From the NCBI GenBank assembly GCA_949298985.1, contig CASFYV010000031.1:1-64000 (forward strand): a stretch of DNA of 64,000 nucleotides. The letters run 5' to 3'. How positions within the stretch are numbered: position 1 is the stretch's first letter; each line of letters starts with the position of its first letter. The notes beneath the pieces were generated by a model. It worked only from the letters and a program-made list of their open reading frames with translations. It was not told the DNA's origin and searched no databases. Positions 1-64,000 of this stretch are shown one piece after another. A program made the position numbers and the translations under genes. Source of the stretch: an uncultured bacterium. Its GTDB lineage: Bacteria; Cyanobacteriota; Vampirovibrionia; Gastranaerophilales; Gastranaerophilaceae.

Positions 1-113
1 GACTGTGTTGCTAACTGTACTTTGGCATTTTGGATTGATTGTGCTTGATACTCAACATCATGTATCCTTGCCGTTATCGTTAGCAGTCTAGCTTGTGATG
101 CTGCCATTCCCAT
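1..113 (-). CDS. N-terminal part of an unrecognised protein, cut by window edge
   Basis: An ATG at 113 opens a frame that stays open to the first base of the window (about 37 codons seen). It is preceded on the minus strand by AAAGGA about 9 bases upstream. The visible N-terminus begins MGMAASQARLLTITARIHDV and continues as an alanine/glutamine-rich amphipathic helix with no signal peptide. I associate this type of N-terminus with hypothetical proteins of Gastranaerophilales, but I do not know a function. It lies downstream of gcvPB on the same strand, 89 bases away, with a weak AT-rich palindrome (AAAACTT/AAGTTTT) in the gap. The body of the gene lies outside the window. Confidence 0.6.
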   Translation of the reverse strand, partial: MGMAASQARLLTITARIHDVEYQAQSIQNAKVQLATQ

Positions 114-202
114 TGTTTTTAGTCCTTTTTTTGTCCCTTTACTATGGTTTACGGCAGCTTTTTATTAAAACTTTAAGTTTTAAATAAAATATTTACATTT
201 GT

Positions 203-1636
203 TTACATTTTAAAAACCAAATCTGGCTGCCTTGCAGCAAGAGTCTCATCAACTCGTTTTACTGGTGTTTTTTGTGGTGATTTCAAAACTTCACTTGGAT
301 TTGTTTCTATTTCATTTGCAATCTCAAGCATATTATTTATAAAATTATCTATAGTTTCTTTCGATTCTGACTCTGTAGGCTCTATCATTATGGCCTCATG
401 AACAATAAGAGGAAAATAAATTGTTGGGGGATGACAATTAGAATCCATTAAACGTTTTGCTATTCCAAGAGTAGAAACACCCTTTTCCAATTGTTTTTCA
501 CCTGATAAAACAAATTCGTGCATACAAGGTACATCATATGGTAACTCATATTTTTGTTTTAATTTTTCTTTTATATAATTCGCATTCAAAACTGCGTCAC
601 TAGAAGCAAGTTTTAAATTTTTACCCATCATCAATATATAAGCATATGCTTTAATTAATACTCCAAAATTTCCATAAAAACTTCTAACTTTACCTATAGA
701 ATGTCTTATATCAAAATTTTTATAAAATTTATTACCGTCATATTCTATTGTAGGAATCGGTAAGAAATCTTTTAACTTATCTACAACTCCTACCGGACCG
801 GCACCAGGACCACCTCCGCCGTGTGGTGTTGCAAAAGTTTTATGCAAATTTAAATGAACAATATCAAATCCCATAAGAGCCGGATTCGTCCATCCCATTA
901 TAGCATTGAAATTTGCCCCATCATAATACAAAAGCGAACCATTATTATGCATTAATTCTGATATTTCTAATACATTCTCTTCAAAAATTCCTAATGTATT
1001 AGGATTTGTCATCATTATTGCAGCAACATCTTTATCAATTAATACTTTTAGTTCCTCTAAATCTACTTGTCCCTTAGAATTAGATTTTACTTCAATAATT
1101 TCAAAACCACACATCTTAGCACTTGCAGGATTTGTACCATGAGCATTATCTGGTATAATGACTTTTTTCCTATTTATTTCACCTTTATTTTCAAAATACT
1201 TCTTAACAATCATCATGCCAGTAAGTTCACCTTGAGCCCCGGCAGATGGTTGTAATGTTATTGCATCCATTCCTGTTATTGTTTTTAAGGATTCTTGTAA
1301 ATTATACATTAATTCTAATGCACCTTGACAATCTTCATCATCTTGAAAAGGATGCAACTGTACAAAATCTTCCAATGAAGCTAAATATTCATTAATTTTA
1401 GGGTTATATTTCATTGTACAAGAACCTAATGGATAAAACCCTTTTTCAATACAAAAATTACGATCACTTAGCTCTTTATAATGACGCATTACTTCTAATT
1501 CACTTAATTGAGGAAGTCCGATACTCTCCGTTCTTAACAAATTCTTTGGAAGATAGTCCCCTAGAGAAATACAACTATTACTTTCCCCTATACAAATCCC
1601 ATCAACCCCACTACTCTTTTCAAATATTGTTTTCAT
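203..1636 (-). CDS. gcvPB: Glycine dehydrogenase (decarboxylating) subunit 2, P-protein of glycine cleavage
   Basis: This is the PLP-binding beta subunit of the two-subunit glycine cleavage P-protein, which decarboxylates glycine and passes the aminomethyl group to lipoylated GcvH in the cytoplasm. The 477-residue length is normal for GcvPB. The N-terminal part has YPLGSCTMKYNPK near residues 68-80, and the PLP-lysine motif LHKTFATPHGGGGPG places the Schiff-base lysine at about K266. The ATG lies inside the 3' end of the sigma-factor gene (17-base overlap), with AGGAAG as Shine-Dalgarno. The usual partners gcvPA, gcvH and gcvT are not next to it: upstream is a sigma factor and downstream an unrelated protein, so the complex must be completed by genes elsewhere. 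Confidence 0.95.
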   Translation of the reverse strand: MKTIFEKSSGVDGICIGESNSCISLGDYLPKNLLRTESIGLPQLSELEVMRHYKELSDRNFCIEKGFYPLGSCTMKYNPKINEYLASLEDFVQLHPFQDDEDCQGALELMYNLQESLKTITGMDAITLQPSAGAQGELTGMMIVKKYFENKGEINRKKVIIPDNAHGTNPASAKMCGFEIIEVKSNSKGQVDLEELKVLIDKDVAAIMMTNPNTLGIFEENVLEISELMHNNGSLLYYDGANFNAIMGWTNPALMGFDIVHLNLHKTFATPHGGGGPGAGPVGVVDKLKDFLPIPTIEYDGNKFYKNFDIRHSIGKVRSFYGNFGVLIKAYAYILMMGKNLKLASSDAVLNANYIKEKLKQKYELPYDVPCMHEFVLSGEKQLEKGVSTLGIAKRLMDSNCHPPTIYFPLIVHEAIMIEPTESESKETIDNFINNMLEIANEIETNPSEVLKSPQKTPVKRVDETLAARQPDLVFKM

Positions 1637-2270
1637 TAATTTCTTCCTGCTTTAACAATTCTTTTTTTATCTTATCCAAAGCATTTTGTATAATTCTAGA
1701 AATTCTTGATTGAGAAATCCCAAACTCTAGCGAAATATCTTTAAGTTTTTTATCATAAAAATATTTAGCTTCTATTAAATCCTGCTCTCTTTGTGATAAC
1801 CTTTTCATTTCATCACAAATTCGATGTTTCAACTCTATAATCTCAGCTTTTTCTTCTGGCGTTCTTTTATTATCTTTTATTATAGTAGGATTTTCTGCTT
1901 CAGCCATTTCTTCTATTGACAAAATTGTCTTATACACAGCATCCTTAATTTGTTCTTTTTCAGGCTCAGTTTCAATATTTTTCATCGAAGACCATTTATA
2001 ACGTCGACGAATTTCATTCCTTATCGCCCATTTTATAGCTTTTGTCAAATATGCTGAATTATATAAATCTTTATTCTTACAATTATTAGCAGCACTTGTA
2101 AGATAATACACCGTATAATTTGCAAGATTTAAAACTTCAGAAAACTCTATAAGTCCCATATTAGAAAATTTTTTAAATTCAACTTTCGCTACAGTTTCTA
2201 TTAAATCTTTATATTGAGAAAGATTAGCTCTTTGTTCTCTCTCTCTGTTTATTGCATTTAAATCGTTCAT
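1620..2270 (-). CDS. Small sigma-70 family RNA polymerase sigma factor
   Basis: A 216-residue alternative sigma factor. A region-2-like segment (about 35-95) ends in IRNEIRRRYKW, resembling the core-binding/-10 recognition end of region 2. The C-terminal segment (about 155-207) has LSQREQDLIEAKYFYDKKL followed by a region-4 helix-turn-helix, SLEFGISQSRISRI. A charged linker (105-145) replaces a recognisable region 3. The size and region-4 sequence are closest to the FliA/SigF/WhiG-like group, but I cannot assign a regulon. The start has no Shine-Dalgarno, and a -10-like TATATT ends about 8 bases before the ATG, suggesting a leaderless or nearly leaderless mRNA. It is translationally coupled to gcvPB by overlap and divergent from the secreted-protein/GH57 operon. 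Confidence 0.85.
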   Translation of the reverse strand: MNDLNAINREREQRANLSQYKDLIETVAKVEFKKFSNMGLIEFSEVLNLANYTVYYLTSAANNCKNKDLYNSAYLTKAIKWAIRNEIRRRYKWSSMKNIETEPEKEQIKDAVYKTILSIEEMAEAENPTIIKDNKRTPEEKAEIIELKHRICDEMKRLSQREQDLIEAKYFYDKKLKDISLEFGISQSRISRIIQNALDKIKKELLKQEEINENNI

Positions 2271-2278
2271 ACAATAAT

Positions 2279-2308
2279 AATATATCAGAAAGTTATATAT
2301 AAATGCAA
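2279..2308 (-). promoter_or_regulatory. Predicted promoter of the sigma-factor gene
   Basis: Read on the minus strand: TTGCAT at 2308-2303, an 18-base spacer, then TATATT at 2284-2279. A start of transcription 6-8 bases further would be at about 2272, only about two bases before the ATG at 2270. No Shine-Dalgarno precedes the ATG. Assignment is by eye. Confidence 0.45.
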
Positions 2309-2321
2309 GGTAAATATAAAA

Positions 2322-2350
2322 TTTACAATAATATTAAAATGTGTTACACT
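2322..2350 (+). promoter_or_regulatory. Predicted promoter of the secreted-protein/GH57 operon
   Basis: TTTACA at 2322-2327, a 17-base spacer, then TACACT at 2345-2350. The predicted transcript would start near 2357, giving a leader of about 18 bases that contains the AGAGGG Shine-Dalgarno of the gene starting at 2375. It is back to back with the sigma-factor promoter. Confidence 0.5.
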
Positions 2351-2374
2351 ATTGAAAAGAAGAGGGTAATTTCA

Positions 2375-2884
2375 ATGAAAAAATATATAAGAACATTAAC
2401 GTTAGTTATTTTATCAGCATTTGTTTTCACAACAAGTTCCACTTATTTTGAAAAAGTTTCTGCAGAACCTGTTTCACAAAATAAAGCTCAAACATCTGTA
2501 AACGAAACTCAAATTATAAATATTGAGCCTTTAAACTTAATAAAAAATCCCAAAATATATCTAAATAAAACAGTTTTAATGAAAGCAAAATTTGATAAGT
2601 TCTCTACTTTAGGACTTGATTACAAACCAGCTTTTAAATCTTCTGATGATTTCATTTCTTTTTTAATAAAAAGGGATGATACCACCCATGATATTCCGCT
2701 ATCAGAAATGAAATTATTTTTAAAACGTGATATGGCTGAAAAATTTATAGATTTAAAAACAGACGATGAAATAGAAATAAAAGGAAAAGTATTTTCTGAT
2801 GCTTTAGGAGACACTTGGATAGATGTTTCAGAGCTTAAAATTCTAAAAAAAGCACCGGAAGACAAAACAAATGGAGTTAAGTAA
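2375..2884 (+). CDS. Secreted/periplasmic protein of unknown function, possible OB-fold
   Basis: The reading frame extends upstream to 2303, but the ATG at 2375 is preferred: AGAGGG precedes it, the promoter lies at 2322-2350, and it begins a clean signal peptide (MKKYIRTLTLVILSAFVF..., predicted cleavage after VSA near residue 30). The mature part of about 140 residues contains INIEPLNLIKNPKIYLNKTV and later DDEIEIKGKVFSDALGDTWI, a beta-rich pattern like OB-fold domains, though I recognise no named family. It ends two bases before the GH57 gene, so the two are very likely cotranscribed. This suggests an envelope protein linked to glycan metabolism, but only by context. Confidence 0.75.
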   Translation: MKKYIRTLTLVILSAFVFTTSSTYFEKVSAEPVSQNKAQTSVNETQIINIEPLNLIKNPKIYLNKTVLMKAKFDKFSTLGLDYKPAFKSSDDFISFLIKRDDTTHDIPLSEMKLFLKRDMAEKFIDLKTDDEIEIKGKVFSDALGDTWIDVSELKILKKAPEDKTNGVK

Positions 2885-2886
2885 TT

Positions 2887-5406
2887 ATGCCAACAACAGA
2901 AAGTAATAAAAAAGATAAATCAAAAGAAAAAAATAAAGTTTTTTTAACTATACACGGGCATTTTTACCAACCTCCCAGAGAAAACCCATGGTTAGAAGCT
3001 ATTGAACAACAAGATAGCGCAATGCCCTTTCACGATTGGAATGAGCGTATCAATTCAGAATGTTATAACCCTAATTCTGTTTCAAAAATTGTAGATTCAA
3101 AAAACCAAATTCTAGATGTTGTTAATAATTATGAATATATAAGTTACAACTTTGGTCCGACTTTATTATCTTGGATGGAAGAATTTGCACCATTAGCTTA
3201 CGAAAGAGTTATAAGAGCTGATGTTAATTCAAGAAAATTACATTCAGGCCATGGTAATGCAATCGCACAAGTTTATAATCACATGATTATGCCTCTCGCT
3301 AATGAACAAGATAAACAGACTCAAGTAAAATGGGGAATTAAAGATTTTGAGTATCGTTTTGGTAGAAAACCTGAAGGTATATGGCTAGCTGAAACAGCCG
3401 TTGATGATGATACACTAAGAGTTTTAGTTGAAAATGATATCAAATTTACTATTCTATCTCCATATCAAGCTCAAAAAATCAGAAAAGAAGGTGAAAAAAC
3501 TTGGCAAGATGTGAGTTGGGGTAACATCGACCCTGCAAGATCTTATAGGTATTATATAAAATCGGCACCAGGTAAATACATTGATTTATTCTTTTATGAC
3601 GGAGCTATATCTCGTTCTGTCGCTTTTGATGAATTGTTAAAAGACGGTGTTAAATTTGTTAACAGACTAAAAGACGGAATTTCTACCGCAAGAAATTACA
3701 ATCAATTAGTTAATATAGCAACTGATGGCGAAAGTTATGGTCATCATACTAAATTTGGAGATATGGCATTAGCTTATGCCTTAAAAATAAAAGTTAAAGA
3801 TTCAGGATTTACAATTACTAATTATGGAGAATACTTAGAAAAATACCGTAGTGATTGGGAAGTAGAAATAAAACCTGTTTCTTCTTGGAGTTGTTCTCAC
3901 GGTGTAGGTCGTTGGAGTGAAGATTGCGGATGCTCTACTGGTGGGCACCCTGGATGGAATCAAAAATGGAGAAAACCTTTAAGACAAGCTCTTGATTATT
4001 TAAGAGATGAAATGATATCTTTATGTCAAAAACAAGGAAGAAAATATTTTAAAAATCCTCTTGAAGCAAGAAATAATTATATTAATGTTATATTAGACAG
4101 AAGCGATATAAGTGTTAAAAATTATCAAGAAGAATATTTCCTTCCGGATTTAGATGATGAACAAAAAATTCGTGCAATGGAACTTCTTGAAATTCAAAGA
4201 CAAGCTATGCTTATGTATACAAGTTGCGGATGGTTTTTCTCTGAAATTTCAGGTATTGAAACAGTTCAAATAATGAAGTACGCTGCAAGAGTTATGCAAT
4301 TAGCTAAATCGTTTACAAAAAAAGATTTAGAAACACCTTTTTTAGACATTTTAAAAGAGGCTAAGAGTAATATCCCTGAGTTCGGAACAGGAAAAGACGT
4401 TTTTGAAAGATTTGTTAAACCTTCTGTTGTAACTTCTAAGCAATTAGTTAGTCTATGGGCGATTACTTCTTTATATAGAGATATAGAAGATGAAGAAAGC
4501 GTTTATTGTTATAAAATAAAAAAACATTCTTATAAAAAAGTTACAAAAGGTAATTCAAGACTTGTCATTGGGCATATTGAAGTCGAATCGAAAATAACAA
4601 TGGAAAAATCTAATATGGTATTTGCTTTACTTCAATTCTCTGATGGAGATTTTCATTGTGCTATTAAAGAATATTCAGAAATATTCGAAGATATGCAAAA
4701 AGAACTTGTAAGAACATATTTAGTGGCACCTTTAACTGAAATTATTAGAAATATAGATAATTTATTTGGTGCGGAGTACTTTACACTAAAAGATATCTTC
4801 ATAGAAGAAAGACGTCGTATATTAGACACAATGTTAAAAGATAAATTACAATTATTTGCAAGTACTTACGAATCAATGTATAACGAAGGTAAAGGTTCTA
4901 TTTATCAAATGCAAGAACTTGGATTGCAAATTCCGGAAGAGTTTAAAATTTCAGCTCGTTATGTTCTTGCAAAACAATTTAACGAATTATTTAAAGATTC
5001 TAGAGGATTTTTAGATAATGATATAATACAACAAGCTTCTGATATTAATTTTGAAGCAAAAAGAATTGGTATAGAAATAGATAAAACACCTACTTCAAAA
5101 ATATTCAGTAAAAAAGTCGCTCAAAATATTAATCGTTTATCATACGCCTTAGATTTACAACAAGTTGAAGCAACTTTAGAATTATTAAATAGTATTGCAA
5201 GGTTAGAAATAAAAGTCGATATTGCAGAAGCTCAAAGTTATTATTTTTCAAAAATAGTAACAAATATTAGTGAATTGATAAAGAAAATTTCTTGCCAAGC
5301 AGATAAAGATTTACTCATAATGTTATTTGAAATTGGTGAAGACTTGAATATTAATATGGATTATTACAAGCAGATGTTCAATAAAGCTTTGCTAACTAAG
5401 GTCTAG
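2887..5406 (+). CDS. Glycoside hydrolase family 57 protein with DUF3536 domain
   Basis: An 839-residue cytoplasmic protein (no signal peptide). The N-terminal GH57 module shows the HGHFYQPP first motif (near residue 20), the nucleophile motif GIWLAE with its glutamate at about E169, and TDGESYGHH at about 279-287, which carries the presumed acid/base aspartate (about D280). GH57 enzymes act on alpha-glucans as amylases, branching enzymes or 4-alpha-glucanotransferases. The C-terminal half (about 370-830) is the alpha-helical DUF3536-type region found in a GH57 subgroup whose substrate is not well established. The ATG follows the preceding stop by two bases, with a GGAG inside the previous gene's end as likely Shine-Dalgarno. 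The substrate is not predictable from sequence alone. Confidence 0.9.
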   Translation: MPTTESNKKDKSKEKNKVFLTIHGHFYQPPRENPWLEAIEQQDSAMPFHDWNERINSECYNPNSVSKIVDSKNQILDVVNNYEYISYNFGPTLLSWMEEFAPLAYERVIRADVNSRKLHSGHGNAIAQVYNHMIMPLANEQDKQTQVKWGIKDFEYRFGRKPEGIWLAETAVDDDTLRVLVENDIKFTILSPYQAQKIRKEGEKTWQDVSWGNIDPARSYRYYIKSAPGKYIDLFFYDGAISRSVAFDELLKDGVKFVNRLKDGISTARNYNQLVNIATDGESYGHHTKFGDMALAYALKIKVKDSGFTITNYGEYLEKYRSDWEVEIKPVSSWSCSHGVGRWSEDCGCSTGGHPGWNQKWRKPLRQALDYLRDEMISLCQKQGRKYFKNPLEARNNYINVILDRSDISVKNYQEEYFLPDLDDEQKIRAMELLEIQRQAMLMYTSCGWFFSEISGIETVQIMKYAARVMQLAKSFTKKDLETPFLDILKEAKSNIPEFGTGKDVFERFVKPSVVTSKQLVSLWAITSLYRDIEDEESVYCYKIKKHSYKKVTKGNSRLVIGHIEVESKITMEKSNMVFALLQFSDGDFHCAIKEYSEIFEDMQKELVRTYLVAPLTEIIRNIDNLFGAEYFTLKDIFIEERRRILDTMLKDKLQLFASTYESMYNEGKGSIYQMQELGLQIPEEFKISARYVLAKQFNELFKDSRGFLDNDIIQQASDINFEAKRIGIEIDKTPTSKIFSKKVAQNINRLSYALDLQQVEATLELLNSIARLEIKVDIAEAQSYYFSKIVTNISELIKKISCQADKDLLIMLFEIGEDLNINMDYYKQMFNKALLTKV

Positions 5407-5437
5407 ATAAAGATTATATTAATATTTTAAGAAAAAA

Positions 5438-5480
5438 CCATTTTTTATACTATACTTGTCTAGTATGGTATAAAAAATGG
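5438..5480 (+). promoter_or_regulatory. Long inverted repeat directly upstream of lpxA
   Basis: The arms 5438-5450 (CCATTTTTTATAC) and 5468-5480 (GTATAAAAAATGG) are exact reverse complements. The stem extends inward with TATAC/GTATG (5451-5455 and 5463-5467, one G-U), giving about 18 pairs and a 7-base loop. The right arm ends in the GG of the lpxA Shine-Dalgarno (GGAG, 5479-5482). No run of T follows, so it is not a standard intrinsic terminator. It could be a repressor operator containing the -10 region or an mRNA hairpin that hides the ribosome-binding site. Confidence 0.6.
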
Positions 5481-5489
5481 AGAAAGAGA

Positions 5490-6320
5490 ATGACAAATAA
5501 TGTTTTAGAAAAAACAAATTCAATTCACCCATCTGCAGTAATACATCCTTCCGCAGAAATTGGTGAAAATGTAAGTATAGGGCCAAATGTAGTAATTGGT
5601 GAAAATGTAAAGATAGGCAATGGTACAAGAATTATTGCAAATGCGTATATTGAATTTGCAGAAATCGGTGAAAATTGTACAATTTCTCCTTTCTCAACAA
5701 TAGGTTCAGAACCTCAAGATTTAGGATATAAAGGAGAGCCTACTAAAGTTGTTATTGGAAATGAAACAATAATAAAAGAAAATGTTACAATTCATAGAGG
5801 CGCTGCTTGTGGCGATTTTACTACAAGAATTGGGAATAAATGTTTAATCATGGTTGGAGCTCATGTTGCTCATAACTGTGTATTAGAGGATCAAGTGATT
5901 TTAGCTAATTTAGTTACTTTAGGCGGTCATGTTCACGTTGGTTTCGGTGCTTTCGTTGGTGGAATGAGCGTATTCCATCAAAATATTAGAATAGGTGATA
6001 TGGCAATTATTAGTGGTTTCTCTGCTTCTCGTCAGGATATTTTACCATATTCAAAAGGCGAAGGTCGTCCACCTGTTCCACGTGGATTAAATGTTATAGC
6101 AATGAAACGTAGAGGGGTTTCTCAAGAAGTTAGAACTGCTACTAATGAAGCTTTTAAACTTTTAATTTCAGAAGACTATAATACTTCTCAAGCTATTGAA
6201 AAAATAAAAGCTGAAATTCCGATGAATGAATATATTGAAAAAATGATTGATTTCATCCAAACTTCTAAAAGGGGAGTTTTATTAAAATCACATAAAAGCG
6301 GTTATCAATCTCTTGAGTAA
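5490..6320 (+). CDS. lpxA: Acyl-[ACP]-UDP-N-acetylglucosamine O-acyltransferase, first step of lipid A synthesis
   Basis: LpxA transfers a 3-hydroxyacyl chain from ACP to the 3-OH of UDP-GlcNAc. At 276 residues it has near-standard length. A left-handed beta-helix of hexapeptide repeats runs from about residue 10 to 190 (IHPSAVIHPSAEIGENVSIG and similar), with GSEPQDLGYKGE at 72-83 and the catalytic histidine in GAHVAHNC at about H125. A short helical C-terminal domain follows. Unlike many bacteria, it is not flanked by lpxD, fabZ or lpxB: the upstream neighbour is the GH57 gene and a terminator follows. Its presence implies a lipopolysaccharide outer membrane. The leader contains a long inverted repeat. 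Confidence 0.95.
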   Translation: MTNNVLEKTNSIHPSAVIHPSAEIGENVSIGPNVVIGENVKIGNGTRIIANAYIEFAEIGENCTISPFSTIGSEPQDLGYKGEPTKVVIGNETIIKENVTIHRGAACGDFTTRIGNKCLIMVGAHVAHNCVLEDQVILANLVTLGGHVHVGFGAFVGGMSVFHQNIRIGDMAIISGFSASRQDILPYSKGEGRPPVPRGLNVIAMKRRGVSQEVRTATNEAFKLLISEDYNTSQAIEKIKAEIPMNEYIEKMIDFIQTSKRGVLLKSHKSGYQSLE

Positions 6321-6344
6321 ATAAAAAAGTAAAGCATGTTTGAT

Positions 6345-6384
6345 AAAGGGTATTAATTACAATTATTAATATCCTTTATTTTTT
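6345..6384 (+). terminator. Intrinsic terminator after lpxA
   Basis: The stem AAAGGGTATTAAT (6345-6357) pairs with ATTAATATCCTTT (6365-6377), with one G-U pair and a 7-base loop, followed by a run of six T at 6379-6384. Confidence 0.8.
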
Positions 6385-6481
6385 AGGCATAATATTAAGA
6401 AATGTAAACTGCTAAAAGCCTTTTAATTTAAGCAAGATGACCTATTATATAAAATTCTGTATATAATATTAATTTACCCAC

Positions 6482-6511
6482 TTGACTTAAAATTCTTATG
6501 TGCAATAATAT
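6482..6511 (+). promoter_or_regulatory. Predicted promoter of an orphan RNA gene
   Basis: TTGACT at 6482-6487, an 18-base spacer, then TAATAT at 6506-6511. This is one of the best -35 matches in the window and is not followed by a protein gene before a strong terminator. An 8-base inverted repeat, TATTATAT (6443-6450) and ATATAATA (6461-6468), lies just upstream and could be an operator. Confidence 0.5.
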
Positions 6512-6517
6512 AAATAC

Positions 6518-6664
6518 ACACTTTAAGTGTAGCCGAAACACTAAATAGCAAAAATATAATATACCCCAAAATCATATAAACTCCTAGATAATAAACACTA
6601 AAAAAGACCATTAGGATGCAGAAAACAAAATCCACTCGCTTCACACACCGAGTGGTTTTTTTTT
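6518..6664 (+). ncRNA. Candidate small non-coding RNA between lpxA and the EamA gene
   Basis: The segment lies after the lpxA terminator, between its own promoter-like element and a strong intrinsic terminator, giving a predicted transcript of about 147 bases. It has no convincing coding frame. Visible structure: a small 5' palindrome (ACACTTTAAGTGT near 6518-6531), a possible 5-bp stem TCCTA/TAGGA (6582-6586 with 6612-6616), and the terminator hairpin. I could not match it to 6S, tmRNA, RNase P or a riboswitch class. It may instead be a leader ending in an attenuator, but the next gene starts 52 bases after the terminator. Confidence 0.4.
6632..6664 (+). terminator. Strong intrinsic terminator of the candidate RNA
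   Basis: CCACTCG (6632-6638) and CGAGTGG (6649-6655) form a 7-bp GC-rich stem with a 10-base loop, followed by nine T (6656-6664). Such a GC-rich stem stands out in this AT-rich region. Confidence 0.85.
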
Positions 6665-6715
6665 GCGTTATGAATTAAATAATTATTAGACTATATTTTA
6701 TAGTAAAATATAACT

Positions 6716-7543
6716 ATGTTATTTACTTCTATTGGAATTTTAATACGAATAGTATCTAATTCTTATTTAAATGTTTTTCAAAAATTTTTGACTAATTACG
6801 GGCAAAAATCTTCGGTTGTAAATTTTTACACTTATTTTGGTTTATTTTTAATAAGTTTATTTTTTATAAATCAAATATCTTTTAATTTCGATTTATTTTT
6901 AAATTTTTTAATAATGGGATTATTAGGAGGCTTAGGTAATTATTTTATTATTAAGGCTTTATCTATAGGAGAATTATCTTCTCTTGCTCCTATTAATTCG
7001 TATAAACCTGTTGTAAGTTTAATTTTTGGAATTATTTTCTTAAAAGAAATACCTTCTTTAAGTGCATTATTTGGGATATTTTTTATTATTTTAGGGACAT
7101 ATTTTATTTTAGGGAAGAATAAAACTTCAATAAATAAGCTTGCTATTTTTTATCGAATATTAGCTTTGATTTTTTCAGGAACTGAAGCTATATTTATAAA
7201 AAGAATAATTCTAATGACTAATGTTTTTAATTCTTTTATTTTGTGGGCATTATCTGGTTTTATTTTTTCTTTAGTTTTTCTTTTGCTTTCGAAAAATAAA
7301 CCGATTATTAAATCATATAAGTATCAAATTTTATTAATTATTGCTGTTGCAATTATGCAATATTCAACAAATTTTGTATTTTCAAAAATTAATGTTTCTT
7401 ATGCTCTTGCCTTTTTTCAATTATCAACTATTTTGAGTGTATTTTTAGGAGTTAATATTTTTAAAGAAAAAGATTTAAAAAATAAAATCGTTGGCTCTTT
7501 AATCATGATCTTTGGAGCTATTTGTATAATTTTGTACCCTTAG
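6716..7543 (+). CDS. EamA/DMT-family membrane transporter
   Basis: A 275-residue, extremely hydrophobic protein with about ten transmembrane helices arranged as two EamA halves. The first half contains SSLAPINSYKPVVSLIFG and then FLKEIPS, typical of the drug/metabolite transporter superfamily, and the second half repeats the pattern with NIFKEKDLKNKIVGSLIMI. The substrate cannot be assigned. The ATG lacks a Shine-Dalgarno, and a -10-like TATAGT at 6699-6704 ends 11 bases before it, so the transcript may be nearly leaderless. It is separated from upstream genes by two terminators and followed by mntP 65 bases later. Confidence 0.85.
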   Translation: MLFTSIGILIRIVSNSYLNVFQKFLTNYGQKSSVVNFYTYFGLFLISLFFINQISFNFDLFLNFLIMGLLGGLGNYFIIKALSIGELSSLAPINSYKPVVSLIFGIIFLKEIPSLSALFGIFFIILGTYFILGKNKTSINKLAIFYRILALIFSGTEAIFIKRIILMTNVFNSFILWALSGFIFSLVFLLLSKNKPIIKSYKYQILLIIAVAIMQYSTNFVFSKINVSYALAFFQLSTILSVFLGVNIFKEKDLKNKIVGSLIMIFGAICIILYP

Positions 7544-7608
7544 TGTGATTATTTTTATATTATTTTTTGTTAAAATTATATAGATATTTGATAAAGGAAA
7601 TTTGTTTT

Positions 7609-8148
7609 ATGTCGTATGTATCAATTATACTTTTAGCAATAGCTTTATCTATTGATGCCTGTATCGTATCTTTTTCGTATGGATTGGCTTTTAATTCTAA
7701 TCGATTGAAAAATTCGTTATCTTTAGCTCTTTCAACCTGTATTTTTCAAGGTATTATGCCTATTATCGGGTATTTTTTAACAGATTGTGTTAAAGTTTAT
7801 ATACAACCATTTGCGGGTATAATTGTATTTTTAATTTTTACCTATTTAGGGATAAAATTTATTAAAGAAGCTTTTGATAAAGAAAAAGAAAAAACTCTCT
7901 GTATTGATATAAAATGTTTAATTTTAGTTGGTATTGCAACAAGTATTGATGCTTTTTCTGCAGGCATTACTTTATCTCTATTTGGTAATAGAATTTTAAA
8001 ACCATCTTTGTTAATTGCATTTGTAACGTTTATAAATTCTAATTTAGGGTTCTTTTTAGGTAATAAATTAAAGCATTTACCTACTAAATATTTAGAAATA
8101 TTAGCAGGTTTATTACTTATAGGATTAGGATTTAAAGCTTTATTTTAA
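7609..8148 (+). CDS. mntP: Putative manganese efflux pump of the MntP (DUF204) family
   Basis: A 179-residue inner-membrane protein with about six helices. Two related motifs lie in the two halves, ALSIDACIVSFSYG near residue 12 and GIATSIDAFSAGITLSL near residue 110, each with the membrane-embedded aspartate typical of the family that exports Mn2+. The YtaF-like subgroup is a possible alternative. The ATG at 7609 is preferred over a start at 7567 because AAAGGA lies about 10 bases upstream and the shorter protein matches family length. No yybP-ykoY manganese riboswitch is recognisable in the 65-base gap before it. Confidence 0.8.
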   Translation: MSYVSIILLAIALSIDACIVSFSYGLAFNSNRLKNSLSLALSTCIFQGIMPIIGYFLTDCVKVYIQPFAGIIVFLIFTYLGIKFIKEAFDKEKEKTLCIDIKCLILVGIATSIDAFSAGITLSLFGNRILKPSLLIAFVTFINSNLGFFLGNKLKHLPTKYLEILAGLLLIGLGFKALF

Positions 8149-8161
8149 ATAAAAAATTTTG

Positions 8162-8167
8162 TATAAT
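8162..8167 (+). promoter_or_regulatory. Consensus -10 element for the solute-binding protein gene
   Basis: A perfect TATAAT lies 32 bases before the proposed TTG start at 8200, which would give a leader of about 26 bases containing AGAAGG. No clear -35 is visible in the AT-rich upstream sequence. Confidence 0.4.
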
Positions 8168-8199
8168 ATTTGCAGGAATTTATAAGAAGGGATATTGGT

Positions 8200-9420
8200 T
8201 TGAAAAAGAGATTTATTTTTATAATTTTACTATTATTTATTATTCTTATATCTTTTGTATTTTTATCTGTAAGAAAAGAAAACAATACCAAAGAAATTAC
8301 TTTATGGACTTTACAAATGGGTGATTTTTCGGATTATATGTATAAAATAATTAGAGAATATGAATCTAGTCATCCCAATATTCAAATAAAATGGATAGAT
8401 GTTCCTTTTTCAGAAGGTGAAAAAAGAACGTTAGCAGCAGTTATGAGTGATAATCCTCCTGATTTAATTAATTTAAACCCTGATTTTTCAGCACTTTTAG
8501 CTCAAAAAGGTACTTTGGAAGAAATTCCGCAAGATGCTGTTAGTGATTTTAATTCTGAAATAATTAATGCTTTAATGTATAAAGATAAATTGTATTCAAT
8601 ACCTTGGTATGCGACAAGTGCAATTACAATTTATAATAAGGAGTTGTTTGAAAAATCTGGTATTATAAGATTACCTAAAACTTATAAAGAATTGGCAACG
8701 ATTTCTGATAAAATAAAATTAAATACAGGGGCTTATGCTTATTTACCAACAATTACTGAAAATGACACAATGATAAAAATATTAAATAAGTATGGTATTT
8801 CAAACATAGATAATTTTGACTCAACAGAAGCTCAAAAAGTTTTTCAAATGTTTAAGAATCTCTATGATAAAGATTTGATTCCTAAAGAAAGTATAACATT
8901 TACTCATAGAGAAGCTTTGGAACAGTATATGGCAGGGAAAATTGTATTTTTTCAAGGAGGTGCAAATTTTCTTACTATGATAAAAGAAAATGCTCCTTCT
9001 GTTTATGAAAAGACTGATGTAACAGAGCAAATAAAAGGTCCGGTTGGACAAAATGATTTTTCGGTTATGAATTTTGTTATACCTTTGAGAGCAAAATATA
9101 AAAAAGAAGCTTTAGATTTTTGTTTGTACTTAACAAATGCTGAAAATCAATTAGAATTAGCTAAAAAAACGAATGTTATTGCTACAAATTCCAAAGCTTT
9201 AGAAAATAGTTTTTATAATGATTATTCTTCTTTAGAAAGTAAAGCTCGCTCAATTAGTGCTTCTCAAATCAATAAGATAACTCCTCAACTTATTCAAAGG
9301 CGAGACCAAAAAGAAATTAATACTACAATAAATTCAGCAGTGCAATCGGCATTATTAAATAAAGATTCTATCGAAAATATCTTAATAAATTTAAAAAAAG
9401 AGTTACAAGTAATAGAATAA
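8200..9420 (+). CDS. Extracellular solute-binding protein, family 1 (sugar ABC type)
   Basis: A 406-residue substrate-binding protein like those of carbohydrate ABC importers. The proposed start is TTG at 8200, with AGAAGG 9 bases upstream; it yields MKKRFIFIILLLFIILISF, a signal or anchor segment without a clear lipobox cysteine. A longer frame starting with TTG at 8170 adds ten residues that include the Shine-Dalgarno, and is less likely. The mature region has ITLWTLQMGDFSDYMYKI, then NPPDLINLNPDFSALLAQKG and SIPWYATSAITIYNKELF, the typical lobe-1 and hinge pattern of the family. No permease or ATPase gene is adjacent, so its transporter must be encoded elsewhere. Confidence 0.85.
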   Translation: MKKRFIFIILLLFIILISFVFLSVRKENNTKEITLWTLQMGDFSDYMYKIIREYESSHPNIQIKWIDVPFSEGEKRTLAAVMSDNPPDLINLNPDFSALLAQKGTLEEIPQDAVSDFNSEIINALMYKDKLYSIPWYATSAITIYNKELFEKSGIIRLPKTYKELATISDKIKLNTGAYAYLPTITENDTMIKILNKYGISNIDNFDSTEAQKVFQMFKNLYDKDLIPKESITFTHREALEQYMAGKIVFFQGGANFLTMIKENAPSVYEKTDVTEQIKGPVGQNDFSVMNFVIPLRAKYKKEALDFCLYLTNAENQLELAKKTNVIATNSKALENSFYNDYSSLESKARSISASQINKITPQLIQRRDQKEINTTINSAVQSALLNKDSIENILINLKKELQVIE

Positions 9421-9422
9421 TA

Positions 9423-9451
9423 TATACATTTACCCCTGTTTATTCTATAAT
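9423..9451 (+). promoter_or_regulatory. Predicted argS promoter with overlapping inverted repeat
   Basis: TATACA at 9423-9428, a 17-base spacer and a perfect TATAAT at 9446-9451. An inverted repeat TTATTCT (9440-9446) and AGAATAA (9465-9471) straddles the -10 element and the predicted start of transcription. It may be an operator or only AT-rich coincidence. Confidence 0.4.
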
Positions 9452-9488
9452 TCTTAATTATAAAAGAATAATTGTGAGGTTATAAATA

Positions 9489-11222
9489 ATGTTAAAAGAT
9501 TTTTTTCTAAATGAAGTTAAAAATGCTATTTCGAAAGCTATTGCAGATAATAAATTAGGACAAATGGGCGAAAATGATTCTTATAATTTAATGATAGAAA
9601 AACCTAAAAATCCTGATTTTGGAGATTTTGCAGTTAATGTGTCATCTCTAGCAAGAGTTGCCAAAATGGCTCCTCCAATGATAGCTAACACTATTGTAGA
9701 AAATATTTCTAAAGAAAATTATTCAGTATCTGTAGTAGGGGGATTTATTAATTTTAAAATAGAAAATTCTCTTTTAGCAAATGCAATTGCAGAAATTATA
9801 GAAAAAGGAGAGAATTATGGTAAGCCAGAAGGAGTTGCGACTGAAAAAATCCTTCTTGAATATGTATCAGCTAACCCTACAGGTCCTTTTCACATAGGGC
9901 ACGGTCGTTGGGCTGCTATGGGAAGTGCTTTAGCTAATTTACTTAAATTTTATGGTCATGAAGTATATCAAGAATTTTATATTAATGATGCAGGAAGCCA
10001 AATTCAAAAATTAGGAAATTCTTTAAAAATAAGAGTAAAACAAGAATTAGGTGAAAATATTGATTTTCCTACGGATGAAATTGAAAGAAAAAATTATTAC
10101 CCAGGAGATTATTTAATTCCTGTTGCGAAAAAATTCTTAGAAAATCATAAAGAAGTTAAGTCTGCTCAAGATGTTGATGCAATTGATTTGCGTGTATATT
10201 GTGACTTCGCAAAGGCTGAAATGGAAGCTTGTCAAAAAGCTCTTTTAGAAGATTTTAGAGTACATTTCGACAGATTCTATTCAGAACTAGATTTACATAA
10301 CTCTGGTAAAGTTGAAGAAAGCTACAAAGAACTTATGTCAAAGAGTATGCTTTATGAACAAGATGGAGCTATGTGGTTTAAATCTTCTGAATTTGGAGAT
10401 GATCAGGATAGAGTAATTAAAAAAGCTGATGGTTCAAATACTTATTTAACTGCAGATATTGCATATCATATTGATAAATTAAGACGTGGATATGATAGAT
10501 TAATTAATATTTGGGGAGCTGACCATCACGGTTATGTTGCACGTGTTAAAGCATCTATAGAAGCATTAGGCTATGATCCTAATAAGTTAGAAGTTTTATT
10601 AGGACAACTGGTTAATCTTGTAATCAATGGTGAAGAAGTTAGAATGGGTAAACGTAAGAATATGGTTACTTTAGACGACTTAATCGAAGAAGTAGGAATT
10701 GATGCTACAAGATATTGGATGGAGATGAGAAATATTGATATGACGCTTGATTTTGATATTGAGCTTGCTAAACGTTCTACAGATGAAAATCCTGTATTTT
10801 ATGTTCAATACGCTTATGCAAGAGTTTGTTCAATTCTAAGAAATGCAATTTCTGAAAAATTGAATCCTGAAACTGGTGAAAAATCCCCTGCACCGATGAG
10901 TGAAAGTGAAATAGATGATTTAATAAAGAATTTTAATAAGAATTTAATTTTAAAAACCGCAGATACAGCTAAATCATTGATTTTAAAATTGGAAGAATTT
11001 AAATCTGTAATTGTTTTATCTGCTCAAAATAGAACAGTATATACAATTTGTCGTTATGTTCAAGAGCTTGCTGCAGAATTTCATTCATTCTATAATTCAA
11101 ATCGCGTTATTTGTGATGATAAAGATTTAATGAAATCTAGATTAGCTTTAATGGTAGCAATCAAGACTACATTAAAGAATGCTTTGGATATTTTGGCAGT
11201 ATCTGCACCTGAAAGGATGTAA
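9489..11222 (+). CDS. argS: Arginyl-tRNA synthetase
   Basis: Class I aminoacyl-tRNA synthetase that charges tRNA-Arg in the cytoplasm. At 577 residues it is full length. The N-terminal ArgS additional domain (about 1-110) has NPDFGDFAVN. The Rossmann core shows SANPTGPFHIGHGR with the HIGH signature at 135-138, and RMGKRKNMVTLDDLIEEVG near 385, the KMSKS-equivalent loop in the GKR form usual for this enzyme. The C-terminal DALR anticodon-binding domain ends in APERM. The Shine-Dalgarno is GAGG at 9476-9479, and the gene is followed by a bidirectional terminator. Confidence 0.98.
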   Translation: MLKDFFLNEVKNAISKAIADNKLGQMGENDSYNLMIEKPKNPDFGDFAVNVSSLARVAKMAPPMIANTIVENISKENYSVSVVGGFINFKIENSLLANAIAEIIEKGENYGKPEGVATEKILLEYVSANPTGPFHIGHGRWAAMGSALANLLKFYGHEVYQEFYINDAGSQIQKLGNSLKIRVKQELGENIDFPTDEIERKNYYPGDYLIPVAKKFLENHKEVKSAQDVDAIDLRVYCDFAKAEMEACQKALLEDFRVHFDRFYSELDLHNSGKVEESYKELMSKSMLYEQDGAMWFKSSEFGDDQDRVIKKADGSNTYLTADIAYHIDKLRRGYDRLINIWGADHHGYVARVKASIEALGYDPNKLEVLLGQLVNLVINGEEVRMGKRKNMVTLDDLIEEVGIDATRYWMEMRNIDMTLDFDIELAKRSTDENPVFYVQYAYARVCSILRNAISEKLNPETGEKSPAPMSESEIDDLIKNFNKNLILKTADTAKSLILKLEEFKSVIVLSAQNRTVYTICRYVQELAAEFHSFYNSNRVICDDKDLMKSRLALMVAIKTTLKNALDILAVSAPERM

Positions 11223-11394
11223 TAATATAAAAAGAAAATTCTTGAAGTAAAATAAGATGTTTCTTATAGAAATTTAAGACATAGGCATCTGTACAATATA
11301 TCAAGATAGGCTTTATTGTTATTTTTGACTTGTTAAAAACTTAATAAAGCTCAGAAAATAATAATATTATTATCGTCTCAATTTTGGAAGGTAA

Positions 11395-11423
11395 AAAAGG
11401 TAAGCTTTAATAGCTTACCTTTT
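11395..11423. terminator. Bidirectional intrinsic terminator between convergent genes
   Basis: AAAAGGTAAGCT (11395-11406) and AGCTTACCTTTT (11412-11423) pair perfectly over 12 bases around a 5-base loop. The A/T flanks provide T runs on both strands. It can end both argS (plus) and the 625-residue gene (minus). The 11223-11390 gap before it contains a second looser inverted repeat, GCTTTATT/AATAAAGC, with no T run. Confidence 0.85.
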
Positions 11424-11462
11424 ATGTTGTTGTAAAATAAGTTTCATTAGTATTTAAAAATG

Positions 11463-13340
11463 TTATACATTTTTAGATTTATTAGACATTGAGTGTCCGA
11501 TTAATGCTCCTGCTGCAGCTACACCAGCAATTACTAAAGCTTTTGTAGTACCGCTCATACCTTTTACTTTACCGTTCAAATCAGTAACAAGTTTTTCTAA
11601 TTCACCTTTAGCTTTTTCTACAGCTTCTTGAGCAGTCTTTTTAGCTGTTTCATTAACTTTACCTTTTTCAGCAATAACTTTATCTAAATCACCTTTTGTT
11701 CTTTCAACAGCTTCTGTAAATGATTTATTTAAATTCTTATCTGCAAATTCTTTAGCTTGTGCTTCAATTTGTTCTGCTGTTAAGTTTCCCCCTTTTTCTT
11801 TGAATACATTAGGGAATTGTTCTGTTAATTTTGCCTTTGCTTTTGCTAAACCTTTATCATTAGCTTTAATATCAGCAATTTTATCATCTAATGTTTGAAT
11901 TACGGTATTATTTTTTACGCAATTATCAATTTGTTCATTTAAATTCTTCAATTCTTTATTATATGATTCTATGATTTTATTACGTGCACCTGCCATCTCT
12001 AATGCTTTTTTAGGATCAGTAATTCCAGCATAGTCACCATTTAATAAAGTAGGCATTGTTGGAGTTGTTCCTGCTTTTTCAGCAGCTTTTATTGTATCGT
12101 TTAAGACTTTTATATCTGCTGCAAATCCTGTTTTCATTTTTCTACCTGTACCAACAGTCAATCTAGTTCTTTTTGATTCACTTACTATATCGTTCATATT
12201 TAACACATTAGTTGTTGCATCATAATAGCCAGATTGAGTTGCCAAACCTTTTTCTACATTAGCTCCAAAGTCATTCAAGAATGTATACTTTTTCTTTTGT
12301 AATAGTACTGATTCATGTGCATTAGTAAATAATTCATCAGCATAAGCTAGACGTTTTTCAGAAACTAATTTTTCTTGTTCTTCCACAAATTTATTTAAAT
12401 CTTCTATTTTATATTCAACATATGTTGTTTTTGGAGAAGGTCTTCCTGTTGCAGGGTCTATTAGATTAATAGGTTTTCTTGTATATCCTTTTGCAATAGG
12501 AGTTTTGGAGTCAACCTCTGAAGCAAATTCTAGATATTGTTCTGGTTTTATTTTTGCAGATGTAAATTCTGGATATTCTACATTAGCAATATTTAATGCA
12601 GCTTGATATTGAGCTGTTGGAACTTCATGTTTGAATCCTGGTAAACCTTTCAATTCTGTACGTTTTCCAAAGATATCATTAATATCTTCCACAGAAGTAG
12701 AAGAATAACGATGGTATTGAGAATCAAGGTAATTTTTAATTTGTAGATGTTTATTAGAGCGTTCTGCTCCAATACCAGTTGATATTGATGTATTTAATCT
12801 TGCTTCTGCATTATTATAGTCTCGAATCAAGTCATCATAAACCTTTTTTATATCGCTTCTATCTGATTTAGTAAAAGGTTTACCTGTTTTTACGTTTATT
12901 TCAGGATATTCGCCTAATTGATCAAAGGTTAATAATTTAGCTTTTCCAGTGCTTGTATTACTTTTTTCTAAAGCAGTTTTCTTTTGTTCAAATAATTTAT
13001 TATAAGCATCTTCTTTTGCTTTTAAAGCCTTGTCATAGTTTTGCTGCTCAACTGCATTTTTATCAATTTGAGGCTTGCTTGCTTCTGCTAATTCTTGTTC
13101 AGCTTTTTCTACAGCATTCTTTTTAGATGTCAATTCCAACTTGTCATTATCGTTAGCTTCTTTTACAAGCTCTTCATAAGATTTAGCGGAACCACTTCCT
13201 TTGTACAATGCTGTTGCTCCCCAACCTGCAGCAGCACCAACTGCAGCACCACCTAATGTATATGGTACAGTATTGTTTTTCTTTTGTACCTGTGGTGTTA
13301 CCCCTGGATTTACCCCTTGAATTGTTAATTCATCTGTCAT
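11463..13340 (-). CDS. Large coiled-coil protein with glycine-zipper segments at both ends, unknown function
   Basis: A 625-residue protein I do not recognise. It has no cleavable signal peptide. A short glycine/alanine-rich hydrophobic segment near residues 28-46 (LGGAAVGAAAGWGATALY) is mirrored by a second one near 601-617 (ALVIAGVAAAGALIGHS) close to the C-terminus. Between them lies a Lys/Glu/Ala-rich, mostly helical region with coiled-coil character at about 50-125, 310-345 and 440-590, separated by a Tyr/Thr-rich part at about 180-310. It has a good Shine-Dalgarno (AGGAG), its own 226-base upstream gap and a terminator, so it is probably monocistronic. The layout suggests a membrane-inserting or cell-envelope protein, but function is unknown. 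Confidence 0.8.
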   Translation of the reverse strand: MTDELTIQGVNPGVTPQVQKKNNTVPYTLGGAAVGAAAGWGATALYKGSGSAKSYEELVKEANDNDKLELTSKKNAVEKAEQELAEASKPQIDKNAVEQQNYDKALKAKEDAYNKLFEQKKTALEKSNTSTGKAKLLTFDQLGEYPEINVKTGKPFTKSDRSDIKKVYDDLIRDYNNAEARLNTSISTGIGAERSNKHLQIKNYLDSQYHRYSSTSVEDINDIFGKRTELKGLPGFKHEVPTAQYQAALNIANVEYPEFTSAKIKPEQYLEFASEVDSKTPIAKGYTRKPINLIDPATGRPSPKTTYVEYKIEDLNKFVEEQEKLVSEKRLAYADELFTNAHESVLLQKKKYTFLNDFGANVEKGLATQSGYYDATTNVLNMNDIVSESKRTRLTVGTGRKMKTGFAADIKVLNDTIKAAEKAGTTPTMPTLLNGDYAGITDPKKALEMAGARNKIIESYNKELKNLNEQIDNCVKNNTVIQTLDDKIADIKANDKGLAKAKAKLTEQFPNVFKEKGGNLTAEQIEAQAKEFADKNLNKSFTEAVERTKGDLDKVIAEKGKVNETAKKTAQEAVEKAKGELEKLVTDLNGKVKGMSGTTKALVIAGVAAAGALIGHSMSNKSKNV

Positions 13341-13566
13341 AACTAATTACTCCTATATTTTACAACTTACTTTACTATTCAGTCTGTTATTTTCGTACCA
13401 TAATCCCATTGATTTAATACATCTTATATATCTAAACGCACAAACAAATTAAAAATTGCTATTTATAAAAACTATTTTTTCCTTTATTTTTTATATTATT
13501 TTCTAAAACTATTATATCCACTGAATTACAGCTTGCAATTTTATCGTTACAAAAGTTAATATTTTA

Positions 13567-14382
13567 CTATTTTTCGGTTGATATTGACTTTTTATAGACC
13601 TGATTTTTGTTTAATTTATATAAGCATGATAGTATTGAAGCTATCTCTTTATCTTTAAAACCTAATTTCTTTAAATCTGATATTTTATACTCCAAATCTA
13701 ATTCCCGAGATTCAGATTCTTCATAGATCATACAAACAATTTCACCTTTTATACCATCTTTAAAATGTTCTATTACATTGTCTATTTCATCAACTACGAT
13801 TTCTTCAAATAATTTTGACAATTCCCTTCCTAATGCTACTCTTACATTTGGCCTAATATCTTTTATAACTTTTAAAGTTTTCAAAATTCTCTCAGGCGAA
13901 TCATAAAATATCATATTAATATTTGAGTAATTCTTAACAATATCTTTTATTTGAGCTTCTGTTCTTGGTATAAAACCTATAAACGCAAATTTTTCATTAT
14001 CTCTTGGAACTTGAGATAAAAAAGTTGTCACAGCACAAGCTCCCGGAAGAGAAGATACAGAAAAACCTTGCTTTAACAATTTTTCTAATAAAACAGAACC
14101 TGGATCGCATATCATAGGAGTTCCAGCATCTGAAACAAGTGCTATTTTTTTCCCATTATTAAGTTCATTTATAAAAAAATCTACGCGTTCTTTTTCATTA
14201 TATTTGTGATAAGAAACACATTTTGTCTGAATTTGATAATGGTTTAAAAGCTTTTGAGTAACTCTTGTATCTTCACATGCAATTAAATCAACTTCTTTTA
14301 AAATTTCAATAGCTCTTAAAGTTATATCTTGTATATTACCAATCGGAGTCGGCACAATGTAAAACTGAAATTCTCGAGCCAT
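13567..14382 (-). CDS. rsmI: 16S rRNA (cytidine-1402-2'-O)-methyltransferase
   Basis: RsmI uses S-adenosylmethionine to methylate the ribose of C1402 in the ribosomal decoding centre. The 271-residue protein has the tetrapyrrole-methylase fold signatures YIVPTPIGNIQDITLRA at 8-24, IACEDTRVTQKLL near 34-46 and ALVSDAGTPMICDPG near 81-95, with LPGACAVTTFLSQVPRDNEK further on. It is the last gene of the operon radical-SAM protein, RNase E, small membrane protein, rsmI, starting two bases after the stop of the preceding gene. The final 40 residues are lysine-rich and weakly conserved. Confidence 0.96.
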   Translation of the reverse strand: MAREFQFYIVPTPIGNIQDITLRAIEILKEVDLIACEDTRVTQKLLNHYQIQTKCVSYHKYNEKERVDFFINELNNGKKIALVSDAGTPMICDPGSVLLEKLLKQGFSVSSLPGACAVTTFLSQVPRDNEKFAFIGFIPRTEAQIKDIVKNYSNINMIFYDSPERILKTLKVIKDIRPNVRVALGRELSKLFEEIVVDEIDNVIEHFKDGIKGEIVCMIYEESESRELDLEYKISDLKKLGFKDKEIASILSCLYKLNKNQVYKKSISTEK

Positions 14383-14384
14383 AT

Positions 14385-14753
14385 TTATTTATCCCACTTT
14401 GTTTTTTCTAAAAAAATTCTAACAGCATCATTTAAATTATCAGGAGTTTCTAAGGATGTTTCTACGTCTTTGGTAAAAACTTCTTGATTTAAAAAACTTT
14501 CTCTTACTTTGTTATAAAGAGATAATATAAAGTATAAAGCTAATGAAGATATTAACACTCCACCCATAGCAGCTAAAAACTTCTTAGCTATTTTTCTTTT
14601 ACTAACAGGTTGTTTATAAGTGATATTGTCAACAACTTCAGATTGCTCTGTAACAGTTTGAGGCGGTATATCAGTTGATACCTCCTGTTCAGAATAAACA
14701 GGAGATATCAATAATATCATCATACATAATAAAATAAATTTATTCTTCAGCAT
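14385..14753 (-). CDS. Small membrane protein of unknown function between RNase E and rsmI
   Basis: A 122-residue protein with a signal peptide (MLKNKFILLCMMILLISPVY, cleavage near residue 21), a Thr/Glu-rich extracytoplasmic stretch, a transmembrane helix at about 61-80 (FLAAMGGVLISSLALYFILS) and a charged C-terminal tail. The start overlaps the last 14 bases of the RNase E gene and the stop lies two bases before rsmI, so it is embedded in an RNA-maturation operon. I do not recognise a family. Confidence 0.8.
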   Translation of the reverse strand: MLKNKFILLCMMILLISPVYSEQEVSTDIPPQTVTEQSEVVDNITYKQPVSKRKIAKKFLAAMGGVLISSLALYFILSLYNKVRESFLNQEVFTKDVETSLETPDNLNDAVRIFLEKTKWDK

Positions 14754-16518
14754 CTTTTTTAGTAGTCTTTCTTGTTCTTTTTTGACCTTTTTGAGAATTT
14801 CTATTAGGTCTTCGACTTCTTTTTGCAGTTTTATCTTCTTTCTTTTCTTGCTCTTCTTTAATCTCTTGATTTTCTACCCCTTCTTTTACCCCATCTTGTT
14901 TAGTTTCGGCTTCTTTAGAAGTTTTATCTGCATCATCTGCTATCATTGGTGAAATTTCTGAATTTTCATTAATAACAGTTTTAGCTAAATCTTCTGATAC
15001 AACATCAGCTTCTTTAACTTTTTTACGACTTCTTGAACGTGTTTTCTTTTTCTCAACTTTTTCAGTTTTTTCTTCTTGAACTTCTATTACAGCTTCTTGA
15101 GCGATTACAGAAGGACTCTCTTCAATAATTTCAAGTTTTTCTTCTTGAACCGGTTGAATTTCTTTAATTTCATCTACTTTATTTTGTTCATTTTTGTTAT
15201 TGAACTTATTATTGTTATTAAATTTCTTTTTGTTATTTCCTATAGGAAGCTTGATTTTAGCAGCTTTTGCTCTGTATTCACCTTCGGAAGTAGCAGATGC
15301 AAACTTAATATCTTCCATGATATAGCCATTACCTTGACAATGAGGACAACGTTTTGCAAATATTTCACTAATTGCTTGACCTTGTCTGTGTCTTGTCATT
15401 TCTACAAGTCCTAAATCTGATAATTGTCCAACTTGAGGTTTTGCTTTGTCAGCTTCCATCGCAAGCTCTAATTCTTCCATCATAGTTAATTTATCAACGC
15501 GGGATGTCATATCAATAAAATCAATGATAATCATACCGCCGATATTTCTTAATCTTAATTGACGAGCGATTTCATGAACAGCTTCTATATTTGTTTTCAA
15601 AATTGTTTCATCTTGAGTTGCAGAATTTGTAAACTTACCACTGTTAACGTCTATAACAGTTAGAGCTTCTGTGGTTTGAATAAATAAATATCCACCAGAA
15701 GGTAAATTAACTTTCATTTGTAAAGCTGCTTTGATTTCTTTATGAATATCCATTGCAACTAAAAGCGGTTCTGAACCTTTATATAAAGACACATTAATAT
15801 TTTTATTTATATGCCAATTTTGTAAAATATTTTGAACTCTATTAAGAGCAAATGCAGTATCTACAATGATTTCTTGAGTGTTTTCGTTACAAGCTTCTCT
15901 TATAACTCTATACAACAAATCTTGATCTCTATAAAGTAAGCTTGGAGGTGTTAAACTTTCAGCAGAAGTTATAATATTATTCCATTTTTCTAAAAGGATT
16001 TCTAAATCTTCTTGAATATCACTTTCAGACTGTCCTTCTGCTTCTGTTCTAACTATAACTCCTATTCCAACCGGTTTTAAAAGATTTACTATAGATTTTA
16101 ATCTAGCTCTTTCTTTTGCAGATGTAATCTTTTTGCTAACATTAATTCCAGCTTCATAAGGCATTAATACCAAGAAACGTCCAGGAAGAGAAATTTCTGT
16201 AGTAACACGAGGACCTTTATGTCCTGTTGGCTCTTTAACAACCTGAACTACTAATTTTTGTTTTGGCTTTAATTTATCTTGCAAAGCACCTTTTCCAATA
16301 ACATCTTGAGCGTGTAAAAAGCCCATTTTATCAGAACCAACATTAACAAAAGCTGCTTCTATAGAAGGTAAAATATTTTCTACTTGTGCTAAATAAACAT
16401 CACCTAAAATTATTTCACCTCTATGCACAAAAAACTCTGCTACTTTTCCATTTTCCATAACTGCAGCAATATTATCACGCTCAGCTATAATAATTTTATT
16501 AGCTACTGCTTCTTTCAT
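14740..16518 (-). CDS. rne: Ribonuclease E/G family endoribonuclease
   Basis: A 592-residue single-strand-specific endoribonuclease for rRNA and mRNA processing. The S1 domain (about 35-120) begins in FFVHRGEIILGDVYLAQVEN. The catalytic DNase-I-like domain contains LTVIDVNSGKF (D290) and MIIIDFIDM (D333, D336), the Mg2+-binding aspartates, and the zinc-link motif RCPHCQGNG supplies C391 and C394. After about residue 415 the sequence becomes a disordered Asn/Lys/Glu tail with KKKTRSRSRKK and a basic C-terminus, KRSRRPNRNSQKGQKRTRK. Cyanobacterial RNase E has a comparable basic C-terminal microdomain that binds polynucleotide phosphorylase. Membership of RNase E rather than RNase G is inferred from that tail. 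Confidence 0.93.
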   Translation of the reverse strand: MKEAVANKIIIAERDNIAAVMENGKVAEFFVHRGEIILGDVYLAQVENILPSIEAAFVNVGSDKMGFLHAQDVIGKGALQDKLKPKQKLVVQVVKEPTGHKGPRVTTEISLPGRFLVLMPYEAGINVSKKITSAKERARLKSIVNLLKPVGIGVIVRTEAEGQSESDIQEDLEILLEKWNNIITSAESLTPPSLLYRDQDLLYRVIREACNENTQEIIVDTAFALNRVQNILQNWHINKNINVSLYKGSEPLLVAMDIHKEIKAALQMKVNLPSGGYLFIQTTEALTVIDVNSGKFTNSATQDETILKTNIEAVHEIARQLRLRNIGGMIIIDFIDMTSRVDKLTMMEELELAMEADKAKPQVGQLSDLGLVEMTRHRQGQAISEIFAKRCPHCQGNGYIMEDIKFASATSEGEYRAKAAKIKLPIGNNKKKFNNNNKFNNKNEQNKVDEIKEIQPVQEEKLEIIEESPSVIAQEAVIEVQEEKTEKVEKKKTRSRSRKKVKEADVVSEDLAKTVINENSEISPMIADDADKTSKEAETKQDGVKEGVENQEIKEEQEKKEDKTAKRSRRPNRNSQKGQKRTRKTTKKDAEE

Positions 16519-16543
16519 CTTCTCTAAATCCTTTTTATTAAAA

Positions 16544-19108
16544 CTACATCTCTACCAGATTTTCATCAAAAAATTTAATTCTGGTTATCTCAAAGATCTG
16601 ATTTTGATTAAAAAGTTTAATCAAGTCATCCGCTCTCAATGGAGGAATATCAGAGCCTTGACCGGTTTTCAGACATATGAATAGATTTTCTTCTTCGAAC
16701 CTATAAGCTCTTATTGAATTTTTAAAATCTATTGTTTTTTCAAAACCTTTTTTGTTTTTCTTCGTTATTAAAATCTCACTCGAAGACAAAACTCTTTCTA
16801 CATCATACTTGAATTTTTCAAAATTGTAAAGATTATTCTCATTAGATTTCTTATATAAAGAAATTTTATATTCTGCCCAATGAGCAGCGATATCTACAGC
16901 TGTAGAATATCGCTCTATTTGCTTAACATCAACTATTTCAGCTCCTTGAGGTAAATTTTTATTCAAAATTTCTTTCACTTCATCTTCTTGCAGGTTATCA
17001 TATATTTCTATATCAACAAGTTCACCTTCACTTTGAACAAACAAAGGCAATGCTATCCCCATAGAAACTTTCATTGTAGGATTAAACCCTAATGTATATA
17101 CCATATTCAATTCACTTCGAGCCAAAACTTTATGGAAAGTGTTTTGCCAATCCAAGTGAGAAAAATATCTTAAAAGTCCTTTTTTAGTAACTTTTAAACG
17201 ATATCTATAAACTGGAACATTTGGATCTCTATGTGCGGTTGTAGGATCAGCGGGTTCAATATTTATAATTTTCTGAGCTTCATCTGATGCTATATAAGGT
17301 TTTGCCATAACCTTTTTAGTTTTTAAATTAGGACAAACTCCACAACTTACACACTTATTTTCACACGTTGGTTGGTGATTAAATTCGCAACTTTGAGAAA
17401 AAGCTTGCTTATATTCATCTTTGAGCCAATCTTTATTAATTCCAATATTTATAAAATCCCAAGGTAAATTGTCATCTAAAGAATACTCTTTCATCGCTAA
17501 TTGAGCTAAATCAAGCCCACATTCTTTAGCCGTTTCTGCCCATACATTTTTGTCAAAAAACTCTCCCCAAGCATCTAAATAACAACCTTTTTTATAAAGA
17601 GCTTCAATATACTTACAAAGATTTCTATCGCCTCTAGTTAAAGCTGCCTCAATTTGAGAAACAAATTTTTCATGATAATTAATTTTAAGCCCTTTTATAT
17701 GTTTTGTTTTTTCTTTTAAATATTTAATATGCTCACTTACTTTATCCAAATCCATTTGTGGACACCACTGAAACGGAGTAAATGGCTTTGGTACAAAAAT
17801 TGAGAGCGTACAAGTTATTTCAAAACCGTGTTTTAAATCTTTTTCCTTTTTTAGAAGTTTTGCACGATATTTAATTTTGCTTAAAAGTTCTGCCATTTCA
17901 TCCATATCTTCTAAAGTTTCAGTTGGAAGACCTGATATGAAATAGAATTTTATTCTAGACCAACCATTTTCATAAAGAGTCAATGCTGCATTTATAATTT
18001 GTTCCTCTGAAATATTTTTTTTAATAACATTTCTAAGTCTTTGACTACCGGCTTCTGGAGCCAAAGTCATCGCAGATTTTCTTACTGACTGAACTAAATT
18101 AGCTAATTCCAAGCTAAAGCCATCAATACGTTGACTTGGAAGAGAGACCGATATCTTCTTTTTATTAAAATCTAAAGATAACTCTTTTATAACTTCTTTA
18201 ATATTAGAATAATCATTAGAAGACAACGAAAGTAAAGAATATTCATCATATCCTGTATTTTTAACAAGCTCTTTAGTAATTTGAATAATATCTTCAGCAG
18301 AACGCTCTCTAACAGGCAATGTAACATGCCCTGGCTGACAAAATCTGCACATTCTACCACAGCCGCGTCTTATTTCAACAATAGCCCTATCATGAACTGA
18401 GCTAGAAAATGGTATAGGATAAGAAGTTGAAGCATTCTCTAATGTTAATTGAGAAATTCTCTTTTCAACACTACCTCCTAATTCTACATTCCAACACCCT
18501 TTAATCTTACATAATTCTTTTATACGTTCTTTTCTAGAAAGTCCTTTAGTTTTTTCTAAAACTTCACAAACTTCCACCATCATTTCTTCACCATCACCAA
18601 TACAAAAAACATCAATAAAATCAGCTAGTGGCAAAGGATTAAAGACACAAGGACCACCAGCAAAAACTATTGGTTCTTCGTCACTTCTATCAAGATTTTT
18701 AACAGAAATACCTGACATTTCAAGCATCTTTAAAACAGTCGGATAAGATAATTCGTACTGCAGAGAAAAACCAACACCATCAAAATCTTTTAAAGCTCTT
18801 TTTGACTCTACACCATATAAAAATTCAGGTTTAAAATCCGGTTCAGGCGCATAAGCCCTATCTGCCATAAATGGAGAAATATCTTCTGTATTATTCAACT
18901 TTCTTTTGTAAGAATTAACCCTATCATAAATAATTCTTACACCTAAATTACTTATTCCTATTTCATACTTGTCAGGAAATACAAACGCAAATCTTACCTT
19001 TGCAGAGTCAAAATCCTTATTAAAAGATAAAAACTCGCCTCCTACATACTGGTATGGCTTAGTCGCTTTATATAAAGCTTCATACTGATCTCTAAAAAAA
19101 CAATTCAT
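16544..19108 (-). CDS. B12-binding-type radical SAM protein fused to a DUF2344 domain
   Basis: An 854-residue fusion. The N-terminal part (about 1-240) resembles the B12-binding-like region of the TIGR03960 family, with DKYEIGISNLGVRIIYDR. The radical SAM core carries RRGCGRMCRFCQPGH (cysteines 250, 254, 257, a CxxxCxxC cluster). An extra cysteine group near residue 590, CENKCVSCGVCPN, could hold another metal site. From about 640 to the end is a DUF2344 (TIGR03936) domain with RYFSHLDWQNTFHKVLARSE and GFNPTMKVSMGIALPLF. In many bacteria these two families are separate neighbouring genes next to RNase G; here they are one protein, again beside the RNase gene. The substrate is unknown to me. 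Confidence 0.92.
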   Translation of the reverse strand: MNCFFRDQYEALYKATKPYQYVGGEFLSFNKDFDSAKVRFAFVFPDKYEIGISNLGVRIIYDRVNSYKRKLNNTEDISPFMADRAYAPEPDFKPEFLYGVESKRALKDFDGVGFSLQYELSYPTVLKMLEMSGISVKNLDRSDEEPIVFAGGPCVFNPLPLADFIDVFCIGDGEEMMVEVCEVLEKTKGLSRKERIKELCKIKGCWNVELGGSVEKRISQLTLENASTSYPIPFSSSVHDRAIVEIRRGCGRMCRFCQPGHVTLPVRERSAEDIIQITKELVKNTGYDEYSLLSLSSNDYSNIKEVIKELSLDFNKKKISVSLPSQRIDGFSLELANLVQSVRKSAMTLAPEAGSQRLRNVIKKNISEEQIINAALTLYENGWSRIKFYFISGLPTETLEDMDEMAELLSKIKYRAKLLKKEKDLKHGFEITCTLSIFVPKPFTPFQWCPQMDLDKVSEHIKYLKEKTKHIKGLKINYHEKFVSQIEAALTRGDRNLCKYIEALYKKGCYLDAWGEFFDKNVWAETAKECGLDLAQLAMKEYSLDDNLPWDFINIGINKDWLKDEYKQAFSQSCEFNHQPTCENKCVSCGVCPNLKTKKVMAKPYIASDEAQKIINIEPADPTTAHRDPNVPVYRYRLKVTKKGLLRYFSHLDWQNTFHKVLARSELNMVYTLGFNPTMKVSMGIALPLFVQSEGELVDIEIYDNLQEDEVKEILNKNLPQGAEIVDVKQIERYSTAVDIAAHWAEYKISLYKKSNENNLYNFEKFKYDVERVLSSSEILITKKNKKGFEKTIDFKNSIRAYRFEEENLFICLKTGQGSDIPPLRADDLIKLFNQNQIFEITRIKFFDENLVEM

Positions 19109-19137
19109 AAATTAATACTAGCACAAAAAAAGTAATA

Positions 19138-20709
19138 TTAAGATTTAGACTTATTTTGCTTATTCTTTAGTAAAAAGATAAAAGGTATAACTAAAATCAT
19201 TAAAAGTGCTAATACTGTAAACACATCAAAAAAAGCACTCAATCTAGCCTGTTGAAGTAAACTATTATATAAACTTCCTGCAGCCTTTCTTTCAGCAGTC
19301 GGAACAGAATAATATCTTAAAAATTTATCATTTAAAACAGATAATTTATATTGAAACATAGGATTATGTGGGGACAAATGCTCTACTAAATAATTTTGTC
19401 TCACTTGCGAAACTCTTGCAATAAAAGTTGCTGAAATAGAAGTTGCAACAGCTGTTATAATATTTTTAAATAAAGCATGTAAAGCAGCAGCATCAGCATT
19501 TTTAGTTGCAGGTAGAGTATTAAATGACAAAGCAGTAATTGGTACAAAAGCAGTAGGAACTCCTATACATAAAAGAATATTAGGTAAAACTATGCTTTCC
19601 ATAGAAGATGTTGGGTTCATTTGTGTAAGCATTAAAACTGATACTGCCATGATTAAAAAACCAATTGTCGCAAGAACACGACTTTCTACATATTTAGAAA
19701 CTTCTCCAACAACAAGTAATCCAATAAAACAAATAATAGCTCTTGGAAACATTGCCAAACCCGACATAGATGGACTATAACCTAAAAGACTTTGTACAAA
19801 CATAGGAACTAAAAGCAAAGTCGAATAAATCATAATATTAATAAAAGAACTCGCAATCGTTCCAAACAAAAAATTTCTATCTTTAAAAACTCTAATATCA
19901 ATAACAGGATATTTATATTCAAGCTCCCAAACATAAAAGAAAACAAATGAAAATATACAAATTCCTGTAAGCCAACAAATCCAAGTTTCATCAAACCAAT
20001 TATGTTGTTGACCTTTGTCTAAAACAATTTGCATACAAGCCATTGCTATAACTATAGAAACATATCCTATAATATCAAACTTTTTATTATACTTTTGCTT
20101 AACAGGTTTTTCATTCGGAACTAAGAATTTAACCAAAATCATAGATAAAATAGAAAGAGGTATGTTAACAATAAAAATCCATTGCCAAGAATAATTATCA
20201 GTCAAATACCCTCCAATAAAAGGTCCTGCAAGAGGCGAAAACATCGCAGCAACTCCAAACAAACCCATTGCAACACCTCTCTGCTCAGTAGGAAAAACTT
20301 CTAATAAAACTGCTTGACACAAAGGTAATATACAGCCGCTTCCAATACCTTGAACCAGTCTTGCTAGTATTAATGCTTGCAAATTAGGAGCTAACACACA
20401 CATCAAACATCCAAGGGCAAAAACCGCAATACTATACAAAAATAAAAGTTTTTTCCCTATAAGTTTAACTAAATAACCTGTAACAGGTAACATTAACCCA
20501 CCTGATATAATATAACAAGTAATAACAGTATTTGATTCATATTGAGTAGCACCATAAAACCCAGCAATATGAGGTTGACTTACGTTTGTTCCTGAAGAAG
20601 CTGCTAACGCTAAAAATGAAGGTAGCAAAACAGCAATTGCTATTATATAAGGATTTATTTTCTTCTCATTTTCAACTTTATCTTCTAACAAAGCAACTTC
20701 ATCAGACAT
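19138..20709 (-). CDS. emrB: EmrB/QacA-type multidrug efflux permease (MFS, DHA2 family)
   Basis: A 523-residue major-facilitator permease with about 14 predicted helices. The antiporter motif C region is LAGPFIGGYLTDNYSWQWIF near residue 160, preceded by LARLVQGIGSGCILPLCQAV, both typical of proton-drug antiporters of the DHA2 group. It is the last gene of the minus-strand operon marR-emrA-emrB, 44 bases after emrA. With EmrA and a TolC-like channel it would export hydrophobic compounds directly across both membranes. The individual substrate is not predictable. Confidence 0.92.
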   Translation of the reverse strand: MSDEVALLEDKVENEKKINPYIIAIAVLLPSFLALAASSGTNVSQPHIAGFYGATQYESNTVITCYIISGGLMLPVTGYLVKLIGKKLLFLYSIAVFALGCLMCVLAPNLQALILARLVQGIGSGCILPLCQAVLLEVFPTEQRGVAMGLFGVAAMFSPLAGPFIGGYLTDNYSWQWIFIVNIPLSILSMILVKFLVPNEKPVKQKYNKKFDIIGYVSIVIAMACMQIVLDKGQQHNWFDETWICWLTGICIFSFVFFYVWELEYKYPVIDIRVFKDRNFLFGTIASSFINIMIYSTLLLVPMFVQSLLGYSPSMSGLAMFPRAIICFIGLLVVGEVSKYVESRVLATIGFLIMAVSVLMLTQMNPTSSMESIVLPNILLCIGVPTAFVPITALSFNTLPATKNADAAALHALFKNIITAVATSISATFIARVSQVRQNYLVEHLSPHNPMFQYKLSVLNDKFLRYYSVPTAERKAAGSLYNSLLQQARLSAFFDVFTVLALLMILVIPFIFLLKNKQNKSKS

Positions 20710-20753
20710 TTACATATCTCCAACCATGTTTTAGACTAGTGTAAATCTTAACA

Positions 20754-21845
20754 TTATTTTATTTTAACCTTTGGAACAACAGACATGCCAGGTACGATAT
20801 TATAACTTGAAATATCTTCGTCAAATACAATTTTTACAGGGACTCTTTGAACAATCTTTACATAACTTCCAACTGCATTTTCGGGAGGAAATAAGCTTGA
20901 TTTTGCCCCTGTTGCTCTTTGGATACTTTCAACATGTCCTTTAAAACGTTTACTTGAAAAAGTATCAATTTTTATACTTACAGGTTGCCCCTCTTTCATA
21001 TTAGTAATTTGTATTTCTTTAAAATTAGCAACAACCCAGACTTGATTTGGTACAATACTCATTAACGGTTGTCCAACTTTTACATAATTACCCTTCTCAA
21101 CGCTTCTTGCAGAAATCTTACCTCCTTGAGGAGCATATATTTTTGTATATTCTAAATCTAACTTTGCTCTTTCAACTTCTGCCTCTAATCTTTTTATTAA
21201 CGCTTCATCAGCTTGAGTTTTAGCTTTTCCGGAATCAAGTGCATGCATATATGCTTTAGAACTCTCTTGAGAAGCATTATAATTAGCTTGAGCTACCTCT
21301 AAAGCTGTTTTACTCTTTTCAAAATCCTGTTTTGAAACAATTCCATCTTTGTACAATTCCTGATATCTTGCAAAATCTTTTTCTGCAAAATCTAAAGAAG
21401 AAGATGCAGAAGAAATATCTTCAAATGACTTATTAACTCTTGAAGCACTTTCATCAACTTGTTTTTCAGAAATATTTAAACCAGCTTTTGCCTCCGCTAA
21501 TTTTGCTTCTGCTTGAGCCAATGCAACTTCAAAATCTTTAGGATCTAATTCTAACAATAATTGTCCTGCTTTAACTTCTTGGTTATCATCTACCAATAAA
21601 TTTATAACAGGAGCCGAAACTCTTGGAGCAACTGATACTAAACGTCCTTCAACAAAAGCATCATCTGTTGATTGAAAATATGTGGAATGAATAGCTGCAT
21701 ATATTCCTAATAACGTTAATATAATTGCTGTTATTGTAGGAACTATTACACGTTTCTTTTTATATTCCGGACGTCTTTTTTTTAATCTTTTCTTCGCTTC
21801 TTTTATAAATTCTTCATCATGTTTATCTTCATGCCTCTTAGCCAT
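20754..21845 (-). CDS. emrA: EmrA/HlyD-type membrane fusion (periplasmic adaptor) protein
   Basis: A 363-residue adaptor. A basic cytoplasmic N-terminus is followed by one transmembrane helix at about 34-55 (VIVPTITAIILTLLGIYAA). The biotinyl-lipoyl-like hairpin begins with STDDAFVEGRLVSVAPRVSA and closes with KISARSVEKGNYVKVGQPL near 245. Between them is a long alpha-helical coiled coil (about 100-215). The C-terminal beta-barrel has NFKEIQITNMKEGQPVSIKI. The start is 8 bases after the marR stop. It links the EmrB permease to an outer-membrane channel. Confidence 0.93.
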   Translation of the reverse strand: MAKRHEDKHDEEFIKEAKKRLKKRRPEYKKKRVIVPTITAIILTLLGIYAAIHSTYFQSTDDAFVEGRLVSVAPRVSAPVINLLVDDNQEVKAGQLLLELDPKDFEVALAQAEAKLAEAKAGLNISEKQVDESASRVNKSFEDISSASSSLDFAEKDFARYQELYKDGIVSKQDFEKSKTALEVAQANYNASQESSKAYMHALDSGKAKTQADEALIKRLEAEVERAKLDLEYTKIYAPQGGKISARSVEKGNYVKVGQPLMSIVPNQVWVVANFKEIQITNMKEGQPVSIKIDTFSSKRFKGHVESIQRATGAKSSLFPPENAVGSYVKIVQRVPVKIVFDEDISSYNIVPGMSVVPKVKIK

Positions 21846-21853
21846 AATCTCAC

Positions 21854-22312
21854 CTAAATCTGTAATATTGTCTTTTCTTTTAAATTTTCTTCAATTTTAT
21901 CTAACACTTTTAAAAAATTATCAACTTCTTGTTCTGTTAACCCATCTACAGATGTATCCCAAATTTTTAAAATAGTTGGTAACAATTTTTCACAAACATC
22001 TTTACCTTCTTGAGTTATATATAATTTTTTTACTTGTCTGCCTTCTGTTTCTAATGAAGATTTCAAATATCCTTTTTCTTCCAATATAGAAACAATTCTT
22101 GTAATATTAGGTCTGTCTTTATAAGTAATATTCGCAAGTTGCCTTAAATACATTCCATTATTTTCCTTTAATGCATTTAAAACCGTAAATTGCTCCGGTC
22201 GAAGTTCGCAACCGTCTTTTACAAAACTTTGTATCGCAAAAACTTTAGACAAAAGTCCTGCTCTTGAAATTCGCATTCCTATTTTTTGTTTTAATAAAAT
22301 TTCTTGTTTCAT
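21854..22312 (-). CDS. MarR-family transcriptional regulator of the efflux operon
   Basis: A 152-residue winged-helix regulator. The DNA-binding region includes LRQLANITYKDRPNITRIVS and the wing SILEEKGYLKSSLETEGRQ; a C-terminal dimerisation helix follows. The frame runs upstream to 22366, but the extra 18 residues would be read through the palindrome at 22320-22343, so the ATG at 22312 is preferred. Its Shine-Dalgarno is weak. It heads the operon with emrA and emrB. By analogy with EmrR/MprA it probably represses its own operon and possibly the divergent tolC-like gene by binding the adjacent palindrome until a ligand is bound. Confidence 0.9.
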   Translation of the reverse strand: MKQEILLKQKIGMRISRAGLLSKVFAIQSFVKDGCELRPEQFTVLNALKENNGMYLRQLANITYKDRPNITRIVSILEEKGYLKSSLETEGRQVKKLYITQEGKDVCEKLLPTILKIWDTSVDGLTEQEVDNFLKVLDKIEENLKEKTILQI

Positions 22313-22319
22313 AATTTTT

Positions 22320-22343
22320 CTTGTGTTATTATAATAACACAAG
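22320..22343. promoter_or_regulatory. Perfect 24-bp palindrome, likely MarR operator over divergent promoters
   Basis: The half site CTTGTGTTATTA is followed immediately by its exact reverse complement TAATAACACAAG. TATAAT sequences on both strands lie at its centre (plus strand 22330-22335), so a bound dimer would cover the -10 elements of both marR and the tolC-like gene. Length, symmetry and position are typical of MarR operators. Confidence 0.8.
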
Positions 22344-22359
22344 AAGGATAAGTGTAAAG

Positions 22360-23724
22360 ATGACATTTAAAAAATTTTTAACTATATTAATTATACTAGC
22401 TGGCATGAATTCAGTAATAGCTAAAGAAGCTACTATAAATAAACTTGATTATATCAATTTAAATTGGTGGAAAAATTATAATGATGAAATATTAATTAAC
22501 CATTTACAAACACTTTATAATAATAATCATGATTTAAAAATTGCAGCATATAATACAAAACAAGCTGAAGAAAATATTAGATTGATTGGATCTAATCAAC
22601 TTCCGCAAGTAGGTTTTGACGGACGTTTTTCAAGAGTAATGAGCGGCCCTCAGACAGAATTTGGTTCAGTAATAATTCCTGAATATTCACAAAATGAGCT
22701 TTTTATGCCTCTTAGAGCTGCTTATGAAATTGATATTTGGGGACAAAATTATTTAAATAGAAAAAGTGCCAAAAAACAAAAAGAAATGATTGCTGAACAA
22801 GAACGAGCAACTTATATATATTTAACATCAAGTTTTTGTGCTAATTATTACAATCTAATTAAAGCCGATGAAACTGAAAAAATCTTAAAAGAAATTGTTT
22901 CTATTGAAACAGAAATAGTAAAAATGACCGAAAAAAAATATAATGCAGGCCTAGCTCCAATAAATGAACTATTAAATGAAAAACAAATTTTGGTAAAATT
23001 TGAACAAGATTTAAATAAGATAAAAGAAAATAGAAAAATTATAAATAATGAACTAGTGACATTACTTGCTTTAAAAACTGATAAAGAAATAGAACATTCT
23101 GATTATAATACTATTTCATATCCAAATACTCCAGATAGTCTATCTATGACAATAATTAAATATCGTCCGGATTTAATAAGTTCAGAAAAGTACGCACAAA
23201 AGGCGGGTTTGGATGTAAAAGTTGCTAAAAGAGATTTTTTACCAAAATTCTTTTTATACGGAAATATTGGGTTTAATGCTTATCGCTGGAATAGAATGTT
23301 TGCAAATGAAACTTTTTTATCCAATATAGGTATAGCTCCTAGTTGGGATATTTTTACTGGTGGGGCTAAATTAGCTAGATTTAGAATAAATAAATATGAA
23401 TATAAAAAAGCTGTTGAAAAATATGAAAAAACAGTTCTTACATCTATTCAAGAAATAAATGATGCACTTATTGAAACAAAAACAGCAAAAGCAAATCTTT
23501 TAAAATCAAATGAAGAATTGGCTTTGGAAAATGAGAAACATCAAAATACTGAAAAGCAATTTAACGTCGGCGATATTTCAAAACTTCAAGAATTGAAATC
23601 TCAACTTGCATTATTATTGATAGAACAAAAAAATATAACATATAAAATCAACAGCGTTATATCAACAATATCTTTATATAACGCTGTTGGTGGAATTGAT
23701 TATACTAAAGAGGAAAATCTTTAG
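22360..23724 (+). CDS. TolC/NodT-type outer-membrane efflux protein
   Basis: A 454-residue outer-membrane channel. The ATG at 22360 is chosen over a TTG at 22321 because AAGGAT precedes it and it begins the signal peptide MTFKKFLTILIILAGMNSVI. The mature N-terminus, LNWWKNYNDEILINHLQTLY, is the usual start of NodT-family channels, but no lipobox cysteine is seen. Two TolC repeats follow, with QLPQVGFDGRFSR near 85 and YRPDLISSEKYAQKAGLDVK near 270. It is divergent from marR-emrA-emrB across the shared palindrome, completing a three-part pump. Its stop codon overlaps the convergent thioredoxin-like gene by four bases. Confidence 0.9.
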   Translation: MTFKKFLTILIILAGMNSVIAKEATINKLDYINLNWWKNYNDEILINHLQTLYNNNHDLKIAAYNTKQAEENIRLIGSNQLPQVGFDGRFSRVMSGPQTEFGSVIIPEYSQNELFMPLRAAYEIDIWGQNYLNRKSAKKQKEMIAEQERATYIYLTSSFCANYYNLIKADETEKILKEIVSIETEIVKMTEKKYNAGLAPINELLNEKQILVKFEQDLNKIKENRKIINNELVTLLALKTDKEIEHSDYNTISYPNTPDSLSMTIIKYRPDLISSEKYAQKAGLDVKVAKRDFLPKFFLYGNIGFNAYRWNRMFANETFLSNIGIAPSWDIFTGGAKLARFRINKYEYKKAVEKYEKTVLTSIQEINDALIETKTAKANLLKSNEELALENEKHQNTEKQFNVGDISKLQELKSQLALLLIEQKNITYKINSVISTISLYNAVGGIDYTKEENL

Positions 23725-24098
23725 TTCGCAAACATATTTAACTTTTCTGAAAAACAAGCAGAATCAATTATACAATTGTATTGAAGATATCTGGAAACTT
23801 TTCCACCATCTTTAAACAATAAAACATATGGTAAATTTGGATAAATATGGTAACGTTTATTAAAAACTTTTGCATCATTTGAAGCGATATCTAATTTTAC
23901 AAAATTATATTTATCAGAATAATTTTGTTCCATATTATTAAAAACAGAATTAACATTCGCTAAATTATCTGCCCAATTAGCATAAATTAAAAGAGCCATT
24001 GGTTTAGAATCAGAAAGAGCTTGTTCGTAAGTTAAAGCTTTTACAATACCGGTTGATACAGTTAATAATAACAATAATGATATAAATAATTTTTTCAT
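23721..24098 (-). CDS. Periplasmic thioredoxin-fold protein lacking the CxxC active site
   Basis: A 125-residue protein with a signal peptide (MKKLFISLLLLLTVSTGIVK, cleavage near 21). The core follows thioredoxin: PMALLIYANWADNLANV corresponds to the strand before the WCxxC motif, FVKLDIASNDAKVFNKRYHI to the next beta-alpha unit, and YPNLPYVLLFKDGG carries the cis-proline. The two active-site cysteine positions are A43 and L46, so dithiol redox chemistry is not possible there. Two cysteines remain near the C-terminus (YNCIIDSACF). It lies 71 bases after fabI and beyond its terminator. Confidence 0.8.
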   Translation of the reverse strand: MKKLFISLLLLLTVSTGIVKALTYEQALSDSKPMALLIYANWADNLANVNSVFNNMEQNYSDKYNFVKLDIASNDAKVFNKRYHIYPNLPYVLLFKDGGKVSRYLQYNCIIDSACFSEKLNMFAN

Positions 24099-24122
24099 AA
24101 ATTAAATCCTTATTAAAATTAC

Positions 24123-24156
24123 ATAAAAGAGCCGGATTTATTTTTATAAATCCGGC
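24123..24156 (-). terminator. Intrinsic terminator after fabI
   Basis: On the minus strand GCCGGATTTAT and ATAAATCCGGC (24156-24146 and 24141-24131) pair perfectly over 11 bases around a 4-base loop, followed by TCTTTTAT. Confidence 0.8.
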
Positions 24157-24169
24157 AATAAATCAAATA

Positions 24170-24973
24170 TTATTCAGCTTTTGATAAAACATCCATTTCT
24201 TCAGCAGAAGCGTAAGCAGAATGGCAACCACAATCACAATAGATAACTTCACCAGTAGTTCCGCTTGATAAATCAGAAGCTAAATAAAGCCCAGCTCTTC
24301 CAACATCATCCAAAGAAACATTCTTTTTCATCGGTGCTCTCATTACAGCTGCTTTTAACATTTTAGAAAAACCGCTAATACCCATTGAAGCAAGTGTTTT
24401 AACAGGACCTGATGATAGACAATTAACTCTTATTCCTTTAGGACCTAAATCAACTGCCAAGAATCTCATTGCAGATTCTAAAGCTGCTTTTGCAACTCCC
24501 ATTACATTATAACTTGGTACAGAAAGCACAGAACCTAAATAAGTTAAAGCGAATATTGAACTTCCTTCATTCATAATAGGTTCAGCATGGCGACATACTG
24601 AAACTAAAGAGTAAGCACTAACACCTAATGCTATATCCCAACCTTCTTTAGAAGTGTCAACAAATCTTCCCATTAAATCTTCTTTTGGTGCAAATGCTAC
24701 AGCATGAACAACAAAATCTAATTTACCATATATTTTTTCACATTCTTTAAAAACTGCCTCAACTTCTTCTTCTTTAGTTACATCACAAGACATAATTAAC
24801 TTAGAATTCATATCTTCAGCAATAGGACGAACTCTTTTTTCCATTGCTTCTCCAGCATAAGTAAAAGCAATATCAGCGCCTGCTTCATATAATTGTTTTG
24901 CTATTGCATAAGCTATTCCGTGGGTATTGGAAACACCGAAGATTACCCCTTTTTTCCCTTTCATTAAATCCAT
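24170..24973 (-). CDS. fabI: Enoyl-[acyl-carrier-protein] reductase (NADH)
   Basis: FabI reduces the trans-2-enoyl-ACP double bond, the last step of each fatty-acid elongation cycle. The 267-residue short-chain dehydrogenase begins with the cofactor loop GVIFGVSNTHGIAYAIA (about 9-25). The FabI-specific active site has LTYLGS with Y145 and SYNVMGVAKAALE with Y155 and K162 (Y-x6-K spacing), and the substrate-binding part shows GPVKTLASMGISGFSKML. The sequence is of the triclosan-sensitive FabI type rather than FabK, FabL or FabV. Shine-Dalgarno AGGAG. It is probably monocistronic, with its own terminator downstream. Confidence 0.97.
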   Translation of the reverse strand: MDLMKGKKGVIFGVSNTHGIAYAIAKQLYEAGADIAFTYAGEAMEKRVRPIAEDMNSKLIMSCDVTKEEEVEAVFKECEKIYGKLDFVVHAVAFAPKEDLMGRFVDTSKEGWDIALGVSAYSLVSVCRHAEPIMNEGSSIFALTYLGSVLSVPSYNVMGVAKAALESAMRFLAVDLGPKGIRVNCLSSGPVKTLASMGISGFSKMLKAAVMRAPMKKNVSLDDVGRAGLYLASDLSSGTTGEVIYCDCGCHSAYASAEEMDVLSKAE

Positions 24974-25053
24974 AATTAAACTCCTCTTTATCTTAAATAC
25001 TATATTAGAGTAACAAAAAAATGATATGAAATCAATAAAACTTTACGGATAAT

Positions 25054-25078
25054 AAAAAGAGCTTGATTTATCAAGCTC
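25054..25078 (-). terminator. Intrinsic terminator 250 bases downstream of mfd
   Basis: On the minus strand GAGCTTGA (25078-25071) pairs with TCAAGCTC (25066-25059) around a TAAA loop, followed by TTTTTATT. It either ends the murA-mfd operon after a long 3' untranslated region or ends a separate RNA starting in the gap. Confidence 0.8.
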
Positions 25079-25326
25079 ACATATAAGTACATATCCCAAT
25101 CAACATTTTATACTTTTATTATCTACATTAAAATATTTCTACCTTTTATAAAAATACTTAATATAAAATTTAAATATTTAATTATAAAGCCCTAATCAAA
25201 CGGAAAGTTTGTTTTAATTTATTAACTAACTATATATTAACACATACCCTCGTATACAAACATTATAGAACATACTAATAAAATTTACAGTATTATTTTT
25301 GATTTTTTTACAAATATTTACAAGTG
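25079..25326. other. Non-coding gap between mfd and its downstream terminator
   Basis: No reading frame with a plausible ribosome-binding site was found on either strand. The minus strand contains a TATAAT at 25267-25262 with a poor -35, and a small CAAAC/GTTTG hairpin near 25196-25210. The rest is very AT-rich. It may be a 3' untranslated region or hold a small RNA of about 200 bases that ends at the terminator 25054-25078. Confidence 0.4.
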
Positions 25327-28300
25327 CTATTTATTATTAAAATTATTGACAGTATCTTTTATGTAGTAATAAAAATCTAGTAATAATTCATATATTTCAT
25401 TAAAAGTTAGATTATTTATATTTAAAAGAATAATAGATTTTGCATCATTACAAGATTTAGGAGCAATTGTAAATTTCATTTTTCTCAAGATATTTTTATC
25501 TAAGCCTTGTTTTAAAATATTCCATTCATATGGAGTAAATTGAGTATAGATTCTGATTTCATTTCCTGCTTCTCTAACCATTGATATATTACAATCTGTC
25601 GCTAATAATCTTATTTTAATAAGTTTTATGAGATTTTCTACTTCTTCCGGTATACGAGAAAATCTATCTTTCCATTCTGAAACTATATAATTTAATTCAA
25701 CTTCATTTTTAACATCTGAAAGACGTTTATATTCAATCATTTTTTGTTCACTAGAACCTACCCATTCATCAGGAATATATGCAGTTATATTAATATCAAT
25801 AATAGCAGGTTTGTTTTCATTAACAGTTTCACCTTTTAATTCATTAACAGTTTCTTCTAATAATTGACAATAAGTATCAAAACCAACATTAACCATATGC
25901 CCGTGTTGTTTTGTTCCAAGAATATTCCCAACACCTCTAATTTCAACATCTCGCATTGCAATTCTATACCCACTTCCAAGAGTTGTAAATTCTTTTATTG
26001 CTTTTAATCTTTCAGAAGCTTCTTTTGAAAGTTCTTTTGATTTTTTATATAAGCAATAACAATAAGCTTGCTTTTCACTTCTTCCAACTCGTCCTCTTAA
26101 TTGATATAATTGTGCTAATCCTAATTTATCAGCCTCATGAATAATCATTGTATTGGCATTTGGAATATCAATACCGTTTTCTATAATGGTTGTACAGAGT
26201 AAAATATCATAATCATGATTATCAAAACCTATAATAACATCTTCTAATTGTTTCTCACTTAATTGACCATGACCAATTGCAATTCTGGCATTGGGAACTA
26301 GTTTTTGAAGTTCTAACTTAAATTCTTCAATTGTTTCAACTCTATTATACAGATAAAAAACTTGTCCATCTCTATCTAATTCATTTGTTATAGCATTTTT
26401 AACTAATTGTTCATTATATTCTCCGACGAATGTTTTAATAGGTAGTCTATTTTGAGGAGGTGTATTTATAACAGAAATATCTTTAATACCCGAAAGTGAC
26501 ATATATAAAGTTCTAGGAATAGGAGTCGCAGACATTGAAATAATATCTATATTTTCTCTAAATTCTTTTAATTTTTCTTTATGTCGAACTCCAAATCTAT
26601 GTTCTTCATCTATTACCAATAATCCTAAATCTTTAAATAAAACATTATCTTGTAATAGACTATGAGTAGCGATTACAACATCACATTTTCCTGTTGCTAA
26701 ATTTTTTAAAGTTTCTTTCTTTTCTTTTGCACTTCTAAATCTACATAATAATTCAACATCAATACCAAAAGGTTTAAAACGTTCTAAAACGGTTTGATAA
26801 TGTTGTAAAGCTAAAACAGTAGTTGGAACAATTACTGCAACTTGTTTTAAAGATGTAACAGCTTTAAACATTGCTCTCATTGCAACCTCTGTTTTCCCAA
26901 AACCGACATCACCACAAACTAATCTATCCATTGGATTAGGACTTTCCATGTCGGATTTTATTTGCTCGATAGATTTTAATTGATCAGGAGTTTCTATATA
27001 TTCAAAAGCATCTTCCATTTCTAATTGTAATGGTGAATCCGGAGCAAACTCAATTCCTGTTTTCATTTTCCTTCTTGCATATAATCTTAATAAATCATAA
27101 GCAATTGTTTCAACTTCTTTTTTTACTCTAGTTTTTGTATTTTCCCAATCACTACCACCCATTCTTGAAAGTTTAGGCTTAATCTGACCGGAACCTCGAT
27201 AACGACAGAGCATATTGATTTGCTCTGCTGGAATATGTAATCTATCTTTGTTCGCATATTCTATTGTTAAGTAATCTTTAAGTTGTCCATCAAATTCTTG
27301 TTTTGTTAATCCAATGTAAATTCCTACCCCATGAATATTATGAACAACATATTCTCCTTCTTTTATATCATTAATATTTTCGATATATTCTGCTTTTTCT
27401 TTGTAATGTCTTCTTCTGTTTGTTGAAATATCTTTCTGTCTTTTATTAAAAAGTTCTCTATCAGTTAATAAAATAATTTTACCATCAGGGAGTTCTGTAC
27501 CTTGAGATGTAATACTTTTTATAAAATTAATATTTGAAAAAATTCCAAACTCTTGTAAAACATTTTTTACTCTTTCTTGATAATCAGTTGCAATGGTAAT
27601 TTGATAATTATTATGATCTTTTATATAATTTGCAACACTTTGCATATCTGCATCAAAAATTTGAATATTTCTTGCATCTATATCTATAATTTCATTTGCT
27701 TCATCTGAAATAAAATTATTCATACAAATTTTTTGCATAGAAGCTATTTTTTGTATAATTTCTTTAAATGTAAAATGATTAATTTCTTTTAAAGGTTGAA
27801 GCATTTCAGTTTTTAAAGCTTCGTTATATAAATTTATATAATTATCATCAATTTGTTGATATTTAGCTTCGATTTCTTCATATTCGTCAAAAATAATTAT
27901 ATAATCTTTAAAATAATCTAAAATACTTATTAAATCAGGATTAAAAAATGCTTGATAAACATTGATTCCTTCAAAATATCCTTCATTTTTTATTTGCTCA
28001 TTCAATTCTTTAGAAAGTTCGCTAATATTTTTCTCAGGTAATACAAATTTATAAACAGGTAAAATCTCAATTTGTTTAATTTTTTCCACAGATTTTTGAG
28101 TTTCATTATCAAAAAATCTTATATCAACGATTTCATCTCCCCAAAATTCAATTCTTATAGGCATTTCGTTAAGAGAAAAAATATCTGTTATATCTCCTCT
28201 TATACTAAATTCTCCAATATCAGAAACCATAGTTGAGCGTTTATAACCTAACATTATAAGTTTATTCAAAAGTTCTTTTTGAGAAATTGAATCACCTATT

Positions 28301-28695
28301 TTTAAATTTAAAACTTGTTCAACAAAAAATTTTTCATTAGGAAATTTTTCTAAAAGCACTTTAACAGGAGAAATAACAATATCAGGTTTTGAAAATAATA
28401 TTCTTATTTGTTTTTCATAATCATAAAAATTAGGATTTACTGTTTCATATAAAGAAACATTTTGATATGGAATAGTTTCTGCTTTTTTACCAAAAATTGT
28501 TTTAATATCAGATGCATATTTTAAAGCAGATTGTTCTGTTGAAGTTATAAATAAAACTTTTCTATTAGAGATTTCAGAAATATTATACAGTAACAAAAGC
28601 TTACTAAAAGTTGTTAACCCAGTTAAAGTAAAACTTTTGAACTTAGTAATATTAAATCTTAATTTATCGTAAAATGAAGCTTTTAAAATATTCAT
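25327..28695 (-). CDS. mfd: Transcription-repair coupling factor
   Basis: Mfd removes RNA polymerase stalled at DNA lesions and recruits UvrA. The 1122-residue protein has the UvrB-homology N-terminal region, the RNA-polymerase-interacting domain with EYVVHNIHGVGIYIGLTKQE (about 440-460), and the RecG-type helicase core: Walker A GDVGFGKT near 595, VIDEEHRFGVRHKEKLKEF near 695, SMSATPIPRTLYMSL after it, and GRVGRSEKQAYCY near 865. The C-terminal TRCF domain closes the protein. The ATG shares one base with the preceding stop (TAATG), so translation is probably coupled to the RWYD-motif protein and murA. Confidence 0.98.
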   Translation of the reverse strand: MNILKASFYDKLRFNITKFKSFTLTGLTTFSKLLLLYNISEISNRKVLFITSTEQSALKYASDIKTIFGKKAETIPYQNVSLYETVNPNFYDYEKQIRILFSKPDIVISPVKVLLEKFPNEKFFVEQVLNLKIGDSISQKELLNKLIMLGYKRSTMVSDIGEFSIRGDITDIFSLNEMPIRIEFWGDEIVDIRFFDNETQKSVEKIKQIEILPVYKFVLPEKNISELSKELNEQIKNEGYFEGINVYQAFFNPDLISILDYFKDYIIIFDEYEEIEAKYQQIDDNYINLYNEALKTEMLQPLKEINHFTFKEIIQKIASMQKICMNNFISDEANEIIDIDARNIQIFDADMQSVANYIKDHNNYQITIATDYQERVKNVLQEFGIFSNINFIKSITSQGTELPDGKIILLTDRELFNKRQKDISTNRRRHYKEKAEYIENINDIKEGEYVVHNIHGVGIYIGLTKQEFDGQLKDYLTIEYANKDRLHIPAEQINMLCRYRGSGQIKPKLSRMGGSDWENTKTRVKKEVETIAYDLLRLYARRKMKTGIEFAPDSPLQLEMEDAFEYIETPDQLKSIEQIKSDMESPNPMDRLVCGDVGFGKTEVAMRAMFKAVTSLKQVAVIVPTTVLALQHYQTVLERFKPFGIDVELLCRFRSAKEKKETLKNLATGKCDVVIATHSLLQDNVLFKDLGLLVIDEEHRFGVRHKEKLKEFRENIDIISMSATPIPRTLYMSLSGIKDISVINTPPQNRLPIKTFVGEYNEQLVKNAITNELDRDGQVFYLYNRVETIEEFKLELQKLVPNARIAIGHGQLSEKQLEDVIIGFDNHDYDILLCTTIIENGIDIPNANTMIIHEADKLGLAQLYQLRGRVGRSEKQAYCYCLYKKSKELSKEASERLKAIKEFTTLGSGYRIAMRDVEIRGVGNILGTKQHGHMVNVGFDTYCQLLEETVNELKGETVNENKPAIIDINITAYIPDEWVGSSEQKMIEYKRLSDVKNEVELNYIVSEWKDRFSRIPEEVENLIKLIKIRLLATDCNISMVREAGNEIRIYTQFTPYEWNILKQGLDKNILRKMKFTIAPKSCNDAKSIILLNINNLTFNEIYELLLDFYYYIKDTVNNFNNK

Positions 28696-29027
28696 TAATT
28701 ATGATTAGGACTTTCGTATTCAATACCCATTTCTTTTAAAGCCGCAATAAACCTCTCAGCACAAGAATGTTGAACTTCAGGAGGTACTACACGTAAAATT
28801 TCAACAGTCTTAGATATAATAGGATCTTTATCGTACCAACGACAACCATTTACTGGTTTTACTAAATCATAAAATCTATCAAGAGCTTCCTTTGAAACCT
28901 TTTCTTCTAATTTATCTAGAAAAACAACTGCGTGTGCTTTCAATTCTTCCTGATAATTCTTTAATAATTCGATAACTTCCAGAAGTTTAGGATCGTGATC
29001 ATACCATCTTTTATATGCCGGACTCAT
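28695..29027 (-). CDS. Small protein made of two RWYDxDP repeats, unknown function
   Basis: A 110-residue soluble helical protein with an internal duplication: RWYDHDPKLLEVIELLKN at 7-24 and RWYDKDPIISKTVEILRV at 63-80, each followed by a second amphipathic helix (AHAVVFLDKLEEK and SCAERFIAALKEM). I know no function. It sits between murA and mfd with TAATG overlaps at both ends. Its strong Shine-Dalgarno, AAAGGAGG, lies inside the last codons of murA. Translational coupling to both neighbours suggests a constant stoichiometric or cytoplasmic role, but nothing more can be said. Confidence 0.85.
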   Translation of the reverse strand: MSPAYKRWYDHDPKLLEVIELLKNYQEELKAHAVVFLDKLEEKVSKEALDRFYDLVKPVNGCRWYDKDPIISKTVEILRVVPPEVQHSCAERFIAALKEMGIEYESPNHN

Positions 29028-30373
29028 TAAAATCCTCCTTTAATTATCTGAGAAGACTGTATTGAATTAAAATTATCGTTTATTTTATCTTCATTAGTAT
29101 TACTTTCATCGTAACGATAAATTTTTCCACCTAAACTTCTCAACTTAGCTTCAAAATCTTCATAACCTCTATCAATATGATGTAATTTTTCAACAATAGT
29201 TTCGCCATTAGCCATTAAACCTGCAATTACAAGAGCAGCTCCAGCTCTTAAATCACTAGCAGCAACAATTGCACCAGTTAAATTTTTAACCCCTTTAACA
29301 ATAGCGTGGTTTCTATCTTGATGAATATCAGCACCCATTCTTCTTAAATCGGGAACCTGCATAAATCTATTTTCATAAAGACTTTCTGTTATAATTCCCA
29401 CCCCATTTGCTGTTGTTAATAAGGTCATAGCAATGGCTTGTAAATCAGTCGGGAATCCCGGATATGGTTGTGTTACAAAATTAATAGACGAAAGTCTGTT
29501 TTTACAACTTACTTCTATTGTAGTTGGTTCGACTAATTTTATACTTGCTCCCATTTTAATTAATTTATCATTAAAGAAAGTTAAATGAGCAGGATAAACA
29601 TTCTTAATAATAGCTTTACCTTTAGTAGCAACAACAGCAGCCATAAAAGTTCCAGCTTCTATTCTATCTGGAATTGTAGTATATTCAGCCGAATGCAATT
29701 TATCTTGAGTGACTCCATTAATAATAATTTCAGAAGTTCCAGCTCCGGTTACATCTGCACCAATGGTATTTAAAAAATTAGCTAAATCAACAATTTCGGG
29801 TTCTTGTGCAGCATTTTGAATTCTGGTAGAACCTTCAGCTAAAACTGCTGCTAACATTAAATTTTCAGTAGCTCCAACTGATGGAATATCCAAATAAATA
29901 TCTGTTCCTGTCAATTTTGAAGCTTTAGCATGAACATACCCATTTTCTATTTTAATTTTAGCACCTAGAGCCTCTAAACCTTTTATATGGAAATCTACAC
30001 GTCTTTCACCGATAGCACAACCTCCAGGTAGTGCTACTATTGCTTCTTTACAACGTGATATCAAAGCTCCAAGTACTATGAAAGAAGCTCTCATTTTACT
30101 TACAAGCTCATATCTTGCTGTTATTGAAGATAAATTAGTCGAATCAATCACGACAGATTTTTCTTTTTTATCATAGATACATTTCGCACCTAACTCTGAA
30201 ATAACATTTAACATTATTTCTACATCTGTTAAATTAGGTACATTATAAATTTTGGTAGAGCCTTTAACCAAAACAGCCGCTGCTAAAAGCTTCAATACTG
30301 AATTTTTAGCACCACCGACAGAAACTTCGCCTTTTAAGGTCTCACCACCTTGTATTTTGAATTTCTCTACCAA
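29027..30373 (-). CDS. murA: UDP-N-acetylglucosamine 1-carboxyvinyltransferase
   Basis: MurA transfers enolpyruvate from PEP to UDP-GlcNAc, the first committed step of peptidoglycan synthesis. The 448-residue protein has the N-terminal motif GGAKNSVLKLL (K23, N24), the active-site loop LPGGCAIGERRVDFH with the fosfomycin-reactive C119, and YPGFPTDLQAIAMT near 310. About 25 residues at the C-terminus extend beyond the usual end. The start is TTG at 30373 with GGAGG a few bases upstream. It heads a coupled group with the RWYD protein and mfd, and a 49-codon gene lies 83 bases upstream on the same strand. Confidence 0.97.
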   Translation of the reverse strand: MVEKFKIQGGETLKGEVSVGGAKNSVLKLLAAAVLVKGSTKIYNVPNLTDVEIMLNVISELGAKCIYDKKEKSVVIDSTNLSSITARYELVSKMRASFIVLGALISRCKEAIVALPGGCAIGERRVDFHIKGLEALGAKIKIENGYVHAKASKLTGTDIYLDIPSVGATENLMLAAVLAEGSTRIQNAAQEPEIVDLANFLNTIGADVTGAGTSEIIINGVTQDKLHSAEYTTIPDRIEAGTFMAAVVATKGKAIIKNVYPAHLTFFNDKLIKMGASIKLVEPTTIEVSCKNRLSSINFVTQPYPGFPTDLQAIAMTLLTTANGVGIITESLYENRFMQVPDLRRMGADIHQDRNHAIVKGVKNLTGAIVAASDLRAGAALVIAGLMANGETIVEKLHHIDRGYEDFEAKLRSLGGKIYRYDESNTNEDKINDNFNSIQSSQIIKGGF

Positions 30374-30456
30374 AATTCCTCCATTCTATTTTAATAATAC
30401 AATTATTAAAACAAAATGTAAAGATATAATTTATTGTAAAAAATGTCTTGTAAGAG

Positions 30457-30606
30457 CTATATTATTAGGTAGTTATTTTTAATATTTTGAATAGTTCCAG
30501 TTTTATAAGATCTAGGTATATTAATTTCTACATATTGAGTTTGTTTTTTTAATCCACATAAACCAATTATAGAATCATGTTTGAAAAATTTTTTTAAAAA
30601 TTGCAT
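30457..30606 (-). CDS. Small hypothetical protein of 49 residues upstream of murA
   Basis: The ATG at 30606 is preceded by AAAGGA six bases upstream and opens a 49-codon frame ending at TAG (30457). The product starts MQFLKKFFKHDSIIGLCGLK and continues KQTQYVEINIPRSYKTGTIQ, a basic amphipathic N-terminus followed by a beta-type stretch. Only one cysteine is present. I know of no family. It fills most of an otherwise empty 317-base gap between divergent murA and the DUF1858 gene and may be cotranscribed with murA. Confidence 0.55.
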   Translation of the reverse strand: MQFLKKFFKHDSIIGLCGLKKQTQYVEINIPRSYKTGTIQNIKNNYLII

Positions 30607-30627
30607 ATTTTAATCCTTTCATATATG

Positions 30628-30636
30628 TGCTATAAT
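30628..30636 (+). promoter_or_regulatory. Extended -10 element for the DUF1858-NfeD-SPFH operon
   Basis: TGCTATAAT (TGn plus a perfect TATAAT at 30631-30636) lies about 55 bases before the DUF1858 start. No good -35 is visible, as expected for extended -10 promoters. The 5' end of the small minus-strand gene lies immediately upstream. Confidence 0.5.
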
Positions 30637-30690
30637 TCTTTTATTGGTTTAATAAGGAATTACTAAAAGTCAAAGATAGGAGTATTAATT

Positions 30691-30891
30691 ATGGCAAAAG
30701 TAACAAAAGACATGGGAATTTTAGATATTGTACAAAATCATCCTGAAGCAATCGCTGTTTTTCAAAAATATGGAATGGGATGTATTGGTTGTGCTGCTGC
30801 AAGATTTGAAAATTTAGAAGCAGGTGCAAAAGTTCATGGTTTTAACCCTGATGAAATGGTTGATGAAATAAATGCTATTATAGAAGGATAA
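30691..30891 (+). CDS. DUF1858 domain protein
   Basis: A 66-residue protein almost entirely occupied by a DUF1858 domain, with ILDIVQNHPEAIAVFQKYGM and then GCIGCAAARFENLEAGAK; the paired cysteines are C31 and C34. The family is often found beside or fused to redox enzymes such as hybrid-cluster proteins, and its C-x-x-C is thought to bind a metal or act in thiol chemistry. Here it precedes nfeD by six bases. Shine-Dalgarno is AGGAG. The first gene of a plus-strand operon. Confidence 0.9.
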   Translation: MAKVTKDMGILDIVQNHPEAIAVFQKYGMGCIGCAAARFENLEAGAKVHGFNPDEMVDEINAIIEG

Positions 30892-30897
30892 ATTGGC

Positions 30898-31326
30898 ATG
30901 TTGAATTGGCAAGTATTATGTATTGTGGGTATTTTTTTCATAATATTGGAAATTTTTACTCCGAGCATGTTTTTTCTGAATTTTGCATTAGCATCTTTTA
31001 TAACAGCAATTGCATCTTTATTTATAGATAAGATTATCTTTTTAACTCTTATATTCTTTATATTATCATTTTTATCTTTTGCGTTTTTAAGACCAATAAT
31101 TTTAAAACGCTCAAGAAAAGAAACTGAAACAGGTGTAAATGATAAATATATAGGAAAAGTTGCGAAAGTTATAGAAGAAATCTCTGAATCTAAAGGTGTA
31201 ATTGCTATTTATGGAGAACGTTGGGAAGCTAGAAGTTCTGATAAGACAATTATTCCTACAGGAGAGGAAGTAAAAATTATTAAAAATGAAAGTATAGTTA
31301 TGTATGTAGAAAAATTAAATAATTAG
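30898..31326 (+). CDS. NfeD-family membrane protein
   Basis: A 142-residue short NfeD protein (the NfeD1b type without the ClpP-like protease part). Three or four hydrophobic segments lie at about 6-65, followed by a cytoplasmic OB-fold domain at about 80-140 with GKVAKVIEEISESKGVIAIY and GERWEARSSDKTIIPTGEEV, the characteristic NfeD end. NfeD proteins are partners of SPFH/stomatin proteins, and the next gene is one, nine bases downstream. They likely organise a membrane microdomain or quality-control complex. Confidence 0.93.
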   Translation: MLNWQVLCIVGIFFIILEIFTPSMFFLNFALASFITAIASLFIDKIIFLTLIFFILSFLSFAFLRPIILKRSRKETETGVNDKYIGKVAKVIEEISESKGVIAIYGERWEARSSDKTIIPTGEEVKIIKNESIVMYVEKLNN

Positions 31327-31335
31327 GAGAGTTTT

Positions 31336-32310
31336 ATGATTTCTTTATCAATTTTTTTAATTGTATTAGCTTTAGTTGCAGTAGCTAAAGGAGTTATAAT
31401 AGTTCAACAGGCAGAAGTTGTTATTGTTGAACGTCTAGGTAAATTTGACAGAGTCTTACAATCAGGTTTCAATTTTATAATACCTGTAATTGAAGCTCCT
31501 AGAGCCATTGATTGGAAAGTTACACAAAAAGGATTTGATGGATCCACTTATTCAATGATTCAAAAAAGAACAAAAATAGACTTAAGAGAAGCGGTATATG
31601 ATTTTCCAAGACAAAATGTTATTACTAAAGATAATGTATCAATTAGTATTAATGCACTTTTGTATTTTCAAATAATTGATCCAAAATCCGCAGTATATGA
31701 AATTCAAAACTTGCCTGATGCGATTGAGAAATTGACTCAAACAAATTTAAGAAATTTAGTTGGTCAACTTGATTTAGATGAGAGTTTAGTTTCAAGAGAT
31801 AAAATTAATCATGAACTAAGAGCTATATTAGATGATGCAACAAATAAATGGGGTGTAAAAGTTAATAGAGTAGAACTTCAAGATATTATTCCTCCTGCTG
31901 ACATCCAATCTGCTATGGAAAAACAAATGAAAGCTGAACGTGACAGACGTGCTGCCATTTTAGAAGCTGAAGGTTTAAAGAAATCTGCCGTATTGAAAGC
32001 AGAAGGGGAAAAAGAAGCTGCTATTAATAGAGCCGAAGGTGAAAAACAAGCTAATATTTTAAGAGCAGAAGGTGTTGCTCAAGCTAGAATTCTTGAAGCA
32101 GATGGAGAGAAGGAAGCTATTCAAAGAATTATAAATGCTCTAGCAGATAAAGGTCAACCTGATAAATATCTTATTGCTATGAAATATTTAGAAACAATGA
32201 AAACAATCACAAGTGGAAAGGATAATAAGATTGTTTATATGCCGTATGAAGCAACAGGTATTTTAAGTTCTGTAGATGGTATTAAACAGATGTTTGATAC
32301 TAGTAAGTAA
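31336..32310 (+). CDS. SPFH/Band 7 membrane protein (paraslipin, QmcA-like)
   Basis: A 324-residue protein with an N-terminal membrane segment (about 2-20), the SPFH domain beginning QQAEVVIVERLGKFDRVLQS and containing DNVSISINALLYFQIIDPKS, and a long charged coiled coil (about 190-260) with repeated AEGEKEAAINRAEGEKQAN segments. It ends in a short conserved tail. Slipins oligomerise into rings at the inner membrane and cluster lipids or regulate proteases. Pairing with an upstream NfeD gene is the standard arrangement. The following small secreted-protein gene starts 16 bases after its stop. Confidence 0.95.
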   Translation: MISLSIFLIVLALVAVAKGVIIVQQAEVVIVERLGKFDRVLQSGFNFIIPVIEAPRAIDWKVTQKGFDGSTYSMIQKRTKIDLREAVYDFPRQNVITKDNVSISINALLYFQIIDPKSAVYEIQNLPDAIEKLTQTNLRNLVGQLDLDESLVSRDKINHELRAILDDATNKWGVKVNRVELQDIIPPADIQSAMEKQMKAERDRRAAILEAEGLKKSAVLKAEGEKEAAINRAEGEKQANILRAEGVAQARILEADGEKEAIQRIINALADKGQPDKYLIAMKYLETMKTITSGKDNKIVYMPYEATGILSSVDGIKQMFDTSK

Positions 32311-32326
32311 AAGAAAGAGGTTTTGT

Positions 32327-32680
32327 ATGAATAAGATAAAAATACTATTTACTTTAATGATTATATCAGTAATTTCAGTATTTGCGTATAATTTTGATGA
32401 AACGTTGCCATTACCTGGAAAATCGATAACAGATTCAAAGTTACAATCAGAAGTAATGATGCCAATTTATTATTATACTCAAAGAGTTACAAGTCCAAAT
32501 TGTCAAGATTATAAAATTACAAATACTGAAATTTCAAAAGCAAAAGCTAATAATATGTGGAGTGAAATTTGGACTGTAAAAGCCTGTTCGACGACAGTTA
32601 AAATTCCTATAAACTTTACTCAAACAGCAGAAGGTACTGGCTACGCTATTGATTATATGAATGTTAAAGTTAATAAATAA
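32327..32680 (+). CDS. Small secreted protein of unknown function
   Basis: The longest frame begins at 32276 inside the SPFH gene, but the ATG at 32327 follows AAAGAGG and opens a signal peptide (MNKIKILFTLMIISVISVFA), so it is preferred; the product is 117 residues. The mature part of about 95 residues is beta-rich with two cysteines (SPNCQDYK and VKACSTTVK) that may form a disulfide. I recognise no family. It sits between the slipin and lemA genes on the same strand, 11 bases before lemA, which suggests an envelope role shared with these. Confidence 0.75.
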   Translation: MNKIKILFTLMIISVISVFAYNFDETLPLPGKSITDSKLQSEVMMPIYYYTQRVTSPNCQDYKITNTEISKAKANNMWSEIWTVKACSTTVKIPINFTQTAEGTGYAIDYMNVKVNK

Positions 32681-32691
32681 AGGATATTTTA

Positions 32692-33243
32692 ATGAATATT
32701 GCAAATATTAGTATAATAGTTACAATAGCAATATTAATATATGTTGCATTTACATATAACAGAATTGTTGTTTTAAAAAATTTTGTAAAGGAAGCTTTTG
32801 CAACGATGGATGTATATCTAAAAAAACGTTGGGATTTAGTTCCAAATCTTGTAGAAACGGTTAAAGGATATTCTGAATATGAACAAGAAACGTTTTCTAA
32901 TGTGACTAAGTTAAGAACCCAAAACTATTCAGGGCTTTCAAATTCTGAAAAAATAGATTTGAATACTGAATTAAGTGGTGTTTTAAATAAACTTCTTGCT
33001 GTTGCTGAAAACTACCCTAATTTAAAAGCCAGTGAGCAATTTGCTAAACTTATGGAGCAATTAAATGAAATAGAGAATGATATTGCAAATTCAAGAAAAT
33101 ATTACAATGGTTCTGTAAGAGAACTTAATACTTTCATAGAGATGTTTCCTTCAAATATAATTGCAAATATTTTCAGTATAAAAAAAGAGAAAATGTTTGA
33201 AATAGATAATATGGAAAGAGAAAACATAAAGGTTGATTTTTAA
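32692..33243 (+). CDS. lemA: LemA-family protein
   Basis: A 183-residue LemA protein: a single N-terminal transmembrane helix (about 4-22, ISIIVTIAILIYVAFTYNRI) followed by a four-helix cytoplasmic or periplasmic domain with NFVKEAFATMDVYLKKRWDL, PNLVETVKGYSEYEQETF and IANSRKYYNGSVRELNTFIE, all hallmark segments. LemA and the DUF2207 protein encoded next to it (immediately adjacent) form a widespread gene pair of poorly defined envelope function. Confidence 0.95.
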   Translation: MNIANISIIVTIAILIYVAFTYNRIVVLKNFVKEAFATMDVYLKKRWDLVPNLVETVKGYSEYEQETFSNVTKLRTQNYSGLSNSEKIDLNTELSGVLNKLLAVAENYPNLKASEQFAKLMEQLNEIENDIANSRKYYNGSVRELNTFIEMFPSNIIANIFSIKKEKMFEIDNMERENIKVDF

Positions 33244-34974
33244 ATGAAAAAGATTTTATTATTTTTAGCAGGATTAATATTTATTAATCCTGCTTTTGCA
33301 GAAAATTTTTATATTCAAAACTATGATATGGAAATGAATGTAAACAAAGATAAATCTGTCAATGTTACAGAAGTTATTGATGTGTTTTTCAACAAACCAT
33401 CTCATGGCATATTTAGAACTATTCCACAAAATGATGGATACATAAGTGACATTTTTTCTTCTCAACTATACACTAAAACAAACCAGAATAATAATATAGT
33501 TTTAAAGTTAGGCAATCCGAATAAATATGTAATTGGTGCTAAAAAATATCGTATAAACTATAAGCATCAGTTGTTTGATGACAAAAATGAATTTTACTAT
33601 AATATTATAGGAACAGAATGGCCTGTTCAAATAAATCATGTAAATTTCAAAATTAAAATGCCAGAAAATTTTGATACTCAAAAAGTTGGAATTTCAATAG
33701 GTAAATATGGCACAAGAGGTTTTGATAATAATGCTCGATACAATATTCAAAATAATACTATAATTGGTCAAACAAACATGAAGCTTAATCCATATGAAGG
33801 TATAACAATAAGAATTGAGCTTCCCAAAGACTATTTTATGAAGTCTTTTGATAAAACAAGATATAAAGCGTTTGGTATAATTTTATTACTAACAATTGGT
33901 TCTTTTGTACTTTGGTATAATGTTGGAAGGGATAGGTTCATTATTCCAAAAGTAACTTTTTATCAACCCAAAGGAATCAATAGTGCAGAGGCAGAATTAT
34001 ATTATAAAGGAACTTCTTCTGAAAAAGGTATTACATCTTTGATTGTATTTTTAGCAAGTCAAGGCTATATCAATATTATTGATAATAAAAATTCTTTTAC
34101 TTTAAAAAAATTAAAAAATTATGATGGAGTAAATCCTATAGAAAAAAAATTTATAAAAAATTTATTTAATTCTAAAGATATCGTAACAGAAAAAGATTTA
34201 AAAACATCTTCCTTTTTTTACAACAAAATACAAGACCTTTTGATAGAAATCGATCAAAATAAAACAAAAATTTTTGAACATAATTCAATAAGTTTTAAAA
34301 ATATAGTTTTTTCTTTATTTTGCTTACTAAGTGTCATAATGACCACAATATGTCTAGTGGTAAATTTTGATTTTAATTATATACTTACAAATTTGTGGTT
34401 ATTAATAATTTTTTTCATAGGAATATTGGTTATTGCGTTAACAAAATTTAATTTTAAAGTTTTTATTTGGGCAATTGGCTTTAGTGGTATTCCTCTTTTA
34501 ATATTTATATCAACAATTTTACCAATAACATTATCAATGCCAGAGATCATAATATGTTTATTTGCAATTACAGTGTGTTCAATTTGTTTAAAAGAATTAC
34601 CTAAAAGAAATCATTTCGGTGAAGAAATAAAAAGTGAATTACTTGGATTAAAAAAGTTCATAGAAGTTGCTGAAAAAAATAGGTTAGAATCCCTTGTAAA
34701 AGAAAACCCTTCTTATTTCTATGATATATTGCCATTTGCCTATGTTTTAGATGTTTCAGATAAATGGATTAATAAATTTGAAAGTATAATTTCAGAATCT
34801 CCAGCTTGGTATCAAGGAGAACGTTTTTGTGGACATACTTTCAATAATTTTACAAGAGCTTTTAATTCAACAACAACTCCTTCACTTGCAAATGGAGGAA
34901 TTAAAACTTCAAGTTCAGGAGGTGGAGGATTTTCCGGTGGCGGCTCCGGTGGCGGTGGCGGAGGTTCTTGGTAG
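33244..34974 (+). CDS. DUF2207 predicted membrane protein with glycine-rich C-terminus
   Basis: A 576-residue protein with a signal peptide (MKKILLFLAGLIFINPAFA), a beta-rich DUF2207 extracytoplasmic domain (about 20-205, with MNVNKDKSVNVTEVIDVFF and GIFRTIPQ), a transmembrane helix near 212-228, a cytoplasmic part, two to four helices around 355-455, and a C-terminal tail ending in GGGGFSGGGSGGGGGGSW. The terminal glycine repeat plus tryptophan is typical of this family and of TPM-domain proteins. The gene starts directly after the lemA stop. Function is not established. Confidence 0.92.
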   Translation: MKKILLFLAGLIFINPAFAENFYIQNYDMEMNVNKDKSVNVTEVIDVFFNKPSHGIFRTIPQNDGYISDIFSSQLYTKTNQNNNIVLKLGNPNKYVIGAKKYRINYKHQLFDDKNEFYYNIIGTEWPVQINHVNFKIKMPENFDTQKVGISIGKYGTRGFDNNARYNIQNNTIIGQTNMKLNPYEGITIRIELPKDYFMKSFDKTRYKAFGIILLLTIGSFVLWYNVGRDRFIIPKVTFYQPKGINSAEAELYYKGTSSEKGITSLIVFLASQGYINIIDNKNSFTLKKLKNYDGVNPIEKKFIKNLFNSKDIVTEKDLKTSSFFYNKIQDLLIEIDQNKTKIFEHNSISFKNIVFSLFCLLSVIMTTICLVVNFDFNYILTNLWLLIIFFIGILVIALTKFNFKVFIWAIGFSGIPLLIFISTILPITLSMPEIIICLFAITVCSICLKELPKRNHFGEEIKSELLGLKKFIEVAEKNRLESLVKENPSYFYDILPFAYVLDVSDKWINKFESIISESPAWYQGERFCGHTFNNFTRAFNSTTTPSLANGGIKTSSSGGGGFSGGGSGGGGGGSW

Positions 34975-35023
34975 TATTTAAATTAAAAGTTTTATTATAA
35001 AATTACAAAAAAGGAGTAATAAT

Positions 35024-36403
35024 TTGAGCATTAAGTTTGGAACTGACGGATGGAGAGCAATTGTTGACAAAGATTTTACTAAAGACAATGTAAAAAGAAC
35101 AACACTTGCTATTGGAAAATATGTTGCTGAGAATTTCGGATTCGAAAAAAAGATCCTAATTGGATATGACCCTAGAAACAAAGCGGAGGAATATTCTTTT
35201 TATTGTGCTCAAATACTTAAAGAGCTTGGCTTTTCAATCGAATACTCCGAAAAAATTATACCAACACCAATTCTTGCATATAATGCGAAAATAAAAAATG
35301 CTGCTGCGATTATGTTCACAGCATCACATAATCCACCTGAATACTTAGGAATGAAATTTATCCCAGATTATGCAGGTCCTGCTACTAGTGAAATTACTAA
35401 TGAAATAGTTAATAATATTGACAAGCCCATTAAAAATTCAGAAAAAGATGGGAATATAAAAACTATTGATTTTTCAATAGAATATTTTCAACATCTTGAT
35501 TCTATAATAGATTTTGAAAGTATAAAAAAACTTAAAACTAAAATTATATTTGATGGCCTATATTCTGCATCTATAGGTTATTTTGATAAAATTTTAAAAT
35601 CTAAAGATATTAAATTTGATTCATTACACATGGTGCGTGATATCAATTTTGGGGGGGGGATGCCAGATCCAAAACCAAAATATTTAAAGGAGTTGGTTGA
35701 AAAAGTCAAATCTATTCCTAATTCAATAGGTCTTGCGAATGATGGGGATGCTGACAGATTTGGAGTGATTAATGAAAAGGGTGAATATGTTTCTCCAAAT
35801 GAAATCATATTAATTTTATTAAAACATTTAGTAAAAAAAGGATATACGGGGTCAGTTGTAAAAACAGTAGGTTCAAGCATTCTAATCGACATTGTTGCTA
35901 AAAAGCTTGGCATTGATGTTATAGAAACTCCAGTAGGTTTTAAACATGTTGGAGAAGCAATGAGGAAATACGATGTAATTATCGGCGGAGAAGAGTCTGG
36001 CGGATTAAGTATAAAAGGTCATATTCCAGAAAAAGACGGTATTTTAGCAAATTTACTTATATTAGAAGCAATGGCAATATCCAATAAAACGTTGGTGGAA
36101 TTACAACAAGAGCTATATAATATTGCTGGTACTAGATTTTATACAGATAGAATAGATTTAGAACTTCACAGTCAAGAAGAAATTCTACCTATATTAGAAA
36201 AAGTTAGAAATATAAAAACTGTTGGAGAATATAAAATAACGTCCATTGGTACAAAAGATGGTGTAAAACTTATGCTTGGTGATAGTACAAAGATATTAAT
36301 TCGTCCAAGTGGTACGGAACCTTTATTGAGGATTTATTTTGAAGCTGATGATAAAGGTAAACTGGAAAATTTGAAAAGTATTTTTAATATCAATAATTTA
36401 TAA
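35024..36403 (+). CDS. Phosphoglucomutase/phosphomannomutase family protein
   Basis: A 459-residue alpha-D-phosphohexomutase. The start is TTG at 35024 with AAGGAG seven bases upstream. The catalytic serine loop is MFTASHNPPEYLGMKF (about 94-109), the Mg2+ loop NDGDADRFGV near 240, the sugar-binding loop GGEESGGLS near 323, and the phosphate-binding loop RPSGTEPLLRIYF near 428. The enzyme interconverts hexose 1- and 6-phosphates; with manC at 53384 it could supply mannose-1-phosphate, or glucose-1-phosphate for glycan synthesis. The codons for FGGGMP contain an unbroken G9 run. The 3' end overlaps convergent hemW by six bases. Confidence 0.93.
   Translation: MSIKFGTDGWRAIVDKDFTKDNVKRTTLAIGKYVAENFGFEKKILIGYDPRNKAEEYSFYCAQILKELGFSIEYSEKIIPTPILAYNAKIKNAAAIMFTASHNPPEYLGMKFIPDYAGPATSEITNEIVNNIDKPIKNSEKDGNIKTIDFSIEYFQHLDSIIDFESIKKLKTKIIFDGLYSASIGYFDKILKSKDIKFDSLHMVRDINFGGGMPDPKPKYLKELVEKVKSIPNSIGLANDGDADRFGVINEKGEYVSPNEIILILLKHLVKKGYTGSVVKTVGSSILIDIVAKKLGIDVIETPVGFKHVGEAMRKYDVIIGGEESGGLSIKGHIPEKDGILANLLILEAMAISNKTLVELQQELYNIAGTRFYTDRIDLELHSQEEILPILEKVRNIKTVGEYKITSIGTKDGVKLMLGDSTKILIRPSGTEPLLRIYFEADDKGKLENLKSIFNINNL
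35651..35659 (+). repeat. Homopolymeric G9 tract inside the phosphohexomutase gene
   Basis: Nine consecutive G follow TTTT and are read as three glycine codons in FGGGMPDP. Such a tract is highly unusual in a genome this AT-rich, and loss or gain of one base would shift the frame at about residue 210. Confidence 0.9.
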
Positions 36404-37516
36404 AAACTCTGAAATAATTATATTACTCAATAAAACTCCTTTTAAATTTAAACTAACATTAGAAGGAGTTTTGTGGATAAAATCAGAATATTTGCTTAAA
36501 ACGTTTTCATATTTATCATAAAAATCAATTCCAAATTTTTTATTGAAATTTAAAATATTAATTCCTTCTGTTTTTCTAAGTCCTAAAAAAATTTCTTCTT
36601 CTATTTTTTCAGTTTTTGTAACTTTATGGCTAAAGTTTTTTTTATTTATATTTTTAACATAATCTGAAAAATTTTCATAATTAGAATAACGAAAACCATT
36701 AATATAGCCATGTGCTGCAATTCCAAAACCATAATATTCATCATTATTCCAATAATTTAAATTATGTTTAGATTCGAAACCTTTTTTAGCAAAATTACTT
36801 ATTTCGTATCTATAAAAATCATTTTTAGATAAAATTTCATTTATTAATTCATACATTTCTGCTTGAATATCATTATCCGGAATATTAATAGTTGAATTTT
36901 GAAATTTCAATTGATAATTTTCATTATCAAAAAATTTACCCCAATAAGAATTGTCTTCAACTTTAAGACCATAAGTTGAAATATGTTGAATATCTAGTTT
37001 TAAAAATTCTTTTAAATCAAATTTTAAACTATTAATATCTTGATAAGGTAATCCATATATCAAATCTAAACTTAAATTATTAAAATCACATTTTTTTGCC
37101 AATTCTATAGTTTTTAAAATGTTTTTAGAATCGTGTCTTCTTCCGATAAAATTTAGAATTTTATCATTAAAAGTTTGTGAGCCAATACTTAAACGATTTA
37201 CACCTAAAGTTTTTAAACCGTATAAATAATTATAATTTATATCGTCAGGATTTAATTCTATAGTTAATTCATATTCAGAATCAAAATTAAAAATTCTTAT
37301 TAAAGATTCTATAGTTTTTAAATTTAATAAAGAAGGAGTCCCACCTCCTAAATATAATGTTTTAATTTTTTCTCCAGAATATGTAGATGTAATTTCTTGA
37401 ATTAAATTATTAATATAAATTGGAATTAAATCTAAATTAGGAAATGAAACAAAAGAGCAATATTTGCATTTAGATTTACAAAATGGAATATGGATATAAA
37501 CACTTTTAGGCATCAT
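36398..37516 (-). CDS. hemW: HemW-like radical SAM protein (coproporphyrinogen III oxidase family)
   Basis: A 372-residue member of the HemN/HemW family. YIHIPFCKSKCKYCSF provides the CxxxCxxC cluster cysteines 13, 17 and 20, and YLGGGTPSLLNLKTIESLI follows as the SAM-binding GGGTP motif. LGVNRLSIGSQTFNDKILNF is the usual next motif. The fourth cysteine used by true HemN (CxxxCxxCxC) is absent: serine follows the third cysteine. This fits HemW, a heme chaperone, rather than HemN. The ATG overlaps the ftsQ stop (ATGA). It is the last gene of the murC-murB-ddl-ftsQ operon. Confidence 0.92.
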   Translation of the reverse strand: MMPKSVYIHIPFCKSKCKYCSFVSFPNLDLIPIYINNLIQEITSTYSGEKIKTLYLGGGTPSLLNLKTIESLIRIFNFDSEYELTIELNPDDINYNYLYGLKTLGVNRLSIGSQTFNDKILNFIGRRHDSKNILKTIELAKKCDFNNLSLDLIYGLPYQDINSLKFDLKEFLKLDIQHISTYGLKVEDNSYWGKFFDNENYQLKFQNSTINIPDNDIQAEMYELINEILSKNDFYRYEISNFAKKGFESKHNLNYWNNDEYYGFGIAAHGYINGFRYSNYENFSDYVKNINKKNFSHKVTKTEKIEEEIFLGLRKTEGINILNFNKKFGIDFYDKYENVLSKYSDFIHKTPSNVSLNLKGVLLSNIIISEFL

Positions 37517-38361
37517 TCATCCAACTTTATATAATTTGTATCCCATCTCAAATCAATATATTTAACTTTTTTATTGAGCATTTGTACTTGTGGTAAAAGA
37601 GATGGAATTCTGTGTATTTTTTCATAAGTTCCTGCATTAAAACTGCCTAGGCGAATATTTACAGTCGGAATTTTAACATAGACATCTTGTGGATTTCTGT
37701 AATCAATATATTCAACAGCTTCTCCTGTATCAGCCTCCACTACAGCAGCTAATTTTTTGAAACTTAAAACTTTTGATTTATCCCAATTTCTATAATCATC
37801 TCCACGTCCATATGTAATAACCTTAACAACAGAATAATCTTCACTTAATGGCATATAATCACGTCCAATTAACTTGCCGTCAGTAGAGAAAAAAGCTATT
37901 GGTTCGATATCAATGTCTGGAGAAATCGTTATAGCAGGGGTTCTTTCTATAACAATAATTTGTAATCTTGCCGGAAACCAAAACCTTCTAATATAAACAT
38001 CTCGTATAGGTTCTAACTGCTTTATGCTATTTTTTAAGTTATCTGTTTCTACTAAAAAAATAGGTTTTGTAGAAACTTGGTTTCTTCTTAAAGCCGATAA
38101 AATCTTTTGAGAAGGTACTATTCTGTTATTAACAATTTCTAATGCTGAATTTTCCAAGCTATCAAATGCATTTTTATGCAATCTCCATTGAGGAAGTTTT
38201 AATATAAAAAATGCTAATAATATAATAAAAACAACAATAAAAAACTTACAAAGAGCTCTTATTTTCGTTAATCTCTTTTGAGATTGGCGAATTCTTCTTT
38301 GCATTTGGGCTTGTTGTAAACGTCGTTTTTGATTATATCTTGGAGTATCTTCATTTGACAT
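37513..38361 (-). CDS. ftsQ: Cell division protein FtsQ/DivIB type
   Basis: A 282-residue bitopic division protein. A glutamine/arginine-rich cytoplasmic tail of about 45 residues (QKRRLQQAQMQRRIRQSQKR) precedes one transmembrane helix (about 46-65, FFIVVFIILLAFFILKL). The POTRA domain follows (about 90-165) with LEPIRDVYIRRFWFPARLQI and IVIERTPAI, and then the beta domain with NIRLGSFNAGTYEKIHRI. FtsQ links the early and late divisome. The position directly after ddl is the classic division-and-cell-wall order, but ftsA and ftsZ do not follow. Confidence 0.93.
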   Translation of the reverse strand: MSNEDTPRYNQKRRLQQAQMQRRIRQSQKRLTKIRALCKFFIVVFIILLAFFILKLPQWRLHKNAFDSLENSALEIVNNRIVPSQKILSALRRNQVSTKPIFLVETDNLKNSIKQLEPIRDVYIRRFWFPARLQIIVIERTPAITISPDIDIEPIAFFSTDGKLIGRDYMPLSEDYSVVKVITYGRGDDYRNWDKSKVLSFKKLAAVVEADTGEAVEYIDYRNPQDVYVKIPTVNIRLGSFNAGTYEKIHRIPSLLPQVQMLNKKVKYIDLRWDTNYIKLDE

Positions 38362-39302
38362 TATTTATTCAAACCTACACTATTTAATATTAGTAACACT
38401 AAATTATCATAATCAATACCACAAACTTTAGCTTGAGCCGGTAAATCACTTGTATCTGTCATACCAGGATTAGTATTGATTTCTAAGATGTATGGTATAT
38501 TATTAACTATTAAAAAGTCGACTCTTGAAACTCCTGAACAATTACAAACTTTGAATGTTTCAATAGCACATTCCTTAACTTTGTTTGTCATATCTTCAGA
38601 AATTTCAGCTGGCAAAATAAACTCAGTCATACCTTTAGTATATTTAGCTTCATAATCGTACCATTCATTTTTTGGTCTTAATTCTAAAATTTCTGTAGCA
38701 AAAGGTTTTCCATCTTTTTCTAGAATGCCTACTGTTGCACAAATTCCTTCCAAATATTCTTCTATTAAAATTTCTGAATTATATTTTCTAGCTTCAGCAA
38801 TCGCATCATATAATTCTCCATCACAATTTACCTTGCTCATTCCAAAGCTAGAACCTTCACTTACGGGTTTTACCATTAATGGATAAGATAAGTCTGCTTC
38901 TAATATTTTTTTTACAGGATTTTCACCTTTTAATAAATAAACAGATTTGATAAGAGGTAAATTTGCGGTTTTAAGAACTTTTTTTGTGTATTCTTTATTC
39001 ATACAAATTGCACTGGACATAACACCACAACCTGTATAAGGTATTTTTAGAATTTCTAAAACCCCTTGAATACAACCGTCTTCACCAAATTTGCCGTGTA
39101 AAGTGTTGTAAGCATAGTCAAAACCTTTTAAATCATTCATTATATTTTCTGTAACATCAACAATCTGCGCATTTTGATAACCTAATCTTTTTAATGCGTC
39201 TAAACAATTTTTACCTGAACGAAGAGATATTTCTCTTTCAGATGACATTCCGCCACAAAGTACTGCTATCTTAGCATTTTTATCTTGTATAGTATATTGC
39301 AT
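38361..39302 (-). CDS. ddl: D-alanine--D-alanine ligase
   Basis: A 313-residue ATP-grasp ligase that forms the D-Ala-D-Ala end of the peptidoglycan precursor. It has VLCGGMSSEREISLRSG at 14-30, the central LHGKFGEDGCIQGVLEILKI, the ATP-grasp motif VSEGSSFGMSKV, and the C-terminal metal-binding EINTNPGMTDTSDLPAQAK. The tyrosine-containing VanA/VanB-type specificity changes are not obvious. The start overlaps the murB 3' end by 37 bases, an unusually long overlap, with a GAGG Shine-Dalgarno inside murB. Confidence 0.96.
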   Translation of the reverse strand: MQYTIQDKNAKIAVLCGGMSSEREISLRSGKNCLDALKRLGYQNAQIVDVTENIMNDLKGFDYAYNTLHGKFGEDGCIQGVLEILKIPYTGCGVMSSAICMNKEYTKKVLKTANLPLIKSVYLLKGENPVKKILEADLSYPLMVKPVSEGSSFGMSKVNCDGELYDAIAEARKYNSEILIEEYLEGICATVGILEKDGKPFATEILELRPKNEWYDYEAKYTKGMTEFILPAEISEDMTNKVKECAIETFKVCNCSGVSRVDFLIVNNIPYILEINTNPGMTDTSDLPAQAKVCGIDYDNLVLLILNSVGLNK

Positions 39303-40180
39303 AATTCTTCCTCTTTTTCTGTTTTATCCCCTATAAAAATAATTTCTGGAGTTAAATCTATAGTATAAGTATCTTTTACAGCTTTTTGCATTTTTACCAT
39401 CATCTCTAATATATCTATAGAAGTGGCATTACCTTTATTTATTAGGAAATTTGCATGTTTATCCCAAACTTTAACTTTATCTGTTTCAAAAGCTTTAACA
39501 CCAGCTTTGTCCAACAGTCTACCAGCAGAATCGTTTTCAGGATTTTTAAAAACGCTTCCGGCATTTGGAGTCGCAAGAGTAGGTTGTATTGATTTTCTAA
39601 AATTTAAATTTCTGTCTAATAGAGATTTTATGTCTTCTTTAGGAAGTTTTTTTAATTCAAATTCTGCAGAAAGTAAAACATACCTGCCTGTCTGTAAAAT
39701 AGAATGTCTATAAGAAAAATCCATTTCTTGTTTTTGCATAAAAATGATTTCTTTATTTTCTCTATCAAATAAACAACAAGAAATTAAAACATCGGAAATA
39801 CATTGTCCATGAGCTCCAGCATTCATGTATAAATCTCCACCAACGGAGCCTGGAAATCCTATCATAAATTCAAAACCGCTTAAAGAAGCTTCACAGGTTT
39901 TTTGAGCCAAAAGAGGCCCTTTAACTCCGCAATCAGCATAAACCCGAGTCCCTTTTATTTCAAAATTTTTCATTTCAGAAGTAATTATGATATTTCCGCT
40001 ATAGCCATTAGAAGAAAATAAAACATTAGAACAGCTGCCTAAAACAATATAATTATCTAAATTTCTTAAAAGTTCAGCAAATTCTTCTTGTGTTTGTGGG
40101 AAAAATACTTTTTTAACTATTCCACCAATTTTATATGTTGTTAAATTTTTGATTTCGAAATTTTCTTTAATTAGCAACAC
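39266..40180 (-). CDS. murB: UDP-N-acetylenolpyruvoylglucosamine reductase
   Basis: A 304-residue FAD enzyme that reduces UDP-GlcNAc-enolpyruvate to UDP-MurNAc with NADPH. The FAD-binding PCMH domain shows NLTTYKIGGIVKKVFFP at 12-28 and VLGSCSNVLFSSNGYSGNII at 46-65. FMIGFPGSVGGDLYMNAGAH at 105-124 is the family hallmark, YRHS includes R158, and the catalytic serine is in PNAGSVFKNP at about S209. The ATG overlaps the murC end by 14 bases. The C-terminal 37 bases overlap ddl. Confidence 0.96.
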   Translation of the reverse strand: MLLIKENFEIKNLTTYKIGGIVKKVFFPQTQEEFAELLRNLDNYIVLGSCSNVLFSSNGYSGNIIITSEMKNFEIKGTRVYADCGVKGPLLAQKTCEASLSGFEFMIGFPGSVGGDLYMNAGAHGQCISDVLISCCLFDRENKEIIFMQKQEMDFSYRHSILQTGRYVLLSAEFELKKLPKEDIKSLLDRNLNFRKSIQPTLATPNAGSVFKNPENDSAGRLLDKAGVKAFETDKVKVWDKHANFLINKGNATSIDILEMMVKMQKAVKDTYTIDLTPEIIFIGDKTEKEEELCNILYKIKMLR

Positions 40181-41516
40181 AAACCGCCTTTTCTAATTCT
40201 TTTCCTAAGTTAGTTATAGTACCAGCTCCAAGACCTATAACAACATTTTTAGATTTTAGTGTCGGTAATAACTTTTTAGCAACCTCGGAAATACTACCTC
40301 CAATATATTCACTATTAGCGATTTCTTTAGCAAAATTTTCTCCGGTAATGCCTGTTATTTCATCTTCGGAAGCTGCATAAACATCTGTTATAATAATTCT
40401 ACCAGCTTGATTAAAAGATGTTTTAAATTCATTCCATAAACTCTGCAAACGTGTATATCGATGAGGTTGAAAAACTGCTACAACGTTTTCTTTTCCAAAT
40501 CTTTGTGCTGCAGCATCAAGAGTAGCTTTAATTTCTGTAGGATGATGAGCATAGTCATCATATACTTCTATTCCTGTAAATTCACAAACCTTTTCAAATC
40601 TTCTTCCCATCCCTGTAAATTCTTTAAAATATTTTTTTACATTTATTAAATCGACACCTGCTTCATTTAATGCAGCAACTACTGCTAATGAATTATAAAC
40701 ATTATGAACACCAGATAATATGATTTCTATTGAAATAAGGTATTCGTTTTTGTAAAAAATATCAAAACTTGTGCCAGTTTTTTCATAAACTATATTTTTT
40801 GCTATATAGTCGGCATTATTTAAACCAAAAGTAATAAAATCACCGGATAATAAATTTACACCTTCATTATCATTATTAACAATGATTTTTTTAGATTGGG
40901 ATATTGCTTGATTAAATGTTTTAACTAAGTCATTCATTCCATTTTTATAAAAATCTAAATGATCTTCTTCTAAATTGTTTATTACTAAAATATCAGGGTT
41001 GTATTTAGTAATCGTTCCATCACTTTCATCAAGTTCTGCAATAAAATGTTTACCACCTTTATGTTGTGCATTAGTATTTATTTCAGGAATAATACCACCA
41101 TCTACAAAAGAAGGTTTTAACTTTGCTTTTTCAAGAACAAAAGAAGCTAAGCCGCTTGTTGTTGTTTTTCCATGAGTTCCTGAAAAACCGATAAAGATTT
41201 TGTTTTCTTGTTGAGCTTTGGTTGCAATTTCCGCTAATAAATCAGATCTATGATAAATTTCTAAACCTAATTCTTTAGCTTTAATAACTTCAGGATTATT
41301 ATCTCTTATTGCAGTACTTTTTATAACAATAGCATCATTAGGTACATTTTCTTTATTGTGACCGATAAAAATTTTAGCACCTAAATGTCTTAATTTTTCA
41401 ACATATTTTGAATCAGAAATGTCAGAGCCGGAAACAATATTGCCATCTTCAAGCAAATATTTAGCAAGTCCGCTCATCCCAATTCCACCTATTGCAATAA
41501 AATGATATTTTCCCAT
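40167..41516 (-). CDS. murC: UDP-N-acetylmuramate--L-alanine ligase
   Basis: A 449-residue Mur ligase that adds the first amino acid of the stem peptide. The N-terminal Rossmann domain has IAIGGIGMSGLAKYLLEDG, the ATP-binding loop is FSGTHGKTTTSG (P-loop 113-120), the central domain has NLEEDHLDFYKNGM, and the C-terminal domain includes DDYAHHPTEIKATLDAA and FQPHRYTRLQSLW. SD GGAGAGG lies at the normal distance. It begins the operon murC-murB-ddl-ftsQ-hemW, which has its own promoter in front. Confidence 0.97.
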   Translation of the reverse strand: MGKYHFIAIGGIGMSGLAKYLLEDGNIVSGSDISDSKYVEKLRHLGAKIFIGHNKENVPNDAIVIKSTAIRDNNPEVIKAKELGLEIYHRSDLLAEIATKAQQENKIFIGFSGTHGKTTTSGLASFVLEKAKLKPSFVDGGIIPEINTNAQHKGGKHFIAELDESDGTITKYNPDILVINNLEEDHLDFYKNGMNDLVKTFNQAISQSKKIIVNNDNEGVNLLSGDFITFGLNNADYIAKNIVYEKTGTSFDIFYKNEYLISIEIILSGVHNVYNSLAVVAALNEAGVDLINVKKYFKEFTGMGRRFEKVCEFTGIEVYDDYAHHPTEIKATLDAAAQRFGKENVVAVFQPHRYTRLQSLWNEFKTSFNQAGRIIITDVYAASEDEITGITGENFAKEIANSEYIGGSISEVAKKLLPTLKSKNVVIGLGAGTITNLGKELEKAVCVAN

Positions 41517-41538
41517 TACCTCTCCAATACTTTAGAAT

Positions 41539-41568
41539 ATTATAGTATAAATACATTATTATTTACAA
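41539..41568 (-). promoter_or_regulatory. Predicted promoter of the murC-murB-ddl-ftsQ-hemW operon
   Basis: On the minus strand: TTGTAA at 41568-41563, an 18-base spacer and a perfect TATAAT at 41544-41539. Transcription would start near 41532, giving a leader of about 16 bases. A short inverted repeat, TTATTATTG/AATAATAA type, surrounds the -35 and may reflect AT-richness or a rsmD terminator. Confidence 0.5.
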
Positions 41569-41580
41569 TAATAATTTCAT

Positions 41581-42087
41581 TTATTTATACAGAAAAGATA
41601 CAAATTTCCCGCCATATTTTTTTTGTTTTATTAAATTAAAATCAGATAAATTTAATACTTCATCATGTTCTAAAATAATTAATCCATTATTGATTAAATT
41701 AATAACATCATAGTAAATACCGCTACTATAAGGTGGATCTATATAGATAACATCGAAATTAGATTCTTTTTTTATTAATTTTAAACTATCTCCTAAAATA
41801 ATATTAGGTTTTATATTGAGATTAGAGTAATTTTTCTTTAATATTTCGAATACTTTCGGATTTTTTTCAAACCCTTTTACGAGCTTAAAACCTCTTGAAA
41901 GAGCTTCTAACCCCATAATTCCTGAACCTGCAAAAACATCAAGAAAGGTTTTGTTTTCAAAATCACCAATTATAGAAAATAAAGTATTAAATACTCCCAT
42001 TCTAACTTTAGAAAGTGTCGGACGAGTTATTTTTTCATCAGGAGCAATTATTTTTCTTCCTTTATAAATCCCCGCAGTAATAATCAT
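41581..42087 (-). CDS. rsmD: 16S rRNA (guanine-966-N2)-methyltransferase, RsmD family
   Basis: A 168-residue SAM-dependent methyltransferase. MIITAGIYKGRKIIAPDEKI and TRPTLSKVRMGVFNTLFSII are the conserved RsmD start; the SAM-binding motif is FLDVFAGSGIMGLEALSRGF and the catalytic motif is DVIYIDPPYSSG. It modifies G966 of 16S rRNA in the 30S particle. It starts one base after the bioD-like stop and is the last gene of the punA-rqcP-yqaA-yjbQ-bioD-rsmD operon. Confidence 0.92.
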   Translation of the reverse strand: MIITAGIYKGRKIIAPDEKITRPTLSKVRMGVFNTLFSIIGDFENKTFLDVFAGSGIMGLEALSRGFKLVKGFEKNPKVFEILKKNYSNLNIKPNIILGDSLKLIKKESNFDVIYIDPPYSSGIYYDVINLINNGLIILEHDEVLNLSDFNLIKQKKYGGKFVSFLYK

Positions 42088-42088
42088 A

Positions 42089-42805
42089 TTAACCCTGATC
42101 CAATTTTTCTATTTTTACATTAAATACACTTTCAATATCAACTCCGTTTAATACTGTTGTTATTAAATCTTCAGGAGAAAATTTTTGTTCCAAATGAGGA
42201 ATAAGTCCTAAAATTTTGACATTGGTATACTCTTCTATAACTCTTGGAATAGCATTTAATAGAGATTTAGAGCAATCTTCATAAATATTATTTATAACAA
42301 CACCTCTAATTTCAACACCTTTTTCTTGAGCAGCATATATTGACAATAATGTATCATTTATAGAATCCTCTCTTGGAGTTAAAACAAATAACACAGGTAT
42401 TTGAAGTTTTTTTATTAAATCTATAGTTTGAATATTAGGAGCAAGTGGGCTTAAAAGTCCGCTATCACCATCTAAAAGGGTACAATCTGAAATTGTTAAT
42501 AATCTTGAATATTCACTATTTATTAAATCTATATCAATTGGTTCGTTTTCTAATTCAGAAGCAATTAAAGGTTCTAAATTTGATTTATATAAATACGAAA
42601 AATGTGTATCAATGTAAGGATCAACAGTTTTTATAAAAGTTAAATCCGGAGATTGCATAAAACCATTGTGTTCAATACCTGAAGTTTGAATAGGTTTATA
42701 AACACAAGTAGAATATCCTAAAGACTGCATAGTTCCTGCAATGCCAGCTGTTAGAAATGTTTTGCCTTCTTTATTATTTGCTGATGATATATATAAATTT
42801 AACAT
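42089..42805 (-). CDS. BioD-like P-loop protein (putative dethiobiotin synthetase)
   Basis: A 238-residue ATPase of the BioD family. The order of motifs matches dethiobiotin synthetase: a P-loop SSANNKEGKTFLTAGI, then CVYKPIQTSG as the KPxxTG segment, then TLLDGDSGLLSPLAPN in place of the usual EGAGGxxxP, and GVVINNI. The P-loop lacks the canonical GTDTxVGKT form and the EGAGG glutamate appears as aspartate, so biotin function is uncertain. No other bio gene is present in the window. A related BioD-like regulatory domain is an alternative. Confidence 0.7.
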   Translation of the reverse strand: MLNLYISSANNKEGKTFLTAGIAGTMQSLGYSTCVYKPIQTSGIEHNGFMQSPDLTFIKTVDPYIDTHFSYLYKSNLEPLIASELENEPIDIDLINSEYSRLLTISDCTLLDGDSGLLSPLAPNIQTIDLIKKLQIPVLFVLTPREDSINDTLLSIYAAQEKGVEIRGVVINNIYEDCSKSLLNAIPRVIEEYTNVKILGLIPHLEQKFSPEDLITTVLNGVDIESVFNVKIEKLDQG

Positions 42806-42817
42806 AGAATCCTTTTA

Positions 42818-43234
42818 TTAATAAATTATTTGTACTGTAATATTTCTCGAACGAGGTTTGTTATCAAAGTCCAGTAATACAACTTGTTGCCAAGTTCCTA
42901 AATTTAGAAGTCCATCTTTTAGAGCAATATTAACAGAGTTACCAACAAGAGCGGCTCTAACATGAGCATAACCATTTCCATCGTGCCATATTTCATCGTG
43001 ATGATATTCTATACCTGTAGGTGCGATTCTTTCAAGAGCTTCTTTTAAATCTTGCACTAAACCTCTTTCAAACTCTATAGTAGTAACAGCAGAGGTACTC
43101 CCTTGAACTGATATACAAACAAGAGCATCTTTTAATTCTTTTTGATAAACACAGTTTTGCACATGTTTTGTTATATCAATAATATCATTGTTCCCTTGTG
43201 TATGAATTGTAAATTGATCATTAATTATCGGCAT
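42818..43234 (-). CDS. YjbQ family protein (UPF0047)
   Basis: A 138-residue protein of the YjbQ/UPF0047 family with TIHTQGNNDIIDITKHVQN, the hallmark VQGSTSAVTTIEFERGLV and YAHVRAALVGNSVNIALKDG, plus HHDEIWHDGNG, which supplies conserved histidine/aspartate residues. Some members show secondary thiamine-phosphate synthase activity, but the cellular role is not established. The ATG at 43234 is preferred to a TTG at 43240 because GAGG lies six bases upstream of the former. The gene overlaps the yqaA-like gene end by 14 bases. Confidence 0.92.
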   Translation of the reverse strand: MPIINDQFTIHTQGNNDIIDITKHVQNCVYQKELKDALVCISVQGSTSAVTTIEFERGLVQDLKEALERIAPTGIEYHHDEIWHDGNGYAHVRAALVGNSVNIALKDGLLNLGTWQQVVLLDFDNKPRSRNITVQIIY

Positions 43235-43823
43235 TATCAACCTCTTCCTTTACTCTTATTAAAGAATGTCGTTTTTTATATATAACGACGCAAAACAAAA
43301 CTATAAGAACAGTAACAGCTAAAATTACAAGTTCTAAGTATTTTTTTACAGTTTCACCAAAGAACATTAAAACAATACTTACAAGAAAAAATCTAGCACC
43401 ACGTCCTACAAAACTTGCAAGGAAGAATTTTATAAAATTCATATCCAAGATTCCACTTGCGATAGTAAAAATTTTATAAGGAATAGGAGTAAAGGCTGAG
43501 AAAAACACTGCAAAAGAACCATATTCTTTATACATTTTCTCTACGGCATCAAATTTATCGTGATTTTTTCTGAATAGAAAATTAAAAACAGGACGTCCTC
43601 CGAATTTCCCTATTAAATAACCAATAGCACCTCCTACAGCAGAAGCTATTGTACATACAGTTGCGTAATATAAAGCTTTTTCAGGCTTAGCTAAATCCAT
43701 AGCAATAAGTAAAATATCAGGCGGAGGCACTAAAAAGAAACTTTCTACACAAGAATTTATAGCAAGTCCTTGTACTCCCATAGCCTGAAACCAATTATTC
43801 ATCGTTACAAATATTTCGTGCAT
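43221..43823 (-). CDS. YqaA-type DedA/VTT-family membrane protein
   Basis: A 200-residue inner-membrane protein of the SNARE-associated (VTT) group. FFLVPPPDILLIAMDLAKPE is the characteristic YqaA N-terminal motif, GGAIGYLIGKFGGRPVFNFL follows, and FFSAFTPIPYKIFTIASGIL is the hallmark re-entrant segment, followed by VGRGARFF. The DedA superfamily has roles in lipid flipping or envelope homeostasis. It lies three bases after rqcP and overlaps yjbQ, so it is cotranscribed with them. Confidence 0.9.
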   Translation of the reverse strand: MHEIFVTMNNWFQAMGVQGLAINSCVESFFLVPPPDILLIAMDLAKPEKALYYATVCTIASAVGGAIGYLIGKFGGRPVFNFLFRKNHDKFDAVEKMYKEYGSFAVFFSAFTPIPYKIFTIASGILDMNFIKFFLASFVGRGARFFLVSIVLMFFGETVKKYLELVILAVTVLIVLFCVVIYKKRHSLIRVKEEVDNADN

Positions 43824-43826
43824 AGC

Positions 43827-44072
43827 TTATTCAATTTCCTTATATAAACTTGAAGCCTCTTGTATACTCACATTGCCTGTAGGAATAACAAGCACTTCTA
43901 CTTTTTCTACTCTATTAGAGTACTCAATTTCAATAATATCACCAACTTTTAATTGCTTTGCCGGTTTTGCAGAATTACCGTTAACTAATACTCTTCCCAT
44001 TTCTGAAACAGTATTAGCAACAGTTCTTCTTTTTATAAGTCTTGATACTTTTAAAAACTTATCTAATCTCAT
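43827..44072 (-). CDS. rqcP: S4-domain RNA-binding protein, RqcP type
   Basis: An 81-residue protein consisting of an S4 RNA-binding domain: MRLDKFLKVSRLIKRRTVAN, then GRVLVNGNSAKPAKQLKVGD and IIEIEYSNRVEKVEVL. The sequence and length match RqcP (YlmH/YabO-like), which works with RqcH to extend alanine tails on stalled nascent chains in ribosome-associated quality control. The related heat-shock protein Hsp15 is a less likely alternative. The ATG overlaps the punA stop as ATGA. Confidence 0.9.
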   Translation of the reverse strand: MRLDKFLKVSRLIKRRTVANTVSEMGRVLVNGNSAKPAKQLKVGDIIEIEYSNRVEKVEVLVIPTGNVSIQEASSLYKEIE

Positions 44073-44872
44073 AATTCTTTTATAATTTCTTTAACTAAAC
44101 TTTTAAATTTTTCTTTAGCCACATTGGCAGCTTGAATAACATCCTCGTGAGAAAGTCCAACAGTACTTACTCCTGCTGCAGAATTACAAATACAGCTTAA
44201 GCCGATTACTTTCATCTTTGCCCAAGAAGCAACAACCGCTTCCGGTACAGTTGACATACCAACAGCATCTGCACCGATAACACGAGCCATTTTAACTTCT
44301 GCAGGAGTTTCATAAGACGGACCTGTGAATGCCATATAAACACCTTCTTGAAGATCTATTCCAAGTTTTTTAGAAATTTTTCTTGCAAGCTCAACATACT
44401 CTGCTGTATAGATATTACTCATATCAGGGAATCTTTCACCCATTGAATCATCATTTGGACCAATTAAAGGATTTACTCCCATATGGTTAATGTGGTCTGT
44501 TATTATCATTAAATCAGAAGGTTTGAATTTAGCGTTTACTCCACCAGCAGCGTTAGTTACAATAAGAGTTTCTACTCCTAATTTTTTCATAACTTTTATA
44601 GGGAAAACAACTTTTTGAATAGAATGTCCTTCATAAAAATGGAATCTTCCTTGCATCATAACAACTTTTTTATCGTTTATTTTTGCAAAAACTAACCTTC
44701 CTTTGTGTCCTGAAACAGTTGATGCTTCAAATCCAGGGATTTCTGAATAAGAAATCGCTTTTTCGCAATATTCATCAGCTAAATCTCCAAGACCTGAACC
44801 TAGAATAATCCCGATTTCAGGTTTAAAATCCTCTATAACATTTTTAATATACTCACAAGCCTTATCTAACAT
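44069..44872 (-). CDS. punA: Purine-nucleoside phosphorylase
   Basis: A 267-residue trimeric-type phosphorylase that splits purine nucleosides to base and ribose-1-phosphate. It shows GIILGSGLGDLADE near 20-33, SGHKGRLVFAKINDKKVVMM, QGRFHFYEGHSIQKVVFPI, LIVTNAAGGVNAKFKPSDLM, FTGPSYETPAEVKMARVIGA and DAVGMSTVPEAVVASWAKMK. A longer frame to 44923 exists; the ATG at 44872 matches family length and has GGGAG upstream. A 10-bp inverted repeat lies in its leader. It begins the minus-strand operon with rqcP, yqaA-like, yjbQ, bioD-like and rsmD. Confidence 0.96.
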   Translation of the reverse strand: MLDKACEYIKNVIEDFKPEIGIILGSGLGDLADEYCEKAISYSEIPGFEASTVSGHKGRLVFAKINDKKVVMMQGRFHFYEGHSIQKVVFPIKVMKKLGVETLIVTNAAGGVNAKFKPSDLMIITDHINHMGVNPLIGPNDDSMGERFPDMSNIYTAEYVELARKISKKLGIDLQEGVYMAFTGPSYETPAEVKMARVIGADAVGMSTVPEAVVASWAKMKVIGLSCICNSAAGVSTVGLSHEDVIQAANVAKEKFKSLVKEIIKEL

Positions 44873-44891
44873 AACACTAAATCTCCCAAAC

Positions 44892-44921
44892 GGTATTTTA
44901 TAATAAACAAAATAAAATACC
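44892..44921. promoter_or_regulatory. Perfect 10-bp inverted repeat upstream of punA
   Basis: GGTATTTTAT (44892-44901) and ATAAAATACC (44912-44921) are exact inverted repeats around a 10-base spacer. The right edge on the minus strand is only four bases from the GGGAG Shine-Dalgarno of punA. It could be an operator overlapping the promoter (a TATAAA is inside the repeat on the minus strand) or an mRNA hairpin next to the ribosome-binding site. Confidence 0.55.
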
Positions 44922-44956
44922 AATAGGGAATGGAATAATAAGCAAAATAGAAATTG

Positions 44957-44990
44957 TAAAAAAGTCTCGAATAATTTATATTCAAGACTT
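44957..44990 (-). terminator. Intrinsic terminator after the LysM protein gene
   Basis: On the minus strand AAGTCTTGAATA (44990-44979) pairs with TATTCGAGACTT (44973-44962) with one G-U, loop of five, followed by a T run. It lies 16 bases after the stop of the 1109-residue gene and before the punA leader. Confidence 0.8.
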
Positions 44991-45005
44991 TTGTTATAAT
45001 TTTAC

Positions 45006-48000
45006 TTATACATTAGATTTGTATAATATTTTTGCATATAATTCCAATATAAGTAGGTCTAACTGTTTTGCTGTTGTTTCATCATATCGCTCTCCAGCCT
45101 CATAATTTTTAGAGAAGTTAAATTTACCATCATTAGAACAGCCAAAGAAATCAGCTAATTTTTTATATTCTTCTGTATTTTGTAACTTCAAAGATGCGGC
45201 TTTTCTCATCAAAGCTTTTGGTATTCTATTACACAATGCTTTTCCTGGTTTAGCACCACTTGAAATAATCCATTCATTAGCGATATATTGCATAATTCCT
45301 TCATTAGGAGATTTTGAATAGAATCCATCTATTATACCTGTTACGTTATCAGGAGTTACATAATTTTCAAAACCTTTTTCTGTACCTCTTAACATTTTTG
45401 CAATATTACCTGATCCTGCACCTTCAAGCTCTTTAAACATAGCTTGTCCATGTTCATAGCCGGTTTTTGAAAGTTTTATAAGTATAAGTGTATCATCTTT
45501 TGTTCCGAATTGTTTATCTTCCCCACGGGAATAACCGTCAGTTCTATAAATTGTATCACCTATAGCATATCTATCTTGAGCTACTTTGGTTACCCAATGT
45601 TTATTTACTGCATTATTTAAATATTTATTTCGTTCATTATATTTTACACCATTATCAAGTAATTCAAATACGGCAGATTTTGTTGCATCGTCCCATTGAG
45701 CTTTTTGAGCATCTATATTATATAGTTCACCAAATGGTATAAGTTCTTTATCTAATTTTGCAACTTTTTGGATAAAATCTTTATCATTTTGATTAGATTT
45801 TACTAATTCAGCAATTTTATTTTTTACAGCTGTTGGATTTTTTGATTTAGCTCCAGCAATTAAATCTAAATCATTTTTCCCTAATGTTTTTAGTACTGCA
45901 TTAAAATATTTTTCAGCATCACTTTTTGTACAATTAGATGGTAAAATATTGTTTACAAATTGTGTTACATCAACCCCTTGAGGAAGATTAGATTTATCGA
46001 AGGTAACATTATTACCATCAATTTTCATATATTGTTTCACAAGTTTTGTTTTTGTCTCATCAGATATTGTACTACTTTCATCAATAAATTTTACCAATCT
46101 ATCTACAATATCTTTATCATTAGGATATTTTTCTACTATTTTATCAAATGGCAAATGATAATTTTTATCTGTAGCAACTTTATTATCTATAAAATCAATT
46201 ACATCTTTTTTGGTATTCATTTTATCAACCATTTCAGCGTAGTGTGGTACAGTATATGGTCCACTTAAATTCTTTTCCAAAGCTTCATTATATTGACCTT
46301 TGCCCATGTCATCCTTATTTACATATTTTACTAATGCTTTATTAAATTCATAATAATATCTAGACAAGTTCTCCATTTCTTCATAAGTAGGTCTTCTTAA
46401 TGGCTTGAATGTGTATGTTTTATTACCATCATTATCTGTTGTGACCTCAAAATAAGTTTCAAGAATTTCTATCTTTGCTTTTTTCTTATCTTCATCAGAC
46501 AAATCAGTTTCATTTATCCAATTCATTACAAAATCTAAATAAACAGCATTTCCCAGATTACCTTTATCTAAGGTATAAATTTCTTTAGCTTTAGCTACTA
46601 CGGCATCAACTACATCTTTGCTATTAATATCAATATTAATATTAAGATAATCAATAACTTCTAAGCCATTGTTATTAATAAGAGCTATGATATCTTCATC
46701 TTTTGCTTTTAATTCAGTAGCTTTAAAAGCAAGTGATTTAGCTAATTCCGGGTCTTTAGTATCAATATATTTTTTAAACAAAGCTGCTTTCTTTTCATCT
46801 GTATCAGCAGCATCCAGTTCTGTTAAGAATGTATCTAACAACTTAGGATCTCTAGTAGCGTAGCCGCCAATGCTATAGTATCTTAGAATACCATCTATAT
46901 TATAGAAGTCCATATATTTTTCATGAACCCCGTTTGTACTATCGGATTCAATTTTATAGCCATTAACTGATTTTAAATTAGATACTTCTTCTTTTAACTT
47001 GATTTCTTCATCAGTTAGTTTTTTACCGTCTTTTTCTTTTGCTCGAATTTCTTGATAAATACCTGCTAAAATCTCATGTGCAGTCTTATCTTTTTCAAGC
47101 ACTGTTGTAACAGCACCATTTTCATTATTAAATAAGAAATTTATAACATCAGCATTTCTTGTAAGTAACAAATCTTGTACAAATGCTTTATACTCATCTG
47201 ATGTTCTATCTACATAATTATCATCACGGAGTTTATTGGCAACATTTTTAATTACCTGAAGATTCCCATTTGTAATACTAACAAGTTCTTTTAACGCTTG
47301 TAAGTTTGCCTCTTTTCTTGTTTTAGCAGCTTCTTCTGTTTCACCTTGAACAGCCTCTTTTATTTTTTGAACAGCTTCATCAAAAGCTTTTGTTTTATTT
47401 TTTACTTCTTCTAATGTTTCTGCAGATAAATTTACTCCGGCAGATAAACTATCATCATCAGCGTATTTTTTAACAAAAACTTCTTTTCCATCATTAGTTA
47501 CTTTAGTATAACCATCTGCAAGAGCTTCTTCTGTACCTACTAAAGTATTAGTTTTAATATTTATACTGGATGGTGTATTTAATTTTTTTACAGCTTCTTC
47601 GCTTAAGCCTTGATATCCAGCATTAGAATATACAGAAGTTCCTTTATCTACATTCGGGTTTTTACCTTTATCTGTAGTAGGTTTTGTAACTTCTTTTTCT
47701 GGAGTTGTCTCTACTTCTTCCACAGGAGCTGCTCCATTTGCGGATTGAACCTTTAATTCAGTTCCTAATTTTATATTGTTTACGTCTTTAATATTATTAA
47801 CCAAAACTATTTGAGCCATTCTTTCATTAATATCTTGAGGTCTTGGCTTTTTTCCTTCATTTTCTAAAGCTTCTTTGGCAATTTTATATAATGTCATTCC
47901 CGTATCAATTTTTACGGTCTTTCCATTAAATTGATTTGTAAAAACTTCTTTATCATATTTTTTAGTCAAATTTTGAATATATTGATTAAAAGCTCTTTGA

Positions 48001-48335
48001 GAAGTTTTTCCATCATCAGATAATTTTTCTTTCTTTTCTATTTTATTGGAACTAAAAAATGTTGTTTTATCTTGACCTGATTTAAAATAATCATTAGTGT
48101 ATTTATCAACATCATAATCTTTTAAATTGCCACCATTAAAATTACTTAAAGCTTTTTGTAATAAATCTAATTCATATTTATCGACTTTACCATCTCCACC
48201 TTCTGTTTTGCTATCAATTAAATCAAATAACAGTGCTAGACTTTTTAAGTCCTTATGTTTATTAATTAAATCCTTATAGCTGTCACCTTCATTAATCACA
48301 TAAGTTTTCCCATTAACATTTAATTCATAGCCCAT
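45006..48335 (-). CDS. Very large LysM-domain protein of unknown function
   Basis: A 1109-residue protein without a signal peptide. The N-terminus has a short EF-hand/dockerin-like loop (about 41-55, IDSKTEGGDGKVDKYEL) that could bind calcium. A LysM domain follows at about 140-200 (GKTVKIDTGMTLYKIAKEAL, then MAQIVLVNNIKDVNNIKLG), then a Thr/Glu/Pro-rich linker near 205-230. The remaining 850 residues are helical, rich in Lys, Asp, Asn and Glu, with no family I recognise; a C-terminal part (about 960-1109) has IGDTIYRTDGYSRGEDKQFG and RIPKALMRKAASLKLQNTEE. LysM domains bind GlcNAc-containing glycans such as peptidoglycan. It has a strong AAAGGAG Shine-Dalgarno, a structured leader and its own terminator, so it is monocistronic. 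Confidence 0.85.
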   Translation of the reverse strand: MGYELNVNGKTYVINEGDSYKDLINKHKDLKSLALLFDLIDSKTEGGDGKVDKYELDLLQKALSNFNGGNLKDYDVDKYTNDYFKSGQDKTTFFSSNKIEKKEKLSDDGKTSQRAFNQYIQNLTKKYDKEVFTNQFNGKTVKIDTGMTLYKIAKEALENEGKKPRPQDINERMAQIVLVNNIKDVNNIKLGTELKVQSANGAAPVEEVETTPEKEVTKPTTDKGKNPNVDKGTSVYSNAGYQGLSEEAVKKLNTPSSINIKTNTLVGTEEALADGYTKVTNDGKEVFVKKYADDDSLSAGVNLSAETLEEVKNKTKAFDEAVQKIKEAVQGETEEAAKTRKEANLQALKELVSITNGNLQVIKNVANKLRDDNYVDRTSDEYKAFVQDLLLTRNADVINFLFNNENGAVTTVLEKDKTAHEILAGIYQEIRAKEKDGKKLTDEEIKLKEEVSNLKSVNGYKIESDSTNGVHEKYMDFYNIDGILRYYSIGGYATRDPKLLDTFLTELDAADTDEKKAALFKKYIDTKDPELAKSLAFKATELKAKDEDIIALINNNGLEVIDYLNINIDINSKDVVDAVVAKAKEIYTLDKGNLGNAVYLDFVMNWINETDLSDEDKKKAKIEILETYFEVTTDNDGNKTYTFKPLRRPTYEEMENLSRYYYEFNKALVKYVNKDDMGKGQYNEALEKNLSGPYTVPHYAEMVDKMNTKKDVIDFIDNKVATDKNYHLPFDKIVEKYPNDKDIVDRLVKFIDESSTISDETKTKLVKQYMKIDGNNVTFDKSNLPQGVDVTQFVNNILPSNCTKSDAEKYFNAVLKTLGKNDLDLIAGAKSKNPTAVKNKIAELVKSNQNDKDFIQKVAKLDKELIPFGELYNIDAQKAQWDDATKSAVFELLDNGVKYNERNKYLNNAVNKHWVTKVAQDRYAIGDTIYRTDGYSRGEDKQFGTKDDTLILIKLSKTGYEHGQAMFKELEGAGSGNIAKMLRGTEKGFENYVTPDNVTGIIDGFYSKSPNEGIMQYIANEWIISSGAKPGKALCNRIPKALMRKAASLKLQNTEEYKKLADFFGCSNDGKFNFSKNYEAGERYDETTAKQLDLLILELYAKILYKSNV

Positions 48336-48346
48336 TATATTGCTCC

Positions 48347-48399
48347 TTTCATCAACGCAAATACATTCCTTAGGATTTTTAACGGTTAGATTGATGAAA
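48347..48399 (-). promoter_or_regulatory. Leader stem-loop upstream of the LysM gene
   Basis: TTTCATCAA (48399-48391 on the minus strand) and TTGATGAAA (48355-48347) are exact inverted repeats enclosing 35 bases. The 3' arm runs directly into the GGAGC Shine-Dalgarno, so pairing would sequester the AAAGGAG region. The loop also contains the small palindrome TCCTTAGGA. The 5' arm lies close to the predicted transcription start. Confidence 0.5.
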
Positions 48400-48411
48400 A
48401 TCTTTAATAAA

Positions 48412-48440
48412 TAAATACAAATTTTTACAAAAATTTACAA
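48412..48440 (-). promoter_or_regulatory. Predicted promoter of the LysM protein gene
   Basis: On the minus strand: TTGTAA at 48440-48435, a 17-base spacer and TATTTA at 48417-48412. A second TTGTAA (48430-48425) lies ten bases nearer. The predicted start near 48405 places the leader stem-loop at the very 5' end of the mRNA. Confidence 0.4.
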
Positions 48441-48454
48441 TATTTTTTTTTAAT

Positions 48455-48487
48455 AAAAAAGCCCTTTCTATCTTGTTAGAAAGGACT
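48455..48487 (-). terminator. Intrinsic terminator after mlaD
   Basis: On the minus strand AGTCCTTTCTA (48487-48477) pairs with TAGAAAGGGCT (48470-48460) with one G-U pair and a 6-base loop, followed by six T. It lies 21 bases after the mlaD stop. Confidence 0.85.
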
Positions 48488-48508
48488 TTCGTATTTTGAA
48501 TTTTCTAA

Positions 48509-49864
48509 TTAAAACATTAATCTAAACAGTAAGAAACGTTTATTTAGTTTTTCAGAGAATTTCTTAAGATTAGCAACTGTCGCAGAAGTATCTTCAACTA
48601 TTTGTTTTAAACCTTCTTTATCCCCATTTTCTCCGTTTATTGTTTCCAATGCTGTTGCAACTTCGCACATTGTAACATTTAAATTATCAATTGATGTTTC
48701 TATTTTTGTTTTTAAGTTTTCATCTTTAGTCATATTATTAACAGAAGTTGAAATTTCGTTTAAATTATTCATTACCGCATTTAAATCTTCTCCAAATTCT
48801 TCTGCTTCAATTGATCCAAGAATAGGAGTTAATTGTTTTGATAAATTAGAAATAGCTTCTGCTGCATCATACATCATTGGTTTGAATTTTTCATCTCCAA
48901 TAATTCCATTAATATTTATTGCTAATTTATTAAAGTTTGTAGATACATCACTTAACATCCAAAGAATTGTATCAATATCGTTTCTTGAAGTATCAATTAA
49001 TTTTTCTGTTTTAGCTAAAGTTGTTGTAGCTTGTGCTGTTAATGATTTGAAATTAGTAACAGATTGTCTAATTTCTGAAATCATAGCATCATTTAATAAT
49101 TCGTTTATTATACGATTTGTTTCTGTTAAAGATTCAGCAGCTTTATATTGTAAATCCATAAAATCAGCTATCCTCATAGGTTCAACCACTGTATAAGGAG
49201 ATGTTTGATTTGGATAAGGAAGTGGAGTATTGTCCAATGGTTTTATTCTTAATTTCTTTTCACCATTTACATTAACAATTTCCCCTGTCATAAATCTTGG
49301 TAAAATTAAACCAGGTAGATTTACAAAGTATTCTACCCTATAAGCGTAATTTGTTTTTATATAATCTCTAACTTCTTCAGGAACTAATTTGGAAGACATT
49401 ATTTGAGATTTTTTTACTTTACCAACATCATAATATTTATCATCAAGTTTAATTTCAACATCAGCATCATTAGATAATAAATTATTATTTAGAACAGGAA
49501 TATAAACACTTCTTATTCTAGGCGGAGTAATTTCTAAAAATTGTTCTCCTATGAGCCCTGATTGTTGTATAGAAAGCATTGAAGCTTTTGGAATAGTAAT
49601 TCCAGGCTCAGTAATAACAAATCTTAGTTTTACATAACTCGATTCACCACTGACAACAGGAATAATTTCTTCAACTTGCCCAACACGAAGCCCCATCATC
49701 TGAACTCCTGAACCTGGACGCATTCCGTTTACATCTTTAAATTGTACTTCTATTCTTTCTGCTGAAGAAAAAGAACGCCCTTTTACCCATAGTATTGTAA
49801 ACAATAATATCGTAAGTGCTACAAGTGTTAAAATTCCTACTTTTACTGATGATGACATCTTCAT
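48509..49864 (-). CDS. mlaD: MlaD-type MCE-domain protein of the lipid-transport ABC system
   Basis: A 451-residue periplasmic-facing protein anchored by one N-terminal helix (about 8-27, VGILTLVALTILLFTILWV). The MCE domain follows immediately with VQFKDVNGMRPGSGVQMMGL and RVGQVEEIIPVV, about residues 40-125. The remainder is helical with a coiled-coil character (about 240-440). MlaD forms a hexameric channel that shuttles phospholipids between the membranes. It is the last gene of the mlaE-mlaF-mlaD operon. The C-terminal helical part is longer than in the short proteobacterial MlaD. Confidence 0.9.
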   Translation of the reverse strand: MKMSSSVKVGILTLVALTILLFTILWVKGRSFSSAERIEVQFKDVNGMRPGSGVQMMGLRVGQVEEIIPVVSGESSYVKLRFVITEPGITIPKASMLSIQQSGLIGEQFLEITPPRIRSVYIPVLNNNLLSNDADVEIKLDDKYYDVGKVKKSQIMSSKLVPEEVRDYIKTNYAYRVEYFVNLPGLILPRFMTGEIVNVNGEKKLRIKPLDNTPLPYPNQTSPYTVVEPMRIADFMDLQYKAAESLTETNRIINELLNDAMISEIRQSVTNFKSLTAQATTTLAKTEKLIDTSRNDIDTILWMLSDVSTNFNKLAININGIIGDEKFKPMMYDAAEAISNLSKQLTPILGSIEAEEFGEDLNAVMNNLNEISTSVNNMTKDENLKTKIETSIDNLNVTMCEVATALETINGENGDKEGLKQIVEDTSATVANLKKFSEKLNKRFLLFRLMF

Positions 49865-49915
49865 TTTATATATTATCCTCTTCTTTTTATTTTTTATTAT
49901 AAATTTCCTTTATTA

Positions 49916-50635
49916 CTATCCCTTCATTGTCATAGGCCCTTCTATTGAGGCATTCACAAATTGTTTAGTGTAAGGATTGTCAGCTTTTAATAAATCTTCA
50001 GGAGTTCCTTCAAAAACTGCATGACCATTATATAACATTAAGACAGAATCTGCAGTCCTCTTAATTGTTGACATTTGGTGAGTGACAACAATTGATGCAG
50101 CATTTGTTTCATTCTTTAGTCTTACAATATAATCCTCAATTAAAGTTGATGAAATTGGATCTAACCCGGCGGTTGGTTCATCATATAAAATAATTTTTGG
50201 TTCTGTAACTATTGCTCTTGCGAAACTGACACGTTTTTGCATACCACCTGAAAGTTCGGAAGGGTATTTCTTTTCAATCCCTGAAAGACCTACTAAATCT
50301 AGCTTTTCTGCAACTATTTTTTCTAATTCTTTTTTAGAATATTTGCCCCTTAAATCTTTTCTTTCTTGAAGTGCAAATGAGATATTATCAAAAACATTTA
50401 AAGAATCAAACAAGGCTGAATACTGGAAAACCATAGCTACATCACCACCAGTTGTTATAATCTCTCCTGAATCTTTTTCTATCAAACCGCTTATAAGTTT
50501 TAAAACAGTACTTTTTCCTGAGCCACTAAAACCTACTATAGAAAGAATTTTTCCATCATCAACTTTGAAAGAAATATCATTTAATATTACTTTTTTATCA
50601 AATGTTTTTACTAAATTTTTAACTTCTATACCCAT
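49916..50635 (-). CDS. mlaF: ABC transporter ATP-binding protein of the Mla lipid system
   Basis: A 239-residue ATPase with Walker A VGFSGSGKSTVLKLISGLIE at about 34-53, the Q-loop in VFQYSALFDSLNVFDNIS, the signature LSGGMQKRVSFARAIV, and Walker B IILYDEPTAGLDPISS followed by VTHQMSTIKRTADS. The GGMQKR form of the signature is typical of MlaF/MKL-type lipid transporters. It follows mlaE by 34 bases and precedes mlaD by 51. Confidence 0.94.
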   Translation of the reverse strand: MGIEVKNLVKTFDKKVILNDISFKVDDGKILSIVGFSGSGKSTVLKLISGLIEKDSGEIITTGGDVAMVFQYSALFDSLNVFDNISFALQERKDLRGKYSKKELEKIVAEKLDLVGLSGIEKKYPSELSGGMQKRVSFARAIVTEPKIILYDEPTAGLDPISSTLIEDYIVRLKNETNAASIVVTHQMSTIKRTADSVLMLYNGHAVFEGTPEDLLKADNPYTKQFVNASIEGPMTMKG

Positions 50636-50669
50636 TTTATGCCTTTTTTATTTTATATTACTTCAACTA

Positions 50670-51425
50670 TTAATAGAAGAAAATAGCCGCAAAAATTAAA
50701 TCTAAAATTACAATAGAAACAAAAGACCAAACAACAGCTTTAGTCGTCGCAATCCCAACTCCTTTTGCTCCATCTTTTGCTTCCATCCCACAACAACAAC
50801 TAACAAGTGTTATAGTGAATCCAAAAAACAATGACTTTAATAAACAAACGTTCAAATCATGCATATTTAATCCAAACCAAACTGAATCAAAATAAGCTTT
50901 GTATGTTAAACCAGAAACTAAATTCGACGCAACGGCACCGCCTACAACTCCAAATAATGATGCAACAATTACTACAAGAGGCATCATTATAGTTCCTGCA
51001 ATAATTCTTGGTGTAAATAAATAATGAATAGGATTTACTTTTAAAACCTTTATTGCATCAATTTGTTCAGTAACTTTCATAGTAGCAATTTCTGAAGCCA
51101 TAGAAGACCCAATCATTGAAATTATAGCAAACCCTGCCATAATAACACCTTCTTCTCTTATCATTAAAATTGCTACTAGCATCCCAACATAATTTCCACC
51201 ACCTTGCTTAACCATTTCCCCTGCTACTTGCATAGCGATAATTATTGATGTCATGCCTACAATAGATAAAGTTATAGGTAAAGATGAAACTCCATATCTG
51301 GCAGACTGTTCCATTATAGATTTTAATGAAGTTGGAAAAGATTTTAAACCTTTTAAAAATTCTAAACACATAAAAGCAATGTTTCCAAGCGTAGAAACAA
51401 ACGTTATAAGCTCCGCTTGTAGCAT
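50670..51425 (-). CDS. mlaE: MlaE-family lipid ABC transporter permease
   Basis: A 251-residue permease with five or six helices. Hallmarks are SLPITLSIVGMTSIIIAMQV, LVAILMIREEGVIMAGFAII (the short cytoplasmic REEG/RElG motif), and AIKVLKVNPIHYLFTPRIIA. The frame extends upstream to 51512, but the first 29 residues are tyrosine/lysine-rich and read through AT-rich promoter sequence, so the ATG at 51425 is preferred; its Shine-Dalgarno is weak. First gene of the mlaE-mlaF-mlaD operon, divergent from the MsbA-like exporter. Confidence 0.9.
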   Translation of the reverse strand: MLQAELITFVSTLGNIAFMCLEFLKGLKSFPTSLKSIMEQSARYGVSSLPITLSIVGMTSIIIAMQVAGEMVKQGGGNYVGMLVAILMIREEGVIMAGFAIISMIGSSMASEIATMKVTEQIDAIKVLKVNPIHYLFTPRIIAGTIMMPLVVIVASLFGVVGGAVASNLVSGLTYKAYFDSVWFGLNMHDLNVCLLKSLFFGFTITLVSCCCGMEAKDGAKGVGIATTKAVVWSFVSIVILDLIFAAIFFY

Positions 51426-51566
51426 TTTAAATATCTTATATGTGTATGTAGCCTTATAATATATTTTCACCTTATGTTGTATTTTACCACAATTAAAAAA
51501 TTTTACATACATTTTCTTATTTATGTTAAACTAAAATATACGGGAGTATTTTTAAGGGAGTTATAT

Positions 51567-53381
51567 ATGTTAAAATTAAAAAATACAACAACGAAAGATG
51601 CCTTTCGCTATGGATATTTACTTAATAAAATGTATCCATACATAAAATTGGTTTTAACTCGTTCAATATTACTTTTTGTGCTTGCGATACCATTAGGTTT
51701 ATTAGATGGGGTTGTAGCTTTTTCATTAAGACCTTATATGGATTTTGTAGTAAACGGAAATGAACTGCAAACATTTGAACTATGGGGACATACTTTTAAA
51801 TTACAAGCATTTTTTATAAAACTTATTCCAATAGCTATTGTTTTATTTGCTTTAATTCAAGGAGTTTTAAAATATATTTGTAATTACCTTTCAGATTGGA
51901 CTGGTAATAAAATGTCAAATGCTCTGAAAATAGATCTATTTAGAAAGTTAACATCAATGGATACTAAATTTTTTGATGTTAATTCTTCTGGAATTGTCTT
52001 AAGTAGATTTTTTTCAGATCCTGATGCTGCTTCAAAGAATTTGATAAATACTTTGAAGGGATTTATTCTTGCAATATTTGAATTTGTAGCATTGGTTTTT
52101 GTATTGTTATTTAATTCGTGGAAACTTGCTCTTATCGGTATTGGAGTTATGGGAATAGCGATTACTCCTGTAATTTTTATAAAAAAGAAGATAAAAAATG
52201 TTTCTAATGCAACTATGGTTGTTGGTGGTGATATGACAACTAATTTTAATGAAACTTTTGCAGGAAACAGAATTATTACTGCTTATAATCTTCAAGAGCA
52301 TCAAAATTATAAATTTGAGGATCAAGTACATAAACAATTTGATTTAACAATATCTTTAACAAAAAGAGTGGGGTGGATGTCCCCAATTATGTATTTTGTA
52401 TGTTCTATAGGTATTGCAATAGTAATGAATTATGGTAACAGTTTAATTTTATCAGGAGAGATGTCTGCTGGAAGTTTTGCATCTTTTGTTACTTCATTAC
52501 TTCTTTTATATAAACCTACAAAATCTCTAGGTTTAACTTTGACAAGTTTACAATCAACTTTTGTTTCTATAGCAAGAGTTTTTGAATTGTTTGATTTAAT
52601 GCCAGAAATAAAAGATTCTTCTAATGCTCAAGAAATGAAACCTATAAAATCAGGAATAGAATTCAACCATGTTTGGTTTGAATATGAAGAAAATCAGCCT
52701 GTTTTAAAAGATTTTTCTTTGCAAATTAAACCTAATGAGACAATTGCTTTAGTTGGAAACTCTGGTGGAGGCAAATCTACTGTTGTCAATCTTTTGCCAA
52801 GATTTTATGATATAAAATCAGGTTCAATTACGATAGATGGAATTGATATTCGTGATATTGAATTAAAATCACTTAGAAATAATATTGCTTTTGTTTTCCA
52901 AGATAATTACTTGTTCACAGGATCAATAAAGGAAAATATTTTAATGGGTAAACCTAATGCAACAGAAGCAGAAATTGCAGAGGCTGTAAGATTATCTCAT
53001 TTAGATGAATTTTTAGGAACTTTACCTGAAGGTATTAATACAGTAGTTGGTGAAAGAGGAGCTTCTTTATCTGGCGGACAACGTCAGAGAGTTGCAATTG
53101 CAAGAGCTTTAATAAAAAATGCTCCTATTGTAATTTTAGATGAGGCAACTTCTGCCTTAGACAATGAATCAGAAGCTATTGTTCAAAAAGCTCTGGACAA
53201 TTTAATGAAAAATAGAACAGTTTTTGTTATTGCTCATAGATTATCTACCATTAATAATGCAGATAGAATCGCTGTTTTAAATGAAGGAGAGTTAACAGAA
53301 CTTGGTACACATAATGAGTTAATGAATAAAAAAGATGGTAGATATAAACATTTATATGAAATGCAATTTGGAGGACAATAA
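51567..53381 (+). CDS. MsbA-like ABC exporter (fused permease and ATPase)
   Basis: A 604-residue half-transporter. The start at 51567 is chosen for its AAGGGAG Shine-Dalgarno six bases upstream; the longer frame from 51474 reads through the divergent promoter region. Six helices lie in about 25-330, with a type 1 exporter coupling pattern (LFRKLTSMDTKFFDVNSSGI). The ATPase domain has VGNSGGGKSTVVNLLPRFYD, the Q-loop VFQDNYLFTGSIKENILMGK, the signature SLSGGQRQRVAIARAL and ILDEATSALDNESE. The family includes the lipid A flippase MsbA; the nearby lipid-transport operon and lpxA at 5.5 kb favour that role but do not prove it. It is followed by manC two bases later. Confidence 0.9.
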   Translation: MLKLKNTTTKDAFRYGYLLNKMYPYIKLVLTRSILLFVLAIPLGLLDGVVAFSLRPYMDFVVNGNELQTFELWGHTFKLQAFFIKLIPIAIVLFALIQGVLKYICNYLSDWTGNKMSNALKIDLFRKLTSMDTKFFDVNSSGIVLSRFFSDPDAASKNLINTLKGFILAIFEFVALVFVLLFNSWKLALIGIGVMGIAITPVIFIKKKIKNVSNATMVVGGDMTTNFNETFAGNRIITAYNLQEHQNYKFEDQVHKQFDLTISLTKRVGWMSPIMYFVCSIGIAIVMNYGNSLILSGEMSAGSFASFVTSLLLLYKPTKSLGLTLTSLQSTFVSIARVFELFDLMPEIKDSSNAQEMKPIKSGIEFNHVWFEYEENQPVLKDFSLQIKPNETIALVGNSGGGKSTVVNLLPRFYDIKSGSITIDGIDIRDIELKSLRNNIAFVFQDNYLFTGSIKENILMGKPNATEAEIAEAVRLSHLDEFLGTLPEGINTVVGERGASLSGGQRQRVAIARALIKNAPIVILDEATSALDNESEAIVQKALDNLMKNRTVFVIAHRLSTINNADRIAVLNEGELTELGTHNELMNKKDGRYKHLYEMQFGGQ

Positions 53382-53383
53382 TA

Positions 53384-54775
53384 ATGTATGGTTTGATTCT
53401 AGCAGGAGGTTCTGGAAGTAGACTTTGGCCTTTATCAAGAGAACTTTATCCAAAACAATTATTAAATATTCAAGATTCTGAAAGTTTACTTCAGGCAACT
53501 TTTGAAAGATTAATGGAGTGTATGCCTGCATCTAATATTATAAGTATGACAGGTGTAAAACATGTTTCAAATGTCAGATATCAACTTTCAGCATTATGTG
53601 ATAATCCCTTAATTTTATCTGAACCTATTGGAAGAAATACAGCTCCTGCAATTGCTCTTGCTTCAAAATTTATCATTGAAAAATTTAACGAAGATCCTGT
53701 TGTAATTGTTGTTCCATCTGATCATAAAATTACAAATATTGATAAATTTGTATCCACAGTAAAAAATGGTGAAAAAATTGCTGAAATGGGTTATATTGTA
53801 ACATTCGGTATAAAACCTTCTTACCCTGAAACAGGTTATGGTTACATTAATATAACTGATAAACATGTGGAAAGCGGGTTTAAGGTAAATAAATTTGTAG
53901 AAAAACCTAACGAAGAATTAGCTAAAAAATATTTAGCAGAAGGAAATTACTTCTGGAATAGTGGAATATTTATGTTTAAAGCATCTGTACTATTAGAAGA
54001 ACTTGCAAAATGTTCTCCTGATATATATTCAAAACTTTCGAATTTTGATTTTTCAGAATCAAAAGAGATTCCTTTTGTAGAATTTGAAAAAATGCCTTCA
54101 ATATCTATAGATTATGCTGTAATGGAAAAATCTGATAAAATAGCTCTTTTAAAATTAGAAAGTGATTGGAATGATTTAGGAAGTTGGCAATCCATTTATG
54201 ATGTTAGTAAAAAAGATGAGAATGGTAATGTTATAGTAGGACACGTTTTAGATGAAGGATCAAAAAATTCTCTAATATATTCATCATCAAAACTTGTTGC
54301 GACTATTGGCTTAGAAGATGCGGTCATTGTAGAAACAGAAGATGCTATTTTAGCTTGTAAAAAAGATAAAACTCAAGATGTAAAGAAAATTTTTGAAACT
54401 TTAAAAAAACAAAATGATAATACACATCTTTCTCATAAAACTGTTTACAGACCTTGGGGATATTATACAGTTTTAGCTGAAGGTAAAGGTTTTCTTACAA
54501 AAATGATACAAGTAAATCCTGGGCAAAAATTATCTGTACAATCACATAATCATAGAAGTGAACATTGGGTTGTTTTGGAAGGTATGGCAAAAGTTTTACT
54601 TGAAGGAAAAGAGCATATTTTAAGTCCTGGACATAGTATTGATATTGATATTAAAGAAATTCATTCACTGCAAAACCCTTATAAAGATGTATTAAAAATA
54701 ATAGAAGTCCAGAAAGGGGATTTATTAATTGAAGAAGATATCATAAGATATGAAGATATGTATGGTAGAGTATAA
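53384..54775 (+). CDS. manC: Mannose-1-phosphate guanylyltransferase/mannose-6-phosphate isomerase (type II)
   Basis: A 463-residue bifunctional enzyme. The N-terminal nucleotidyltransferase starts YGLILAGGSGSRLWPLSREL with YPKQLL, and has EPIGRNTAPAIALASKF and NYFWNSGIFMFKASVLLEEL. The C-terminal cupin (about 350-463) is the type II phosphomannose isomerase: YRPWGYYTVLAEGKGFLTKM, QKLSVQSHNHRSEHWVVLEG and LSPGHSIDIDIKEIHSLQNP. Together they make GDP-mannose from mannose-6-phosphate via an external phosphomannomutase. It probably supplies a surface polysaccharide or LPS core. Cotranscribed with the MsbA-like exporter. Confidence 0.94.
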   Translation: MYGLILAGGSGSRLWPLSRELYPKQLLNIQDSESLLQATFERLMECMPASNIISMTGVKHVSNVRYQLSALCDNPLILSEPIGRNTAPAIALASKFIIEKFNEDPVVIVVPSDHKITNIDKFVSTVKNGEKIAEMGYIVTFGIKPSYPETGYGYINITDKHVESGFKVNKFVEKPNEELAKKYLAEGNYFWNSGIFMFKASVLLEELAKCSPDIYSKLSNFDFSESKEIPFVEFEKMPSISIDYAVMEKSDKIALLKLESDWNDLGSWQSIYDVSKKDENGNVIVGHVLDEGSKNSLIYSSSKLVATIGLEDAVIVETEDAILACKKDKTQDVKKIFETLKKQNDNTHLSHKTVYRPWGYYTVLAEGKGFLTKMIQVNPGQKLSVQSHNHRSEHWVVLEGMAKVLLEGKEHILSPGHSIDIDIKEIHSLQNPYKDVLKIIEVQKGDLLIEEDIIRYEDMYGRV

Positions 54776-54791
54776 CAAATAAGAGGTGTGT

Positions 54792-55133
54792 ATGAGAATT
54801 CAATCAATAAGTAGCTATCAAATAAAATCTAACAACTATATCAAACACAAAAAAGTGAATCAAAATTATACATATACTCAATCGCAAAACGACACAGTCT
54901 CATTCACCAGTAAACATACATTTGCAAAAGGTTTTGCAGGTGTTTTCGGCACCGCTGGTACACTTGCAGCAATTGGTGGTATGTTAATTATGACGGGTGG
55001 TTTAGGAGCTGCTGCTTTACCTTTTATCGCAGGATATGGAGCTGTTAGTGCAGGAATTGGCGCTTCTATTGGACATCAATTAGATAAAGTCGATAAAGAT
55101 GATGAAGATAATAACAATAAAGATAACAAATAA
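54792..55133 (+). CDS. Small glycine-rich membrane-associated protein with N-terminal VSFTSK motif
   Basis: A 113-residue protein of unknown function. The ATG at 54792 is preferred over a GTG at 54786 because AAGAGG immediately precedes it. The basic, asparagine/tyrosine-rich N-terminus of about 45 residues contains DTVSFTSKH, similar in position to VNFKG in the protein at 61314. Residues about 50-95 form a hydrophobic glycine-zipper segment (GTAGTLAAIGGMLIMTGGLG then AAALPFIAGYGAVSAGIGAS), likely two membrane helices, and the tail is Asp/Asn/Lys rich. It sits between manC and mtaB, and no homolog is recognised. Confidence 0.7.
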   Translation: MRIQSISSYQIKSNNYIKHKKVNQNYTYTQSQNDTVSFTSKHTFAKGFAGVFGTAGTLAAIGGMLIMTGGLGAAALPFIAGYGAVSAGIGASIGHQLDKVDKDDEDNNNKDNK

Positions 55134-55157
55134 TTTTCATGCTAAAATTTTATAGTT

Positions 55158-56411
55158 ATGAAAAAGTTTTATCTTAAATCTATGGGATGTAAATCTAATC
55201 AATTTGAAGGGCAAATTGTAGCTCAAAAACTTATTGATTCAGGTTTTCAACAAGTAAATAAACTTGAAGATGCAGATTATTATATTTTAAATTCTTGTTC
55301 AGTTACTCAAAAAAGTGATAATGAGGCAATGTATTTATTAAGACATGCTCATAGCATTGGACTAAAAACCGTTTTAACAGGTTGCGTTGCACAAATTGAA
55401 AAAGAAAATCTGTTAAAAGAACAATATATTGATTTTATTTACGGAAATGAAGATAAATTCAATATTGCAGTTTATTTAGAAGAAAATAATAATTTTGTCG
55501 TTAGAGATTTAATGAAAAAAACAGATTTCTGTAAAGAAATTTTAAATGATACTACTAAAACAAGGATTAGTTTAAAAATACAAGATGGATGTGATAATAG
55601 ATGTTCATACTGCATAATTCCTTACGGGAGAGGCAAGTCTCGAAGTGCTGATTCTGATTTTATAATAAATGAAATTAACAGATATGCTCAACAAGGGTAT
55701 AAAGAAGTTGTTTTAACAGGAATTCATATTGGACTTTGGGGTAAAGATTTTAACAAAGAATTATTAGATTTATTAATTGATATAGAGAATAAAACTAGTA
55801 TCAATCGTTATCGTTTAGGATCATTAAATCCACTAGAAATAACACCTAAAATGTTAGATTTTTTAGAGACAAGTGAAAAATTCTGTCCTCATTTTCATTT
55901 GTCATTACAATCTGCGTGTAATAATACCTTAAAAAGAATGAATAGACATTATAGTGTAGAATTTTATTTGGACCAAATTGAAGACATTAAATCAAGATTT
56001 AAAAATGCATTTTTAGGGAGTGATATCATTGCAGGTTTTGTTGGAGAAACAGAAAAAGACTTTGAAACTACAGTTGAAAATTTAAAAAAATCTAAATTAA
56101 GTCAAATACATACTTTTCCTTATTCAATAAGAAAAGGAACTATTGCAGAAAAAATGGACGGACATTTAGATGAAAAAATAAAAGCACATAGAGCTGATGT
56201 TATAAAAGAGATTTCAAAAGATAAGTATAAAGATTTTTTAAATGAATGTATTGGAAGTGAACAAGAGGTTTTGATAGAAAAAAAACTCGATAAAAATGGA
56301 AAATATAAAGGTTTAACAAGAAATTATATTAATGTTATACTTGATAGCGGAGAATTTAATACATTAAAGAATGTTGTATTGACAAAAGATAATATAAAAA
56401 ATAAAGCGTAG
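55158..56411 (+). CDS. mtaB: MtaB-type tRNA methylthiotransferase (radical SAM)
   Basis: A 417-residue enzyme that adds the methylthio group to t6A37 of tRNAs. The UPF0004 domain has YLKSMGCKSNQFEGQI, with cluster cysteines C11, C47 and C76. The radical SAM cluster is CDNRCSYCIIPYGRGKSRS (C145, C149, C152). LTGIHIGLWGKD and HFHLSLQSACNNTLKRMNRH follow as in MtaB rather than MiaB or RimO, and the C-terminal TRAM-like domain is near 355-415. The ATG has no Shine-Dalgarno, and an extended -10 TGCTAAAAT ends 9 bases before it, so the mRNA may be leaderless or nearly so. Confidence 0.93.
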   Translation: MKKFYLKSMGCKSNQFEGQIVAQKLIDSGFQQVNKLEDADYYILNSCSVTQKSDNEAMYLLRHAHSIGLKTVLTGCVAQIEKENLLKEQYIDFIYGNEDKFNIAVYLEENNNFVVRDLMKKTDFCKEILNDTTKTRISLKIQDGCDNRCSYCIIPYGRGKSRSADSDFIINEINRYAQQGYKEVVLTGIHIGLWGKDFNKELLDLLIDIENKTSINRYRLGSLNPLEITPKMLDFLETSEKFCPHFHLSLQSACNNTLKRMNRHYSVEFYLDQIEDIKSRFKNAFLGSDIIAGFVGETEKDFETTVENLKKSKLSQIHTFPYSIRKGTIAEKMDGHLDEKIKAHRADVIKEISKDKYKDFLNECIGSEQEVLIEKKLDKNGKYKGLTRNYINVILDSGEFNTLKNVVLTKDNIKNKA

Positions 56412-56416
56412 GATTT

Positions 56417-56755
56417 ATGATTAGATATATAGCTCCAATTTTATTACTATTAATTTCTAATATATTTATGACTTTTGCTTGGTATGGTCATCTAAGATTT
56501 CGTTCTCAAGCATTAATTTTAGTAATACTTGTAAGTTGGGGAATTGCTTTTTTTGAATACTGTTTTCAAGTTCCTGCAAATCGGATAGGATATAACTGTT
56601 ATAATGCTGTTCAATTAAAAACAATTCAAGAAGTTATTACTTTAATCGTTTTTTCATTTTTTTCAGTATTTTATTTAAAAGAACAGTTTAAGTGGAATTA
56701 TTTAATAGGATTTATTTTTATAGTATTAGCGGTTGTATTTATATTTAAAAAATAA
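56417..56755 (+). CDS. DMT-superfamily small membrane protein (DUF486)
   Basis: A 112-residue, four-helix membrane protein matching the DUF486 family: ILLLLISNIFMTFAWYGHLR, ILVSWGIAFFEYCFQVPANR, then YNAVQLKTIQEVITLIVFSF. It resembles a single EmrE-like unit, so it probably dimerises, but the substrate is unknown. SD is GTAGGA (in the mtaB end), with a five-base gap after mtaB. Confidence 0.9.
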   Translation: MIRYIAPILLLLISNIFMTFAWYGHLRFRSQALILVILVSWGIAFFEYCFQVPANRIGYNCYNAVQLKTIQEVITLIVFSFFSVFYLKEQFKWNYLIGFIFIVLAVVFIFKK

Positions 56756-56811
56756 AAATATTTACACGTCTAATTTTTATGCTACTATAGTTAAATATTG
56801 GAGATAAAATT

Positions 56812-57093
56812 ATGATTACTGTAAAAGATGTTGAACACGTTGCAAAGTTAGCACGTTTAGAATTATCAGAAGAAGAAAAAGAAAAATTTACAAAACAATT
56901 GGGTGATGTTTTAAAACACGTGGATGCTATGAATGAAGTTGATACTTCGAATGTTGAGCCAATGGCTCATGCTATTGATTTTGTAAATGTAATGAGAGAA
57001 GATAAAGTTTATTATGAACAAACGAAAGAAGAACTTCTGAAAAATGCTCCGGATGAAGAAGACGGATTTTTCAGAGTTCCAAAAATCAATTAA
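56812..57093 (+). CDS. gatC: Aspartyl/glutamyl-tRNA amidotransferase subunit C
   Basis: GatC stabilises GatA and GatB in the transamidation that forms Gln-tRNA(Gln) or Asn-tRNA(Asn). The 93-residue protein shows the standard VEHVAKLARLELSEEEKEKF start, the central VDTSNVEPMAHAIDFVNVMR, and the final DGFFRVPKI. GatA and GatB are not next to it, so the genes are scattered. SD GGAG, followed by a terminator. Confidence 0.95.
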   Translation: MITVKDVEHVAKLARLELSEEEKEKFTKQLGDVLKHVDAMNEVDTSNVEPMAHAIDFVNVMREDKVYYEQTKEELLKNAPDEEDGFFRVPKIN

Positions 57094-57099
57094 AAAAAA

Positions 57100-57122
57100 G
57101 GGCTTTTTAGCCCCTTTTTTTT
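57100..57122 (+). terminator. Intrinsic terminator after gatC
   Basis: GGGC (57100-57103) and GCCC (57110-57113) form the core of a hairpin extended by the flanking A and T runs, followed by eight T (57115-57122). It begins seven bases after the gatC stop. Confidence 0.7.
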
Positions 57123-57161
57123 ATTAAATAAATTTTAAAAATAATCTTTTAAGGAGTTTTT

Positions 57162-58775
57162 ATGACTAAATATATTTTTATAACAGGTGGGGTAGTTAGT
57201 TCTTTAGGGAAAGGTATAATTGGAGCATCTTTAGGAAAATTACTTAGAGCAAGAGGTTTTTCTGTTGCAATCCAAAAATTTGATCCCTATATAAATGTCG
57301 ATCCAGGAACAATGAGTCCTTTTCAACATGGAGAAGTCTTTGTTACTGATGATGGTGCAGAAACAGATTTAGATTTAGGTCATTATGAAAGATTTATAGA
57401 TACTAATTTTTCACAACTTAGTAGTGTTACATCCGGTAGTGTTTATCAAACAGTAATAAATAAAGAACGTAGAGGGGATTATTTAGGCGGTACTGTCCAA
57501 GTAATTCCGCATATTACAAATGAAATCAAATCAAGAATTATAAAAGCTCAAAAATCATTTAAACCCGATTTTCAAATTATTGAAATTGGAGGAACTATTG
57601 GTGATATTGAAGGGTTACCTTTTATTGAATCTGTAAGACAATTCAAAACAGAAGTTGGAATAGGAAATGCTATAAACATTCACTGTACTTTATTACCATA
57701 CCTTCCAACCTCTGGGGAATTAAAAACAAAACCTTCTCAACACAGTGTAAGTCAACTTAGAAGTTATGGTCTTCAACCTGAAATTTTAGTCTGCAGAACT
57801 TCAAAACCTATTCCTAAAACAGAGAAGGACAAATTAGCTTTATTTTGTTCAGTTTCTAAAGAAGCTGTTATTGAATGTAGAGATATGAAGAGCATTTATG
57901 AAGTACCACTTGCTTTAGAAGAACAAAAATTTGCAGAAGTAGTGCTTAAATTATTACATGTAGAAGATAAAAAAGTGAATTTAGATGGTTGGAAAGATTT
58001 GGTAGAAAGAATCAATCATCCTAAAGACACTATTAAAATTGCAATTGCAGGTAAATATACCAAATTATCTGATGCTTACATTTCAGTAGTTGAATCAATA
58101 AAACATGCCGGATATTCAAACAATGTTAAAACTGAAATCAAATGGATAAATTCAGAAGAATGTATTGATAGTAATAAATGTAAAGAATTAATGTCTGATA
58201 TAGATGGTGTAATTGTTCCTGGCGGATTTGGAGCAAGGGGGATAGAAGGGAAATTAAATGTTATAAAATATGCAAGAGAAAATAATCTTCCATTTTTAGG
58301 AATTTGCTTAGGAATGCAATGTGCAGTAATTGAATATGCAAGAAATGTTGCAGGACTTAAAAATGCAAATTCCACAGAATTTGATGAAAACAGTTCAACT
58401 CCTGTAATAGATTTAATGTTAGAACAAAAAAATGTTAAAGGATATGGCGGTACAATGAGATTAGGTGCATATGATTGTCACCTTAAAAAAGGTACAAAAG
58501 CCCAAGAAGTTTATGGAACAAGCAAAATTTCAGAACGTCACAGACATAGATATGAAGTAAATACTGATTTTATTGAAACTCTAAAAAAAGCAGGACTAGT
58601 TTTTTCAGGAATGTCACCTGATAATATGTTATCAGAAATTGTTGAAATCCCAAATTTAGATTGGTTTGTAGCTTGTCAATTCCATCCCGAATTTAAATCA
58701 AGACCTGAAAGACCGCATCCATTATTTAAAGGTTTAATAGATACGGTTGTTAAAAGAAAATTATCTGAGGGTTAA
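57162..58775 (+). CDS. pyrG: CTP synthase
   Basis: A 537-residue enzyme that aminates UTP to CTP using glutamine. The synthetase half starts YIFITGGVVSSLGKGIIGAS with DGAETDLDLGHYERFID, and the glutamine amidotransferase half has LPFLGICLGMQCAVIEYARN (nucleophile at about C382) and the His/Glu motif FHPEFKSRPERPHPLF. The interdomain CTP regulatory region is intact. Shine-Dalgarno AAGGAG. Its last codons overlap the convergent unknown gene at 58761 by 15 bases. Confidence 0.98.
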   Translation: MTKYIFITGGVVSSLGKGIIGASLGKLLRARGFSVAIQKFDPYINVDPGTMSPFQHGEVFVTDDGAETDLDLGHYERFIDTNFSQLSSVTSGSVYQTVINKERRGDYLGGTVQVIPHITNEIKSRIIKAQKSFKPDFQIIEIGGTIGDIEGLPFIESVRQFKTEVGIGNAINIHCTLLPYLPTSGELKTKPSQHSVSQLRSYGLQPEILVCRTSKPIPKTEKDKLALFCSVSKEAVIECRDMKSIYEVPLALEEQKFAEVVLKLLHVEDKKVNLDGWKDLVERINHPKDTIKIAIAGKYTKLSDAYISVVESIKHAGYSNNVKTEIKWINSEECIDSNKCKELMSDIDGVIVPGGFGARGIEGKLNVIKYARENNLPFLGICLGMQCAVIEYARNVAGLKNANSTEFDENSSTPVIDLMLEQKNVKGYGGTMRLGAYDCHLKKGTKAQEVYGTSKISERHRHRYEVNTDFIETLKKAGLVFSGMSPDNMLSEIVEIPNLDWFVACQFHPEFKSRPERPHPLFKGLIDTVVKRKLSEG

Positions 58776-59522
58776 AAAAGCTTCTATTTTTGCTTTTATT
58801 GAATTAGAAGCATAATCATCAATATCAATATAAAGTCCGTTGTATTTGTCTGCTAAATACTTTGCAAGTTGTGATTTAGCACAAAAAGCTTGGGCATAAA
58901 ATACTGTAGGAATATTTGGATCTACATACATTTCTAAGTCTAAATTTGCAGGGCAACCAGCCTCAACACAACGAGTCCAGCCATATACTCTAGTATTATC
59001 TGGGAATAATTTAAGAATTTCCAAATCATTAGGCGGAACTCCCCAAAATCCGGGGGTAGGGGTAAATGTATAAGGATTATTTTTAAACTTCTCACCAGAT
59101 TTGATAAGGTTGCAAGCTGTGTCTAAAATTGTTGAGTCTATTATACCAGCAGTAATTGTTGTTATTTTGTCATAAAGAGGCATATTACTATCGCATATTA
59201 TCACATCTCTTTTAGGTTCCAAATCCTCGTAAATAGACTGAATTACATTAAACCCCAAATCCATAAGAATTTTTGAAGCGAACCAACCACTATCACATTT
59301 ATCTTTACCAATTGGAGCAAGGATTAAATCCGGTTTCAAATACATCGCATTATCTATGATATTTCGAATAATTTTACAATATGATTCAGGCAAAATGTTC
59401 GTTTTAGGATAATAAAAATCTATATCTAAATCAATCCATTCTGCGTTAGGATAATTTTTCTTAGTCTTTTCTATAATATCAGGGTGCGGATATCCCCAAA
59501 AACCTATTATAAACTTCTTCAT
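58761..59522 (-). CDS. Cysteine-rich protein of unknown function
   Basis: A 253-residue soluble protein with no signal peptide. Seven cysteines lie at 49, 76, 110, 137, 185, 190 and 214; the strongest-looking motifs are FWGVPPNDLEILKLFPDNTR at about 159-178, GWTRCVEAGCPANLDLEMYV and KDKCDSGWFASKILMDLGFN. The N-terminal beta-alpha pattern FIIGFWGYPHPDIIEKT and LILAPIGKDKC suggests a Rossmann-like fold. I do not recognise the family, though a metal or cofactor site involving the CxxxxC pair is plausible. It is divergent from the TSCPD gene. Confidence 0.75.
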   Translation of the reverse strand: MKKFIIGFWGYPHPDIIEKTKKNYPNAEWIDLDIDFYYPKTNILPESYCKIIRNIIDNAMYLKPDLILAPIGKDKCDSGWFASKILMDLGFNVIQSIYEDLEPKRDVIICDSNMPLYDKITTITAGIIDSTILDTACNLIKSGEKFKNNPYTFTPTPGFWGVPPNDLEILKLFPDNTRVYGWTRCVEAGCPANLDLEMYVDPNIPTVFYAQAFCAKSQLAKYLADKYNGLYIDIDDYASNSIKAKIEAFLTLR

Positions 59523-59586
59523 AGTCTTAAGGTAGCATAAATTTTTTTCATCGTAAAGATAAAATATTAAAAAAATATTCAGAAAT

Positions 59587-59616
59587 TTGAAAGATTAAAA
59601 AATCATATGATATACT
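59587..59616 (+). promoter_or_regulatory. Predicted promoter of the TSCPD-isocitrate dehydrogenase operon
   Basis: TTGAAA at 59587-59592, an 18-base spacer, then TATACT at 59611-59616. The predicted start near 59623 gives a leader of about 22 bases containing AAGGAG (59631-59636) before the ATG at 59645. Confidence 0.55.
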
Positions 59617-59644
59617 GTAAAAAAGAAGAAAAGGAGTATAAAAT

Positions 59645-59950
59645 ATGAGCGATAATATACAAATAAAAAATGTAAATGGTGTTGATTTAGTTCAATTTCA
59701 GCCAAAAGGCGTGTGTTGTAAGATGATGAATATGCGAATAAAAGATGACATTATAGAGGATGTTGAATTTATCGGAGGCTGTAATGGTAATCTTAAAGGA
59801 ATAAGCATTTTAGTAAAAGGAATGAATATTAATGATATAATTCCAAAATTAAGTGGTATTCCTTGTGGAGCAAGACCAACAAGTTGCCCTGATCAATTAA
59901 CACAAGGTATTCAAGCTTATATTGAAGCTAAAAAATCTGTTGCAGTATAG
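59645..59950 (+). CDS. TSCPD-domain protein (TIGR03905 family)
   Basis: A 101-residue protein, full length for the family. Conserved cysteines at C24, C25, C46, C74 and C81 lie in KGVCCKMMNM, EFIGGCNGNLKGISIL and GIPCGARPTSCPDQLTQG; the last contains the TSCPD signature. The domain is also found fused to ribonucleotide reductases, where it is thought to bind metal or assist cysteine chemistry. Here it precedes the isocitrate dehydrogenase gene by 16 bases, and its own function is unknown. Confidence 0.92.
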   Translation: MSDNIQIKNVNGVDLVQFQPKGVCCKMMNMRIKDDIIEDVEFIGGCNGNLKGISILVKGMNINDIIPKLSGIPCGARPTSCPDQLTQGIQAYIEAKKSVAV

Positions 59951-59966
59951 TTTTAAAAGGTGAAAA

Positions 59967-60980
59967 ATGAGAAATATAACTTTAATAAAAGGTGATGGAA
60001 TTGGCCCTGAAATTACAGAATCTGTGGTAAAAATAATTGAAGCAAGTGGGGTTGAAATAAATTGGGACATTCAAACTGCAGGTGCTGATATTATAGAAAA
60101 AGAAGGAACTCCATTACCTCAAAGAGTTATAGATTCTGTAAAAGCAAATAAAATAGCTTTAAAATCACCGGTTACAACTCCTATTGGAAAAGGTTTTAGA
60201 TCTGTAAATGTACAATTAAGAAAAGAATTAGATTTGTATGCTAATCTTCGACCTTGTTATAATTTACCAAATATTAAAACACGCTATGACAATGTAGATA
60301 TTGTAGTTGTAAGAGAAAATACAGAAGATTTATATGCAGGAATAGAAAGACAAGTTGATGAAAATACGGCTGAAAGCATTAAAATAATAACTAAAAACGC
60401 ATCTGAAAGAATCGCAAAATTTGCGTTTGATTATGCAGTAAAAAATAATAGAAAAGAAATCTGCGTAGTTACAAAAGCTAATATTTGTAAATTATCAGAT
60501 GGGTTATTTTTAAATAGTGCAAGAGAAATTGCCAAAAATTATCCACAAATAAAGTTTAAAGAAATTCTTGTTGATAATTGCTGTATGCAACTTGTACAAA
60601 ATCCAAATCAATTTGATATACTGCTTTTGCCAAATTTATATGGAGATATAGTATCAGATTTATGTGCTGGATTAGTTGGAGGACTTGGCATTGCTCAAGG
60701 AGCAAATATTGGTAAAGATTATGCTGTATTTGAGCCAGTACATGGTTCAGCTCCTGATATTGCTGGGCAAGATAAAGCAAATCCGACAGCAATGCTTATG
60801 TCTGCTATAGAAATGCTTAATTATATTGGAGAAAAAGATGCTGCTAAACAAATAAAAATAGCTCTTTTTGATACATTAAATGCTAATATCAAAACTGCTG
60901 ATATTGGTGGTAACTCAACCTGTTCTAAATTTACAAATGAAATTATAAAAAGGTTGAAAGTACTTACTCCACAGTATTAA
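59967..60980 (+). CDS. icd: NAD-type isocitrate dehydrogenase (IDH3-like subfamily)
   Basis: A 337-residue decarboxylating dehydrogenase of the isocitrate/isopropylmalate family. The start has ITLIKGDGIGPEITESVV. The isocitrate-type segment RSVNVQLRKELDLYANLRPC (serine and arginines that bind isocitrate) is closer to IDH than to isopropylmalate dehydrogenase. VRENTEDLYAGIE and LPNLYGDIVSDLCAGLVGGL follow. The cofactor loop EPVHGSAPDIAGQDKANPTA has aspartate where NADP enzymes carry a lysine-type pair, indicating NAD. A homoisocitrate or isopropylmalate role is less likely. Short SD AAGGTG. Confidence 0.88.
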   Translation: MRNITLIKGDGIGPEITESVVKIIEASGVEINWDIQTAGADIIEKEGTPLPQRVIDSVKANKIALKSPVTTPIGKGFRSVNVQLRKELDLYANLRPCYNLPNIKTRYDNVDIVVVRENTEDLYAGIERQVDENTAESIKIITKNASERIAKFAFDYAVKNNRKEICVVTKANICKLSDGLFLNSAREIAKNYPQIKFKEILVDNCCMQLVQNPNQFDILLLPNLYGDIVSDLCAGLVGGLGIAQGANIGKDYAVFEPVHGSAPDIAGQDKANPTAMLMSAIEMLNYIGEKDAAKQIKIALFDTLNANIKTADIGGNSTCSKFTNEIIKRLKVLTPQY

Positions 60981-60987
60981 AATAACC

Positions 60988-61016
60988 TTGTAATAAAGAT
61001 TTGTTTATGCTACAAT
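60988..61016 (+). promoter_or_regulatory. Predicted promoter of the SRP RNA gene
   Basis: TTGTAA at 60988-60993, a 17-base spacer and TACAAT at 61011-61016; transcription would start near 61023. Spacing is ideal and both boxes are near consensus. Confidence 0.65.
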
Positions 61017-61022
61017 CACAAC

Positions 61023-61219
61023 TGCCGTACTCCACGGGGACTTAGCGGATCTCTTGACTCGAACGCTTAGCGAGGTGCAGAGCCTACTGTGAGGGATATT
61101 GGTAAATTGCCTATGTTTATAGGGTTGTTGATAATTTAGATAATAATGGCGTAAGATATCGAACCGTGTCAGGATGGAAACATAGCAGCACTAAGATAAC
61201 CCTTGCGGGTGTTATTTTT
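61023..61219 (+). ncRNA. ffs: Signal recognition particle RNA (large, Alu-containing form)
   Basis: The 3' half contains the helix 8 signature: GTCAGG (61168-61173), the short stem ATG (61174-61176) with loop GAAA (61177-61180) and CAT (61181-61183), followed by AGCAGC (61184-61189). The 5' part has ACTGCCGTACTCCACGGGG, CTTAGCGG, GACTCGAACGCTTAGCGAGG and ends in a terminator (ATAACCC with GGGTGTTAT then TTTTT). The 5' region resembles the Alu domain of Bacillus- and cyanobacterial-type RNAs, so this is the long form. About 197 bases, shorter than the roughly 265-base Bacillus RNA. SRP RNA works with Ffh to target membrane proteins. Boundaries are estimates. Confidence 0.9.
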
Positions 61220-61313
61220 CTAAAAAGTAGATTTTATAAACAAAATCAATTTGACATTATTTCGATAGGTAGTGGTACGGTTTTATTATAATTTTTTATT
61301 TTAAGGGAATGTA

Positions 61314-61622
61314 ATGAAAGTATCTCAAATCAATTCTACAAATGTAAATTTTAAAGGTTTTTTAGCTATTAATAATGTTCAAAAAGTTGAAAAAAAGTCG
61401 TATAAAGAAATTTCAAAATTAGTATTAAATACTTCTGAAATATATAGAATTACTCCATTAAAAGTTGAAGATACAAGAAACATTGGTGTTGAAATAATTA
61501 CAAAATTTAAAGAGACATTTAGAATTCCAACACACGATAGTAAGAATATAAAAATACTTTTTAGTTCATTTGTTTCAAAATTGAATGAAGCTGAGAAAAA
61601 CGGATATGCGGAGTTTTATTAA
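61314..61622 (+). CDS. Small protein with N-terminal VNFKG motif, unknown function
   Basis: A 102-residue cytoplasmic protein starting MKVSQINSTNVNFKGFLAIN. The VNFKG motif near residue 13 is similar in place to VSFTSK in the protein at 54792. The remainder is a charged alpha/beta sequence with KVEDTRNIGVEIITKFKETF and LFSSFVSKLNEAEKNGYAEF. SD AAGGGA. It is convergent with the HAD gene (three bases between stops). No function known. Confidence 0.7.
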   Translation: MKVSQINSTNVNFKGFLAINNVQKVEKKSYKEISKLVLNTSEIYRITPLKVEDTRNIGVEIITKFKETFRIPTHDSKNIKILFSSFVSKLNEAEKNGYAEFY

Positions 61623-61624
61623 TT

Positions 61625-62413
61625 TTATATATTACAAAACTTTTCAATAGCTTTTACAAAACCATTATTAAAAACAGAATCAGTTATATAATCAGCTGCT
61701 TCTTTTAACTCTTCTGTAGCATTACCCATGGCAATTTTTATACCCCCGGCTTGCAATAGTGCTAAATCATTATTATGATCTCCTATCGTTAAAGTTTCTT
61801 CTTGAGAAATATTCCAATATTTTTGTAAAAATTTAACCGCACAATATTTTGAAGCCTCTTTATTTGAAAATTCTATAAAATATGGAGTTGATCTTACAAT
61901 ATATAATTCAGGAAAAATTTGAGGTAACTCTTTTTCCAGTTTGGTTAATCTTTCTGGCGATTTATAATCAATCGCTAACATTTTATTAACTCTGTCTTTT
62001 TTTACATCATTAAAAGATTTTTTCGTATATTTTGTATGTAAATTTTGACAATATCTTTGAACTTCATAACAATCATTTTCAGAAAATAAAATATCATCAT
62101 TGTACAAATTCAAATGAATATTTTCAGCTTTTCCCCACTCTATAATTTTATTTGCTTGTTCTTCAGTTAAATATTTTTCATAAAGAGTTTTTTCACCATC
62201 TTTTACTAAACCTCCTTGATAGGAAATAACTGGAGTATCTAACCCTAAATCTTTTGCTATTAAACTTGCTGCAGCATGCATTCTTCCTGTTACTAAAACA
62301 ACCTTTATACCATTTTCATCAAGTTTTCTTATGCAATTTTTTACTTCATCTGTAAAAGTTTTTTCCGGAATAATAATTGTTCCATCAATGTCTGTTGCAA
62401 TAAGTTTAATCAT
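61625..62413 (-). CDS. Cof-type HAD-IIB sugar-phosphate phosphatase
   Basis: A 262-residue HAD superfamily hydrolase. The nucleophile motif is KLIATDIDGTIIIPEK (D8 and D10), followed by VVLVTGRMHAAASLI as the serine/threonine motif, and the C-terminal lysine/aspartate motif TIGDHNNDLALLQAGGIKIA, ending with GNATEELKEAADYIT. The small cap of subfamily IIB lies between. Such enzymes usually dephosphorylate sugar phosphates or flavin mononucleotide; the substrate is not predictable. It overlaps the TolC-like gene by four bases (ATGA). Confidence 0.92.
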   Translation of the reverse strand: MIKLIATDIDGTIIIPEKTFTDEVKNCIRKLDENGIKVVLVTGRMHAAASLIAKDLGLDTPVISYQGGLVKDGEKTLYEKYLTEEQANKIIEWGKAENIHLNLYNDDILFSENDCYEVQRYCQNLHTKYTKKSFNDVKKDRVNKMLAIDYKSPERLTKLEKELPQIFPELYIVRSTPYFIEFSNKEASKYCAVKFLQKYWNISQEETLTIGDHNNDLALLQAGGIKIAMGNATEELKEAADYITDSVFNNGFVKAIEKFCNI

Positions 62414-63672
62414 AATAAATCCTCTTCTATCAAAATATCATGACCGATATCTTGCATTAATTCTAAATAAGAATAAAAATGTCTTGACATTGCATTCAAA
62501 TATTGACTTAAAACTTCTTGATGTCCGTTTTCATTAATAACCAAATCGGTATAACTATTTTTCCCTGAAATATATCCATCTGTAGAAAGTTTTACAATGC
62601 GATTTGATTCTTCTAATATTTTCTTAGAATACTCCATATTTTCTGCAGAATATTTAAATATATTATAATCTTTCTTTAATTCATATTTTAATTGATGTTC
62701 ATAAGCTTTTTTAGAAGCTTTACTTCTTTCTAAAAATATTTCAGCTTTTTGGATTTCAGGAGTAAAATTATATAAAATCGGGAGATTCATTCCTCCACCT
62801 ACATATGCACCGCCTAACTTATTAGGAACATTTGGATGAACTTGCCAAGCATAACCACCACCTATAGTTATATCCGGAATTCTATTTCTCTTTGCTAACG
62901 TAACCTCATATTCTGATTGTATTATTGTTTTTTCAGAAATTTTTATCATGTAACTATATTGTAAAGCTACATTTTCTAAAAAGTCATATTCCGGTAGTTT
63001 TATATTTAAAAAAGCCCAATTCCCTAATAAAGATGCTTCTTTAGTATCATACATTACAGAATCATCTCCTGTATTTAAAATTTTATTAAGTTCAAATTGC
63101 TTAGCTAACATATTAGCTTTAGCTCTATTCACTTCAATTTTTTGTTGTGCATATTGAATATCTGCCTTCAAATTATCTATTTCATAAGCAGGATATTTAG
63201 GTTTATCTGTAGTTATTTGAACTAAATCTTTAAATAATTTTAGACGTTGTTCTTGAATATCATAAACAGATTTAGCATGTAACACATCAAAATAAGCTTG
63301 CATAATCTGTAATTTAAAATTATGTTCAGCTTGTTTTAATTCAGTTTCTTTAATGGAATAAGCTTCAATTGCAGCTTTTTTTCTTACTCCTCTTTTTAGA
63401 ATTTCAATAGGTAAAGCTACGCCTGCTTGAGAAGAATTGCCTAATGCTACATTACCCATTACAATATTAGATTGAATTTCAGGATTTTGTAGGCGATTTG
63501 CTATTTTGATATCTTTTTTAGCGGCCTCTAATTCCAACTTTTTTATTTTTAAATCACAATTATGTTCAAGTCCAATTTCTATCATCTTGTCTAAATCGAC
63601 ATTAACGACTTGAGCAAAAGCAGATAATTGTAATATTGCTATTATGGTTAGTGTTAATAAAAATCTCTTCAT
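62410..63672 (-). CDS. TolC-family outer-membrane efflux protein
   Basis: A 420-residue TolC-like protein: signal peptide MKRFLLTLTIIAILQLSAFA, then VDLDKMIEIGLEHNCDLKIK as the first TolC repeat and ANRLQNPEIQSNIVMG near 55. LAKRNRIPDITIGGGYAWQV marks the second repeat. It is shorter and clearly different from the TolC-like protein at 22360. Closest in style to outer-membrane factors of CusC/CzcC type, but substrate is unknown. It is cotranscribed with the HAD phosphatase, while no adaptor or inner-membrane pump is adjacent. Confidence 0.88.
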   Translation of the reverse strand: MKRFLLTLTIIAILQLSAFAQVVNVDLDKMIEIGLEHNCDLKIKKLELEAAKKDIKIANRLQNPEIQSNIVMGNVALGNSSQAGVALPIEILKRGVRKKAAIEAYSIKETELKQAEHNFKLQIMQAYFDVLHAKSVYDIQEQRLKLFKDLVQITTDKPKYPAYEIDNLKADIQYAQQKIEVNRAKANMLAKQFELNKILNTGDDSVMYDTKEASLLGNWAFLNIKLPEYDFLENVALQYSYMIKISEKTIIQSEYEVTLAKRNRIPDITIGGGYAWQVHPNVPNKLGGAYVGGGMNLPILYNFTPEIQKAEIFLERSKASKKAYEHQLKYELKKDYNIFKYSAENMEYSKKILEESNRIVKLSTDGYISGKNSYTDLVINENGHQEVLSQYLNAMSRHFYSYLELMQDIGHDILIEEDLL

Positions 63673-63691
63673 ACAATAAATATTTTAGCAT

Positions 63692-63713
63692 AAAAAAAAC
63701 GCCCAAGGGCGTA
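63692..63713 (-). terminator. Intrinsic terminator between the edge gene and the TolC-like gene
   Basis: On the minus strand ACGCCC and GGGCGT (63712-63699) form a tight stem with TT as loop, followed by eight T (63699-63692). It ends the gene at 63766-64000, which has no other terminator before the TolC-like start. Confidence 0.8.
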
Positions 63714-63765
63714 AAAATTTGGTTAATTAATAAGGTATTTTTTAAGGTTAATTATATAATTTTAT

Positions 63766-64000
63766 TTATTTTTTCTTAGTAAATAAGTTTGTAAATTTAT
63801 TCCATAAAGTTTGATTTTGTTGAAGAACAGGTTTTTTACCTCTTTTTAAACAATGGATGGTTGTTCCAATAATTAAAGCACCTGCAAATAATCCTTTAAT
63901 AGTATTTGGTATACTTTGAAAGAAATTCATAGTTCTAATTCCAAACTCCTTAAAACCTCCACCGTAAGCATTCATGCCGGCATTAGAATGTGTTCCAATC
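63766..64000 (-). CDS. C-terminal part of a small membrane protein, cut by window edge
   Basis: The frame is open to the right edge of the window (at least 77 residues). An ATG at 63975 is possible, but the frame continues upstream as IGTHSNAG before MNAYGGGFKEFG, with no Shine-Dalgarno at 63975, so the true start is probably outside. A hydrophobic segment (IPNTIKGLFAGALIIGTTIH) is flanked by a Lys-rich tail ending in FTNLFTKKK. No homolog recognised. Terminator just downstream. Confidence 0.6.
   Translation of the reverse strand, partial: IGTHSNAGMNAYGGGFKEFGIRTMNFFQSIPNTIKGLFAGALIIGTTIHCLKRGKKPVLQQNQTLWNKFTNLFTKKK

Follow-up and report, generated by a model that had tools for sequence, protein, structure and literature searches.

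A previously uncatalogued small RNA family of the order Gastranaerophilales: a well-supported gene with a tentative mechanism

We analyzed a window, i.e. the whole stretch of 64,000 nucleotides presented above, and found that its interval 6482-6664 almost certainly represents a free-standing small RNA gene with its own sigma-70 promoter and intrinsic terminator. Judged by sequence comparison, it belongs to a previously uncatalogued small RNA family, whose status as a gene is firm, whereas its mechanism is tentative. We consider it reasonably probable that the gene stands alone, is present in single copy and encodes a trans-acting regulatory sRNA of Gastranaerophilales, whose seed would block start sites. 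Members of this order are relatives of the cyanobacteria that do not photosynthesize; they are common in animal guts and the rumen, and most are uncultured. No study of regulatory or small RNA in Gastranaerophilales was found in the open literature (most subscription journals and preprints lie outside this scope).

Signals, structure and distribution of the predicted transcription unit

The gap between lpxA and the EamA transporter gene comprises 395 bases. It contains first a terminator-like hairpin after lpxA (~6342-6385, fold z -4.07), in agreement with the claim of an earlier note on this DNA that a separate terminator ends lpxA, and then the small RNA unit, whose features are listed in Table 1. 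The gene directly upstream of lpxA (2887-5406) encodes a large protein in which a glycosyl hydrolase family 57 domain and DUF3536 were recognized.

Table 1. Features of the small RNA locus and its flanking genes (window coordinates)
Feature	Position	Strand	Remarks
lpxA	5490-6320		Hexapep and UDP-GlcNAc O-acyltransferase domains
-35 box TTGACT	6482-6487	+	Conservation starts here
Extended -10 (TGC + AATAAT)	6501-6509	+	TGn 6501-6503, AATAAT 6504-6509; 16-nt spacer from the -35 box
Predicted small RNA, ~148 nt	6516-6663	+	Start (~6516) deduced from the -10 box, end from the T-tract; covariance model match 6517-6663
5' hairpin AGUGU-(7 nt)-ACACU	6526-6542	+	AGUGU 6526-6530 with ACACU 6538-6542
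C-rich unpaired element ACCCC	6563-6567	+	ACCCCRAA in the family
Proposed seed CAUAUAAACUCCUA	6573-6586	+	Reverse complement of a ribosome-binding site and start codon (UAGGAG-UUUAU-AUG)
Candidate middle stem	6582-6616	+	UCCUAG 6582-6587 with UUAGGA 6611-6616; the seed would be sequestered in it
Ultraconserved core GACCAUUAGGAUGCAGAA	6606-6623	+	Exact in 96 of 96 carrier genomes
Intrinsic terminator	6632-6664	+	CCACTCG 6632-6638, 10-nt loop, CGAGTGG 6649-6655, T9 6656-6664
EamA transporter gene	6716-7543		Same strand as lpxA

When only this single sequence is considered, the evidence for a promoter-terminator unit at 6482-6664 is suggestive, not decisive. The region contains 30 promoter-like sites (30.7 expected from shuffled sequence), and the RNA body does not fold better than its shuffles (z -0.25 without the terminator and -1.80 with it). 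A terminator scan in which loops of 3-8 nt were allowed misses the terminator of the small RNA, whose loop has 10 nt. We accept the unit as real because conservation spans the region from the -35 box to the end of the T-tract, and because its promoter and its T-run are each kept in 143 of 144 distinct copies.

A BLASTN search with positions 6440-6680 against 57 related genomes gave matches in nearly all genomes of the same genus, at 78-96% identity. In most matching genomes, the similar stretch extends from the -35 box or its immediate vicinity (6481/6482) to the T-tract (6663). Since similarity ends at the -35 box, conservation does not include the inverted repeat previously described just upstream of the promoter. 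Flanks of 50 bases anchored on the ends of the unit have a mean pairwise identity of 0.41 upstream and 0.31 downstream, far below that of the unit itself.

The promoter was found in 143 of the 144 distinct complete copies, as TTGACA (114 copies) or TTGACT (29 copies) with a -10 box at a distance of 16-18 nt; the spacer is 16 or 17 nt in 142 of these 143 copies, and 128 have a TGn extended -10. The earlier note had combined TTGACT with TAATAT across 18 bases: its -35 box is kept in the family, whereas the conserved -10 box is AATAAT. The GC-rich hairpin with nine T residues that it had described is present, and a T-run follows the core in 143 of the 144 distinct copies. The predicted RNA length over the copies has a median of 138 nt (10th-90th percentile 129-149, range 86-162). 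In seven loci of the distant families f2-f5, the -35 box is embedded in a palindrome, AGTGTTGACAnAACACT, that resembles the operator of a dimeric transcription factor; the family of the window lacks it.

With regard to RNA structure, the 5' palindrome of the earlier note corresponds to a conserved 5-bp hairpin, in which 98.7% of the alignment cells are paired, yet which is nearly invariant, with one double change. In the terminator stem, five of seven pairs changed on both sides, which represents real compensation. Because the remaining RNA is nearly invariant, covariation support is confined to the terminator. The middle stem that had also been noted has a candidate, UCCUA(A/G)/UUAGGA, albeit a weak one, which shows one-sided changes to G-U pairs alone and zero compensatory changes and is broken in genus g42; for these reasons, structure between the 5' hairpin and the terminator is treated as a possibility, not as a result. 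Most of the transcript between these two hairpins is predicted to be unpaired, although structure predictions show the seed as half paired in the window copy and as mostly paired in other copies. Identity values for the 5' hairpin and the seed among copies chosen by these motifs were not counted as evidence. In addition, the motif AAACACTAAA occurs twice in the small RNA (6536-6545 and 6592-6601), and either copy could be the pairing partner of the 5' AGUGU.

A covariance model of 134 positions, built from 45 diverse copies and applied at E<=0.01, matched the small RNA in 292 of the 383 Gastranaerophilales genomes searched, normally with one copy per genome; the conservation among relatives that the earlier note had asked for was thus observed. 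The core GACCAUUAGGAUGCAGAA is exact in 96 of the 244 genomes of a phylum sample and, with one mismatch allowed, absent from the remainder, and it was not found in any photosynthetic cyanobacterium of that sample. Using the 18-base core GACCATTAGGATGCAGAA as a probe against 84,980 species genomes, at least 115 matching stretches were obtained. The named groups among the listed matches are Gastranaerophilales, Melainabacteria or Cyanobacteria, and many matches are titled just 'bacterium', mainly from rumen and gut. One listed match proved to be a chance occurrence inside a coding gene and was excluded. More sensitive searches recovered diverged copies with unchanged order of parts in genus g42, whose core differs by one substitution, and in families f2, f3, f4 and f7, with the consensus GGAAGAAGAGA-N-AT-N-GCAGA. 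Four genera that belong to the same family as the window (g33, g34, g38 and g40) yielded no copy; the small RNA could have been lost there or have diverged past detection. No convincing copy was detected outside the order, even by the more sensitive searches, and none in the Cyanobacteria proper, plasmids, phages or viral contigs searched; an RNA of a mobile element, plasmid or phage was rejected for want of a match.

Two genomes contain two full-scoring copies each, reflecting either duplication or a mixed assembly. Moreover, metagenome contigs often end within the small RNA (eight contigs from five genomes), probably because near-identical stretches occur in co-occurring species, as in rRNA genes. 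The small RNA is order-wide, with a core that is invariant over most of the order, and it offers a ready probe for existing metatranscriptomes and a seed alignment from which a new Rfam family could be set up.

Candidate mechanism and the role of the core

Regarding function, we infer masking of ribosome-binding sites, which is the reading best supported by the sequences. The RNA would be transcribed from its own sigma-70 promoter and end at the intrinsic terminator, and the seed CAUAUAAACUCCUA would then pair with the Shine-Dalgarno sequence and start codon of mRNAs and block their translation. UUAGGA inside the purine-rich core (GAGACCAUUAGGAUGCAGAA) could pair with the seed and partly hide it, and a partner RNA or protein probably docks on the core as well. 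The reverse complement of the seed, UAGGAGUUUAUAUG, consists of a Shine-Dalgarno sequence, a 5-nt spacer and AUG. Against the 50 start sites of the window, the seed has a mean pairing energy of -6.63 kcal/mol, compared with -5.49 for coding controls and -5.64 (sd 0.26) for its own shuffles; among five segments tested, it alone beats both at start sites. Family f3 carries an analogous CAUAUAAUCCCCUAU.

Target prediction covered the window and pattern searches of genomes. No seed target site conserved across genomes was detected in the pattern searches; near-perfect seed sites precede unrelated genes and also occur in genomes that do not have the small RNA. One conserved target for the seed was thus rejected.

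The chief rival to start-site masking is that the sRNA works mainly via protein binding at the ultraconserved core and thereby acts as a sponge or scaffold; the anti-start-site segment would then be secondary. We regard this as possible, though unlikely. The seed varies between families, but all of them retain the core, which is exact in all 96 carriers of the phylum sample. Family f6 has the core and lacks the CUCCUA segment, so that the main element may be the core and not the seed. In addition, no conserved 13-nt complement of the core was found elsewhere in the genomes, by which a long antisense target of the core was also rejected. What weakens the protein-binding reading is its partner. 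CsrB/RsmZ-type RNAs sequester CsrA and are marked by several GGA motifs. Similar to these RNAs, the core contains AGGAUG, which resembles a CsrA binding site; unlike them, the window copy has a single GGA, and csrA is missing from many carrier genomes. A CsrA sponge was excluded by co-occurrence, as the presence of csrA does not track the small RNA, and no other partner is suggested. Start-site masking remains our preferred reading.

Other identities of the locus

A divergent lineage version of a housekeeping RNA (6S, SRP, tmRNA or RNase P) would also be single-copy, order-wide, ~150 nt long and conserved past its neighbours, as the small RNA is; such an identity is nevertheless very unlikely. 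Of 15 Gastranaerophilales genomes searched, 12 have a separate 6S RNA, which scores above the family cut-off in half of them, and the small RNA lacks both the long bulged hairpin and the RF00013 match by which 6S RNA is recognized. SRP RNA is located elsewhere in the window (61025-61280; Bacterial large SRP RNA, RF01854, 96.6 bits). Searches of Rfam 15 produced zero matches at gathering thresholds and nothing credible at E<=10, the weak matches to rimP, mir-2001 and STnc370 being due to chance; the earlier note, which could not match the RNA to a known class, is borne out by this search. Most carriers gave a 6S RNA match. Two genomes without the small RNA, one from genus g33 and one from g38, also lack a 6S RNA match, and a joint loss of both RNAs in these genera is possible, on the basis of two genomes only. 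The window's own genome has the small RNA and no 6S RNA match.

We give even less credence to a conserved short protein, encoded either in the sense direction or by the antisense frame of 56 codons (6474-6644) that is present in the window copy. As the earlier note had suggested for this interval, no convincing frame exists: almost none of the 144 distinct copies keeps a frame, sense ORFs are shorter than 20 codons in 135 copies and antisense ORFs shorter than 30 codons in 121, gaps do not occur in threes, and the core is invariant at every codon position.

The least credible alternative, that the RNA is either a leader belonging to EamA or the 3' untranslated region of lpxA, would fit its place between two same-strand genes in the window, but lpxA has its own terminator hairpin, the small RNA has its own promoter and terminator, and both readings, which the earlier note had doubted (3' UTR) or singled out for checking (EamA leader), are excluded because flanking genes and their orientation vary between genera, with the downstream gene on the same strand in 62 loci and on the opposite strand in 75. 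Many unrelated clusters are represented among the genes that flank the small RNA, and it is mainly inside the window's own genus that lpxA precedes it. A conserved genomic position, also proposed earlier, was not observed; since lpxA-EamA is one of many neighbourhoods, the case for an independent gene is in fact stronger.

Comparison with Yfr1 and Yfr2

The closest analogue of the small RNA is Yfr1, a lineage-wide cyanobacterial sRNA in which an unpaired ACUCCUCACAC stands between a 5' stem-loop and a terminator (PMC2190773). The UCCU in its motif is required for target binding (PMC6778093), and Yfr1 regulates cell-wall genes in Nostoc (PMC6974561). In both RNAs, a conserved region with ACUCCU (anti-Shine-Dalgarno) separates the 5' stem-loop from the terminator hairpin. 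Yfr1 belongs to the Cyanobacteria, a sister lineage, and measures 54-69 nt, whereas the small RNA is about twice as long (~130-150 nt). Relative to the Yfr1 plan, the 5' hairpin and the terminator are present, but the stretch between them is far longer, and the CUCCUA within it is predicted to be partly paired. Instead of the invariant 11-mer ACUCCUCACAC of Yfr1, which has no exact match in the 365 loci examined (small RNA copies included), the small RNA carries ACUCCUA(A/G)AUAAU, and the alignment of its copies shows ACUCCUAAAUAAU or ACUCCUAGAUAAU. Unlike Yfr1, it also has the ultraconserved purine-rich core, with the seed-complementary UUAGGA in the same molecule. By this analogy, the small RNA would at best work like Yfr1; it is not a Yfr1. 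It can serve to test whether Yfr1-like start-site masking predates photosynthetic cyanobacteria or arose twice.

The motif of the Yfr2 family is nearly complementary to that of Yfr1, which it counteracts (PMC6778093). UUAGGA in the core of the small RNA could play this counteracting part within the same molecule; the Yfr1 and Yfr2 motifs reside in separate cyanobacterial RNAs, whereas both would be present in one transcript here, with Yfr2 compared via Rfam only. A one-molecule antagonist pair, in which the anti-Shine-Dalgarno seed is hidden by a pseudo-Shine-Dalgarno core (UUAGGAUG), is in our opinion a speculative and rather improbable arrangement. If it is true, binding of a partner to the invariant core would set free a repressor that acts globally on translation, and would do so throughout an order; the pair would be the one-molecule counterpart of cyanobacterial Yfr1/Yfr2.
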